Source: Prostheceraeus crozeri (Eukaryota > Platyhelminthes > Polycladida > Euryleptidae). From it: a DNA stretch of 64,000 nt. The notes beneath the pieces are model-generated. The model did not search any database. It was not told where the DNA came from and was given only the letters and a program-made list of their open reading frames with translations. Below, one piece after another: positions 1-64,000 of this stretch (positions are counted from its first letter, which is position 1; each line of letters starts with the position of its first letter). The position numbers and the translations under genes were made by a program. Location: positions 260,501 to 324,500 of the forward strand of contig CAJQUW010004404.1 in assembly GCA_907163375.1 (NCBI GenBank), given 5' to 3'.

Positions 1-628
1 GACTTAAATCATCAGGTGGTAAAAACTTGGAGTCGAAGCGATTCGTAGTTCAGACGCTAGAGAGGTCTACGAAGAAGAAGTCAGCAAGAGCACGCTATTC
101 ATACAACCGAACACAACGGCGGTAGAGATGTATTGTATCTAGAATTGTATCTAGTATTGTATCTAGAATGGATATGAATGAATCGCCGTCACTGGAAATG
201 TACATCGCCAATGTGTTGTCTGAGTAGCCGAATGACAATTAGGAGACAGTGAAATTTGTCAATAAACAGCGCCTTCCCAAATTATTTGCAAAACTATTGA
301 TAATGAAACACAAATGTCAAAAACTAGACCGTCCGTCGCTCAAAATTCATTTCGGTCTGCGTATTAGAGTTTGTTCATGACTATTTATCACCGCATGACT
401 TCGATCATGCATGATATACATAGAACAGTTGGTGTAGCATCAAGTCAAAATTACCTAAGTGGTCGTGAGCTCTAGTCCCATCAGCCTCATATCTGTGGCA
501 TGGTATATAATATTTTCATATTGTAAATTAACACAATATGTCTTAATTATTCTAGGATTGAGACAATCAGCACACAAGTATAGGTAACGGAAATTTTTTA
601 AAATTCATTGTGTGTGTTTGTGTTTCAG
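1..628 (+). other. Upstream intron of the ABCC gene
   Basis: No coding exon is recognised here. It lies directly upstream of a good splice acceptor (polypyrimidine-rich run ending in CAG at 626-628), so it is read as intron. A short tandem run of the unit TTGTATCTAG occurs around 131-170. An exon for the preceding part of the transporter must lie outside the window. Confidence 0.6.
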
Positions 629-961
629 CGCTTATATATTACTTCCGCTCGGCAGCTAAAGCGTATGGAATCAATTTCTAAATCCCCAGTCTATTCTCAT
701 TTTAGCGAGACACTTCAAGGGGTCTCGACAATTCGTGCATTCAACTGTGGTGATAAATTCATTGAAATGTCCAATGAATTGGTGGATGAAAACATAAACA
801 TGTTTTTCTTAGTCCAAACTTCAAACCGCTGGTTAACAGTGCGACTTGAGCAGATTGGGAATATTATCGTATTACTAGCATCGATTTTCGCAGTCGTTTC
901 TCGAAACAGCGGGAGTGTTGTTCCAGGACTGACTGGTCTCGCGGTAACGTATGCTCTTCAG
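629..961 (+). CDS. ABCC/MRP transporter exon: second transmembrane domain
   Basis: This exon encodes 111 residues of the second ABC membrane domain of a multidrug-resistance-protein (ABCC) type exporter, a plasma-membrane ATP-driven pump for organic anions and conjugates in this family. Family-typical stretches are visible: SRQLKR-like 'SARQLKRMES', 'SPVYSHFSETLQGVSTIRAF', 'SNRWLTVRLE' and a following hydrophobic helix, ending 'VTYALQ'. The acceptor CAG ends at 628 and the donor GTGAGT starts at 962. The exon length (333 bp) is a multiple of three and the phase is 0. The open frame runs a little past both borders, but the flanks do not match the family. The next exon starts at 20903 and continues exactly where ABCC proteins would, so no exon is missing in the 19.9-kb intron. 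The reading frame is unbroken. Assignment to the ABCC1-like group is from memory of the family. Confidence 0.93.
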
Positions 962-1949
962 GTGAGTAATTTTCAAATTTGTTAAACTATGTGATGTTTT
1001 TGATCTATTAACGATTTCCTACATTCTCACCCTGCATATCAAAACAGTGGCAGTTTCGGTTACATCGGCATGAATTATTTGCATCACATCTTCGTGTACG
1101 GGTGCGATTGCACCTGCAACTCTTACTGTCACTACTTAACGATTCAACCCAGCGTTTCTAAAAAAGGGGTCGGCGGCGGTTTGAAATAGGGCTGCGAGCA
1201 TGGCGTGGAATTGTAGAGGTCGCTACAAGTTACTTGTGATTTAACTGTACATGCATCTCATTTAGTGACAAGGAGATACTATGTATGCAGCAATGCGCCT
1301 CTACAACTTGGCTTATTCAATATCTAGCAAGACATTTAGTAGATATCTAGTGAGATATCTACTCTTCATGATGAACGCCGTACCTGTAGGCACACCAACA
1401 TCAGAGCGGATCGGAGACGCCCAAGTCAGAGCTAATCCCACGATGCTTTCTTCTCTTAAGGTCCATTCACACCAGACGCGGTGCGTCCTCACGCGTCCAG
1501 AATTTTCGTTCAGAGCCTTAATAAACCTATGGGACTGCTCACACAGAGACGCGCGGGACCGCGCTGCGTCCGGTTATCAATGGACCTTTATGCGGCTTAT
1601 GTTGAGAGAACGCAGCAATTGGAGTCAATCGAAAATCAAAAGTTAGACTAACTGGAGCAGTTGAGTTGCTTGACTTGGCTCTCTTCACTTTCGAGTCATA
1701 CATCACATACAAACTATCAAAATGCACACCTAATTCATTAGCAAAAGTCTGAAGTTCCACTCACGAATTAATTGGTGATTCTACTTCTAATTTGGTCCGG
1801 CTTTCATTCAATTTTCCTAGAACATCCGTTTTTGCGAGAGAAATTTTTAAACAATCACAGTCCCATTTCCAAACATGGTACATCCTCCTTACTCAAGCAG
1901 AATAAAGTCTCTCTGAATTTGCACTGTTCCTTCAACATACTGTATCTTA
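962..1949 (+). other. Start of intron 1, no gene recognised
   Basis: It starts with the donor GTGAGT. No coding similarity is recognised. A GC-richer patch at about 1460-1570 has repeated CACACCAGACGCG/GACGCGCG-like words and could be a small repeat end, but no partner was found. Confidence 0.5.
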
Positions 1950-4900
1950 CAGGGTTCCCGCGCGACAGGGAAACCTGGAAAACCTGGAAAAGACAGGGAA
2001 TTTTTTGCATGTGTGTGAATTACAGGGAATGTACAGGGAAAATGGATATTTTCTATTAAAACCTGGAAAATAAAGGGAATCTGTCGAAGCATGTAAGTAA
2101 TAGACTATAAGCTAGATATTGTATTTGAAGAACTTCCTTAGACATGAATTATCTTTATTCAATTGTTCTGTGCATTATTCATTCGAACAAAACCTAATCA
2201 GGTTGAATACTAGTAAAGAAGACAAAATAATTGTTTTATTGAAACATTGAGTTTTCAGATTTGTACCGAAACCTGTACTGAAGGTCAGTATTTCGCTGTC
2301 ATTTTGTTGCTGCTACTTTTTTTAAGAAGACTTCAGATGGACGATAAAACAAAGCTGACTACCATATGATCGACTGTTTACCAAAGAAAGAAATTGGCAT
2401 GCTAGTGAATATGTCAAAATATATTGTCTGTCATCGTATTTGACTTATTCAAACTCAGGCTTTAAGTGACTTAAACATCCTACATCAGTGGTTCCTAAAC
2501 ATCGGTCGAAATTGGGAAACGAGAAGATTATCTGAGAGATGACAATTGGTCTTAAGATACGTCGCCAGATCTCTTCAGATTCACTAAGCCTGAATGTGGG
2601 TCACACTGGGCGAGTTTCGCCACTGTCCTGTAACCTTCTAATTTTCCATATGAATGTGTCTTCTCGTTTTATATTTGTTGATTCTGTTTTTCTTCAAAAA
2701 TTGTGCCTTATAGATGAAGTCTGGTACATTGTTAGTTGTTTTTGTTTTACTTGATTGAAAATATACAAATGTTGATATTTTTTATTTGTAATTTTGTATG
2801 TAGGCTAATATGTATTTTGTGTTACATCTGATTGTGTTAATCAATATTCAGTTTTGAATATAGCATTTTATAAGATTATCTATTTTGCATTTCATTAATC
2901 TCATGTACACATCTCATGTCACTTTATGTCTCCACTCTCTAGTCATGATTTTTATGAGATATTGCTATGAACCTTAGATTTTTTTGTAAAAAAACTATTT
3001 TGGATAATGAATAGAAATGATAACAGACACGTAAACGTAATTTGTATCTCTCTTTAACATGATAAAACTGTTACGTTCTGATGTTTATCAAGTCATTTTA
3101 TGTTCTAGATAATAATGATGCCGATCATTCTTGTACGCCATAACGTGAGTTTTAACGGAGAAAATTTTCTTACAGATGTCATCACGAAGTGTGTTTAATG
3201 TCAGCTGGCTCTCGGAATGGGACTGGGTTGGCGAAATCGATGGGTCATGTTACGATGCATTTTGCAAGATATGCAAGAAGAAGTTTTCATTGAGTAATAT
3301 GGGACGAAGAGCGGTAATTAGCCACGAAAAATCAAAAGGACATCAAACCAGATTGCGTTGTAAAGATGAGACCAAGAAGGACGCTTTTTCTAGTTTTAAA
3401 GTTGTGACACGTGAACACTCATCGTCTGTTGATTTGTTTTCACTGCCGAACTCTCAAGATTCGGATTTGAAAGCATGCGATCCCTCATCAGTGGAAAAAG
3501 AGAATTCGGAAACACTATCCTTTGCCAGTATACCATCGACTTCCCGTCAGTTAAAAACCTCTCTGAAGTCTTTGACACATACGAGCGATGTCACTGATGG
3601 CGAATTGTTATGGGTGTTGAAATTAATAGCCTCTAATTACAGTCTCAACAGCTGCAGGGTATTGGAGATCTTTTCCAAAGAATTTTCAAGGACAGTAAGA
3701 TTGCAGAAGCTTTTTCAATGGGAAGTGATAAAGCATCATATCTTTTGGTGTACGGATTGGCGCCATTCTACAAAGAAACATTGGTCAAAGAATTCAATGA
3801 TAAGGTTGTGATCTGTTTTGACGAATCATTGAATCAAGTCGCTCAAAAGGCACAAATGGACTTTATCATCCGATTCTTCTGTGTTAAAGAAAATCGAGTT
3901 GAAACTAGGTATCTCACCTCTGTTTTTCTTGAGTCATGTACTGCTGAGAATCTTGTTCGACATTTTAAAGAAGGTGTCAAAGATATCAAGTCTGATAACA
4001 TTGTGCAAATATCGCTAGATGTTCCGAATGTAAATCATAAATTTTTACGACTGATGAAGGAGGAATTGTCGAGAAGTCTAGACAGTCCTCAACTGTTAGA
4101 CATCGGCTCTTGCAGCTTACATGTAATGCATGGCGCGTTCAAAACAGGGCATCAAGTGGCAGGATGGAATATCATCTCATTTCTCCGTTCAATCTATAAC
4201 TTATTCAAAGATTCCCCGTCGCGCAGGGCTGGCTTTACTAAATTGACTGGATGTGATGTTTTTCCGAGGAAATACTGCGCAGTGCGATGGGTTGAAAATG
4301 TTGCGGCTGTAAACCGGGCGATTCAGTTATTGCCTTTTCTTAAGCAGTATGTATCAAACATTGAAAAGAAACCTACTTCCAACTCTTTCTCTACTGTCGA
4401 AAAGGCAGTCACAGATCCCGTATTTCTGGCCAAACTCACATTTTTTGGTACCATCGCATCGCTTCTCGAACCGTTTTTAAGGAAATTCCAATCGGATGCA
4501 CCTCTCGCTCCCTTTCTTATGGAAGAAATTGAGTTGGTCATCAGAAAAATCATGGCGAAATGTGTGGATTCAAGCGTAATGGCTTGTGATATTGATGAGC
4601 CTCTGGATACCCGTTTAACAAAAGAAAAGATGCGCAAAGTGGAAGACATAGACATTGGTGTTGCTGCAGCAGCACTAATTGCAAAAGTGCCAGATGAGAA
4701 AATTAAACAGCAGTTTCTCACTGAATGTCGCTCATTTCTTACTGCCCTGATTTCAAAAATTCTACGACGAAGTCCATTGAAATACAAATTAACATCTTAC
4801 TTGTCCTCATTAAGTCCCACACAAATGGTCAATAATACTGAAGGATCAAAACAACACTTTAAACTTCTTGTTACTGAATTGTATGAAAAAATCAGTTGCC

Positions 4901-6101
4901 CCCATCTATCGCTGACAATGCTATTGATGAGTTTTCGATCTTCATATCAGCGCAACAAGCGAAGCTGAATAATTTCAGAGCCAAACACAATCGTTTGGAC
5001 ACATTCTTCGCAGAGGCTGTCGCGAGTGATGACCAATATAGGCATCTTTGGATCGTCATTAAAATGGCATTGATTTTATCGCACGGCAATGCTTCGGTGG
5101 AATCCGGGTTTAGTGTTAACAAACATTTTTTGATAGAAAATTTGCATGAACAATCATTGATTGCTCAACGGCTGGTGTATGACGGGGTCAAATCAAGTGG
5201 AGGCCCGAATGTTGTTGAGGTAACGAAAGAAATGCGTTCTCATGCAAAGCTCGCCAGAGGTCGTTACCGAGCGGCGATTGAAGCAAGGGCGACCAAAGAA
5301 AATGAAATTCGTATACGGAAGATGGCGGAGAAAAGAAAACGTGATCAGGTGAAGGTTCTGGAGGCGAAAAAACAAACTTGCGAAGGATACTGCTTCCGCG
5401 TTCAAGGCGCTAGATGAGCAAATACGGCTATTAACATAATTCTGCAAATAATCAATTTCGCAGGTTTCAAGACTATATTCTTTGTTCTGTATTAAAAATA
5501 CGAGTACTTCTGTCCATGTAATTACTCTATGTTTTCAAACACCTTACTTTTAATAGGTATTTTTCATATCTTTCTTTTTTAACTCTAAAGATATAAACGA
5601 TGAAATGGAGTTTTCTTGTATTTTATGCAAACATGTAAGATTTCATAATACGTGTGTAATACTCCCGGAAAGTTGAGTATTATTTACACATGAAATCACC
5701 TTGCAACTTATTTGTGTTTGACAACATAGAGTAATTACGGTAATTATTTTTGTTTGAACAGCAGATGGCTGACAAATTATTTTCGTTCATGTATGTAGCT
5801 TTCTCATATCATTGTTATATCATTTTATCCCCAATCAAATTTTCTTGTAATTAGATTATTATGTTTTTTGAAGTACATTGTTTATAATATACTGTTATAT
5901 ACTGAGTAATTCTGTTTTGATGTTAGTTTATAATATTGATTAACCAACTGATGCGAAGTCTCAAAATGATAAAGTTACCTATTGTAGCATCGTGGGGCAA
6001 TATGATAAATACATATATAGTAATTAAGACATGGAACTTGTCGAAGAGTGATCAGGGAAAACACAGGGAAAATTTTTTTCCGAAAAGGCGCGGGAACCCT
6101 G
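1950..6101 (+). mobile_element. BED-finger/hAT-like DNA transposon with 6-bp target duplication
   Basis: The ends are inverted repeats with a perfect 14-bp core (CAGGGTTCCCGCGC). They are flanked on both sides by ATCTTA (1944-1949 and 6102-6107). Next to both ends are short repeats of ACAGGGAA and CCTGGAAAA, as transposase-binding subterminal repeats often look. Inside is a broken transposase (3176-5417). A 6-bp duplication differs from the 8 bp of canonical hAT elements. The transposase C-terminus nevertheless resembles the hAT-type dimerisation region, so this may be one of the hAT-related groups with 6-bp duplications (IS3EU is one I recall; not verified). It lies in intron 1 of the ABCC gene. 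Confidence 0.85.
3176..5417 (+). pseudogene. BED-type zinc-finger transposase, broken by two frameshifts
   Basis: Three collinear frames make up one transposase of about 745 residues. The N-terminal part (3176 to about 3655) has a BED-like finger, 'FCKICKKKFS' followed by an H-x5-H pair in 'SHEKSKGHQ'. The middle part (about 3656-4900) carries the presumed RNase-H-like core with acidic 'CFDESLN' and 'SLDVPNVNHKF'. The last part (about 4900-5417) has the 'SHGNASVESGFSVNK' block typical of this family's C-terminal dimerisation region, then a basic tail rich in K, R and E. The frame changes near 3655 and near 4900 (a CCCCC run) by single bases, so the gene is dead as written. A splice-acceptor-like TTTTCTTACAG directly precedes the ATG at 3176, so an upstream non-coding exon is possible. 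Confidence 0.82.
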
Positions 6102-6514
6102 ATCTTAGATTTTCTGCTTTATCTGTTTCTTTGAAATGTTCATACAACACTGTGACTCGTCAGCTTAAAATGAACTCGTCCAATGCCATTACACGACAAT
6201 TTTTCAGGCACCTGTCTTTCTGAATGCTGTTGAAGGCAAGCTCCTTAGGATCGTCCGTTTTCTTTGTACACTTGTATTCGCAGCATTATACCATTTTGAC
6301 GATTTTGTATGTGTACAGAAAACAAAAACAAGCGACTTCCTATGTTAGAGCGGGATTTCAGAGGGTCGAGTCTAGTTGAAAGGGTTGCCAATTTTCATTT
6401 ATGTAGTGATGTTCAGCATACTTCCCCTCTCCAGGACCTGGACGTCTGTCGGGTCGACGTTGATGGGTGTGGTCACGGTGGCATAGAAAAGGACCCCCAA
6501 AAACACGCTAGATC

Positions 6515-6850
6515 AGCTGAGAGGGGCACAGGTTGAAACCAATGTCAAATTGTTCCTTATGATCCCAGGAATCCGAGATCAGCAATGACAGGCATTTTTA
6601 GTGATGGGGGTCTCTGACAGACACACCAATGTCCGCCCCCAAATGTATAAGCTTTCAGCTAGGCTAGATCAAGTTGAAACCAATGCGTTAGAGGGGTTCA
6701 AGTTGAAACCAATGCCAAATCATTGGTCATGATCCACCTTGACAGGAATGGACAATGACAGATATTTTCGGTGGTGGTGGGGGGGGGGGTTCACACAGAC
6801 ACTCCAAATCTACTCCAAAAGTAAAACTATGGTGGGTAAACTCCACTGTC
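6515..6850. repeat. Two imperfect tandem copies of a ~165-bp unit
   Basis: Two consecutive blocks share the order GTTGAAACCAATG, TCATGATCC (or TTATGATCC), ACAATGACAG, a GGTGGGGG-type G run, CACAGACAC and CCAAAT. The first starts near 6531 and the second near 6698. They are diverged. No coding sense is seen, and the short frames over the G-run are not believable genes. Confidence 0.55.
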
Positions 6851-7142
6851 AATTCCATTGGTGTCAGATTAAGACTTCCACTGCAGCTTTCAATCATGGG
6901 ACATTCAGGACATCACTTTGACATCAAAATAGGAATATGTCTTGCTCAGATATATCTATTGACTTCTCAAAATTAGAAAGCTCCAAAAGTCTTTCAATAT
7001 ATGACTGAATGTAAAAATCGCGATCAGTAGCCAATAACAAAAGGTGAACTATATCAAAAAATACTCCAGATTATGTATCACAACTACCTGAACCGGTTTA
7101 TATCAACAAAATGCTGGCAATGTATTTCAAACAACGATAATT

Positions 7143-7780
7143 ATATTTCAGATTTGTAGAATGAATGTATTCCAGAAAGTACAACTTGAATTAGAGCTAT
7201 GTAGAATTATCCATTTCAAACCTTGTTTCTTACCTTTCAGAAACGGGAAATGCTCTTTACTTGAATGTTAATCTATTTTCAAAAATATAATATGAGTTTC
7301 AGGAAGTAATTGTTGCATTTCAGAAAGGTAAAGTGAATCTCAGAGAGTGTCACTTCAATATCAGGTGATTGCATGATTTCGGAAATGTGACTTACATATT
7401 TCAGAGAGTGTAATTTGTAGTTCAGAATCGTGAGATGCATTTCAGAAATCACAATATATATTAAGAAAAGAGATTCAAATCACAAGATACTTTAAGGAAA
7501 GAGTTGCTTCAATTTCTGTCATTTAAAAAGAGTTTCAGAAAGCACTTCATGCATTTCAGAGCCGCAAAATGAGCTTCATAAAGTGTTGATTGTATTTCAG
7601 AAAATGTAATGTACGAGTATGTAACTAAGGAACATCAAATGTAATTGAGAAGCTGTAAGCTATATTTCAGATGTGTGAGATAACTTTCAGAGGATATCAG
7701 ATGCAATTCAGAGACGTTGAATGGATTTCATAATGTGTAAGTTAGATTTTATACATTGGATGTTAATTTCAGGATATGTA
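7143..7780. repeat. Degenerate ~21-bp tandem array (TTTCAGAAAGTGTAATTGTA-like)
   Basis: For over 600 bp the word TTTCAG (or TTCAGA, TTTCAT, TCTCAG) recurs every 19-23 bases, about 25-28 times. It is followed by A/G-rich sequence and then GTAA or GTGA. The approximate unit is TTTCAGAAAGTGTAATTGTA. The units are strongly diverged, but the spacing is kept. No open frame spans the array on either strand. It ends where a mariner-type transposase remnant begins. Confidence 0.7.
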
Positions 7781-8230
7781 TTATTTATTGACATTATGTC
7801 TTCCTCGATCAATCCATCGAGGTATGTCATCATATGTTCTCGCGATTGCGGACCTGCAACTTGGGGCACTTGAAAAGCTGTCTTGACTTGAGCTTTCCCT
7901 TTTGTCCAGATTGCCTCGATGGGGTTGAATATTGGACTGCACGGCGCGAGTCGAGGAAGAGCGGTGCCATTTCCCTCGAACACAGCAACTAAACGGCTAT
8001 GACTCCAATAGACCTTGAATCCACTCGTTCACATTCTCCTATCTGAATGAGCCTCGTCTGGTATTTGTCATCACGACACCATTTGAAAAGTTGCCTCCAA
8101 TGAGGTGAATATTTGGCCCACGACTGGCAGGAAGCGTAACTACTGCACACTGACCCACTCTGGAACAACCAGTCTTCTGATGAAGAGGTTGAAGTTCGTC
8201 GTCTGGTCCACCCACACCACTTATCGTACT
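7760..8230 (-). pseudogene. Tc1/mariner-superfamily (IS630-like) transposase remnant
   Basis: Read on the minus strand, the remnant holds two pieces of a DDE transposase in order. First is 'WVDQTNFNLFIRR', where the family has WxDETNFNLF (the first catalytic acid region), then 'IHLIG' in a shifted frame. Second is 'LAPCSPIFNPIEAIWTKGKAQVK' (the SPxxNPIE block with the last catalytic glutamate), followed by 'REHMMTYLDGLIEED'. Several stops and frameshifts lie between. It is a different subfamily from the Tc1 at 12.8-13.6 kb and the mariner at 25.3-26.2 kb. No terminal repeats were recognised. Confidence 0.72.
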
Positions 8231-8989
8231 CAGTGTTGCCAGACCTGCACAATTTTGCGCAATTGCGCAATAAAAATGATTTCACGCCCCTTCCTGCGCA
8301 ATTTTTTCGCACCTCATCTGCGCAATAAACTTATTGGATTAATTGTCTATTTAATCACCTGTTCGTGCAAATAAATGAAATAATTTGTCCAATTAATCCC
8401 TGAACAAAGTCCTTTTCGCGAAAGACCATCTGTTGTCAAAGGATATAAAGTCGCATCAAATTTCTGTCACACCATGATCGATTTCCCTGTTGAAAGGATC
8501 TCATGCCGCAATGTTTGAAGCCAAATGTAAGGAAAGAGAGGCAGTGAGGAAATTAAAAAAAAGAATAAGGCCGAAGAAAAATTGCGTGCTGAAATCTCGA
8601 TGGAGGAAAAGAGTGGTCTTGATCCTTAGAACCTTTTGTCAAAGGAAGAAGAGCTCCTTACCGAGAAAAATGCCCAGGATGCAAGAAGACAGTGAACTGA
8701 AGAACACATGAAATAGTGTAGTTCCACATGGTCGAAAAATGCTTCCCACTTCACCAGACATGAATATTTTTTCAAAACAACTGTTTCTGACGTATTTTGG
8801 GGCGCTGAGTCCATTTCTGGACACGGGGAACTTCGATCTCCAAGAGTTTTTCCTGTAGGCCGCTTTTTTTGTTTTTTTTGAAAAAAATGCCTTTTTTGAG
8901 ACGAGATGCACCCCTCAGTATTCAATAGTAAGTCAGTTAAGAATTGCTGCTTCATAGATTTGAAGTATATGTGCCCCCTAAATGGAAAT
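8231..8989. other. Unassigned intron sequence with GCGCAA words
   Basis: Starts with CAGTGTTGCCAG at 8231, a sequence that commonly begins hAT-type elements, right at the edge of the mariner remnant. It is followed by several TTGCGCAAT/TGCGCAATAAA words. No matching opposite end was found, so the element, if real, is truncated. The A/G-rich frames at 8490-8955 are not recognised as protein. Confidence 0.35.
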
Positions 8990-9300
8990 AGGAGATTTTA
9001 GTGATGATATTTTACCCTAGCAACGGTTGCTAGGGGACCAACTTTTCCATGGCAACGCGAAAACTACCGTAGATACGAAGATCTAACCAAGTCCTACCCC
9101 CACTAAATCGATATCGGAGAATTCAATGATGATATTTTGGCCTAGCAACGGTAGCTAAGGGACCAACTTTCCATGACAACGGTTACCTGACCAACTTTTC
9201 CATAGCAACTCGGAAACTACTGTAGACGCGAGGATCTAGCGAAGTCTTACTACATTAAGCTAAGTCCTCACTACATTGATGCCATCAAATCGATATCGAA
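8990..9300. repeat. Two tandem copies of a ~130-bp unit with an internal palindrome
   Basis: Two blocks share GATGATATTTT, CCTAGCAACGGTTGCTAGG (a near-perfect palindrome), GGACCAACTTTTCCAT, GGCAAC, GAAACTAC and ATCGATATCG. The first runs at about 8995-9115 and the second at about 9125-9300; the second has a small internal duplication. Function unknown. Confidence 0.6.
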
Positions 9301-9559
9301 CCTTTCAGAATATTGCTTGTTTGTACATCATTAGAGGAAAAAGTGTGCGAGTTTCAATGAGAATTGAATTGAAAAAAATGTGCATTAGTGCATGAAACAA
9401 TAATAGCAATTCTTGAAACAGTAATCACAATATTGCACACTATATGCGGCCCAAAATTGATCGCTATGGCTAATAGAAATGACAGGTAGTAAATTGTCGA
9501 TAAAACTAAAAAGGTGTCTGCAGTCTTAATTTGCAGTCATAGATGTATAACGTCATCAC

Positions 9560-10771
9560 CATCTCTAAAAAAGTAACAGCCTCATACAAAAGAGTGATAG
9601 TTTACAGTCATCCTCAGAGTCAGATAAAGCATCTTCCTGCGTAGTGTCTTCGTTGAGACACATGCTGTTTGAGCAGTCACATAGTTCATTGCATGAACTA
9701 TTCATTCGATGACAGCGGCATCGTCCAGTGCTACAGTTCGTCTTGCAACCACACTTTAGAACATCCATGATAAACTGAGGAGCGGGGGGAAGCGTTGTTA
9801 GTATCGGGTTGATATCCTCCTGGAAGCCGAAATTAGTCGGCTTCAGAGATTGTAAAGCGGGATGCAATGCTTCCTCCCAAATCATGGCTTGAGGCTGAGC
9901 CCGCTTGGTTGTGTTGCAGCTGCTTCCGTGGGTGGGGCAAGTGATTCAGCAGCGTTTTTCCTGAGTGGAAGCCATCGCCCCTCAGATATCGCTCCCTTAA
10001 AACCGTACACTGGCGCTATGAAGTCGCAAATGATGCTAAGGTTTTCCATCTGCAGCTCCTCCGCAAGCTGTATGTTCGATAGAGCACACAAGGTTTGCTC
10101 GTCGGCCTTCATGAATACGGACCATGCAATAATCTTTCCCTGCTTGTGGAAAGACCCCACCGTGTCGCATCCGGTGAGGGCATGGAAGCTGGTTATAACG
10201 TCCGATCGTTGTCTGACACTTTTCCGAATGGCCGCAATTGAATGTGTTCCTCCGGAGACGAAGCTTTGTTTTGCTGGGAATGCTGTTAAAGTGGCGAAAA
10301 AGTAGAACTAAGACGTCGATGTCAGGCGAGACAACAGTGGCATCCACGTCCTTCGGTAACCTAGAAAGATGAAGGACTATTTTCGTGTCTTCGTTCTTCT
10401 TGGCAGCAAACGAAGGCAGAGCCGTCTATTCCCTGAGAAGAAGTGATCTTGTCCTGCAAAGGGCATACACATTCAGTAGTCCACCTAATCCAGTGGAATC
10501 CATCGATGTAATGATTTACGCAAAGGCAGTCTTTGTTGACAGGATTCTGCTCATCGATGTTACAGCAGGAATTTTCGTTTCTGGTTGAATGTCCAAATCT
10601 CAACTTCCCTATCTCGACTTCCTTGTTCGATCTTTCAGTGATTGTCCGATGTCATACCTGTCAAACACCAGATGTGCCTCGTCATTTCATGCAGACTTCT
10701 TAGAGATGTGTTCCAGAAACAACTCTGATAATTCTCGAAAATTATTTGCTCTACCAACTGGAAACTGCTGT
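9560..10771 (-). pseudogene. Conserved CXC-domain family gene of unknown function, decayed (copy 1)
   Basis: Several minus-strand frames form one collinear protein of a family I recall from many invertebrate genomes as uncharacterised proteins. From N to C: 'FDRYDIGQSLKDRTRKSR' (about 10610-10665), a segment with 'SPDIDVLVLL' (about 10300-10330), 'HALTGCDTVGSFHKQGK' (about 10140-10190), and a cysteine-rich tesmin/TSO1-like CXC block with repeated C-x-C and C-x3-C spacing (about 9665-9765). The end is acidic (DALSDSEDDC). At least three frame changes separate them. The family's role is unknown to me; the SPDTDV block resembles acidic motifs of PIN/FEN-type nucleases, which is inference only. 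The Harbinger element at 10772 cuts off its N-terminal side. Confidence 0.75.
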
Positions 10772-10971
10772 GGCCGGTTTCACAAAAGCGTGTTAGCCAA
10801 ACACGGTTTTAATTTATGTGGTTTTACGCTATCACTTGTTTCACGAAGCTTCTATCACGGTGATAATACTATCACTCAACTCTCTTAACACGCAACATTT
10901 ATACCTCGTAAGGAGTTATAAGAAGGTGGTTTGCATAGTTGTAACTGATTTGACAGTTCAACTCCGTGGCA

Positions 10972-11550
10972 GAATGTCGCTCTATAGATATCAAATTCTT
11001 TATGGAAACCGAAGCATAAGACGAGAACGAGTTTTTCGTGATCGCAGCAATCCCTTAGACGCGTACTCTAACAAGGATTTGTATGATCGTTGTCGTTTTG
11101 ACAAAGATGGTCTCATCTATTTGGATGAACTTCTCGGCGAAAACCTGCGACATCCAACAAGAAGAAGTTGTGCTTTATCTTCACTACAACAAATATTCAT
11201 CGCGTTATGATTCCTATCATCTGGAGCATTTTACATCATCGACGGTGATGTCGTGAACGTCACTAAAGCAACAGTGAGCAGATGTGTTACGTCTGTGACA
11301 GACTCTAAGGCATAAAGTGAGTGAAGTCATACAGTTCTCTACAACCTCCGACGAAATCCAAAGAGCCAAAGAAGGATTCTCCGGACTGCAGTATGGCTTT
11401 TCCAGGCATCGAAGGAGCTATTGACTGCACCCAAGGAAAATGAGTTTGCTTTTGTTAATCGAAAGAATGTACACTCGATCAACGTACAGGCCATTTGTAC
11501 TGCTGACAGAAAGTTCACGAATGTAGTATTAATCCATTCCTGACAAAAAT
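10972..11550 (+). pseudogene. HARBI1-like Harbinger transposase, frameshifted and truncated
   Basis: The N-terminal half of a PIF/Harbinger DDE nuclease. 'RVFRDRSNPLDAYSNKDLY' and 'LRHPTRRSCALSSLQQIFIAL' (10972-11207) match the conserved start of HARBI1 proteins. After the stop at 11208 the similarity goes on in other frames: 'IIDGDVVNVTKATVSRCVTS' (about 11235-11295) and 'PKENEFAFVNRKNVHSINVQ' (about 11430-11490), the latter next to the second acidic residue region. At least three frame changes and the absence of the C-terminal DDE part make it non-functional. In live elements this protein is the nuclease and needs the SANT partner for nuclear import and end binding. Confidence 0.83.
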
Positions 11551-11581
11551 GCACAAGAGCAACAAATACAGCTACATCTCT

Positions 11582-12313
11582 TCAATCAGTTAACAATTCA
11601 AGGAAAGAAACGTCCATGACACTATCCGTAGTTGGATTCACAGTTGTATCAGTGTTACACTCTCTGGTATACTTAGCTTTGGCAAATTTGATCTTCCATG
11701 ATAGCAATTCCTTTTCTAAACCTATCTTCTCTTTCTCCAGCTGGATGAGTTCAATTTGGTACTCAGATAACGACTTTGCTTTCTTTGAGGCTTTTCCTGA
11801 ATGGAGGTGGAGGCTCGTCGTGAACTAAATTTTCTGTGTCTTCCTGTTCATCGGTTATCATTGGCGTGGATAACTCAATCGAAGTAGGCCGCTGATCAGC
11901 TCCGCTTTCGATGCCGGTAGCTAAGCAACCAAGGTCTCAAGATATTGACAATTATTTCTTGCCAAGCTGGAATAGGGGGTAAGGGTGGATCGCCGCCTGT
12001 AGGAATAGTCTTTGCAATGAGGAAGCTTTCTGGCCTCCATGAATACATGCTTCAATTTGTCTATGATGTGCTTCGTATTTCTTTTGACAAGAGGATTGCG
12101 ACTATTGAGAACATTTGAAATATTTTCATACACCTTTCGTTTGCCTTGGGAACTTTCACTCCTTTTGTCTTTGGACTGAAGAATGTCTCTATTCTTGTCA
12201 TAGATTTCAGCCAAAGAAATCAATTTGCTATCGGTAAAATTCACGCTTCTTGATCTTGTTGTTTTCTCAGGCTTGTTTTCACTCTCTGCGTCCATAACTC
12301 TAGGCTCTATCAC
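11582..12313 (-). pseudogene. Myb/SANT-like Harbinger partner protein, one frameshift
   Basis: The N-terminal 130 residues (12313 to 11921) hold a Myb/SANT-like fold with 'RSVNFTDSKLISLAEIYDKN' and a later 'NTKHIIDKLKHVF', the pattern of the DNA-binding protein that accompanies Harbinger nucleases. A different frame downstream (about 11810 to 11582) gives a coiled coil, 'YQIELIQLEKEKIGLEKELL', and an ordinary stop. The two parts are separated by a frame change near 11830-11920. The gene is convergent with the HARBI1-like gene and ends about 30 bp from where that similarity stops. Confidence 0.72.
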
Positions 12314-12479
12314 TTGCTACGATATTTACTCTCATCAAATTAGTAACAAATTATGAACGACTTCAGGTCAAAGGCAGTGATTCGATGACAGAGTAAATCG
12401 ATGATGTTTGTAGCTGAATACGTCACTCAATCGTCAGTACGTCTGCATGACCAAAGATTTTGACATTGCAGAATAGGAA

Positions 12480-13900
12480 ATTACCATAGAAATTTATTAC
12501 TCAACGAAGATATCGGAGTCGCCAAAAAATTTCATATACTCATTGACAAAAGTTTTGAAACATTTACTTCTTTAACTTCTTTCATTTTTGACTGGTATAT
12601 ATACATGCATGTATGATACCTTGATAATTTAGTCACAATCTCCACCAAGTCGCTAGCACAGAAAAACAACGCATGTAGCAGATTCAACTGTAATAGCGCG
12701 TGTGCCCACCCTCTAGCTCCAATACATTCAGTAATCCGAGATGCTGCTCTGTCAGTCTTTCAGAGAGAATCTTCAGGGACACTGGTGGAAGTGAATAGCG
12801 GTCTCTCACTCACCGCTAAGCTCGTTCCAGACTTGTTCAATGGGTGAAAAGTCAGGTGAGCGCGCAGGCCAGTCAAGGGTTTGAATGTTCAATCTCCTAA
12901 CAGTGGCAATGACAGCCGAGGAGCGATGTGGTCTTGCGTTGTCGTCCAAGACGAGATCCTCCACCCTGACCACTGGGACAACAACAGGAAGCACAATTTC
13001 ATTGAGATACCTCTCTCCAGTCAACGTGCCTTTGATGATGACTGCTGTCGTTCGTCCGCCATGCCAAATGCCACCCCACAGCATAACACTTCCACCACCA
13101 TATCTGTCGTGTTCTTTAATACAGCATGGGGCAAAGCGTTCACCTGGAAGACGATGCACTCTGACACGACCATCATTTAAATCCAGAGTGAATCTCGATT
13201 CATCGGTCCACAAGACTTTCTGCCAGTGATGGTCATTCCATGAGCGATGGGCATCACACCAGACAACTCGTCTTCTGCGGTGCTCAAAACTCAATGGAAT
13301 TAGGACAGCTGGTCGTCGCGATTGAATTCCAGCTTCTCGCAATCTTCGGTAAGCCGTTCGAACGCTACAGTCTATATTTGAGGCACTCTTCCAGTGTGCG
13401 ACTAGCTTTGGGACTGACACAAATTTATTCCTCTTTGCAGCTAAAACTAGACGTGCGTCTGTCCTTCGTGCAGACTTTCTTGGTCGACCAGATCCCTTCT
13501 TCTTTTTAACATCCTCTGCTTTCCATCGACACCACCTCCTCCAAACAACGACTCTCGATAGTTGCAGCTCTTCGGCAACACTCGCACAACTTCCACCACA
13601 ACGAATCATTCCAATAGCCATACCTCTGATAAACTGATCGTGTGCCATTTTATTTTACAAAAGCTGGATTTCAGTTCACGTTTATGTTCAATTGGTAAAC
13701 GCAATTCTGACAGTTGTATCGATATCAAAATTTGAAATTTGACCACCCTAGATCTTTCTCCATTCTCTATTGTGTTGAATGGTAATACATAGAAAGCGAG
13801 ATATTGCATCATACCTGAGAAAAAAATGAAAAAAACTTCAATTCAAGCCAATGATAGTTTGTTTCATTAATTATGTCAATGAGTATAGTTTGCCGTCTTT
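12480..13900 (-). mobile_element. Tc1 element inside the Harbinger
   Basis: A Tc1 transposase (12806-13648, minus) with candidate diverged inverted ends. Left, about 12525-12555, has CATATACTCATTGACAAAAG. Right, about 13870-13895, contains the complement TGTCAATGAGTATAGTTTG. The exact borders and a TA duplication were not fixed. Confidence 0.6.
12806..13648 (-). pseudogene. Tc1-like DD34E transposase, damaged only near its C-terminus
   Basis: An open frame of 280 residues from an ATG. The N-terminal paired-like helix-turn-helix region contains 'RVVVWRRWCRW' and a GRPRK-type AT-hook-like 'GSGRPRKSARR' at about residues 50-60. All three catalytic residues are present: D in 'LWTDESRF' (about 147), D in 'LDDNARPH' (about 238) and E in 'SPIEQVW' (about 274). 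I count 34 residues between the last two, i.e. DD34E. The frame then stops at 'NELSGE'. The remaining Tc1 C-terminus ('RAASRITECIGARG') is readable in a neighbouring frame with one further stop, so the protein lacks its last 40-60 residues. It is the least damaged DNA transposase in the window. Confidence 0.88.
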
Positions 13901-14101
13901 ATAATTTCCATAGTCTTTGGGTATGACATTGTCCTAAACACGGTATTAAGTTGGTGATAGTTATAACTGGTTATAACCAAAAAACACGCTTTCGTGAAAC
14001 GGTTGTAAATTGAGTTATATGAAACACCGTGTTAGCGAATTTATCACCCACATTTGCTCTTAAAACGGTGTTTGTCTAACACGCTTTTGTGAACTCCAGC
14101 C

Positions 14102-14270
14102 AAACTGGAGTCCTGCCATTCCGTATTAAGACAAGAACTCGTCGATGTGGCGTTGAAGACAGTGACTAACGGAAGTCGACCACCTTCTCTGTCATGTCAT
14201 TGAGCTGTTCACAATCGTCGACACTGGAATGTCCCGATGATGTCTGCTTCTTTGTTGATGTTGATCTTAT
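14102..14270. other. Short spacer between Harbinger and P element
   Basis: No similarity recognised. By position it is either the continuation of the CXC-family pseudogene that the Harbinger split or older flanking sequence. Confidence 0.4.
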
Positions 14271-14560
14271 CAGGGAGTACTAAAAATAGATATGACTACC
14301 GGGAGGTTGCACGCGCGCTGAGTGAAGGAATAGCTGGAGGCCGATGTTATTGTCTCAAGTCATCATCTGTGATTGCTCGTGATTCTTACCATAGGTTAGA
14401 ACAACACTTGAGGGCGTGCGTATAAAGGCGAATAGCAGCTCATTCCATTTGCTTCGTTCGTCACCCATATCATCATGCCAAGGAAATGCAGTGTTGGAAA
14501 ATGTAAAACAAACTATCTTACATCACAGACATCTTCTAAAACGCCTGTATATCGTTTTCG
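14271..14560 (+). repeat. Inverted 5'-end copy of the P element (left arm)
   Basis: This arm matches the complement of 18856-19143 with small indels. It contains an ATG at 14476 followed by the start of a THAP domain, 'MPRKCSVGKCKTNYLTSQ' (the first C-x4-C zinc pair) and 'TPVYRF', pointing rightward on + into the element. In the right arm a 4-base insertion (TATG-like) breaks the same frame, so the left arm keeps the better THAP start. Confidence 0.8.
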
Positions 14561-15071
14561 CAATATAATCAACGTGTATATGCCGAAAGGTTGCTAATTT
14601 GATCTTTTCTAAATTGTGATACTTCACAATGTTGACAGTATAATGTATCAATCTTATTACCGATATATTTTTTATTTTCATGTACGTATCGCATATAACC
14701 TTATTAACGTAATACAAACCGTACTTAATGGCATCGATAAAGTATTCATTTTATTATCATCAGGAATATCTCATAAATTTTAAAATCGAGGGAACTGAAC
14801 TATTCAAATATCTTCAATGAAGAGAAAAGGCTTGTAGAATTACGTCTTGTTAGTTATAACTCTGTATTGAGTGTGAGGCATTGGCATGTGTACAAAATTC
14901 AAAGTGTAACATAGCATGTAATACATGTAAATAGCACAGTGTAGGTGTCATTGGATTTCTACACCTAGAAATCTAACCCTACAGTAATCCCCCCTCAAGT
15001 GACTGAAGAAGGAGCGATATAGAAACGGGCACTGTAGGAAATATGCAGGTTTCAAGCGTTCCAGTGAAATT

Positions 15072-16170
15072 TTATCCTCCTTGCCATTGACATTTATTGT
15101 GAAATACTTTTTGTCTCTTGATGATGCGAAAAGGACCAGAGTATGGTCTTTGTAGTGGTTTGCGATAACCATCACTGCGCACGTACACGTATTCCGAATT
15201 TGCAAGATCTTTAGGGATATAAGGAGAATTTGATCGGTTATGTTCAGTTTGACTTGGTTCAAGACTTCGCATTGTGTTTTGCAGCTGTTTGACGAATTCA
15301 CATGATGGTTGATTGAGACGAGCATTGTTGTCTCGGGTCATTTCTCCGGGAATACGTAAGGTTGTTCCATAAACTAATTCCGCAGGGCTGCAGCCTGGTT
15401 CAACTCTCCTCGTGCATCCAGCGTGAATTGTCCGTTCGAGCTTTCAGAGCTTGTTTAAGTTGACGATGCAGACGTTCGACAAGTCCATTTGCTTGTGGGT
15501 GGTAGGCTGTTGTCAATGTTGCTTCGGTGCCGATCAGTGAATTTAACTCAATCCACAATTTAGAGGTAAATTGTGGACCACGATCTGAGGTTATGTCGTC
15601 TGGGACCCCAAATCGAGCAATCCAATGATGTGTAAATGCCTTGGCACACGAAGTAGAAGTAGCATCTGGCAGTGGAATCGCTTCAGGCCAGCGAGTAAAT
15701 CTGTCGATGATTGTGAAAATATAAGTCATGCCTTCGATCGAAGGGAGAGGTCCAACCAAATCTACGTGTAAACTGCGAAATCGATCCATTGGAAGTGAAC
15801 GTTTTGAAAAGGGAGTACGGGTATGTCGAGATATTTTGCTGGTTTGACATGCGTGGCATTCACGACACCATTGTGTGTCTTTCTTCATTCCGCGCCAAAC
15901 AAAACGAGAAGTAATACCATGTTGAGTAGGGCGGGGACCAGGATGCGATAGACCATGAATTTGATTAAATATCATGCGGGTCCATGAACGAGGGAGTATT
16001 GGTCTAGGAGTTCCTGTTGAAATATCACATAAGATAGTCACATTTCCGAAAGACACATCTTTAAGATTCATATCGGCATCAGACGTGCGATAATCAGACA
16101 TTTCACCAGACTGAATTTGATCGCTTGCCAAACGATTACATGAAATGTTATGTTGTGATTGTAATTGCAC
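15072..16170 (-). pseudogene. Gypsy integrase remnant
   Basis: On the minus strand the frame 16170-15400 holds the zinc-binding HHCC region ('HGLSHPG' and 'CRECHACQ') and the catalytic core: D in 'HVDLVGPLP', D in 'TSDRGPQFTS' and E in 'ANGLVERLHRQLK'. It continues in another frame (15341-15072) with a C-terminal chromo-adjacent-like segment ('YVRSDGYRKPLQRPYSGPFRI'-type, a GPF/Y motif). The core triad is intact, but the protein has no N-terminal polyprotein and the frame is broken near 15395. Confidence 0.87.
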
Positions 16171-16218
16171 GTCTGATACCGATATGAATCTTCAAGATGT
16201 GTCTTTCGGAAATGTAAA
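16042..16218. repeat. Inverted ~50-bp repeat at the Gypsy deletion point
   Basis: 16042-16092 and 16166-16218 are near-perfect complements (both contain GACACATCTT and CATATCGG or their complements) with a 70-bp loop. This sits where the upstream Gypsy sequence was lost, so it records an inversion/duplication at the deletion joint. Confidence 0.8.
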
Positions 16219-16337
16219 ATCTAACCCTACAGGCTCACAGTTTTCGTATTTCATATATTTATGTAACATAACACAAAAAATACATCGAGGATGAATTGTA
16301 CATAAATAATAATACACATAATCAGAACTCATGATCG

Positions 16338-18950
16338 TCACGATCTTCCGGAAAGTTTGCTCAATTTTCTCTCAGAATCGTCCTTTGTCCGATGTAAATC
16401 ATTGACTTTTCTTACAAAACCTTTGAAAAATACATTTGATAATCTGACAAAGATGTTGTCTTTATTGTTCATGTCAAATAAAAATGCGTCGTGAATATAT
16501 GAAAAACACTTGACAAAATGTTTTGTACACTTTGTATCATCGGGAAATGAACTGAAGAATGCGTAACACAGAAGGACTAAATTAAACAATTCATTGGAGG
16601 GAAATTTGAGTTTCCCTCTGGATACTAATATTGCAAATTCACTGTCCTGTGATACAGATGCAGAGTCATCAGTCCGGTGTGGAAGATTTTCTTTTCTACT
16701 TATGTAACCTGAGACATAAAATAGAACATTACGTTCTGAATTTGATAATTTGTCGACCATGGCATGAATATCATCTGTGATGTCCAACTCATTTTCACTT
16801 ATTGGAGAATTACAACAAGTATCAGAATGATTGAAGATGTCGGTGCAATCTACCTCAAGAGTGTGGAATAAGGAAAGTATTCTGAATTTCGCTGCGATAA
16901 GAATCTGCTCATAGGATATTTTGTACAAACCACCGAACATTTGACGATATATACCGAACTCACCCTCTAGGTCATCACTCTGTAGATTTCCTAAAAGAAT
17001 ATATTCGACATTTTGATCTTGTAAAAGGGTTTCAGATAAATCAACAATGCCGTCGAGAGTCTGTATCAAGCTTGAACGTGTCTCTTTTGTTAGAGTAGCT
17101 TTTCGAACTTTTCCTAACACTGGCGACATATTGTTGAACATATCTCTCACATCTCTAAGAAAAGAAAGTTGCGAAATAGATGTCACAGGCTTTCTATCAT
17201 TGTCATTCATATGCAAATACGCAGTCAAGCTTTTGTTGTTCAAAATCTTCCACATGCGTAAGATGTTAAAGATAAACGATGCTGTTTCTTGTTTGTCATC
17301 TTGTGCTAACGCAGCTACAGTTTTATCATTGAAAATCTGGGTAACTAAACCTACATTTTGTTTCTCAAAAGAAGTCGGATAAACTGCTTTTTCAGTTATT
17401 GCGGTTCTTCTTATAGTAGCTGTAAGCTCTAAATTGTGTAGTTCCTTTATATCTGACCACTTTGCTGACATTTCTTCTGTTTTTCCTGGAGGAAAATTTC
17501 AAAGTCTGAGTTTTTTCTGTTATCCAATTGTTATGGATACTCTTTAACAAATGTACGCTATCAAACAGCAAATACAAGAACCTGGTCTGGTTGTTTGGAT
17601 GGGGAATCTTGAAACATGAAGCTGACTCAAAGTTATCAATAAGTTTCTTATGCAATTTTCTATTTACCGATAAATTGTCACTCATGATCCCTCTGACTAC
17701 AACCCCAGCTTCTTCAACCTGCCTGATTATTTGGAAGAATACCCGCATCAAAACTCTGCGTCAAGTTTATAAACAGGAAGGAAACGAACTATAAATGATT
17801 TACCGCCGAAAATAGGTTTCAACATAAATGCCAGTACTGTTCTGGCCAATTTTTCCGGGAAATCAACGGAATATCTTACAACGTGCCCCCATCTAAATCT
17901 CAAGGATAGTTTTACATACACTTCATCGAACAGAAGGATGCAGTTACTTTGAAACTTTGATACATTACTCGCATACAATTCCGTCAAAAAACTAGTCAAA
18001 GCTTCTGATCCTACTGTCTGAGAATCTCCTAAAGCACGTGTAAGTGTTATTGGATGAGGAAGACACAAGACATTTCGCATCAAACGATATGCACTACGAC
18101 TTACCAAGTAAAATTTCATAGCTTGCATTGTGGTGTACGAGGAATATCGTCGATTTTCTGGTGAAGTACAATTCAGTTGTAGTTGCTCTAGTAAAAATTC
18201 AAAATTTACACTTTCACAATCGACGATCTTAATGATATTCAACAACTTTTTATTAACAGCAGTAATTTCACAATTTAATTCTATTTTCGAATTTTTCACG
18301 TGGACGATGGCAGCATCAATCTGTGACCAGCGAGAGATCTTCATTTAAAATCCGAGCACATTTCTCGATCATGAAAAGAAACTTTTGTGTGCTTTCGGAA
18401 ACCAGATAATGTGAAATCACTTCTAATAATCAAAGAATATTCAATTTCCTCGAAGTTGGAATTGAAAGAAAGTAAACGCACGAATTCATCAGATTTGATG
18501 ACGACGATATCACGATACTCCTTTTGAGTGATTTCATGGCTGAATGTGCTGAAGTCTAAAGGCAGCAGGTCTTGTTCTTCAAATTGAGGAAGCTCGTCGT
18601 ATTCAGTTCTTGCTGATGCAGATACACGTCTTGAATGAATTTCTCGGCGCTGTTCTGCGACAGCTCGACGTTGAAAGCTATCTGGGCAACCAAGAAATAT
18701 CGAAGGTGGATCGATAGGAACATCCCGTCCAAATAGCTTCTTCGTGGCAGTATTTTGTGGCCAATGCCTACGGCATACACCCATATGTCTTGCAACGTTA
18801 TGAATGGTATTCGGTAATGCAGCAATCCATCTCCTTGACTAATCTGGGTCTACCGGAAAACGATATACAGGCGTTTTAGAAGATGTCTGTGATGTAAGAT
18901 ACATAGTTTGTTTTACATTTTCCAACACTGCATTTCCTTGGCATGATGAT
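16338..18950 (-). pseudogene. P-element transposase (THAP domain, RNase-H fold, GTP-binding insertion)
   Basis: Minus-strand blocks in order. THAP domain: ATG near 18940, CSVGKC, 'RWIAALPN', 'VCRRHW' and 'DPPSIF', i.e. the C2CH zinc signature and an AVPTIF-like end. Coiled-coil/linker: 18344 downward. RNase-H core: 'LLFDEVYVK' (first D, about 17920). Then 'IMSDNLSVN' and 'LFDSVHLLKSIHNNW' (about 17530-17570), highly typical of P transposases at the second catalytic D and the GTP-binding insertion. C-terminal part: 16338-17471 with 'RNVLFYVSGYISRK'. Lesions: a 4-base insertion and a TAG in the THAP exon (about 18837-18900), and frame changes near 18342, 17750 and 17490. The family excises and inserts by GTP-dependent cut-and-paste; this copy cannot make an intact protein. 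Confidence 0.9.
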
Positions 18951-19143
18951 ATGGGTGACAACGACGAAGCAAATGGAATGAGCTGCTATTCGCCTTAGTA
19001 CGCACGCCCTCAAGTGTTGTTCTTACCACAACGAGCAATCACAGATGAAGGTGACTTGAGACAATAACATCGGCCTCCAGCTATTCCTTCATTCAGCGCG
19101 CGCGCAACCTCCCGGTAGTCATATCTATTTTTACTACTCCCTG

Positions 19144-19615
19144 GTCAACATAACATATCTAACCAGCACTGAGTCAAGCGCCATGTGGACCGGTATTTCC
19201 TCAGCGAAAGTGTCTCAACCTCACCTTTCACTGACAATCTGACATCCTCTCCCGTTTATGTATCGTGAGTTTGGTGGCGCCAACAACTGTAGCCTCCGGA
19301 ACGACAATGCCGCTCCACATCGTGCTTTGGGACGGGTTGAAACAGTAGCTGCTGATTCGAAGTCTCAGATGGCCATCACGTTCTCTAGACATGAACCTGA
19401 TTGAGCATGTGTGGAGTTACTTGCAGCGGGCCATTCAAAACCATTGTCAACCCCCATAAAACCATCAATCGCACCAGCAAGCGATGGTTGAGTACTGGGA
19501 TCAGCTTCCACAGAGCTTCATTCGTCGAATGATTTGTGGGATGCCACGACGAGTGAGCAGTCTTCCCGATGCCCGCGAGGCCAACGCTCGATACTGATTT
19601 GATTTAAATTCGAAT
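19144..19615 (+). pseudogene. Tc1-like transposase remnant (C-terminal half)
   Basis: On + strand, 'DNAAPHRA' (about 19299-19322; second catalytic D) is followed after frame changes by 'SLDMNLIEHVWSYLQRAIQ' (about 19385-19440; glutamate of the DxNPIE block). Then come 'YWDQLPQSFIRRMI' and 'MPRRVSSLPDAREANARY' (about 19495-19595). The order and spacing fit a Tc1 tail. It abuts the right end of the P element, so the P element may have inserted into it or truncated it. Confidence 0.8.
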
Positions 19616-20902
19616 AAAGCTATACAATGCTCTATTGGAATTGTACCGGCTTTAATTCTATAATAGGGAAAATGGATAGTATCAAGTTTTCTTTCTATGT
19701 ACATTTCTCGCAAGCTTAATACTGGCTCTAAAATCTACAGGAATTACGTTGATATCCTACTGTTGTACCTTGCGGCTTTTTTTAACTTTTTACACAGAAA
19801 CTTTGTTTTTGACTTGGGTCTCCTACCGGTACTTGTCATAAAGTTTTAATCGAAAGCTATTAACTAACAAGAATTTCATTTCACTTAATTGCATGTATAG
19901 TGTATTCATTTTATTCACATCCGTAAATAATGAGCATATTGCTTTAATCAGCTAATTAAATAGGCCTAATTAGTCTTCGATTAGATCAAAATTTGTCTTC
20001 CAATGATTGGCGTCACCATATCACATGGTGCCCACATTTTCTGCTGATCTTTATAACCAGCAAAAAACTGCATTGCGGTTTTTGCATTCGATGTAAGAAT
20101 CACGCCGGAATACTATGCTTTGATTCTTATGTGCATTGGGAGAGTATTCCTGTAATTGGAGTTCACGTGCTTTTGACCATTTTTTGCTTACTTTTGTATT
20201 TTCATACTAATGTGTATGCAAGGTGTATGCCCAGGTAACTACGAGACATATGCCCACTGCTGCCACCCAAGTAAGATGACTGCTCGTTTTGCATTGAGTC
20301 GCAGAATCGTACACGAGGTAATGAGATAGCGCGTAATGAGAGTAATTAGGTCCACACTTGTATTTACATAGTCGCCTTATGGAAGCATCTCAAAGTAGTA
20401 CCAACTCTCAGTGTCATCGCGCAGTGTTTCTAACGATAAACTCGGTAGCGGTGGTAAACTAACTCTCGATTTCGGTGATAAGGTTGGATTCAATCGTGTG
20501 GTAGAAGGCATATGACATGCACCTCGAAAATCGCTCATTCCACCTATCTTTGATAAGGGTGATCCTGGAGTTTTACTTTTTTTCAATCACGAACATCTGT
20601 CTCGTCTTTAGCGCCAAGATCTGTTTGTAGATTCACGGTCGATGGTTTCAGTTATACATGTTATTACTACATCGCAGCTCAGTGATACTGTTTTTCATGT
20701 GGAACACGAGCCGTAACTGTTTCAAACTTGTTACATGTATAGGCTTTATCTGGAATTGAATTCATAAGCAACTTCACAAGTTAAAAAACTTTCTCCGATC
20801 TTCTTTGTGGATACTTCATCGGAGCTATTTTTCAAGTTTTAAACATCACCGTGCTTCTCGCATAGTGTATTGTGTTTTCAGTGTGCGCATCCTGTTTTTC
20901 AG
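19616..20902. other. End of intron 1, no gene recognised
   Basis: A minus-strand frame at 20377-20586 (69 aa, S/P/L-rich, 'SPKSRVSLPPLPSLSLETL') looks compositionally protein-like, but no family is recognised and no splice structure supports it. The last bases form a polypyrimidine tract and the acceptor CAG before 20903. Confidence 0.45.
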
Positions 20903-21474
20903 ATCACTTTCTCATTATCATACATGATAAGAATGGCAAGTGAATTAGAGGCAAATATCGTTTCCGTGGAGAGAATTAAAGAATACACCGAACTTGAGAC
21001 AGAAGCGGCCTGGATTGTTGAATCATCGCGTCCTCCAGCGGACTGGCCAAAGGGATCGGTGCGGTTTGAGGATTATTCATGCCGTTATCGTGAAGGACTT
21101 GACCTTGTTCTAAACGATGTGTCATTCGAAATAAATCCTGGAGAAAAAATTGGTGTGGTAGGACGAACTGGTGCCGGAAAGTCTTCTTTAGTGACAGCTC
21201 TGTTCCGTATTATTGAATCTGCTGCTGGTCGCATTGTGGTGGACGATATTGACGTTTCTAAAATTGGTCTTTATGACCTGCGATCTCGGTTGACAACTAT
21301 TCCTCAAGATCCGGTTCTTTTCAGTGGATCTATACGCCTCAATATTGATCCAGAAGGTACGGCAAGTGATCAAGATATCTGGAATGCTCTGGAGGATGCA
21401 AATCTCAGCAGTTTTATCCGTGAAAGCGAGGTCGGGCTTGATAGGGAAATAACGGAAGGAGGAGAAAACTTCAG
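20903..21474 (+). CDS. ABCC/MRP transporter exon: linker and second nucleotide-binding domain
   Basis: 572 bp, beginning phase 0 with 'ITFSLSYMIRMASELEANIV', which follows directly on 'YALQ' of the exon at 629-961. It encodes the last membrane helix and the NBD2 start: 'SVRFEDYSCRYREGLDLVL', Walker A 'GRTGAGKSS' (21161-21187), the Q-loop region 'IPQDPVLFSG' (about 21299-21328) and the run up to the signature motif, 'EGGENF'. It ends after two bases of the serine codon of the signature; donor GTAAAG at 21475. NBD2 binds and hydrolyses ATP for transport in this family. No lesions; the gene is presumed functional. Confidence 0.97.
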
Positions 21475-21505
21475 GTAAAGTAAATATTCTGAATTTATCC
21501 TGTAG

Positions 21506-21733
<228 letters not shown>

Positions 21734-21888
21734 TGAGCGTTTACTCTTTCTAATTAGGTGTCTACAAAAGTCACAGCTGATGTTTTAATATTAAAGTCCG
21801 ATACTGATTTATGTCATCCATACATCTATAAAATGTGACCCTTAATATCTGATTGTTAGCAAGCGAATATGCAGTGTACAAATGTATA

Positions 21889-22039
21889 CAGTCGACTCTT
21901 CATATGAGCGACACCTTGGGACCGACTGTTGTCATAGCTTGTAGAGCATAGAGCTAGCCACATATCTATCAATTCGGCAGGGACCAACCTGTCGCGTCGC
22001 TTACATCGAGAGAGATTGCTTATATTTGAGAGTCGACTG
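21889..22039. mobile_element. pogo/Tigger-type MITE (151 bp)
   Basis: Ends CAGTCGACTCT and its exact complement AGAGTCGACTG, flanked by TA on both sides (21887-21888 and 22040-22041). This is the standard TA target duplication and a pogo-like terminal sequence. No coding capacity. Confidence 0.8.
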
Positions 22040-22534
22040 TATTTGTTTTTTTATGGTAAGCAGCAAGCAGATTTCTTTCCACTTCGGATACATCTCTTCC
22101 AATGACCGATGGAATTAACAAATTTCTGATGGCTTCCTCCAATGGGTAGAAAAGATGAGCAGTTTCAGGTATAGTTCTTTGAACATACGTCTAGGGATGT
22201 GAGATGCTCTTGGTACCTGCTTGAGGTTCTTTGACTGCAATCTTCGCTAATACTTCAATGTCTCGAACCCATTTTTCAACTTTTGATTTGACATATGATT
22301 CTTTGAAAATTTGCGAACCAACCATTGTCCAAGATGATGTTCCTCATCAAGTGAAATTTTGATTCCAAAATAACTAAATCCAGCTTGGGTTATTTACAAA
22401 AAGACCTGATGGGTTATTTACAATGACGTCCGTTTTAGATGGTTTAGAGAAGCATCTATAGGAAGGTCCCAACTGAAACAATTTGATCCACCAATTCGTC
22501 AGTACTGAAATACTTCTAGCCGCAGCAATGTCGT

Positions 22535-22847
22535 GGCACTACTGCAGTTTAGTGCACCCTCTTTTACCCCTACTGCAGTTTAGTGCACCCTAAAATGCAT
22601 GTGAGAACAACATGATTTAATCAACAGAATGAATGCCGTTCGTTCTTCCCTATAGTTATAAATGAGTGTGTTTGTGTCTTCGTGTGTCTTCGTCTTCGTC
22701 TTCGCACATTACACCGAGCGCGCGCTTCGGTGTAATGTGCGTAGTCATCGTTTGCGGGAGAATGCGCCGTTGTTTTAGGGTGCACTAAACTGCAGTAGAC
22801 GCGTTTCCGTCTCTTTCATAGAGGGTGCACTAAACTGCAGTAGTGCC
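22535..22847. mobile_element. 313-bp MITE in the RT active-site codons
   Basis: Flanked by a perfect 8-bp duplication AATGTCGT (22527-22534 and 22848-22855). The first 28 bp and last 28 bp are exact complements, starting GGCACTACTGCAGTTTAGTG. A second copy of CTACTGCAGTTTAGTGCACC lies just inside each end. The middle is a perfect hairpin with 14-bp arms (GCACATTACACCGA). An 8-bp duplication fits hAT or P-type transposases. The target duplication falls in the codons of the RT YADD motif on the minus strand. Confidence 0.93.
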
Positions 22848-23339
22848 AATGTCGTCTGCATACCAAGCTTGTTTTGCTCCATCAGTACTTTTCAATATGT
22901 CAATTAAAGGTTTTTCCATCAAGGTGTAGTCTAGCAGGATCTCTATAAGAATTAAAAATGTATTTCTCGAATGGAGGACACAAGCATTTCATATTCATCG
23001 AGGCATCATTTCTATTCATGCGATTAAATGCGTCATCGGCATCCATCAGTATTTTGACTTTCGTATAATCTTCATCAAAAATTGATTTCATCGCATGTAC
23101 AGTTGCTTCAATTCCTGATTGAAGACCACTATATGTTTGTAAGGTTCCACATGCCATGCGAATATCAGGACATAAGATAATCGTTACTGTTTTGCCTATA
23201 ATGTGACGAATGACCTAGTTGAGCTAGCGGTTCATGTTCAAAATCTTCTGTACAGAGTCCTCTAGTTGCATCAGCAATAGCACTGCAGAGATCCTTCGGT
23301 ATTTTCCCGTATAACCTGCTACATACCATTTGGCGCCAT

Positions 23340-23601
23340 CATAGAAATTTATAACAATAACGCTTCTAATGTAGAATGGAAGTAAAGCTTCATGCAATGC
23401 ACAATAGTGGCACATAAATCGCACGCCTTTTCACTTAGATACACTTGTCAACGTCTGTATCATTGTGTTAGAATCAGTCACATGTGCGATTCTAAACTTT
23501 TCATTGGCTCTTCATGCCCCAACTTAGTTCCCCCCGGATGTGCCGCGACCTTGAGTCAATTTCCATTCTAGTCAACTTCAGATAAACTGTTTATTTCTAT
23601 G
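23340..23601. mobile_element. CATAGAAAT-family MITE, copy 1 (262 bp)
   Basis: Ends CATAGAAATTTATAACAA and (complement) CATAGAAATAAACAGTTT, flanked by a perfect 8-bp duplication GGCGCCAT (23332-23339 and 23602-23609). Removal restores the RT reading frame across the site. About 90% similar to the copy at 24094-24349 and in the same orientation. An 8-bp duplication suggests a hAT-type transposase. Confidence 0.93.
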
Positions 23602-24093
23602 GGCGCCATCCATCAGTATCAACATGTGTAGGTCCACCAGCTCCAAGCGTCTTCATTGCGGCTTTTTCGATCATATATCCATCGATTTCTTCAAATGACT
23701 CATTATCAAATACATCATTTGGGTCGGCGTTGTCAATTAATAATTTACTGACTGCTGCAACAACCTGCGGATGCTTTCATGTAATGCTGCTTTTACTTGC
23801 GGTGAAGTTTGATGCATTCCTCCGATGTTTTATTCGGTATTCACTAGTTTCACGGCGCATTAAATTTACCCAGCAGCATGAGATTGACAAAAGGACGCTC
23901 CATCGTTTTATATTAATGTTCTTTTTCTCTGTAAGGCGTTTTTGTATTTCCCGACATAAATTTATCAAACTCCATAAATTGCCATCTTTCCATTTCTTCA
24001 ATCGTTCTGCGAGAAACATGAATGATCCTTTGGTTTTGATCTTGCAAACTGTTTTTGGAACATAATTGGAATAAAAACATGCACTAAAGTAGG

Positions 24094-24349
24094 CATAGAA
24101 ATTGACAACAATAAAACCTCTAGAATGGAAATTAAGCTTCATGCAATGCACAATAACGGCACATAAATCGCACGCATTTTCACTTAGATGCACCTGCCAA
24201 CGTCTGTATCATTGGGCTAGAATCAGTCATATGAGTAAATCGAAGGTATTAATTGGTTCTTCATGCCCCAACTTAGTTCCCCCGGATGTGCCGCGACCTT
24301 GAGTCAATTTCCATTCTAGCGAACTTCAGATAAACAGTTTATTTCTATG
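24094..24349. mobile_element. CATAGAAAT-family MITE, copy 2 (256 bp)
   Basis: Same family and orientation as 23340-23601, with its own perfect 8-bp duplication AAAGTAGG (24086-24093 and 24350-24357). It also sits in the RT pseudogene. The two MITEs inserted independently because their target duplications differ. Confidence 0.93.
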
Positions 24350-24470
24350 AAAGTAGGAGACAGTTTTGCCATTCAGTTTTTGGGCAAAATAACCCGAATA
24401 ATCGAAGCTCTTCCAAAAAGTGACGTGCATTATTTCAACGAGGAAGGATAAATATATTCATCCATGTTAC

Positions 24471-25267
24471 TTATTATGTCATATGCTGATAACAAAGTTC
24501 TTTTGATTTCAGCTTCTCCTTCCATAGGTTCTAATCGCAATGTAGGGTTTGTGCGTTTGACATCTGAATCTGGCTGCTTTTTTTACTCATGCGATAATTT
24601 AGCTGCTAACTGCTAACTCAGATTGTTATCATTACTCGAGATTTGTTTACTACAAACTCTATAAAACAAGAATCAGTGGGTTCATTATTTTCGCAACAAT
24701 AGTTTTCTTTTATTTTTTTTGCAAACATAATTACAAAATCAAAAATACAAACAATCCTGCAAGCCATCAGTGTGAAACATCTTATAAAAATGTATTGAGA
24801 AGGAAACGCACCTATTTATCGCCACTATTCTCGGAAATGCTTACAAGCAGTTGCACTTGTTGGGTCCTGTTAAACTAGAGTAAGCCATGATATAACAAAT
24901 TCAGATCATGTAACTATGAATAGCGTGAAAGCGGAAGTTGATTTAATCTCAAGCTTTATCTCAACTGTTTACGATGTTTCCGGTTATTTCAAGTTAGGCA
25001 AACTCGTCATCCTGCATATGTATAAGGTGTTCATCTCTAATATTTGTTTGCAATCAGAACTGTATGATAAATAATACAACAACATCATAAATACAATACT
25101 CTGCATCACAGAAATTGTATCTTATTCTATAATCTACAAATATTTTTTAATGAATGAGGTATCCAGATGAATAAGGACAGTATCAATGACTACATTAAAA
25201 TAATATAAAAAACCTTGTACTATTTATAAATTATATAATTATACATAAATTTATTATTTATTGGTAA
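24471..25267. other. Intron 3 sequence, nothing recognised
   Basis: AT-rich sequence without believable frames or clear repeats. Confidence 0.5.
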
Positions 25268-26218
25268 ATCAAAACCAATTGTTTTTTCCTAGAATATCAA
25301 ATTTTACACAAAAGTAGAGTTCATGAATGATCAGTTACACTCGCAGTCCCTTAATGTGTCCACCATGATATTCTTGGATCATTTGGAGGCGATCAATAAG
25401 TGATGCAGGTGCCTGCTGTACACCATCTGCTGAGATCGTCTCCGCACGAATAATCCTGGCTTTCAGCTTGGCCATTGTCAGCGGTTGTCCTGGGACATGC
25501 ACCAACCGCTTTAGATTTCCACAATACCAGAAGTCAACTGGTGTCAAGTCTGGAGACCGCGAAGGCCAGAAGTTGGGGAAAAAGTGACTGATTATGCGAT
25601 CTGTGGTGAAGGTGGTCTCCAGAAACTTCTTTGCGTTGCTCTTGATGTGGGGCGGAGCACCGTCCTGTTTGAGCGTGCTCGTCGAACATCTTCTGTGAGC
25701 CTTCAAGATTGGATTCACGTGAGTCACCAGCATGTGTAGGCATCCATTGACGTCAATTGTGCCGGATTTAAAGAAATACGGATGAATCATAAGTTAACCA
25801 CTGAATCTGATTTAAACGCACAATATGGGAGATTGAATTGTCTTTTCTGCATGATAGTGGGGATTGCTGGGACTCCATACGTAGGCATTTCTCGTGTAGA
25901 CCGGTCCATCAAAGTGAAAATGCGTCTCGTCCGTCCAAAGCACGGTCTCCAAATTGACAAGCTCACTATTAATGAACCATTCACCATGGTGTCTTCGCTT
26001 TTCGAAGTCATCTGGTTGTAGCTGATGGCGGATCGATATTCGGTACTTTTGGTATTGAAGCTTCTTTCGCATAACTGGATCAACACTAGATCGATCGCCT
26101 CCAGATGATTCAAGAATATCATGTTGGACACATTAAGTGACTGTGAGTGTAACTGATCATTCATGAACTCCACTCTTGTGTAAAATTTGATATTCTAGGA
26201 AAAAATAATTGGTTTTCA
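25268..26218 (-). mobile_element. Mariner-type element with ~130-bp fold-back ends
   Basis: 25268-25397 and 26088-26218 are complements at about 90% (AAAACCAATT, CCTAGAATATCAAATTTTAC, GTTCATGAATGATCAGTTAC and so on). The left arm contains the C-terminal coding sequence and stop of the transposase (minus strand). The right arm is therefore an inverted copy of the gene's 3' end, standing where the N-terminal coding region should be. No clear TA duplication was fixed. Confidence 0.83.
25335..26075 (-). pseudogene. Mariner/Tc-type transposase lacking its N-terminus
   Basis: Minus-strand order: 'LQPDDFEKRRHHGEWF', 'LWTDETHFHFDG' (first catalytic D), 'NAYVWSPSNPHYH', 'HPYFFKSGTIDVNGCLHML', 'LKQDGAPPHIKSN' (second D) and 'WPSRSPDLTPVDFWYCGNLK' (final acidic position; here SPDLTPVDFW). 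The end is a short tail and stop at 25335. This is the insect-like mariner subgroup with DGAPPH and SPDLxxxDFW. One frame change near 25790; the DNA-binding N-terminus is missing because of the fold-back. Confidence 0.87.
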
Positions 26219-26424
26219 TTTTTATAATTCTTAAAAAAGCTTTAAATTTACTGTAATGCACAACATTCTGTAACATGCCTTTAAGAAGTCAAATGAAGAC
26301 AAACTTACTATTTAACAAAACCTCATGATGTGCAGTTTCTACTGTGAAACTTCCAGACTAATCGATATTATAGGAGAGCTACCATCACCAATTAAAGTTT
26401 TTAGCGACCTTTGGGACACGCTGT

Positions 26425-26502
<78 letters not shown>
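26425..26502. repeat. (TA)n microsatellite, ~78 bp
   Basis: Uninterrupted alternating TA, ending in ATGTATGTAT. Long frames across it on both strands are artefacts of the repeat. A second, shorter (TA)n lies at about 27053-27072. Confidence 0.97.
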
Positions 26503-26510
<8 letters not shown>

Positions 26511-26514
26511 AATT

Positions 26515-26836
26515 TCAATGGAAAGATTTTTACAATAAGACATGACATGTCATGCTCAACACAAAATGTTATCTACGTAATTACATGCCACGGATGCAAC
26601 CAATATTACATTGGCGAGACTAAAAATACAATAAGGTGCAGAACAAGAATTCACAAACAACAGATTAACAACCCTAATTATAGACAGATAAGTTTAAGTG
26701 AACATTTAGATGTATGTGGACGAAGATCTTTTTCTATTTTCCCTTTTATAAGATGTTTTCTGATTGTGATGTAGAGAGAAAAAACAAAGAAAGATATTTC
26801 ATAGAATCCTTTGATCCATCACTCAATTCGACCTAA
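26515..26836 (+). pseudogene. GIY-YIG endonuclease fragment of a Penelope-like element
   Basis: The frame reads 'NVIYVITCHGCNQYYIGETK', the family's IY...YIG core with its CxxC knuckle. It is followed by 'RCRTRIHKQQ' (catalytic arginine region) and 'LSEHLDVCGR'. After a frameshift near 26750 it goes on with 'KMFSDCDVERKNKERYFIESF' and 'DPSLNST' to a stop at 26834-26836, the usual Penelope-like C-terminus. The reverse transcriptase is absent; upstream is only the (TA)n repeat. This copy differs in sequence from the pair at 38 and 63 kb and shows no inverted repeats. Confidence 0.85.
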
Positions 26837-27308
26837 TTATCTTACCCTCAACAGAAATCTATGGTGTACATAATCCTATGATTTTGAAGATATGTTCCAA
26901 ATTTCGATGTTATTTCTAATAACTAACTTTATGATGTATATTTCAAATTTTGTAAATAGCATGTTATCTAAATCTCATTACTTATAAAGCATCTGAAGAA
27001 AAGAAAGCGCTTATGCTTATAAGTAAAAGTCGTGTTTTCAATTTTAATTTCATTATATATATATATATATACATCGTAGAAAATTTCTTTTATCCAACAT
27101 TTGACCATAGTCTCATACTCAATGCATGTCCATATGTCGATTTGAATTCAAATGTATATGTATAGCCTTGATTTTTAATACTGAGATTCTTCCCTTTTAT
27201 TGCTGTCTGACGATTGGTAATGTTTGTATTTCCGTGAAACTTGCAGTTATGGCAATAAATAAGTAATCCAACTCCGCTTGCTTATTTACTATATATTAGG
27301 TGGGTGAG
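26837..27308. other. Likely 3' region of the Penelope fragment, then intron
   Basis: AT-rich sequence with a (TA)n at 27053-27072. Nothing coding is seen. Confidence 0.4.
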
Positions 27309-27309
27309 G

Positions 27310-28640
27310 TGAATAAGGCCCAGCTGGTAATAAGGCCCACTTGCTAGATCTCGGAAACTGCCTAACAAATTTAAGCGCAACAAAATTGAAATGAAAATAT
27401 ATCTAATTTCAAACAAGTGTCAGAAGTTTTATCGATTTTGGTCCAGTGGATCAGATTCTACAGCATCTCAAAAAAAGTACATTCAAATTTCTTCTTTGAT
27501 CTAATATTTGCTCTTCATTTGTTCAAGGATTTCATGACACAAAATATTGATGTATATGAGGTCTTAACATGGAAAATTATTTCTGGCGTATCCTCTCTAT
27601 AACCTTATGTAGTAGTTTGATTTTTGAGTTCGGGAAAGTACGAAAAAACACTGATTATAAAACGATGTCAATATAGCCAATAAGGACCATAAAAAATGCT
27701 GGTAATAACGCCCGGGCCTATCACAGTATAATCAGTACTCCGAAAATCCAACGAAAGTCAGATCCACCTAAAGGTAAGCGCAGTCTTACGTAGAAAGCAC
27801 AACTACGCACAAAAGAAATTTTTACTAATAAAAAGCGCTTTAAGCAAGCACCTATTCTATCCAAGAAGCTTAGTTGTAGAAAAGATGAGCAAGCTGGCAA
27901 TGAATCGTGGGATTGCAAAATTTGTGAGGAAGATGAAAAGTTAGATAGGCCTATGAGACAGTGTATGGCATGTGATGACTAATTGGGTATACACAATTGA
28001 TTAGATTGTGTTGGTTTAAGTCATGGAAGTGACGAAGATGAGTTCCCATTTGTTTGTCATGACTGTTCCAGTGTAGGCCTATAAAGTCTGTGTTTATGAC
28101 TGATAATATAATAGAGAGATTATGCAATACCAAATACGTTACCAAATACAAGGTTTCACCACCATATAGTTATTTTTTCCTCGTGTTAAAAATATGTTTT
28201 GTTTTTCAATAAAAGTCGATGTATTTGAATGAACAATTTTGGTTTTTCTTTTTTACATAGGGGCTTAACTTAAGTCCTAACTCTGAATTACAAGAACATA
28301 TTAGATCTAATCTCATTATACCAATTTGCGTACCAGAAGGTGAATACAATCCATTGTACGAGTATATAGCCTGATGTTAGAAATGACTTATAAACCACCT
28401 AAATTGAATACATTAAATAAAAACAAAAGTGGGCCTTATTACCTACACGTGTCGGTAATAAGGCGCACTCGGTGATTTTTCATCTTTTTGCTCGTACACC
28501 AGAAGTTTCGCAATAATCGACATGAACTTCTCACACATGTTTACTGCACCAGAAATAGATAATTTGAATACGAATTCGTAGTATTTAATCAAAAATTCAA
28601 GACTGTAGACCTCTAAGTCTGTTAGGTGGGCCTTATTCAA
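27310..28640. mobile_element. Non-autonomous element with AATAAGGCCCA ends and PHD-finger remnant
   Basis: Left end GTGAATAAGGCCCA (27309 on) and right end complement GTTGAATAAGGCCCACC (to 28641) are inverted repeats. A second, inner set GGTAATAAGGCCCAC (27326) has inverted and direct counterparts at about 28433-28466. Inside, 27897-28065 encodes a PHD finger, as found at the C-terminus of some pogo/DDE_1 transposases. The main transposase is not present. Target duplication not determined. Confidence 0.6.
27897..28065 (+). pseudogene. PHD zinc-finger remnant
   Basis: One frame on + gives WDCKIC, then QCMAC, a histidine-x3-x-cysteine pair ('IHN...LDCVGL') and 'FVCHDC', i.e. the C4-H-C3 layout of a PHD finger. 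Two in-frame stops lie between the second and third metal pairs. It was probably the C-terminal domain of a transposase whose catalytic part has been deleted. Confidence 0.65.
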
Positions 28641-28832
28641 CTTAAACACCATATTATATGCTACAATCAAGAGTGACTTTGATATTGTTCAAGACTCGAA
28701 ATAAAATGCTTCCAGTGAAAATTTAACATAATTACATCTTTAGAAATGGTAAATTCAATATGATGAGCTATTTACAAAGCTTGCGGCTTCTCTACCCAAC
28801 TCGTGCGTGAGGTTGTTTCATCATAGCATTGT

Positions 28833-29067
28833 AACTCGTTAGATTTAAATAGCCCTCGCCCATGGACTTCTGCAATATAGCATGCTAGTTATAGATTTCC
28901 ATGTCTCGCCCTACGCACTCGGGCATTTAAGATGTCTAACTCGTGAAATGCAATGATATAGGAATATTGTCGTAGTTTAGAGGACAATAATGCAGATTAT
29001 CCGAGGACGCGTTAGCGCCCGAGGATATCTGCATTATTTGTCCGATAAAACTATGACTATATTCCTA
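28833..29067. repeat. Fold-back sequence with two nested hairpins
   Basis: 28959-29067 is a hairpin with about 50-bp arms (TAGGAATATTGTC left, complement at 29057-29067) around GACGCGTTAGCGCCC. Just left, 28833-28955 is a weaker inverted pair sharing CATTG, AACTCGTTAGA, TTAAAT and CGCCC. Probably a fold-back MITE; no protein. Confidence 0.65.
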
Positions 29068-31260
29068 TTATAATTCATCCAAGGTATTGGCTCGGAATAT
29101 GTTAAAAATGACAACTCTATGTTGAATATAACATAGAACATTAGAATTCAAATTCCTAGCAGTGAAAACTTCATGTCACATTGATCAAAACTTTCCAGAC
29201 TACAGGCTGTGTCCATCAATGACTAGTCAACACAAGTAGGGAAACCAGTGTAACTTTATAGCGCGAACAAAATGGTAATTAAAAGTGAATAGGAGTACTT
29301 ATGCTTCATTCGGTTTGCTTATTTATACTTTCATAAGTTTCATCAACTGCATTTCAAAAAATTGTGACACCATTTCTAGTAAAAATGACAGGAAAAATTT
29401 GAAAATATTTTTCATCCAGAATGCTAATCTTCATGGAAGGATTTGAGAAAAGGAATTTTTTTATCATGTATCGACATTACAACATGTACTTCACGTAATC
29501 GATTCAACAACCATTGATGCGAATTAAAATTCCAATCAAAATTTATGTCACAATGATGGTAGATGCTGATATTATGCATGAAATGTACCAGAGGACGAAG
29601 CATGTGCATAAAAATCTCGCTCATTCTGGAAGTAAATGATAACTTGTGGCTGAGAGACAAATCTTCCGACGAATCTCTGACAGAGTAATTTTGCATGTGA
29701 AGTCACATGATCACGGAACCCAAATAACTGCTTCCATGCTTTTCAAGTCATCTACGCATTTGAATGTATTGAATCCATGCTTTACATCAACACCAGGATT
29801 ATATCGTCGTTTGATGTCATCCAGTTTACCGATTAGTGAAATATATCGGTCCATGACAGCAGACTTCTATGTAGAGGGTTACTGTACAAATGATGATCTA
29901 CTGGTCTTATAAGCCGACTTTCACGTCATGAAATTAATCTGATTCTTATAGCTGATGAAAATTAAGATTCCTACCGTGGCAACTGCTTCATCTCACTGGT
30001 CTGGCCTAGCTCACCCAATTCACTTTTTACTTTGTAAATGTTAACCTGACTTGTTGCTAAAATAAGTATTATTGCACCATAGAGTAAGTATATGTAGGTA
30101 GAGTGTTGACTCAAAAAAGTATCAGTATACAGTGAAAATTTTTATATCAAAAGATTCAGTTTTTTGCAGAGATAACATTCCTGTGGTCCAAAAAATTATT
30201 TGAGCAGTTTTGAAAAAGCTAAATTTTTGCAAATTTATTTACTACCGACATGACTCCCCCTTATAAGTAGCATGAAACAAGTTGGATATCAAAAGGAATG
30301 AATATTCGCTAACAAGTATCGTAACTAAGCGGAAATTATGCTGATGATCAAGGAAATCTAATGAACGGCATCATAATGGAAGTCTTCATGAAAAAGTCGA
30401 CATCTTATTGTGCTTTCTTGGCTGTAATTTCATGTTTTAATTCAGTTTTCATCGGCATGATTTTATGATTCACTAAATCCATGCTTCATTTCTTGAATCT
30501 GAATAGTGATGTGGACCCATTTACATCTTTTTAAGTCAACTGAAATCATTGTCTTTGATTATATTATTTTGCTCTAGCAGTGGCAGGTTGCTTACGATAT
30601 GATCACTCTTAAGAAGATTCTCTTGAGGTTCAGCATGAAAGCAATAGCAGCCCATCGAGTTGCCAATTTAACAAAAATTACCTCTCCAAGGATGTCATGA
30701 CAAAATCTGTAAAATAATATCATTTCCTTCTACATTATACTACCATGATCAGTCAATGCCGTGTTAATTTCTTCAAAACTGCATAAATGCGCATGTCTCA
30801 CATTTGGGATCAATTCCAACGGTATTCACCTCGAGTTCATTTAATGAAATTGAAACTGTGTATTGGGGATTCAATGAATGCTGAGTTACCACTCTACCTA
30901 ATATACTTACTCTATGATTGCGCCCTTCATTGGAATACACAAGCACATAGAAAGTTTCTCTAAAACAGTAAATTCTACATGGAGATCTCAAGAAATACTA
31001 GTGATATCCACAATTCTATGGCAAATAGAGGCAGATTTGTGACAGCTATAAAATTCGGATGGTCATAGATTCTGATGATCATGTGAAATGTAATGTTACT
31101 TACGTAACTCTTTACTTACGCAACAACAAAGATGGATACTTTGCACCTGTTGCGCAAATATTTTTTTTCTCATCCTCTAAAACGGTGAATTATAAACTAT
31201 ATTTAATGATAATGGCTTTTAGGTCTATACATGTGCATGAACAACACAACTTCGAAATTA
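29068..31260. other. Intron 3 sequence, no recognised gene
   Basis: Short minus-strand frames at 29424-29696 and 30773-30991 are not recognised. The latter ('NPQYTVSISLNELEVNTV') looks protein-like but is unsupported by neighbours or splice sites. Confidence 0.4.
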
Positions 31261-31825
31261 TCAAAGATAACAGCATAAAATAAAGTTAAAAATAGGATAA
31301 AAAGCAATTAAGAAGAGACACGAAGGATGGACTGATTGATTATTACCTCTTACAATGGCGATGCCAAATCGCTGCAGCAGCCATTCTTTTTCCCTGGGAT
31401 CATCCTTCACCTTGCTCAAACGCTCCCACAAACTCAAGACTGTCTTCAGCGTCATCGGTCCCATGGCACAAGTTGTTTCAAACGCCAGTGGTTCAAAGAT
31501 GTGCCTCTCAGACAGTGCAGCATATTTTGACATTTTGCGTTGTTCTGCACGCGCTGCGGCTGATCCTGGATGGATGGCGGTGCAAGCAGCATCCCAAATC
31601 CAGCTACGACCCATGCGATACGGGAAAGTCGTCATTCCGTCAGGTCATTTTCCGTTACCTCTGTCAAGACCGACGTTTCAAGAACAGAACCCGCACGATC
31701 TAGCGCTCGTTTAAAAATGTCATTCAAAGCAGCATGATGAGGGAATCTACCAGCAGATCGTTTACATGATAGATGGTGATGGCCGAATATGTCCACCGTC
31801 TTGCCGCATTTACACGGTTGAGCCT

Positions 31826-32044
31826 TGTCACAGCGGTGACATGATCGGTGTCTAGACTGCAGCTAATTGATAGCTGATTATTTCATTGGCTGAGACTTGC
31901 CTCATGCAATACATTGTCTTCTGATGAATGATTGATATTCGATTGTGTTCATTTATAAGCAGATGCTACAATAATAAAGCACCACTCGTATCGCAACATG
32001 TTGTTCTGTTATGTGCTATAGACATGCGGGGTTAACAAGTTACA
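31826..32044 (+). repeat. Gypsy 5' LTR
   Basis: 219 bp, TG...CA borders. Contains a TATA-like CATTTATAAGC and an AATAAAG polyadenylation-like signal (about 31972-31978) in the expected order for LTR promoter and RNA end. Confidence 0.93.
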
Positions 32045-32257
32045 TTTGGCGTCGTCTCGAACCTGGTCTGTTGGTGCGTCACGGAGAGGTGCGAATTCTG
32101 CGAGGAGCCTTCCTTCGAGTGGGAGTGACGTGTGCTGCTATCTTCTGCATCTATCGATTCAATTCCAAGGCCAATTCCCCGGATCGGATGACTATACTAC
32201 TGTAAGTTGCCCTTCTAACCATTCACTTTTTGAGCCTCATTTCGGTTAGCTTAAGTC

Positions 32258-35200
32258 ATGTCAGGTATTAAGCCACCCGGTACACTGAACCCAAATGATA
32301 TTACTATCAACAACTTCGAATTATCGCTAGAAGCATTCAATGATTATGTTGAACTTACTGTGAATAAAGTAGATGATAAGAAGTTACGTAGTTTATTTCT
32401 GGCAATCGGTGGTCTTGAAATCCGCAAGGTTGTAAATGGGCTAACTGTATCTGATAACAAGTTCGCAACATTGATTACGGCAGTTCGAAAGTATTTTCAA
32501 CCAGTCAAAAACGTTATACTGGAACGGCTCAAGTTCTTTAATATTCAAAGACATAATGACGAGGATTTACAAGCATTTCTGATTCGCTTAAAAACTCAAG
32601 CTGAAAATTGTGATTTTGACGATACTTCAATTGAATCTACAAAGAAGCAAATGATTAGAGATCAGTACTTACGTTGTGTTAATGATCGCAAAATTACTGA
32701 GTACCTACTTACCTTCAATGTACTTACCTTGGATGACGTAGTTGAAAAAGCTGAAGGATTGTACCAAGCTTCTAAAGATGCTAGTTCATTCGCTCAAAAC
32801 CCACAGAATGATAGTCAATTACTCACTTTCAAAGGCAAAAGCAAAGATGCTGACAGATGTTACAAGTGTAATATGTTTGGTCATCATGCAAAAGATTGTT
32901 CCGCTTCTACAAAAAGTCCATACTGCGAAAGTTGTAATCGTAAAGGACATGATACTCGTAACTGCTTCAAGAATAGAAAGTGTAATTATTGTCACAAATT
33001 TGGACATACTGAGAACTATTGTCGACTCAAAAAGTCACGAGATCGTATACGCAGCTCAAATGGCGCAAATCCAAAGAAAAACAAACTCCTGATTCTAGGT
33101 TCTGAGAATCAGCAAGGTAGTTTACGCTACGCAGATGTATCATTCAATGATCACAATGCATCATTTCTCATTGACACAGGCGCTACTTTTTCGGTTATTT
33201 CATGCGCAGTAGTCAAAAAGTTTGATTTGACTAAGTCTTTGAAACCATGCAAATTTGATGGTATAATGGCAGACAAATCAAGAGTTTCAATTACAAACTC
33301 GTATACCTGTAACCTCAATGTTCAGGGCAAAGAATTTGAGTCTACCTTGTACGTAGTGGATACTAACGACGATGGTATCTTGGGCATGGATTTACTTCCA
33401 TTAATCGGTTTGCACATTGGTCCCGAATCAGGCATCATATTCTCTCTTGTACCAAGTTTGTTGCATCAGTACAAAGATTTATTCGACAAGCCTCTGAAAG
33501 ATAGTTGTCTTACTGGTATTGAACCGTTTGAAATTATCAAGCTTGATGATAATTCAGTGCCTAAACAAAGTGGTCAAATGAGATTGAGTAAGCCACATCA
33601 GGAATTTCTGACAAAAAAGGTCAAAGATTTATTGGAACAAGACGTTATTGAAGAGTCAATTAGTCCTTGGAGACATAATCCTCGAATCGTCTCAAAATCT
33701 GATGGTTCTTATAGAATGACTATAAACTATAAACCAGTCAATGCCGTTACTACCTTTGATGCTTATCCTTTCCCAAATTTGGAGAACATATTGGATGATT
33801 TAACTGGAGCAAAAGTATTCAGTCGCATCGATTTTTCGCAATTTTATCACCAGCTGCCTCTTGCTGAAAGTGATAGATTCAAAACAGCATTTCAAGCTAA
33901 CGGTAGACTGCATCAGTACAAGCGCTGTCTTTTTGGTCTTAAGAACGCAGTTTCATACTGTTCAAGACTAATGTCAAAAATCTTTGAAGGCATTGAAAAC
34001 ATCATCGTCTATCTCGATGACGTATTGATTTATGGCAATACACGAGCCGAGCATGATAAAGCTTTGAAAAATGTTCTGGAGCGCGTCAAGCTTCACAATC
34101 TCTCTTTGAACGTTAAGAAATGCGACTTTGAGAAAAGCTCTATTGTATTCCTTGGTCACTTAATCGAAAATGGAAAAGTCAGGCCAGACCCAGAGCGTCT
34201 TAAACCATTACTCGACTTTGAAGTTCCAAAATCATCGATTCAATTGCAACGCTTCTTGGGATTAGCGACTTATTACAGCAAATACATTCGAAACTTCAGT
34301 GGCATATCAAAGGTCTTGTACAAAAATTTGAATGATTTTCAAGATTGGTCAGCATTAGAACTGCAGACATTCGATGACATCAAAAACGAAATTGCTAGTT
34401 CAATGCTAATCATTCCAAAACAGGATGAAGAACTATACTTACGTACCGATGCGTCTAAGGAAGCTATTGCTGCCATACTGGAAACGAAAGACAGACGTCC
34501 AGTATTCTTTTGTTCGCGTGTTCTGAATTCAGCTGAACAAAACAAAGACATCGTCGAACTAGAAGCACTCTCAATCTTCTGGGGTATTATTCGATGCAAG
34601 CATTTCCTATTGGGCAGACATTTCAAAGTGTTGAGTGATCATAGACCGCTACAGTATTTATTCAATAACGAGAACTGTAATTCAAAACTTGCCAGATGGA
34701 GATTACAATTACAAGAATTCAATTTTGAAGTTATTTACTGCAGTGGTAAGGACAATGTAGCCGCAGATTGCCTCAGTCGCTTGACATCAATTGATTTTGA
34801 TAGTTTTGAAATTCTCACAATTGATCAAGTTACGAATTCCCAAAGGTTTGACAAAGAAACTCAATCTATGATTACAGCAGTTGAAAGAAATTACAAACAT
34901 AAACCGCATGATGTATCGGATTCTGTATGGAAATTACGAAAGTCTCTGAAAGTCAAAGACAAATTACTCAAAAGTTCGTCTGATCGTCTATTCATACCGT
35001 ATTCCTTACGACTTAAGGTATTGACTCTTGGACATGGTTGTCACTTGGGTAAACAACGAACTATGGAAAGAATAAGAAATCAGTTATTTTGGCCGAATCT
35101 GAATAATGACATTACCAATTTTGTTATCAATTGCCGAATATGCTCTATGGTTAAACCGGGATTCATAAGTCCTGAATCATCACCAGTAATCACCAAATCA

Positions 35201-35812
35201 CCGATGGAAATTGTCGCATGTGATTTTGTTGGACCGCTACCCACAAGCAACGGTTACAAGTATCTACTTGTTCTCATTGATGTCTACTCTAGATATCCAG
35301 TTGTATTTCCGCTTAAAGAAATGTCCACAACAAGCATGATCAAATGTTTTGGAGAATTCTTTTCGTTATTTGGATTTCCAGACTCAATCTTGTCTGATCA
35401 AGGTTCCCAATTTGAATCTACAGAGTCCCGGAGCTACCTGAAACGTTATGGTATAAAGAAATTACGGACCAATGCATACCATCCTTCCGGCAATGGACTC
35501 TGCGAGAGGTTTAACAAGACAATCAAGAAGCTGATGGTATCCTGTGTAAGTGAATGCTCAATGAACATGAATGAATGGCATAAAGTACTGAAGAAATGCA
35601 TGTTGGAATACCGCACATCAGTTCATAGCAGTACCGGCTATCGTCCAGTTGACCTATTCTTCGCATTCAATGCCCATGGCTGTCTCCCTTTCGAAAATTC
35701 AAAACCGAAGAATGAATCAATGGCAAGCAATCTGAAATCGCAGATGAGGAACAAGATTCAAATCGACAAACGTGCAAGGAACAGATACTTCAAACCTGGT
35801 GAAACCGTCTGA
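32258..35812 (+). CDS. Gypsy gag-pol polyprotein
   Basis: A single frame of 1184 residues from ATG, with gag and pol fused and no frameshift between. Gag: N-terminal helical region, then three CCHC knuckles (about residues 200-255; C-x2-C-x4-H-x4-C). Protease: 'LIDTGATFS' with DTG at about 304. Reverse transcriptase: 'INYKPVN', 'FSRIDF', 'YLDD' at 585-588. RNase H: 'RTDASKEA' at about 730. Integrase: H-x-H/C-x2-C zinc region ('HGCHLGKQRT', 'CRICSM'; about 925-965), then D in 'ACDFVGPL', D in 'SDQGSQFES' and E in 'NGLCERFN' (about 988, 1047, 1083). It stops at 'GETV' through a one-base shift; the expected C-terminal tail continues in another frame. All enzymatic motifs are intact. The protein would make capsid, copy RNA to DNA and integrate it. 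Confidence 0.95.
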   Translation: MSGIKPPGTLNPNDITINNFELSLEAFNDYVELTVNKVDDKKLRSLFLAIGGLEIRKVVNGLTVSDNKFATLITAVRKYFQPVKNVILERLKFFNIQRHNDEDLQAFLIRLKTQAENCDFDDTSIESTKKQMIRDQYLRCVNDRKITEYLLTFNVLTLDDVVEKAEGLYQASKDASSFAQNPQNDSQLLTFKGKSKDADRCYKCNMFGHHAKDCSASTKSPYCESCNRKGHDTRNCFKNRKCNYCHKFGHTENYCRLKKSRDRIRSSNGANPKKNKLLILGSENQQGSLRYADVSFNDHNASFLIDTGATFSVISCAVVKKFDLTKSLKPCKFDGIMADKSRVSITNSYTCNLNVQGKEFESTLYVVDTNDDGILGMDLLPLIGLHIGPESGIIFSLVPSLLHQYKDLFDKPLKDSCLTGIEPFEIIKLDDNSVPKQSGQMRLSKPHQEFLTKKVKDLLEQDVIEESISPWRHNPRIVSKSDGSYRMTINYKPVNAVTTFDAYPFPNLENILDDLTGAKVFSRIDFSQFYHQLPLAESDRFKTAFQANGRLHQYKRCLFGLKNAVSYCSRLMSKIFEGIENIIVYLDDVLIYGNTRAEHDKALKNVLERVKLHNLSLNVKKCDFEKSSIVFLGHLIENGKVRPDPERLKPLLDFEVPKSSIQLQRFLGLATYYSKYIRNFSGISKVLYKNLNDFQDWSALELQTFDDIKNEIASSMLIIPKQDEELYLRTDASKEAIAAILETKDRRPVFFCSRVLNSAEQNKDIVELEALSIFWGIIRCKHFLLGRHFKVLSDHRPLQYLFNNENCNSKLARWRLQLQEFNFEVIYCSGKDNVAADCLSRLTSIDFDSFEILTIDQVTNSQRFDKETQSMITAVERNYKHKPHDVSDSVWKLRKSLKVKDKLLKSSSDRLFIPYSLRLKVLTLGHGCHLGKQRTMERIRNQLFWPNLNNDITNFVINCRICSMVKPGFISPESSPVITKSPMEIVACDFVGPLPTSNGYKYLLVLIDVYSRYPVVFPLKEMSTTSMIKCFGEFFSLFGFPDSILSDQGSQFESTESRSYLKRYGIKKLRTNAYHPSGNGLCERFNKTIKKLMVSCVSECSMNMNEWHKVLKKCMLEYRTSVHSSTGYRPVDLFFAFNAHGCLPFENSKPKNESMASNLKSQMRNKIQIDKRARNRYFKPGETV

Positions 35813-36141
35813 TTCACAATGCGAACAAATGAAAGTTTGGTATCAAAGGCGATTTAGCGAAGGTGCTAAAGCAGATAGATACGCATTCTGTAGAGGTTCA
35901 ATTTGTGAATGGGGGACGGGTAACTAGATGTAGTACTAGTCGATTATCGCATGTTCCATCTATGCATGATTCTGACGATTCTGATTTCTTTGAAGCTAAT
36001 TCAAACACAGCATCTTCGAATGCCGAAGCGGAATCCAGTTCCAGTTCATCTCAATCGGATGGAGAATCTGACACTCGTCCGAGTCGTTCCAGGAGAAATT
36101 GCGGCCCTCCCAAGTTCTACGGTGAACGCTACTTCTACTAA
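35813..36141 (+). pseudogene. Out-of-frame C-terminal tail of the Gypsy polyprotein
   Basis: After the TGA at about 35810 the neighbouring frame reads 'IHNAN', a further in-frame TGA near 35830, then 'FGIKGDLAKVLKQIDTHSVE' and a serine/acidic tail ('DSDDSDFFEANS', 'SSSSSQSDGESD') ending in a basic patch and a stop at 36141. This is the usual post-integrase tail. The two lesions close together mean that this copy makes a polyprotein shortened after the integrase core. Confidence 0.75.
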
Positions 36142-36158
36142 GTGTAGAATTTGAATTC

Positions 36159-36170
36159 AAATGGGAGAAA
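36159..36170 (+). promoter_or_regulatory. Polypurine tract of the Gypsy element
   Basis: AAATGGGAGAAA directly abuts the 3' LTR (TGTCAC). In LTR elements the RNase-H-resistant purine run at this position primes plus-strand DNA. Confidence 0.8.
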
Positions 36171-36389
36171 TGTCACAGCGGTGACATGATCGGTGTCTAG
36201 ACTGCAGCTAATTGATAGCTGATTATTTCATTGGCTGAGACTTGCCTCATGCAATACATTGTCTTCTGATGAATGATTGATATTCGATTGTGTTCATTTA
36301 TAAGCAGATGCTACAATAATAAAGCACCATTCGTATCGCAACATGTTGTTCTGTTATGTGCTATAGACATGCGGGGTTAACAAGTTACA
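36171..36389 (+). repeat. Gypsy 3' LTR
   Basis: 219 bp, same as the 5' LTR except one substitution seen by eye. Directly followed by the second AGCCT target duplication. Confidence 0.93.
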
Positions 36390-36507
36390 AGCCTCACAAA
36401 TTTTAGCGCCTAGTCGCAGAGCAACACCGATTCTTAGTGACTCATCGTCCAGAAAAAACAAAGCCGGATGTGAGTCAATAAGCATCAAACGGCTATAATT
36501 GAAGATC

Positions 36508-36765
36508 CCAAGAGGTGCAACTGATCAGGCTTGGTTTCTCTCATCGTCGGAAGAAAAACTGAAATTTCATCAAGATGAAGTTTAAATGAGTCCATATCAT
36601 AACCGAGATTGATCACTTCACACTTAGATGTGCTCAACTGATCCAAGAGGTCCAACTGATCAGGCTTGGTTTCTCTCACCGTAGGAAGAAAAACTGAAAT
36701 TTCATCAAGATGAAGTTTAAATGAGTCAATATCATATCCGAGATTGATCACTTCACACTTAGATG
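36508..36765 (-). repeat. 123-bp tandem duplication inside the RT pseudogene
   Basis: 36508-36630 and 36643-36765 are about 95% identical and separated by 12 bp. The unit encodes 'SKCEVINLGYD...ISVFLPT.RETKPDQL' of the RT. Because 123 + 12 = 135 is divisible by three, the frame stays open across both copies. Confidence 0.9.
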
Positions 36766-37160
36766 GATTGATTTCTAAACCGATATTGGCCAAACGGGGA
36801 ATTATTGTCGGTAAATCCGTTAAAATAGTAGAAGCTGGACCGGCAATTGTAGCATCGTCTAAATACCAAGCATTAAAAGGGCAAGTGACTAGATGTACAA
36901 TTTAATCAACTCCAAGAGCAAGAGACAAAGGCCCAAGGGGATCTCCCTGTTGGATTCCTGTTGATGGATCAGCAAAAGTTTTCTCGAAAAGTAGAAGAGT
37001 TTGCGATGACCACACTTGTTTTGCAAAAACAAGAGAGCTGGGTACTCTTCCGTTCAAAACTTCCAGCATATGATCTCGACGTAAAGTGTTGAATGCGTTT
37101 TTCACATCCAATTTGATCATGATGTGCGGTTCATTAGAATTAGACAACTTATTCTCGCCC

Positions 37161-37572
37161 TCGCCCTCGCCCTACCCTCGCGTCAAATTGTTTTAGACAA
37201 GTGCATGGTATTGTTGGATCGCATTTTCTTGTGGAGCACTCACATGCATGTTTTGCCTGGTGAATGTTCGCCGGCACTTTGTTTTTGAGCATCGTATAGA
37301 ATCCAAGTAATAACTGATTTTGACGTGGGCAATGAAATGCATATATTTAAGCTATAAATGGAATAATATGAAAATGAGACTACTGTTTATTCAATCAGGG
37401 TGATCATTCGAGCTGTACAGAGATACCCATCTAAATTGATAATGATTGCAATGTAATGTAATGTCATTTTATAACGTTAACAATATACATATACGTCGTA
37501 TTATATTTCAAAAAGTGTACGATGAATATACGATTTCGATTCTTGAGCTGAAGTCGTGAATTTTATTTGCAG
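37161..37572 (+). other. End of intron 3
   Basis: Begins after a short (CTCGCC)n-like run (about 37154-37180). No gene. It ends with the polypyrimidine tract and acceptor TTTGCAG before the last ABCC exon. Confidence 0.6.
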
Positions 37573-37687
37573 AATTCTTGTTATGAATAAGGGTGAGATA
37601 GAAGAACTGGATACTCCTGATCGCCTTCTGAAAAATCCTGAATCTCTGTTCTACTCAATGGCCAAAGATGCAAAAATTGTGAAGTAG
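37573..37687 (+). CDS. ABCC/MRP transporter terminal exon with stop codon
   Basis: Too short to stand out as a frame, but it fits exactly. The first base completes the lysine codon split at 21732. The frame then reads 'ILVMNKGEIEELDTP', 'RLLKNPESLFYSMAKDAKIV' and K-stop (TAG 37685-37687). The end of ABCC proteins is a D-loop-distal strand 'I.VLDKGEI.E...P..LL' followed by 'FYSMAKDAG', so this is the true C-terminus. Acceptor TTTATTTGCAG. It lies 15.8 kb downstream of the previous exon. Strong support for one continuous functional gene. Confidence 0.96.
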
Positions 37688-37997
37688 CATTGTTTATATC
37701 TCATTACACTATGTGACACCAGTTCAGGGATATTTTTGCAATATAGGGATAATTTGCTTGATTATGTATTGCGGTTGCACGATTCAAATGTCACATCTTG
37801 AGATGTCAACTCTCATGCAGACATTTTCGTAACCAGATGGATATACAATCATTTTAAATGTACCTTCATTGTTCATTTTTCTTCATGGATGTATGTGTAT
37901 TCCTTGTCATTTAGGATAATGAATATTAATTTATTTCTGTATATCTTACATTATGCTCGAATTAGCCCCTTTGAAATACATGCTGAGATGTATGAAA

Positions 37998-38003
37998 AAT
38001 AAA
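37998..38003 (+). terminator. Polyadenylation signal of the ABCC gene
   Basis: AATAAA 311 bp after the stop codon, followed by a T-rich stretch. It is the best candidate in the 3' region. A Penelope-like element begins only 76 bp further on. Confidence 0.7.
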
Positions 38004-38078
38004 GATGATTTATTCCACTACTACAGTTTTTGAATAACACGTAACAAGGCGATACGATGTCAAACTACTTGGGCATAA

Positions 38079-39091
38079 AATTTTATAGTTCCGCTTGAAC
38101 AACATGTTGTTTATAATTTACTCGAAAAAGCCTTGCTGTTGTTTATATGGCATTTATTGCCCAAATGTTCGCCTACTCAGGCCGCTTCAGGGGTGAAAAG
38201 GGTATATAGATATAGAAGGTTATTTTGGGAAAGGATTCATACATAGAAAGTCAATGTCATAGAATTATTGAAAGATATTTCCATTACTTTGTGAAAAGGA
38301 ATTGGCGATATTGTTCATTCTTTTCACGTGAATTGATGGTGGGTTGGAATTTCTTTATCAACAGTGCTTCACGAAGACGATTTATATCCGAAAAAGTGAA
38401 TTGTCAGATAAAGAAAGTTTTCCAACGAGAAGATTTAAATATCGGTTTAGCTCAAAAGTCATATACTCTAAGAAACGCATTGAAGAACCATACCAAATAT
38501 GAAACAAAATGTCAACTTACCTCATGTCCAATTCAAAACAATGAACTTTGCTTCAAGAAAAACGTAATTTACAAAATAACATGTCTCAAGTGCAAAAATG
38601 CCTATATCGGTAGTACAATTAGAACTTTACACATCAGAGTGAAAGAGCACAGAACACAAGTAACATCATCAGTTTTCAAACATTTGCAACAATGCCATAA
38701 CAAGAATGTACAAGTCGACATATTAGCTCATGAAAGCGACAATACCAACATTCGTCTTCGTGAAGCACTGTTGATATAGAAATTCCAACCCACCATCAAT
38801 TCATGTGAAGAGAATGAACAATATCACCAATTCCTTTTCACAAAGTAATGGAAATATCTTTCAATAATTCTATGACATTGACTTTCTATGTATGAATCCT
38901 TTCCCAAAAATAACCTTCTATATCTATATACTGTAGGCCCTATATACCATTTCAACATAACATCTTATAGATTTCAAATTTTAAGTGTTTGTAGAATATC
39001 CTCCTTTTCATCCCTGAAGCGGCCTGAGTAGGCGAACATTTGGGCAATAAATGCCATATAAACAACAGCAAGGCTTTTTCGAGTAAATTAT
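38079..39091 (+). mobile_element. Compact Penelope-like element: GIY-YIG region between inverted repeats
   Basis: Flanked by a perfect 12-bp direct repeat ACTTGGGCATAA (38067-38078 and 39092-39103). The body is a left arm (38113 to about 38365) and a right arm (about 38779-39091) that are complements except for a ~66-bp block present only in the right arm. A 34-bp single extension (38079-38112) lies at the left end only. Penelope-like elements typically have such inverted or direct terminal repeats and, in the best-known one, a 34-bp extension. The right arm includes the end of the coding region, so the left arm is an inverted copy of the 3' end. No reverse transcriptase is present. Confidence 0.85.
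38356..38779 (+). CDS. GIY-YIG endonuclease domain of the 38-kb Penelope-like element
   Basis: The uninterrupted frame runs to a TAG at 38777-38779. It formally opens upstream at 38225, but everything before about 38356 is inverted-repeat sequence, so the N-terminal 40 residues are not family sequence. Visible parts: 'KVNCQIKKVF', 'YTLRNALKN', 'CQLTSCPI', the core 'NVIYKITCLKCKNAYIGST' (IY/YIG with CxxC), 'HIRVKEHR' (arginine) and 'IRLREALLI' (glutamate). All expected catalytic positions are present. The TAG cuts off about 20 residues still readable in frame ('KFQPTINSCEENEQYHQF'). In complete elements this domain nicks target DNA beside the RT. Confidence 0.8.
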
Positions 39092-39103
39092 ACTTGGGCA
39101 TAA

Positions 39104-40387
39104 GTTATTACAAATTTTGAATATGACATGGTATTTGAAAATTTCACACATTTTGAAAATCTTCAACAAGAGATGATGGTTTTCAACATGTGCTACATAA
39201 CGTTTCATTTATCGTGCAGTCACTATTAATATGAATGGTCTAATACCCGGTTTTGATAGGCCTATTTGTAGCAGATAGCTCAACTAGACTCCGAAAAAAT
39301 CATGAATATATATTATTTCTATGCTTATAAGATGATGAAAATTCTCAAAGAAAGCACATGCAATTCCTTAAAGTACTGCGGTTAATTGATATTAATTTCA
39401 CAACAAAGCAGATTCCTGAACAAAAAGAAAGCTGAGGCATTCAAGAATTATCTCTTTTTGCTCCACCACACAGCGCAAATTGCGAAATATATGATTGCGC
39501 AGACATCTAATGCTCGTTTAAAATGCAAGCTTATGATGCTTGCAAGAAATATTGGCTTATCTTGAGATCAGAGAATATTTTTCATATCATCCATTCATAC
39601 TCCAATACCTTTTTGGTTACATAGTACATGGTAGGCTTCATATTCTATGTATGGACGAAACTGAAGATATTCATCATCCTCATTAGAACTGTTTAAGTGA
39701 AGCCTACTGAACTGCAAGCACACTGCTAAGACATGCACATTTGAGTTTTAAGTAGCATCCTATATACGACAACGCGTATGCGTACGATATAACGCGTGAA
39801 GTACTACAGGATAACTCATCACCATTTTCTGAGATAATCGAAGTATAATAAGTCATGGCATCTTTTGATCTGATATGACTCCTTTTTATGATGCAAGATA
39901 TTTCCATCGGCAGTCTTAATGTCATTGCCTAATGTCACATCAAGACTACATATTGGCTATATATATACTGAAAGAATTCTGACTATTTTTTTTATTTTCA
40001 ATGAATCTTCATGTATCATTTTTCCTAACTTGGATCCGATCCGCGTAATGCGTACCCATTCTCCCACTTTGAATACTCTTTGAATACATGCAGACACATG
40101 AGACGCAAAGTCTATATAGCAGGACTGCCAACTATATTAACTTATATAACTTATATTGCAGCAATATCCCGCATAGCCACGGATGTTTGGGGTCATGTGT
40201 AATCACGCGTGGTTCACGCGTGATTGAGCGTGGCATGTCACCTAGTGTGGTTCAAAGTATACTTACTTTGGTGTGGTTAGACCGGCCTACATGACCAATA
40301 GGAAATATATTCGAGTAACGTCAACACGATATAGGCCGCAATAGGCCTAGTTATCAGGCTTCGAAGCTAGATACACATGAGATAACG
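39104..40387. other. Intergenic sequence with one perfect hairpin
   Basis: No genes recognised. At 40201-40225 AATCACGCGTG and its exact complement are separated by three bases. Nothing else stands out. Confidence 0.5.
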
Positions 40388-40666
40388 CAAATCGTACGCG
40401 GATGACATCAGCGTTATAACGGAGATAAAGCACGATGACTCTTGTTGCATCAAGGATTGCATAAAGGATGAGACAGGCAACATAAATCAGAGAATAACCA
40501 CTTGAAGGTCAATGCTAAAAAGTCTAACTGCCTATTCAATACCTGATGCGGTGTGAAGGTATCACCTCCTCTACCCCTTCTAAAGCATGACATTAAAGAT
40601 TATGGGTGTTCATCTAAACTTAAATCTTGACTGGACCGCTTCACGTCGAAGACATGGTAAAAAAGG

Positions 40667-42140
40667 TAAGGACCTCCGAGTCGGCAAATTTTGAGTCGAA
40701 TCGAACCGGGTCGTGATTCGCGAATCGAATGAAATCATAGAAAACTTAGATAGGCCTATTTAAGCTCACTTTTATGTACGGTTGACTTGTCCAGCTATGC
40801 AGCTAGTCATACCTAATAGGCCATAATAATCATGTAATTTTCATGGCTATTGAAAAATGTAGCGACATCCTGGTACGAGTAAGCGGTCAAATTGTAGTGT
40901 CTATATTTCTGAGATAATTGAAATCTACTGCGCTTTGTAGTTATAATACAGCCTATTTTAAATAATCCTCCTTTGGTATAAATGAATGCTCGATTTGACA
41001 ATATTCCTTGAACTGTCTATTGGCCATTTTATGCCAAATTTCCCGTAGGTAGTCTGATGACATGGATCATGTTTATGACCTCCAGCTTATAGGAAAAAGT
41101 CCTTTGAATCCACCGCAGGACTGAAAAGGAAGCCTCCATCAATCACTCATGTACTTAAATCGTGAGCTCGGGAATGCTCCAATTTCCATGAGGAAGCAAT
41201 CAAGACTTCTATTGTAATTCTCAGATCAGAAGAAAATAATAGACTTTTTTCAGCAAACTATTAATGCGCCTGCAACTTTCCATGTTATCGTGTCCGTAAG
41301 TACTATCTAAATTATTTCAGGACGAGTTCGAAATAAATTATCAAATAATAACCTATATTCTACGCAAATTTGTCACTCAAGCTCATAGAAGTAGAGAATT
41401 ACTGAGGATTGTAAGTAGATACTACAATGCCCAACTGAATAGACTTATTGTAGTTTTGGACTTGTCAGCTTGCAGACGGAAAATCAGTAAAGTAATGAAA
41501 TCCAGTAGCTGTGGCCTATGGGAAAATCTAATTAAATATTATCTAAGCCTTGCTTTGTACAAAAATTAGTAACTTTTGCACCAGACACCCGATGATTTTC
41601 ATTTCAGAAGTACAGATGATTCAGGATAGGAGGGACATTTCGTCTCTATCAACCATATGGCCTGTTAGTAGGATCGCTATCTTGTATCTTAGTAGGGTTC
41701 AAGATTCCTGACGAAAAGCAGTCTGAAAAGTACATGCATGTCTGAGAGGGATACAATTTCAAGAGCCTGCTAATGAGCCATTTACAATTCTACTTTAAAG
41801 CAGTCATTGTGAAGTAGGCATATGCGCGTATCAGACTTGGTCAGAAAGGTCGACAAATTCTGAAGCCCTAATCTGAGCAGAAGCACATGCAACTATTTAT
41901 GATTGAGCACGCACTGTAGCTAACTAACTTTTGTTCAGCAATCGACGCTCTGAACTACTTTCAGACAGAACTCAACATCTCAAGCACACTACAATGTCAC
42001 TTTCACGTAGCAACGAACAGGAAGAGGCTTACAAATCAAAACAAAGCAGCTGAAATTTGGTCAGCCGACGTGGACCGATTCGAATTTTTCTCGAATCTCA
42101 ATTTCGAATCGAATCGAATCTCGAAGCTTCGCAGGTCCCT
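40667..42140. mobile_element. Non-autonomous hAT-like element in the LINE fragment (1.47 kb)
   Basis: Left end AAGGACCTCCGAGTCGG and right-end complement AGGGACCTGCGAAGCTTCGA are imperfect inverted repeats. Just inside both are clusters of TCGAATCGAATC words. Flanks AAAAAAGG (40659-40666) and AAAAAGGG (42141-42148) look like an 8-bp duplication with one change. No transposase is seen. Confidence 0.68.
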
Positions 42141-42208
42141 AAAAAGGGCAAACCGACAATTACATGCGCTGAAGCTGATCAAAGCCTATGTCTCACAAGA
42201 CGAATTAC

Positions 42209-43374
42209 CAGGGTTGCCGTGGGTATGGGGATTCTGTGGGTATACCATGGGTATTGGATGGGTATGGGTGCTGATATCATCCCCACAGCTCCAATCGCTC
42301 TTCTATGGGGATTTTCATGATTATTGATAATCACTAGAAGCAATTAGAACTGACATTTCATTACACAGTAAATTCTAACTGAATTATTTACAAACAATTT
42401 GTCAAATTCTATGAATTACGTGTTGATTTCACATCCCTAGCACATAGTCAATGATTTTGAATAGCTTTGGTGTGTCGAAGGGAAAGCGCTACAAGCTTGA
42501 AATGCAAAACTGAATGGAGGCTGATTCGCACGCCTTTTAGACCGATATATTTGTATATTGAAATTTATATTTAAAATATTAGCTCTGATAAATCACTTAC
42601 ATACATGTACAGTAGATGAAATCACTTCGATTCATGATGATTGCGTGATGTAATTATGCTTAAGTGTCAACTACAATGAATCATTAACAGGCCTATTTGA
42701 AACTTATCACGATATAAGAGAGATTCTAATAAAATATCTCTTTTAAACTTTACACATGAAGTTCATGTACATAATACATGAGTCATTCCACAAAATTTGT
42801 ATCCCGAAGACATTATTCAAAATTCATCATTTCCACTGCACAGGATTACCAAAAATCAAAATGGAGGATTTCGTAATACGTATAACAATATTTTAGGCGT
42901 GTAGGAAGTATTGAGCTCTTTTCAATGTACGAGTATATGATTATGTAATGGACCTGTCGCTGTCGGTGGTGCACCGTGTCTCCATAGAGGCACATTAAAA
43001 TTCTCAGTCAATCAAATGTTTCATTATATACATGTATAAATGATTTTGTGTCATTCGGTGAATTCGGGGAGTGTAAAGCCATAATCATTCAATGTTATAG
43101 AAATAACGCATGAGTTGATAAGGTGACAGAAAAGAACTTGCAGTGAAATTGAAAACCATTGTGCTATAATCCAATTATCAACGGCAACTGCCTGATTGTA
43201 TCATGCTTTAAGTTCTACTGAAGTCGAAATATCGGACATCAATTATTCTAGGCCCATTTGAAAAGATGTAGCATATAATTAAGGTGTATAAGGGATTCTG
43301 TGGGGATGCCCACAGGTTTTTCTGTGGGTATGGGGTGGGGTGGGGACTCTAATTTCAATCCCAAGGCAACCCTG
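42209..43374. mobile_element. hAT-like MITE in the LINE fragment (1.17 kb)
   Basis: Ends CAGGGTTGCC and its complement, with G-rich subterminal repeats (GTGGGTATGGGG) at both ends. A perfect 8-bp duplication CGAATTAC flanks it (42201-42208 and 43375-43382). No transposase. Its insertion split the LINE reading frame, which resumes on the other side. Confidence 0.92.
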
Positions 43375-43590
43375 CGAATTACACATGCCATGTGTCACAT
43401 GGTATGCAGCACAACGATTCGTTCCCTGTTAGAGTACTATTCACCGGTTTCTGTCAAACTGCCACAAAAGATGTCTGTGAAACTTCAGAGACTGGACGAT
43501 AGAGCACACAGAATGATAAGTGGCGAGAAGGAATTCAAAACATGCGATTATTTATTAAGAAAACTAAATAGAAATAATAGAGTATCATAG

Positions 43591-44589
43591 AAATATGCAT
43601 AGAACTTTCGTATAGAAAAATATAGAGAATATCCCAGAGCTATGTGCGCTCTTGAATATGCTTTAGGCCTGCAAATGTTTTTTGCAAACACTTGATTTCG
43701 CTAATCGCCTGACCTCTATTAATCAACGGCTTCCAATAATCGCCGGATAAAAACTGAGTTTGAAATAATAATGCCCCCCCCCCGGCGATCATTGGAGGAA
43801 ATGCGGTACAAATCGGACAACATAATTGCCAGTGGACCTACAATTAGACTACAGTAATTGGAAATTCCATGCAGTTAGCTACACTTTCTGATTAAGTGAC
43901 ACAAATCTTATGTGGGCCTACTTGTAACGTCGAATTCGATCGAATTATCTCAATTTCGAAAAATTCTAGCTCGAGAATGAATTCACAGAATCACGGTTAT
44001 GACTCATTGATGGGATCTCTCTCTCTCTCTCTCTCATGTCGCTCATGTCGCACAGAGATGGAATCCCCTGCGCCTGCTTGGGCAATTAATGCAATTTATA
44101 TCATAGACAAGCAACTTTTGGTTCATGTCAGCCAATGACACTTAATTAGGCTTTAGAGAAAACTGGTTGTGTGATTAACTTTCTACTTATGTCTGATATC
44201 AATTTCTATAATATAGGCGTTTATGTGGCGGTGTGGGCTGGGGAATGGGAAAGGTGTCTGTAGGGCACGAATGATGGATCCGACGAGGGATTAGGGCTGA
44301 AGGTGGGGCCTTCACGCCTGAAGTGACACCGTGACTGGAGGTCACAGGCGAGAGAGCTTTGGGAGCGAGTGGTTCAGAAAATTGTTTTGTTAAAGCAGAA
44401 GCCTACTTCAACTACGAGATGGAAGTGTGTCAAAGCACTAAATCAAAGTATGTTAAATCACATCGATAGAACATTGACCATTGTTCATTTTCTTGCATGA
44501 AGAACATTTTATCCGTTTTGATTTTCTCAGTAGCATGAAGAGCTATGCAATTTGAAAGGAATCATTGTTGTTACATCACTAATGGAAGA
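43591..44589. other. Unassigned; (CT)n microsatellite at 44016-44035
   Basis: Contains a C run (about 43776) and a (TC)10 repeat at 44016-44035. A locally GC-richer stretch (44220-44380) has no recognised content. Confidence 0.5.
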
Positions 44590-45083
44590 TGATCATTCTG
44601 ATTTCTATGGTTACACATTCTTTTATTTATAGCTTGTGGAGCGGTTTCATCTATTTTTGTCATAATTCTACGTCATTTGACCACAGATCTAGAGTGTGTT
44701 CAAATCTGTGCGTTTGACCTAGCAACGCAGTTGTATTGCATAATATAAATGGATTACACAATGTATTCATCATGCATGCAAATCAGGTAAGCATTTGATC
44801 TGAATCCAATTGGAATCATGCTTCTATTTATAGGCTAGGGAAAACTAGCACTCTAATATTGTTCATACACTCATTCTCTTAATTTCCCTCAGAATAATTT
44901 TTTCAAATGAGTAATCAATCATTCACCCAGTCCGTGACCGGGAAATCTATTGCGCAATTCCATTTTTCACACTTGTACACTTTTCTTTCAGTGTCACTTC
45001 TGATGCGGTCAAAATAATTGAATGTAGAAACATTCAGTTAAGTTATAAACTGAATTTATGATGCTGAGTCACCTGATGCATCC
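44590..45083. repeat. Dispersed repeat, copy 1 (494 bp)
   Basis: Directly repeated at 49562-50040 with roughly 90-93% identity and a few indels (shared start TGATCATTCTGATTTCTATG, shared end GATGCTGA...GCATCC). No terminal inverted repeats and no frame, so its class is unknown. The copies lie 5.0 kb apart in the same orientation. Confidence 0.85.
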
Positions 45084-45599
45084 CATACCTGTTGTCCCAT
45101 ACCTACTAGCGTTGCTCGGGTACGCTCGGGTTCAACTCGGGCACGTTGGCCAAGTCCTACCGAGCTCGAGTTCGGCAAAGGTCCATCCCAATTTTGCACA
45201 TTGTCAAAACAACACATTGTTGTTCAATATCTTAAGTGAACCAATAACTACATGTATGTGATCAATGCTTTTCAACCAAATCCGGGACACCTTACAAAAT
45301 AGGAAAATGGCCTCTCTCATCTTCATATTGCTTTGCCAAAAATGATGGCTATTAACACAAGCAACGAATTTTACACTCCTACTATATGACGATCATGGAA
45401 TATTCGCTTCCATTCAGTCCATGTAATTTTTTCAGTGTCCTTGTATTGCGCGAGCTGCACTGTTCCTTTGTGTGTGCTATCTGAATATTGTTGCGTCTTA
45501 TATCCTTCTCTTTCCTAATTTTGTGTGTCCATATGATTCTGTTGTTTGCTTGCAATATCCATAGGCAATAATATCTAGCACGACGGAACATCTCGAAGG

Positions 45600-47630
45600 C
45601 ATAGAAATAAACACCATGGAAAGTCCTAGAATGGAAAATGCATGAAAATTATGGCACACACTGGGTGAACTTAGTTGGGTTAAAAACAAATTTTGCGATT
45701 TGGTTTTCTCGTTTTCTGGTTGGCATTCATATTTATCAAGTCAATTTTTTGTCTGGATTATTGTTCCTTGTTTAAAGGTCGTGTACACAAAAGCAAAATT
45801 GAATCTGCAGAATACAGCAGCGACAGGATTACAAAGAAAGAGATCCTCTAAAACGTTCTTTACGCTTATTACTTTGAATCATCACTCCTATAATCTATCA
45901 AGAGCATAATCAGGCACAGATGCAGCTTGTAATGTCGATTTGCAGAACATGCATTACTCCAGCTTGAAATCAGAGGCCAAGACATCTTCGATCATTCATT
46001 TTTCCAGCTTCCAGAATATCCTCACATGTGTCATTCTATGATTAATCGAAAGTTCCAACGTCATTTTATTTATCTGAGTGATGATTGTAGGCAAAAAAGC
46101 TCTCAATGTGCATATTCCCAAAAAACGCTCGCTGTCTCTATCATTTGAATGAGAAATCATTCAATAATTAGAATTGTTATCTGAGAATTCTTGAGATGTT
46201 CTGACAACCAGTACAATGACTACTTTCAATTGTGACTATCTGAACCAACTTTTAATTCGTATTCTAGCACGGTAAAATTAGGTAACAGTTGTCAATGACT
46301 GCCGCAAATAGACACAATAAATCAACTCATGGAAGAGTAGACTATTTCATGCATAGAAGTGGATAATAGTGCACTAGAATGGAAGTTTGATATCTTGCTT
46401 AAGTGCAATGATGGCACATGGAAAAATCTATGGTTCGTAGATCTGTTTCGATCTAAAACATCGTATCATAGTCAAACTATTTGCCAAGTTGGTTGTGGAA
46501 GTTGTTGACAGCAAATTGCAGGATTTTCATGAAGAGAACTTTTAGTGAGATGGCAGCATTGTTTCATGTGAATTAGCCTACTATTCCATGGATTAATATA
46601 CTGTTTCTATTTGTAGCAGTCATTGACAACTATTTTCTAATTTTTCAATACTGGAATGCGAATCAAAAATTGGTTCAGAGTCATGATCGAATGTGGTCGG
46701 TGTACTGGTTGTAAGAATATCTCAAGAATTCAAAGATAAAAATTCTAATTATTGGATAATTTCTCGATCAAGAGGTTAAGAAACCTAGTGCTTTTCTGGA
46801 ATAAGCACACTGAAAGCTTCTTTACCTACAATCATTTCTCAGATAAATAGAAGATCGCAGGAACTTCTCAATTAATCATTGAATGACTTATGTGATATAA
46901 TTTGATGATATTTTGGAAGCTCATATTCGAAAGCATGCAAAGGTTTTGAAAATTGTTCAAATATATTGAACAGGGGAACCCTTTTAAGTAAAATGAATAC
47001 TCTGAGATTTCTTGGCCTCTGATTTCAAGCTGGAGCAATGCATGCTCTGTAAATCGACATTACAAGCTGCGTATGCATCTGATTATACTCTTGATTGATT
47101 ATAGGAGCGATATTTCAAAATGATGAACGTACAGAACGTTTTACAGGATTTCCTTCTTTGTCATCCTGTCGCTGCAGTATTTTGTAAATTCACAATTGCT
47201 TTTGTGTACATGATCTTTGGACTAGGGGCAACAATCCAGATCACAAACTGACTTGATAATGAAAAATGCCAACCCGAAAACAAGAAAGCCAGCTCGCAAA
47301 ATTTGCTTTTTGCCCCAACTAAGTTCCCCGGAGTGTCCCATAATTTCCATGCAATTTCCATTCTACGACTTTCTATGGTATTATTAATTTCTATGATTTC
47401 ATATGAAACAGCATAGCCATCTCACTTAAAATTCTCTTCAGGAAAAACCTGCAATTTGCTGTCATCAACTTCCTCATGAAACGTGACAGATAGTTGGACT
47501 ATGATGCAATGCATTACATCGAAATTGATCTACAAACCACAGATTTTTCTTCGTTTCTTCGTGCCATCGTTGTGCATAAGCAAGATATCAAACTTCCATT
47601 CTACATGGTCTTCAACTGTCTACTTCCATG
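45600..47630. mobile_element. Long CATAGAAAT-family element with a nested inverted relative
   Basis: The left end CATAGAAATAAACACCATGG and the right end (complement CATGGAAGTAGACAGTTG) carry the same terminal blocks as the MITEs at 23.3 and 24.1 kb, including TAGAATGGAA. A perfect 8-bp duplication CTCGAAGG flanks the element (45592-45599 and 47631-47638). After removing the nested element at 46352-47395 (plus its repeated flank) the host copy is about 1 kb. No believable protein. Confidence 0.88.
46352..47395. mobile_element. Nested CATAGAAAT-family element, opposite orientation
   Basis: Ends CATAGAAGTGGATAATAG and complement CATAGAAATTAATAATACC. Flanks are ATTTCATG (46344-46351) and ATTTCATA (47396-47403), an 8-bp duplication with one change. 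It is about 85-90% complementary to the outer element. This makes the whole 45.6-47.6 kb stretch a large imperfect palindrome. A short matching frame occurs in both copies (45700-45909 + and 47161-47361 -). Confidence 0.83.
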
Positions 47631-47638
47631 CTCGAAGG

Positions 47639-48600
47639 TATTCCGGGATCATGGAGCCTGTATCCAATATTTGGCATGATTAAAAATACCAACCTACAAA
47701 GAAAAAAAATAAATGCTTGATGATACATAAATTGACCCTCTAGTTTTGTAAAGCATGCAACTTGATCTTGGATTCCTACCTTAAGTATCTGGATAGTCAA
47801 AAAATCAACTTTTAGAGATAGATCCCGTGGAACTAAATTTTGAAGAAATCAACTGCGAAAATATCCACGTATATGTAACTTTTCAAAGAGATAATTCACC
47901 ATGGAAGTTAATTATATGTAAATTTGTGCATAAATTATAAGCATTATCTTCAAGACTCAGGTTTTGAGATATTTTAGTAAATAAGATATCAAAAACAAAT
48001 TGGATATTTTCTGCTTTCTTTAAATACTAAATTCCGTCGCTGACGCGAAAACCTCTATTTAATTTTCTCATGGCGTTAACTATTGTCGCCTACCCAATGG
48101 ATGTAATGACTTCTAATTTTGATGTATATCTTCAAAAAAAAAGTTCAGTAAAATTATTCAGCAATACATTAGGTCCAGTAATATTGGGTCAAACTATTGT
48201 CCGTCGGTGATGTTGAATGCAATTTTGTCTAGTTGTGAAAGTCACTCTTCATCTCTAGGACTCTCCATGTCTTCATACGATTGTTTAGTTTAAAACCTAC
48301 CAGGTAATCTGTCGTCGTATACATGTGCGTAAATATCACTCTAGCAATATGCTTTATGATGCAGATATTTTCTACGTACATGTAACATAAAAATTAATTA
48401 ATGTATCGCAAATTGAATTTTCTCTTGTTTTCTGAATGTGCCTAAATAAATAGGCCTAATCATGAAAAATCAATGAGATTCTAAACAGCATCAATGAAAG
48501 CATAATGCGCCGATTACCATTCTATACGATTCTTTATTGAGTAACTGTTGATAGTCTAGGTACTTAAAAATAAACCCCATCTTATTTTAGATGAAAGTAG
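47639..48600. other. Intergenic, nothing recognised
   Basis: AT-rich, with no recognised frame or repeat. Confidence 0.5.
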
Positions 48601-49030
48601 GGTACTTCTATTCTTCCCCCACCCCACATTTATCAAGTTTTCCAAAATCATCAAATTTCGCCAAAGTTAGTCACTTTGGGTTTAGAATAGACCTAATCTG
48701 TCACTGAATGACACTACAACACGAGTACACGACTGAGAAGTCTTACTTGAACCCTGGGATGATGGATTGGTCCCTTGGATACTCAGTTAGAATACAAGGT
48801 ACGGCTGTGGTCATTAACTTCGTGTGATTGTTGTCTACAGACAAATGACGAGCAATTGTCTAATTCTGAGGCTGTAAAAGTTCTACAAGTCAAATAAGAG
48901 GAGTTTTACACACTCTACGCTATGCGACATTAGTGAGACTGCCCGTAGGAGCAAGAGAAGATCGCTGACGATGCAACACCTCCGGGTGTCAACAACAGAA
49001 ATGTGGGGGGGGGTGTAGAATAGAAGTACA
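48601..49030. mobile_element. 430-bp MITE with GTACTTCTATTCT ends
   Basis: Terminal inverted repeats GGTACTTCTATTCT and TGTACTTCTATTCT, each followed inward by a C-rich run and CACAT. A perfect 8-bp duplication GAAAGTAG flanks it (48593-48600 and 49031-49038). A truncated relative lies at 56132-56373. Confidence 0.92.
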
Positions 49031-49561
49031 GAAAGTAGTTCATATTACCACCATTTAGTGCCACCGAAGATAACCTTCCGTAATTAATTAAAGACATCCA
49101 CTTTCATTATTCAAATAGATCTTAGAATGGAAAATGCAATTCCTTGATAGTAAGCAAAACAGTTGTAGCCTATGCAACGTTGTTGTAGGCTGCATTTACA
49201 TGTGCATGCATTGCACAGCTATGTCATTAAAGTCACTATTATAGTACACAGCCCTTAAAACCCTAATAAAATAATTTGAAACCTGTTACTGCCTTTTAAC
49301 AAAATTGGTTACCCGCGGATGGCTCACAAACTTGTGGCTCGTTATCACAACTTGGTTGCCCACCCCTGATTTATGTAAAGGCATGCATCCATTGCATTCA
49401 ATCATGTTTATCTCACATTATTTCTTGAAACATTCATGTGAGATCAGACAGATCGACGTTGATAGACTTTTTTGATTTTCTCAATAACACAGTCTACGTA
49501 ACATTTTTAAAGAATCACTGCTATTGCATCATCAACGGATGATGCATCAGTATTCCAGTCA

Positions 49562-50040
49562 TGATCATTCTGATTTCTATGGTTACGAGTTATGTTACAC
49601 ATTCTTTTATTTATAGCTTGTGGAACGGTTTCATCTATTTTTGTCATAATTCCACGTCGTTTGACTTAGCAATGCAGCTGTATTGCATAATATAAATGAA
49701 TTACAGAATGTATTCATCATGCATGCAAATCAGGTAAGTATTTGATCTGAATCCAATTGGAATCATGCCTCTATTTATAGGCTAGGGAAAACTAGCACTC
49801 TAATATTGTTCATACACTCATTCTCTTAATTTCCCTCAGAATAATTTTTTTCAAATGAGTGATCAATCATTCACCCAGTCCGTGACTCAGTCATGTCGGG
49901 AACGAGTATTATGCAAGTGCAACTACAATGTCTGTGCTTCTCTTTCAATGCCACTTCTGATGCGGTCAAGACAATTGAATGAAGAAGCATTCAACTAAGT
50001 TATAAACTGAATTGATGATGCTGACCCGCCTGAGGCATCC
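49562..50040. repeat. Dispersed repeat, copy 2 (479 bp)
   Basis: Same sequence as 44590-45083. This copy lacks a short block present after GTCATTTGACC in copy 1 and has other small differences. Confidence 0.85.
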
Positions 50041-52307
50041 TAAGTTGTTTTATTTAGTGTCTGCGGCTACAGTCAAGCAAGCATAGTTCTTAAGCAAATA
50101 AGCTTCATGTATACGCAAGAAAAATATCCACAGACCCTAGCTTCCTTGGAATCTACAGTCACTGAATTTTTTACAACAAGGACCCGCTAGTACGACTCGA
50201 AATCCATGCGCAATCTGTAATTTTTTTAATTTTTAATTAAATAGAATCTCTAAAGGTCCATTTTAGGTCTATAACGACATTTTGGGCAATTTTTGTCTTC
50301 TTAACTTTGCAACGTCTTTTTCTTTGAAAGTTTGCGTACCGGTACATAGTCAATTCTTCATGCTGAACTCGAAAATCATATTGGCGATTACACCAAATGA
50401 GCACTTGTACAAGTTTTTTTATTCGTACTGTATATTATCTGTTGTCTTCTGACCGATAATTCTGTGGTCTCGATCAGATGGACATTTTGACCGTTTTACG
50501 GAGATTTCGAAAATGATAACTATTGTCCTATGAAGTAAAATTTCGCATGCATGATAACATTATGGTTCTTGATAATCAGTAAGTTTTCATGAAATTCGGA
50601 TAAAAAAAGTGGTTTCAGCAATAAATTGAAATTTTGAGAAAAATCAAAAAAGTCTGGTCGAAAGAATACAGGACATTTTTTAAAATTCACAATTGTTCAA
50701 TTGTGATGATCCATAGTTGATTTTTTCCTTTTAGAAAAACATACTACCGTAGACACACAAATGATGTATATCGTTGTTTATAGAAAATAAATAGATCATT
50801 TCTAAGTTGAGAACTGCGTATCGATCAGAAAACAATTTTGTGGGACAAAGGCTAATTGAAAAACTATCCCAAACCAATGTCAATGCATTGCTGAATTATA
50901 GTCTGGTTGAAAGGACGGTTCATGCGCTCACATGATACATAACTTCATATGCATATTTTTTGTAGATCACAGCGAAATTTCTTCCCGAAGACAGAGTACC
51001 TATGCTTGGGACACGCTGTTTTTGGCACCTTTTCTGCCTTGAGCTAAAATTTTCATGACGAAAACTTTGTTAGATTGATTTGAATTTATGATGACCGAAA
51101 AGAGGAGATCTCAAGGATTAGGTTGAAAACAATTATGAAAATCGGTTCAGAACTAAGGATTTTGCAGACGAAAGACATGTTTATGCCAAATGTTATTATA
51201 AAATGGATTTACCCAAAATCTCAAATTTCTGTTACCTTTTGTATAGATCATCATTGGGTGAAATTAATGAGATTATTTAGAGTAATATATTTGAAAATAC
51301 AGCAGAGCTGCTTAAATCTAGGATTCCATGACGCTCATCTATGGACGTTCATTTCTGTTAATGGACTGACACGCTGGTTGACCGACTGGTTGGCCTATAT
51401 GAATATTTGACATAAATCAATGTTCAAAATGAAAGTTATCAATATGTTCATAGCTCGACACCAAAAGAGGACTGCTGACAAAGCTTTCACCACAGCAATT
51501 GATGAGTTTGAGATTTTCACAGCTGTTTAGAGAATCTAAAATGGTTGTAATTATGGCTCCGGCTATGCCTATTTCCGATAGGCATTGATGAATTTAAAAT
51601 AATGGACAAATGCAAGGGTTCTGCTGCACAGAATAAATCAATTTCAATAAAATTAGCCATCTGAGGTTTTGTTGTAGCAGTGACCATCGTGAAACCGCTT
51701 CGTAAAGCAACTGATATTATGACAAATGTTGCTGACTTAAAAATGCCATATTTTCGCATATGTTTACCAAGAGCCTGAGCGGCACTCAAAGGGATTCATT
51801 ATATCGATCTGCTACACGTAGGTTGAAGCATCACTGAAAATCAACTCTCCCAATGTTTTCATATCGATTTGAGCAGGTGAACTAGGAAATTGTGAATGGG
51901 TTCTGCTGGACCCACCCCCTCAGGTCTCTGGGGGTTAATTTATAGTGTTACCGCATAATATTTAATCGAAGTGAGAAATGAATAAGGAAGGAGACAATGC
52001 AAATGGATATACCCCAAGGGCTATAACCCTAGTACATTGCTACTATTTAAGACTTGAAAGTAAGTAGTATGATAAAGCAAAAAAAAACACCGAAGTCAAA
52101 AACAGACCAAGCAGATCTAACGCAGCGATCGATCAACCTAATTGACGCTGTCATATTTTCTCGACTAGAGGGCCTCCTTAATGAGACGCCTTGTAATGTA
52201 CTTCCCTATCAACGACCTCACACTCGGACCAGTTTATTTCATGCCCGGATTCCTACACATGACTACACTAGCTACCCAGAATGCAAGGAAGACATACTTA
52301 CATTATT
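50041..52307. other. Intergenic, no recognised gene
   Basis: Frames at 51123-51410 (+), 51517-51789 (-) and 52054-52317 (+) are not recognised. The last ('LFHARIPTHDYTSYPECKED') looks protein-like and runs into the palindrome at 52308. Confidence 0.4.
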
Positions 52308-53089
52308 AAGTCGATGAAGTTAGCATTAACATTAGCAAGGATTTTTGAAAAATGATTGTACAGCAACGAAAACAGTGCGATAATCTTATTTTTACAATGG
52401 AAAAATATACCAGAAGTTAGATAAGTCAAATTTGACCATCTTAATTCTAAAAATTGAAATCAAAATTAAAAAGTTGCTGTTATCTCCCTGCTGTATGGAA
52501 AATGGAATTGTACAGCAGTTTGAAGCATACCACACTAATCAACTAGTCAATGGAAGAAATGTACGCAGGATTTGGAGACCGCCACTTCCTCATCTATCTA
52601 GCCGGTCAGAACCGGATTCATTGAAAATCGTCGCTTATCAGCACATTTTTCAATGAATCCGGTTCTGACCGGTTAGATGAGGGAGTGGCGGTCTTCAAAC
52701 CCTGTGTACATTTCTTCCATTGACTAGTTCATAAGTGTGATATGGTTCAAACTGCTGTACAATTTTATTTTCCATATAGCAGGGCGATCACAGCAACTTT
52801 TTTAATTCTTAATGCATTCATCACGAAAAAGTTAATGTTATCACCCCCTTATATTGACCAAAAGTTGAAGTTAAGTAAAACAAAAAATTACACTTGCCGA
52901 ACGTTTCGGGAATACTCCCCCTTTTTTAATTTTGATTTTAGTTTTTAGAATTAAAATGGTCAAATTTGACTTATCTGACGTCTGGCACATTTTTTTCGTC
53001 GTAAAAATAGTGTTATCGTACTGTTTTTGTTGCTGTACAATCATTTTTCAAAAAATCCCTGCTGACATGGATGCTAACTTCATCGACTT
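52308..53089. repeat. ~780-bp palindrome (fold-back element)
   Basis: Outer ends AAGTCGATGAAGTTAGCAT and complement. Arms of about 320 bp left and 440 bp right match closely; the right arm has a ~115-bp extra block (about 52812-52927). The centre is a ~20-bp loop between CCGGTCAGAACCGGATTCAT and its complement (about 52600-52670). No target duplication recognised. A protein-like frame ends on the left side and another begins on the right (about 53069-53198), so it may have split a gene. Confidence 0.85.
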
Positions 53090-53397
53090 CCGCAAAGTGC
53101 GCTTATGCTCGTACATCCGCTCATCCACACTCTTTGATCTCTCACCGACGTGGTTCCATGAACAATTGTCGTTCGACAACCTCACCTGGACGAAATAAAG
53201 TCATAAGTAGATTGCCGGCATCCAGAACTGAATAAGCGTATAAATGAATGTCTTCTCACTCTCACGTTTTCATTTTCGGCAAGTTTTTTTATGCCGGCTG
53301 AAAAATCTCCATTAAGAAAGAAAAAAATAAGAAATGTAGCCAACATAGAGGAATAGTTCAGCTTTCTTACATTCCTATCTCTTCAATATTTTTACAT
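53090..53397. other. Short spacer with protein-like frame end
   Basis: 53069-53198 (+) reads 'MDANFIDFRKVRLCSYIRSS', 'LFDLSPTWFHEQLSFDNLTW' and a stop. I do not recognise it, though it looks like real protein sequence. It may belong with the frame 52054-52307 on the other side of the palindrome. Confidence 0.35.
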
Positions 53398-53405
53398 CTC
53401 ATCAC

Positions 53406-54060
53406 TAGGGCAATTTTTTTATGACGTCATATTTTTAGGGTAAGGTAATATTGTCATATTTTCGGTGTCTCATCATATTTAGTCATATTTTGGTCATTTA
53501 GAGTTGCCGGGAAGTAGATATAGAAATGACCGATTCTTGCAGAATGATGCAATACTGGTCTTCTCAACAGCGCGATGCAGTCTGAGGACAGTTCCAGTGT
53601 GTACATCGCTTACAGGTGTGAATTACCAGCGGCGCCAGGATTGCCTCGTCGGTCGTCTGCCTTTCCTTGCCAGTCAACCGCTGTTCGGTAGAGCTTTCCT
53701 CTCCATATTGAAGAAGATGCTATGCAAAGACATACTTTTTTTTAACATCAAATGAAGTAAATTACGTACTGTTTTAAACAACAAGCTGCAAATGAGTATA
53801 CCACGGTAAAAGTTTGGAATAGATCGTTTTATTTGTCTTAAATTTTTGCCTGAAAATGAAAACATGATTATTGCTATATTTTATCATTTTTAAATCGTGC
53901 TTAACTACAATTTGCGATTGTTAGGTAATAATTTGGTCATATTTAGAGTTTTTAGGTCATATTTGGTTATATTTTAAGCTTTTCTAGGTCATATTTGGAT
54001 ATATTTGCAGCTTTGTTAGGTCACATTTTTTCGATTTTTAGGTCATAAAAAATTGCCCTA
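53406..54060. mobile_element. 655-bp MITE with GGTCATATTT subterminal repeats
   Basis: Ends TAGGGCAATTTTTT(T)ATGAC and complement. A perfect 8-bp duplication CTCATCAC flanks it (53398-53405 and 54061-54068). Inside both ends are several copies of (G)GTCATATTT. hAT-like by duplication length; no transposase. Confidence 0.92.
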
Positions 54061-54068
54061 CTCATCAC

Positions 54069-55380
54069 ATTCTGATGCAGAAACAGATATTCAAACAGCC
54101 TACGTGCACGCTAACTACTGATTTGTTTTAGCTCTCTAATGAACACTCTCACTAGAAATAACATATCATGAATGAAAACTGCAATATTTTGGTTTCAAAA
54201 GTGTCTTTACTCATTTTCGTTCTGCTTAAATGACACGTTAAACTCTTAAAAATACAAAGCAATAGAAATATTCTATTCTGAAATAATATGACCTATTTTG
54301 CAATTGTAGGATTGCACGTCGGTGGATATAAATATCCTACTTCAATACATGATGCTCTTTTGCCAACTTGCAAGATGTGCGTCTTGTGATGCATTAAACT
54401 GCAATATTTGTGGGGGGGGGAGGAACTAATCAAGTGATTGACTTATTTATTTACATATCTGATAAGGTTATTCTCTTGGCTGCGCATCATTATTTAGTGC
54501 ATTTTTCTGCAGCCCACATTTCATATTTTTTATGTAGACCAAATAGTAGCGATCTAGCAGGAAATTCATCCGTCGATGACTTTGAAATCAAAATCCCAAA
54601 CATTCATTATGCAATGCTCTTCTTTTCGTTCATCCGTTTTATTCTTAAACGTCGGATCATGCAAAGGCTGATCAGTGCACTGTTCATGTTCTAGGATATC
54701 ACAATTTTCTCAATCACGTATTGAGATTTTCAACGCCCAGAATCTAGGTAGATTGGATAAGCATGGGACGTTTTGAGTTGCTCGACAGATTTAATATTCC
54801 AAATCCGTTAAGATGGAAATTGCAAGAATTATATGGAAATTTTCTGTTAACACCTCTGTGTATTAACATGGCCAGATGACCTCAAAAATGGAAAGATGAA
54901 TTTTTCAAGGGATGAACGCATTGCAATTGCATCACAATTTATCTTTTATCTTAGGGTGCATCATAATTTATCCTAGTGCGATGTTCATTGTCATTGTTGT
55001 CCAATTTCTTCTACCAGTATAATTTCCTAAGGTACTCGTCCAAGTACAATTTTCATTGCTGACACAAAACTCATGTAGAATGTACACTTGCAATAAATAC
55101 ATTTCAGCTTCCGACATTGAATTGTCGATTTATGATGAAGAGGCTATCGGCTAAATGTATAGTGTCGATAAAAAATCTCATCAATCTTGCAAATTTTGCA
55201 GTGCTGCATGCCCATGTTCATGTTGCGTGTTCATTTGTTTTCTATTGTATTCTGTATCCTTGACACAGGCAAAGTAATTAGTCCATAATGGATGATTAAC
55301 ACATCACTCTTCGAAAATGTGGCAGGACATTGGGATCGAGGAAACATGACACATTTTGAATGCAGCAAAACTCGATTGCT
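54069..55380. other. Intergenic, nothing recognised
   Basis: AT-rich with a G run at about 54412. No supported frame. Confidence 0.5.
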
Positions 55381-55749
55381 TCATTGAGGATTAGATAATC
55401 TCCGTAATATTGACGAATAAGGCGTTTTGGCAATAGCTGAAAACCAAATTGCTGTAAAAATAATCATTGTGATTAAGAAAATAACACCACTTATCAAATT
55501 TATTATGATTGCAAACAGACGATTCTCCTCCAAAATAGCTTCCTCTTCCCGGGCGGCAGTCTGCGATTGATGGATCAATTCCAGTTTATTATAAATGCTA
55601 TAAACAAGACGTGTGATTTCTTTATGTAAAACAGAAGTAGAGGTTGCACGTGGAGCCTTTATAAGTTCAACCTTTACCACAGCAGAGTTTAATGAAGATA
55701 ATCCGATCACTTGAAGGGTAGAATCCTTGTTGTATATGTATTGGCAATC
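55381..55749 (-). CDS. Possible terminal exon of a membrane protein (p24/TMED-like?)
   Basis: On the minus strand a splice acceptor (TTTGCTTTCACATTTCAG) ends at 55750. From 55749 the frame is open for 122 residues and then stops. It has a helical segment ('LHKEITRLVYSIYNKLELIHQ', 'AAREEEAILEENR'), then one strong transmembrane helix ('LFAIIINLISGVIFLITMII'), then a short basic tail. This is the layout of a type I membrane protein end, similar in shape to the coiled-coil plus transmembrane end of p24/TMED proteins. The tail lacks a clear FF or KK signal, so the family call is weak. It is the only non-transposon candidate exon besides ABCC. Upstream exons would lie to the right and were not found. 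Confidence 0.4.
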   Translation of the reverse strand, partial: DCQYIYNKDSTLQVIGLSSLNSAVVKVELIKAPRATSTSVLHKEITRLVYSIYNKLELIHQSQTAAREEEAILEENRLFAIIINLISGVIFLITMIIFTAIWFSAIAKTPYSSILRRLSNPQ

Positions 55750-56131
55750 CTGAAATGTGAAAGCAAAGTATGTCGTACAATGTTTATTCGTGCTCTGTGA
55801 TCAAATTGTTTACTTCTGGTTTTTTGCTAAATATTTATTTCTTTGATTAAGTTTTTGAAATTATTTTTACAGGAAATGATGTTCACATTTCTTATAAATA
55901 TTTCCAGAGATGAGCATCACGACACAAGCGAGAATAGTACAATGACTTATCTCAGCAAAATGCTCAAGCTACGGACATGGTGATAATAATTTGCGCTACT
56001 CGTGAAGTAAAACTGAAGTTTGTCCACAAGAAGTTTATAATCTCTGACTTCACAAAAAAGTCTACGAGAAATGTAATCAGCAATTTTAAATCAATAAAAG
56101 ATTAAATCTACATTCAGTTTTACGAATTCAG

Positions 56132-56373
56132 CGTACTTCTATTCTTCCCCCCCCCCACATTTTCCAATTTTTCCAAATTCATCAAATTTCGTCAAATTTA
56201 CCCACATTGGATTTTGAATAGACTTGATATGTCACTGATTGACAGACTAACAGCGCAACACCACTTAGAAGTCTTGCTTGAACCCTCGGATGAATGATTG
56301 GTACCTTGGATACCGAGTTGGAATACAAGATACAGCTGTGATCATGAACTTCTTGGGATTGCTGTTGTCTACC
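56132..56373. mobile_element. Truncated copy of the GTACTTCTATTCT MITE
   Basis: The left half (about 240 bp) of the 48601-49030 element: GTACTTCTATTCTTCCCCC, then TCATCAAATTTCG, then TTGAACCC, to TTGTTGTCTAC, about 80% similar. The right half is replaced by a stretch rich in TTCGCTCGCTC (56385-56520). Confidence 0.82.
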
Positions 56374-56878
56374 AGTGTTTTTGAGCGGATCGAAATTCCG
56401 CTTTCGCTCGCTTATTGCTCATTTGCTCATAATCCCCCTTCGCTCGCTCACTGCTGACTTCCTCAAAGTCATGCTTTCGCTCGCTCTCCGCTCAAAATCA
56501 TCGAAAAATGCCGCTCGCTTGCCCATTTCTCGATAATGCTCTCCTTAATTCCACGAACTTTTTATGCTCAGAGCTACTACCATGCTTTGAATTAAATAAA
56601 CACCTTAGTGTAGGCTGATTTGTCACAAAAAGCACATTTCGCTTTATTTTTAAAATTAATTTCGCGACAGATTCTGGGTCAAAATATGATACTGAGTAAG
56701 AAAAAATAGGGTTGCATTTTTTTATCGGCCATCTTTGTACATAGGCGACCAATTCAAATTTTAAAAAAATATAATAAGCAATATAAACCCTGAAATAATG
56801 CACTGAGAGCTTAAGTATGTATTACTCATAAATAGGAAGTCAGGTATGAGGAATTGTTTGACCATCTAATTTGACCGT

Positions 56879-56909
56879 GGGTCACGGGGTCAAGGGGTCA
56901 AGGTCAACC
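56879..56909. repeat. Short GGGTCA direct repeats
   Basis: Four tandem GGGTCA/AGGTCA units. This could be a transcription-factor half-site array in principle, but short runs of this kind are common simple repeats in invertebrate genomes. Confidence 0.6.
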
Positions 56910-57129
56910 AGACATTGATTTTTAAATTTAAAAATTAATGATTCAAGAAAAGCCATATAACTTTTGAAATGGCCTGAAAACTGATTTGCATCTAACAGTC
57001 CATATTTTGCAGCTTTTTTATAAGTTCTTAATGAAAACTAAATAACAACTTGTCATATAGAGTGATCATCATTGATGGTATGGCTCTTGTAAATAGGATC
57101 TCCAAAACAGAACAAATGAAAACCTGCAG

Positions 57130-58115
57130 TGACTTAGCGCAATTATTTGTCGAACGAGTCGAAAATATTAGTGTACTACGATGAAGTGAGGTTGGTTTTT
57201 GACCGATACATCGATAATTCTCTGAAAGCAAAAATGCGTCAAAAGAGGACAAAAGGAAAGTCGACATATTATCATGTCAGGGATAGCACCCAGATCCAGA
57301 AGATCCCTCTGAGAGCTTTCCTTTGCAACATAAAAACAAAAGCAGAACTCAAAGAGTACTTGGCAATGAAGTGTCTACATTACAGTGAAGCCCATTCAAA
57401 TAAGTTGAAGAAGTTCGTGGTGACAACAGGAACAAGGAACCTAGGCAACACCGAAGTTCCAAGGAGTCTACGGATATACAATCACGAAGAGGCCGATACT
57501 CTCTTGATCCGACATGCTCATACGAGCTCGTAGTGTCGACAAAGATACAGAAGTTGCCATTGATTCACCCGACACAGATGTCTTCCTTCTGTTCATTCAC
57601 AAATGTCACGAGCTACCACCAGATACGAGGTTAATTAATGGCAAGGGAAGGTGTAGGAGAAGCACTGCAGTCAAACCAGTTCGTGACAAACTCGGAGAGA
57701 AACGTGCAGCTGCAATACATGGGTTCCATGCCTTCACGGGAAGTGACGTATCCGGTATAGGTTTGTTGGTAGAAGTAAAGACTGGTGCTTCAAGGTGTCC
57801 TTCGCGTGTAAGATATTGGAGGCTCTGAATTCTTTGGGACTGGCAAATCCGTCACTACAAATGCATTCTGGGTTGGAGCGCCTTGATTGTCTGCTGTACA
57901 AGTTTCAATTTTACACAAAGGTAAATGAGCGCGCTGCTGAAGGAGAGAGTTTTCCACCTACAACTGGATCGCTAAACCTGCATGTTTGGCGAGCACATTA
58001 CATCGCAATGGTATGGGAAATGGCCACAGAAAGCCACCCGTCTCTTCCATCACCGGTTTTAGATCACAGTACGATGTCAAGTTCATCGACACGAAACAGC
58101 GGTTTCGATCAAATG
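57130..58115 (+). pseudogene. Conserved CXC-domain family gene, decayed (copy 2)
   Basis: On +, in order: 'RLVFDRYIDNSLKAKMRQKR' (57190-57250), 'IPLRAFLCNIKTKAELKEYL' (57305-57365), 'HEEADTLLIRHA' (57483-57520), 'AIDSPDTDVFLLF' (57557-57595), 'IHGFHAFTGSDVSGI' (57718-57760) and 'FPPTTGSLNLHVWRAHYIAM' (57952-58010). These are the same landmarks as in the copy at 9.6-10.8 kb, with 'FDRY', 'SPDTDV' and 'HA(L/F)TG(C/S)D' shared. At least three frameshifts. The CXC cysteine block at the C-terminus is not found here. Function unknown. Confidence 0.77.
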
Positions 58116-58904
58116 CCTCTTCATCATTTACAAAGTCCGATCGATTTTGGTAGTGAAAATCAGGTCCGGGGTAAATACGACATGGCCCATCGGGATAAGT
58201 GTAACAATGTTCCAAAGTTTGGTTTTTGCTGCTTAAGTTTTTGATACACACCTGTACTTATACTTCCTAATATTGTGTCAATAACATCGTCACCAACATA
58301 TTTTGAAATCATAGATATCTCAAACGACAATAGGGTACAATGCTAAAGATTCAAGCTTGTTCGAATTCATGGATTTCGATCGATTAACAACACAAAGACG
58401 CAGTTTCAAGTCAATCAAAGGAAAGGATCTACGTCCAGAAAGAACGAGAAACCTTTACGATATTTAGTGCCTAATTGTGATATTCATTTCTTTAATGCGC
58501 TCGTATATTTCTTAAATGGGCAAAGTATTTTTTTTGAACGTAGATCAGTTGTAGCATTTCATTTATGTATCCTATTTAAAATAGGCCTAGTCAGCTTCAA
58601 AATGCGCTTACTATAGACATACTATAAACACTCTTCCCATTTTTATGTCACATAGACATAAATCTATCGAAATAATGAACGTCATCAATTCTGCAATCAC
58701 AAATTTGCATAGATCCACCTCTGTGTGAAAGTCTCGATTCTTGGTACCGATTGGGCCCTTCAGATTTTCTTGTAAAGATCAATTGCTCTATCAATAGAAT
58801 AGGAGTGAAATACATCAGCGTCAGTTCATACTCGTATTACACTCCCAACTTATCATCGAGATTTAATTCGCGTCAGCTATATGAAACGTACTTAGTCGCC
58901 ATAA
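58116..58904. other. Intergenic, nothing recognised
   Basis: No supported features. Confidence 0.5.
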
Positions 58905-58912
58905 CCCCCAAA

Positions 58913-60378
58913 CAATGGCGGGAGCAGTTAATCGATTCCGCACGATTAATCGTGCGATGGAATCAATTGCGCTATTCTTCAATGACCAGGAATCGTGCGA
59001 TTTTTTTGCAAAGCGACATCTCAATGTAATCTGCTTGATAAGGTAAACACGATGTTCCTATTCACTCTTTCATCGTTTGAGATAATTGAAATGCGCGGGT
59101 GCTCGTTCCTGGCATCATTTATAGCTAGACAGAGTTGGCGTGTGAAATCTCTATGGGACCCCCACATATTGAACCATGGCATTAAACACGTTCGCAAAGG
59201 CCAGGTACATCATTTATACGATTGTTGTCCGGGTACAGTCAAATATAGTAGTTCCCAATGATATTATATCACGCATGAAAATCATATAAATACATTGATA
59301 TCAATGCGTATTAATGACTGATTTACATTTAACAGGCATATTATGAACATAACCTCGCAACAATTACATTTGCATATTTGCTAATTATGAGGATAGTAGA
59401 GTGCCAGTTCGCCCGGGCCTCGGGCATAGAATAGAAAGAGGTCCTTAGTCCTGAACTATTTAAGCACAATTTCCTCGGCAGCAGTAGACGCCTCGCTTTC
59501 TGCCTACAAAGGCTCGTCCGTACTGCTCGGAATTACCCAAAGTAACTTCAAACATTTGCAATGGCTGAGCAAGCTGAAGGACTGCATAACGGGAAGCTGT
59601 GTTTATCTATCCTGGCTATGCCGTGCGGCTGATAATCGTAAAGATTATAGAGTGCCAATTCTAGATATTTTCAACTAGTTTGGATCATTCCAAACCGTGT
59701 TGACCAACCCTTCTATGGCGAAACGCAGTGTCTAAGACTGTCACAGAATTTTTGTGCTTAAATTGTTGAGTCTGAGGACGTCTCTGTATTACATTTGATA
59801 ACGTTTTGCAAACGTTATACGTCCAAAAGTTTGATTTAATTGATGCATCAGCATGCTTATTTCAGGACTGATAGAAGAAACGGCAAATACCTGCACTCTT
59901 GATGCTATGTGCGATAAAATGTGATTGATAAAGAACCAAAACTGAGAAATACAAATGTTGATAATATACTTCCTAGTGCATGCACATGATGTATAGTACT
60001 TGCAGTGCTTCTATGATGACAGATTTGCAGTAGAATCTTATTAATAGATTATCAATACCTTTCATGCCTCGCATGCGTCTTTTTATGTGTTCTAATTCAT
60101 TATGTTATTTTCCCAAGCAAATATAGTATCGCATTAACTAACATGGTAAATATAATTTCAGTCTGTGAGTGTCACATGCTCTCAATTTCAATGATGATTT
60201 AAAATTGTTAAACTTTTAATGAAAAATGGTCAAGAAATGAAAAATATTGCAAGCTAGATTAACTGTAAACTTCTAGTTACTGAATCTCAAAATATCTAGA
60301 ATCGTGCGATTTTCGATTAATCGTGCTCTGAGTCGCACGATTCGGAATCGCGCGGAAATCGAATCGCGCCCGCCATTG
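58913..60378. mobile_element. Non-autonomous hAT-like element with AATCGTGCGAT palindromes (1.47 kb)
   Basis: Terminal repeats CAATGGCGGG and complement, flanked by CCCCCAAA (58905-58912) and CCCACAAA (60379-60386), an 8-bp duplication with one change. Both ends contain clusters of CGCACGATTAATCGTGCGAT-type palindromes. No transposase. Confidence 0.8.
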
Positions 60379-60386
60379 CCCACAAA

Positions 60387-63148
60387 CCATGTCGTAATTA
60401 CCCCCAATGACGAGGTAAAAGCGACTTTGAAGTCACTCACTCTGGCGGTCAATACTAGAGAAACCTATCATTCTATGACCGAAACAACTTCACGACTGAA
60501 ATCCTCAAACCTTGAAAATAAATCATGAAATTACTGGTTAAGTCGAATCAATGATGATAGCACAGTTGTTCGACGTAACTAAATTAGTCTTCTTCAGGTC
60601 GCATTTTCCCCAAACCACCCAACATAAAATTCTAAGAGATTCTCGCGTAGAAATATAGATTTGTGAACAACTCATTCCTAGGAAATTTTGAAAGGTTTAA
60701 TGCATGGCGAAGGTAAGACGGTTTGGATTTCCTTCTCAGGTCATCATACTCTATTCATTCCTTGCAATGTGGGAAGCATTGTAAGGAGGCATGTCTCCCA
60801 CCCTTGAAGCAACGCCGTGAAACGCTATCTATGAGATTCCTCAGTAATGTCATGTCAGAAACTCACATCCTGCACAAGCTTTTGCCTCCTATGTCTTCCA
60901 CTGGCAGGTTTCTATTACCCTCTCGACGGTCCAAAAGACGTGAATCTTCCTTCTTCTTACAAATGTGCTCCGTATACAACTCCCGATATCAACGCTCTGT
61001 TGTAATAGCTTCGTGATTTGAAAATTGATTTTAATGATTTCTTGAGTCTCTATTAAATAACTTTTGAATATTGTCCTAAATATGTGTATCATATTTGTGT
61101 ACTAGGAGATTTTCATTATTTCAAATATACGTCTATTATTATTATTATTCTAGTTTGTTCTTCATGCAGCAGATATAGTGCCCGAACGACATCAGATAGG
61201 TGACGCCTGGACGCTGCAGATAGGTGATGGCACTAAGTGCATATCTTTCATTAAAAATTTCTGTCGAAGGAGGATAGATAGATCGCTTATTCTCATTTAC
61301 ATTAGTTACATTAGTACACACGGTTCACGTATATTAGTGGGTGTTCTACACTTCCCTGGCGATTGTCTCTCGTTTGACAAATAATTCAAAGCAGTTTTAT
61401 TATTGAACTCTTCAATTAAACTTTTTCAACCAAATGAGACGGCCCTTGTAATATACATGTACATGTACTTCTTCGGAAAAGTCGACGGAGAGGCAATATT
61501 AATTTCCCCGCTAATGCGGTCTCGTCAGTGTCTAGGGAGACGTTGTAGTGGTCATTTGTTGACCCACGCAAAGGTTCCGGAATGCTTGCTCCTCGAAAAA
61601 CTGGCACTCATAAGTAATTTTTCCCTTGCTTCAATCAGACGACCAACTTCAGTGAATGTCGCCAATTCTTGAATGCATTCCGCGAATAATCCCTGATCAT
61701 TAGTTACGGAAGATAAACTATCAAGTTCTTGCTTAAAGTAGCCACTTGTCCTGTTTATCATTAGAATGCTATCTGGACACCACGTATTCTTAGCTTGCGG
61801 GATACTTTTTTCCGTCGGTTTCTAATCGACTTTGAGAATCCGTAGGGAGCGTCACCATCATCATCTAAATATGCTTGTCTGCCCAATTCCTGCCGATCAT
61901 AAATGGGCTGTATTCTTGTAGTTACTGTATAATAACCGGTATTTACCGGTCGCAGGACTGCTCGAGTGTCGGAGAAGTGTGTGTTCAAACTCAGACCTGA
62001 TTGGTAGAATACTATTCTACCGGTTGGAACACTGTGCAAACTCATTTTCCATCTAGCACCAAGTCCTCTTCTGAAAATTCTCATCATTTTTTTAAAGAAA
62101 ATCGGTTTCTGCCGGTTTTACCGGTTGTTCCTGTAAGGAAAGTGCTGGAGGTTGTTGTATAAACTCAGTTTTTAGTGCTGGTATCTGATGTTTTCCCTTG
62201 TACTGCTGTACAAACTCGTTAACTATGTAGCACCAGTACTTGTACCAAATTTTTCGAATTTAAGCTTGAATTTTGAAGCTGAAGGAGTTCGAATTTTGGA
62301 ATAATTCTTGTCTGTACAAATTCTGTGTCATTAATAGTACCTGCACATGTAGTTTTCGATTTTGCGCAAACTCTTTTCAAAAAGTTGCTGTTGAAATTGG
62401 TGCTAACTTCAACGCCATAACTACGCTGCATAATCGAGATTTGACGGTACTAGTACTAAAGCTGTTAAAAATGTTAGAATATTCTTTGACACCTTGACTG
62501 ATGGCATTCATGAAACGAGTTGGAAAAATCAATTTTTTAATTGTCTAATTATTATTTATTGATCTCAAACGAATCTTTGGCCAACACATTGATCTCAAGT
62601 GAAGAAGGAAGACTTGCATGTAAGTGAAACATTTAAATTGCACTTGGAAGAAATGTCTTCGCAAAGACAGTTACCTTGACAAGAAAGGGTGCAGCAGAGC
62701 GGAGTAGGCATGGTCACCCAAGATCTACCACTCCAACTGATTAATAATCAGCATTTTAAATGCTGGACTCCTTTAAATATTGTATTCCTTTTCACTTGAT
62801 AATGGTTCTGGTATATAATAAAAATCGGTTGTTGAAGATCAATAACTAACAAGACATTTTAAAACTTGATTATTCTAACTTAAGAAGGCTCTCAGAAGAG
62901 GATGTAGGCAAAATAAACTCAACAATATTACTATCACAGGATTTTTAATGACTTAATAGCAATCCATACCGGAGAGGGGCGATTCGGTCTCCCGATTTTT
63001 TGATGTGATCTTCTTAAAGCTAAGGCGCCTGACCTACGATTTTGTGACCGAAAGTTTAGTCTGAGTCTGAAAATGGCTACTTGTTCCAAACATTTTGCAT
63101 GATGCTTGTAACTTTTAAAATAATTGGAAAATCTGGGAATAGGCCAAA
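60387..63148. other. Intergenic, no recognised gene; (ATT)n at about 61135-61150
   Basis: Frames at 60723-61016 (+), 61552-61761 (-) and 61761-62087 (-) are open but unrecognised and lack splice or family support. Around 62040-62400 the words GCAAACTC and TAGCACCAGTAC recur, suggesting an old repeat. Confidence 0.4.
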
Positions 63149-63202
63149 TGTTTATATTGATAGAGAAGATAAAAAATGTTCGAATTAGAAAAATTATTAC
63201 AA

Positions 63203-63249
63203 ACTCCGATACGTATTTCATTGACCACCGGTCAATATCATCAGGGAGT
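63203..63249 (-). ncRNA. Hammerhead-ribozyme-like fold (left arm, minus strand)
   Basis: Identical to the + strand copy at 63900-63946, as both lie in the inverted arms. On minus it lies downstream of the GIY-YIG stop codon, the position where hammerheads are known in Penelope-like terminal repeats. Confidence 0.55.
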
Positions 63250-63327
63250 ATAAAAGGGATGATGACTTCATAGTTTTAACTTAGTACAAATTTCAAAATG
63301 ATATTGAGAAGGGCCTACAGATTGCAT

Positions 63328-63753
63328 TTAGCAAAATAAGAAATCTCTGTAGTCTTCCATCTCAGCCCGGCTGTTTAACTTAGGTTTAAACTTATCTATA
63401 TAAACAGCTTCACGGAGTCTGAGATTTGCACTATCATTGTCCCGGCCAATGATATCAACTTTGATATTGCGTGTGTTATTGTCGCATTGTTGAAGGTGTC
63501 TATGTACAGATGAGCGATTGATGTTGACGTGCTCTTTAATCCGTATATGCAGTGGTCTTATTGAGCTTCAATGTAGAATTTTTGACACTTCATGCATGTG
63601 ATTTTATATATGATATTCTTTTGGAAGCATAATCTCTTGTCATGTATGGGACATTGGGATAATGTACAGTTTTTATCAGTTTTGCGTTTGTTGTTTATCA
63701 CGCTTCTTAATGTTTGATTGCGGCGAACTAGAGTAATGTTTATCTTTTCTTTT
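63328..63753 (-). pseudogene. GIY-YIG endonuclease domain with one-base deletion
   Basis: Minus frame: 'LSQCPIHDKRLCF', 'NIIYKITCMKCQKFYI', then a one-base loss inside the YIG codons. It continues in the next frame with 'LHIRIKEHVN', 'HRHLQQCDNNTR', 'NLRLREAVYIDKFKP' and 'LNSRAEMEDYRDFLFC', and a stop at 63328-63330. About 55-60% similar to the 38-kb protein by eye, with the same layout. Unlike that copy, its C-terminus is complete. Confidence 0.83.
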
Positions 63754-63899
63754 AAGCCTAAGTTAAACAGCCGGGCTGAGATGGAAGACTACAGAGATTT
63801 CTTATTTTGCTAAATGCAATCTGTAGGCCCTTCTCAATATCATTTTGAAATTTGTACTAAGTTAAAACTATAAAACTATGAAGTCATCATCCCTTTTAT

Positions 63900-63946
63900 A
63901 CTCCCTGATGATATTGACCGGTGGTCAATGAAATACGTATCGGAGT
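63900..63946 (+). ncRNA. Hammerhead-ribozyme-like fold (right arm, plus strand)
   Basis: Stem I ACTCC (63900-63904) pairs with GGAGT (63942-63946). The core CTGATGA is 63905-63911. Stem II ATTGACC/GGTCAAT closes a 3-nt loop (63913-63929). Core GAA is 63930-63932. Stem III is a very short ATAC/GTAT (63933-63940), and C at 63941 is the would-be cleavage residue. The only departure from the consensus is one extra U between CTGATGA and stem II. Weak stem III is usual for retroelement hammerheads that work as dimers. Activity is inference. Confidence 0.55.
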
Positions 63947-64000
63947 TTGTAATAATTTTTCTAATTCGAACATTTTTTATATTCTCTATCAATATAAACA

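Follow-up and report, generated by a model that had tools for sequence, protein, structure and literature searches.

In vitro, the protein of the Penelope-like element (PLE) of Anolis cuts and extends both strands of the DNA; its reverse transcription begins at two neighbouring internal sites, between which a short tail lies, and the strands are reported not to differ in start site (PMC11167929). The later steps that complete both ends of a PLE insertion were left for validation in that 2024 study. The tail is called optional there and in the available sections of PMC3846280, which treat Adineta vaga; the elements of D. virilis are the subject of PMC12910113, as far as its available part indicates.

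The locus that we compare with these systems lies in a 64,000-nucleotide stretch of contig CAJQUW010004404.1 (hereafter the window) from the 2.05-Gb assembly of Prostheceraeus crozeri. A PLE insertion occupies 38079-39090 of the window, and flank comparison places a perfect 13-bp target-site duplication, TACTTGGGCATAA, at 38066-38078 on the left and at 39091-39103 on the right. A preliminary description of this DNA had recognized the perfect duplication, giving its length as 12 bp, and had concluded that the short form itself inserted, which the 13-bp duplication around the whole copy bears out. Between the duplications, the inverted 3′ ends of the element point outward. The left end alone carries a tail (38079-38111, minus strand) that reaches 33 nt beyond the tail-less end; its inner edge is ambiguous by 2 nt, giving a tail of 33–34 nt, in agreement with the one-sided extension seen at first. 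In the reference copy, the tail codes for the ORF’s first 10 residues (MLFKRNYKIL). Arm alignment assigns 38112-38380 (minus strand) to the left arm, an inverted element 3′ end from reference position R2789 outward, and 38381-39090 (plus strand) to the right arm, a 5′-truncated element corresponding to R2412-3121 and stopping at the tail-less end. The arms span ~369 and ~710 reference nt, take in the end of the coding region as had been described, and meet at an inner junction (38380/38381) where 1 nt is shared. Inverted identity between them is 98.9% over 90 nt (38112-38201 against 39003-39092) and 97.2% over 180 nt (38202-38380 against 38752-38931); the left arm has a deletion of ~71 nt at 38201/38202, the counterpart of which in the right arm is 38932-39002. 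The outer ends of the copy stop at two places ~33–41 nt apart, one tailed and one tail-less.

Within the right arm, the C-terminal part of a former RT-EN frame encodes a GIY-YIG domain (PF01541) at 38561-38776 on the plus strand, matched by Pfam within 38381-38778 at E 3.9e-5 and 24.3 bits (cut-off 22.6). The frame is stopped by a single TAG at 38777-38779, where the left arm reads AAG, and past the TAG it continues to a TAA at 38846-38848. Downstream of the TAG lies the stretch FQPTIN, which we take to be among the GIY-YIG catalytic positions, so the frame is almost open, as first described, but the complete catalytic set then credited to it is present only if the stop is ignored. No reverse transcriptase (RT) lies between the two target duplications, again as described.

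Other mobile-element and host sequences occur in the window. A second, different GIY-YIG fragment at 26532-26774 (plus strand; PF01541, E 4.6e-6), probably from another Penelope-like family, adjoins a long TA repeat at 26424-26511; besides that repeat, no long inverted arms were seen in 25900-27600 among 25 of 39 pairs listed. An open frame of 1185 aa at 32255-35812 (plus strand) encodes protease, RT, RNase H and integrase and is an LTR-type (Gypsy-like) polyprotein without internal stop. A 135-bp tandem duplication (36508-36765; 1.9 copies, 95%) sits within a minus-strand open frame at 36485-36901 that has no Pfam match. An ABC transporter host gene is represented by two likely exons (PF00664, PF00005) at 602-985 and 20843-21478 on the plus strand, with transposon frames between them; a Tc1-type transposase frame of 282 aa (12806-13654, minus strand; PF01498, PF13358) and a separate integrase frame (15400-16191, minus strand; PF00665, PF17921) are also present.

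Longer relatives of the PLE copy exist in the same assembly, as the preliminary description had supposed. A similarity search of the animal's own genome gave 448 first-look candidates, the best 40 of which were scored (166 matches). One relative, L044 on contig C934, has an RVT_1 match at E 3.7e-14 upstream of the EN region, in interrupted frames. The family thus combines RT and GIY-YIG in one coding region, of which the window copy holds the EN part only. These RT-encoding relatives, together with the GIY-YIG match and the inverted 3′ ends, uphold the Penelope-like identity first proposed. Further traits by which PLEs are recognized were also found: pLTRs stand in direct and inverted order at L044/L041 on C934, the arrangement known from A. 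vaga Penelope (PMC3846280), a tail of 30–40 bp lies at one end, at the ORF start, and target duplications vary in length. Such duplications scored at least 9 in 20 of 21 copies, the remaining one, L046, having no scored duplication, and did so in 7 of 7 copies of a second set (L064-L070). When flanks were paired across copies as a chance control (462 pairings), none scored 10 or more and eight scored 9, against a score of 13 for the window. The duplication at C791 is 12 bp; those at C413 and C7176, read by eye, are imperfect. A protein search returned three fragments, one of which (P0001, ENA), from another source, matches 62% of the query at 98% identity and extends upstream of the nuclease, and no relatives appeared among solved structures (best E 0.52). 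For the hammerhead ribozyme, which is common in PLE pLTRs and not defining, there was no Rfam match in the window copy or in L044:6150-6750, and the hammerhead core CTGANGA is absent from R1-420 of the reference. Sub-threshold matches to microRNA families on the inverted arms were taken as fold-back artefacts.

The preliminary description had further proposed that the window copy represents a non-autonomous class that keeps only the nuclease, multiplies as such and is mobilized in trans by a full element, a proposal to which the clean target duplication and the nearly open GIY-YIG frame lend themselves. However, a 26-letter pattern across the inner junction (38369-38394, plus strand), allowed up to 3 mismatches, matched the 2.05-Gb assembly once, at the window itself; other short copies sharing this junction would have supported the proposal, and a lone match had been named beforehand as the refuting outcome. 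A pLTR pattern gave 259 matches and its reversed control none, indicating that a pattern search can see the family. Among the 21 two-armed copies mapped on the reference, all 21 pairs of inner ends are different, and the nearest look-alike of the window copy, L031, is joined differently. Arm lengths grade continuously from 42 to ~3157 nt, and four of the seven copies in the second set (L064-L067) have arms of 54–144 nt without any nuclease. Of the 259 pLTR places, the first 100 were listed and contain 27 close pairs, spaced 58–4618 nt apart (913 nt in the window), and the sole spacing repeated among the listed pairs, 2046 (C7702 and C9440), reflects one insertion present twice, with flanks identical at 60 of 60 letters. 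Given the unique junction and the continuum of arm lengths, we rejected a self-multiplying nuclease-only class, which we regard as extremely unlikely. The best reading is that the nuclease frame is passive and lay by chance within the reach of the longer cDNA, so that no special class is needed to explain short PLE pieces that have a clean target duplication and part of a nuclease frame.

What recurs across the family is an asymmetry of the outer ends. All 31 two-armed copies for which both outer ends were sequenced have one tailed end and one tail-less end. This count comprises 21 copies from the similarity search, C7176, the seven loci L064-L070, which were fetched whole, and C413 and C791, which were read by eye. 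The first 22 came from the search for similarity to the window, which biases them towards loci with an arm across the nuclease region; the nine pattern-list copies are free of that bias, L064-L070 having been picked for short spacing and C413 and C791 for their early list position. Dropped before the count were L044, a duplicate of L041; L049, L052/L053 and L075/L076, the host flanks of which are also inverted; L038, L040 and L062, each with one outer end unreadable; and ten single-armed loci (L023, L026, L029, L035, L037, L039, L042, L056, L057 and L060). The rule applies to one PLE family in one assembly, with part of the 259 pLTR places sequenced. It is not stated in PMC11167929 or in the available sections of PMC3846280, and may have been noticed earlier in the subscription-journal Penelope literature.

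Pattern positions provide a second view of the same ends, resting on 100 of 259 pLTR places and 100 of 175 tail places listed. By these positions alone, 21 of the 27 listed pairs have an exact tail on one side, none on both, and six have no exact tail; two of those six, the window and C7176, prove by sequence to have one diverged tail. If 21 exact tails fell on the 54 ends at random, the absence of any double-tailed pair would have a P value of 0.0012. Pairs known from pattern positions only, and so outside the 31, have an exact tail on one side at C1378, C1793, C1830, C7419, C7702, C9440 and C9894, and lack one at C4529, C4868 and C9496. All 27 close pairs found in the 100 listed pLTR places face outward, and at seven further listed places a lone pLTR without an exact tail of its own has opposite it, on the other strand and no more than 2.7 kb away, an outward exact tail. 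In 9 of 21 copies the tail arm exceeds the other arm in length. Outer-end positions vary by a few nt between copies, and in L051 the tail-less end falls ~20 nt short of the usual place. Two subfamilies differ by an insert of ~11–15 nt just before the tail-less end (family-wide, the pLTR edge); the subfamily is the same at both ends in 27 of 28 copies scored, the discordant one being L058, with a tail arm of only 42 nt.

Three loci depart from the tail rule. L049 and C3107:238-243k have no tail and C3107:522-526k, which was fetched because it looked like an exception, has two. At all three, the host flanks are inverted copies of one another (605 nt at 92.9%, 202 nt at 98.5% and ~50 nt at 100%, respectively), indicating that these are duplicated loci and not single insertions. 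Whole PLE loci are inverted-duplicated at L049 (C4285) and at L052/L053 and L075/L076 (C3107), either as real palindromes or as assembly errors. Inverted duplications that include host flanks therefore do occur, and a two-armed copy might in principle be such a duplicated locus, or two separate insertions, mistaken for one insertion. The window copy, however, has one target duplication around the whole and no inverted repeat in its host flanks, and the flanks were not inverted repeats in 14 of 14 two-armed copies tested, where the positive control L049 came out as inverted; we find this origin scarcely credible. As a separate observation, the same insertion with its flanks occurs twice at L041/L044 (C934), L056/L057 (C12837 and C4287) and C7702/C9440, as unmerged haplotypes or segmental duplications. 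The ten single-armed loci thus include one insertion seen twice (L056 and L057). Two others, L037 and L039, are tailed, have target duplications of 13 bp and 12 bp with ~10–14 nt between the duplication and the truncated end, and are one-ended products of the same PLE family, showing that a second arm is sometimes not made or is lost.

The inner junctions bear on how the two arms were united. In raw counts over 21 copies, six junctions share 1–9 nt, two are blunt and 13 contain filler of 2–45 nt, which in L034 and L047 includes repeats of adjacent sequence; the L031 junction was counted as a 9-nt filler, its 0-nt local alignment being spurious. Microhomology and filler at junctions are a mark of polymerase-theta-like end joining, and the pattern observed fits microhomology- or polymerase-theta-like joining. 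The positions of the two inner ends were negatively correlated (Spearman −0.575, P 0.006), which we set aside as an ascertainment effect: the candidate ranking needs one arm over most of the query, a requirement from which the pLTR pattern sample is free. Inverted repeats with a central junction would also be produced by self-priming, in which one cDNA snaps back and copies itself, and a fold-back origin is proposed for A. vaga Penelope in the available sections of PMC3846280. The inner ends of the two arms, however, lie 41–3001 nt apart on the reference (median 548; 21 copies), and the outer ends differ, tail against no tail, in all 31 copies although a fold-back copies its own start. We rejected self-priming on these unequal inner and outer ends and consider it very unlikely.

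Divergence between arms points to their templates. Within copies the mean was 0.0286 (23 copies), against 0.0435 after re-pairing, and 0 of 2000 re-pairings were as low. In L032 the arms are identical over 743–749 compared sites, and the nearest other copy differs by 0.8%. These sequence comparisons suggest that the two arms of a copy tend to derive from a single source locus and perhaps from a single RNA; some of the resemblance could stem from gene conversion between arms. For the window copy, the arms differ at 5 of 263–269 compared sites in addition to the 71-nt gap, so the two arms there need not come from a single RNA. The same data weigh on the idea of a palindromic master with one tailed and one tail-less end that moves as a unit, the short forms being internal deletions that inherit the one-tail pattern. 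Such a master would also yield one tail per copy and variable inner junctions, and pairs up to ~4.5 kb apart exist (C4868, by pattern positions only). Yet tail arms do not group together, as arms of the same type differ by 0.0451 and arms of different type by 0.0441, whereas arms within a copy share their source, most plainly in L032. End positions that shift by a few nt between copies and single-armed copies with target duplications also speak against it, and no near-complete palindrome was found among the loci fetched. We regard a palindromic master as improbable.

Taken together, both-strand extension by the Anolis protein in vitro and the genome data argue for two-ended target-primed reverse transcription. 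The element’s endonuclease would make a staggered double-strand break with 3′ overhangs, and both overhangs would prime reverse transcription. One cDNA would start at the tail site, a little way into the ORF, and the other at the tail-less site, the pLTR edge, and each would run a different distance (~369 and ~710 reference nt in the window). End joining of the microhomology or filler type would then unite the two cDNA ends, and the target duplication would arise by gap filling. The window copy is likely to be one individual, twice-truncated insertion of an ordinary RT plus GIY-YIG Penelope-like family, made by such two-ended priming. A stronger proposition, which we consider evenly balanced, is that a completed two-ended PLE insertion obligatorily uses two RT start sites, one per broken end, so that the ‘optional’ tail would be the footprint of a fixed division of labour and not of a start site picked at random. 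A dimer, for example, might have its two RT subunits loaded ~35–40 nt apart on one RNA. Standing against the two-ended model are the single-armed loci, L046, L051, L058 and the differences between the window arms. The Anolis data also count against it in one respect, as the start site showed no strand difference there and one tail per copy is not predicted by that result alone.

Among described elements, Pen2a_Av of Adineta vaga resembles the present family, in the available sections of PMC3846280, in its RT and GIY-YIG domains, its pLTRs with an outward inverted pLTR, its 5′-truncated and internally deleted copies, its target duplications (9–10 bp) and its 31-bp tail on one inverted pLTR; the tail of A. 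vaga Penelope lies at the start of the ORF, as here. Unlike Pen2a_Av as described in those sections, the two arms here are short and have much of the EN region in common, and the tail, optional in that account, sits at one end and one only in all 31 copies. In PAc, the Poseidon element of Anolis carolinensis, the tail likewise lies close to the beginning of the ORF, between two internal RT start sites, and both strands were cleaved and extended in vitro; PAc has a hammerhead ribozyme where none was found in the present family, and no one-site-per-end rule is reported for it (PMC11167929). The tail itself and both-strand cleavage and extension are thus already published, and the one-per-copy rule is the added part: the element is ordinary, and its value lies in a countable rule (31/31) for how Penelope-like elements finish both ends. 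In LINE-1 twin priming, both target ends likewise prime reverse transcription, giving inverted and truncated insertions that lie within a single target duplication and are joined by microhomology, and the second primer starts inside the RNA, such that the two pieces do not overlap. In contrast, the arms described here both start at the same 3′ region and overlap, which makes them palindromic.
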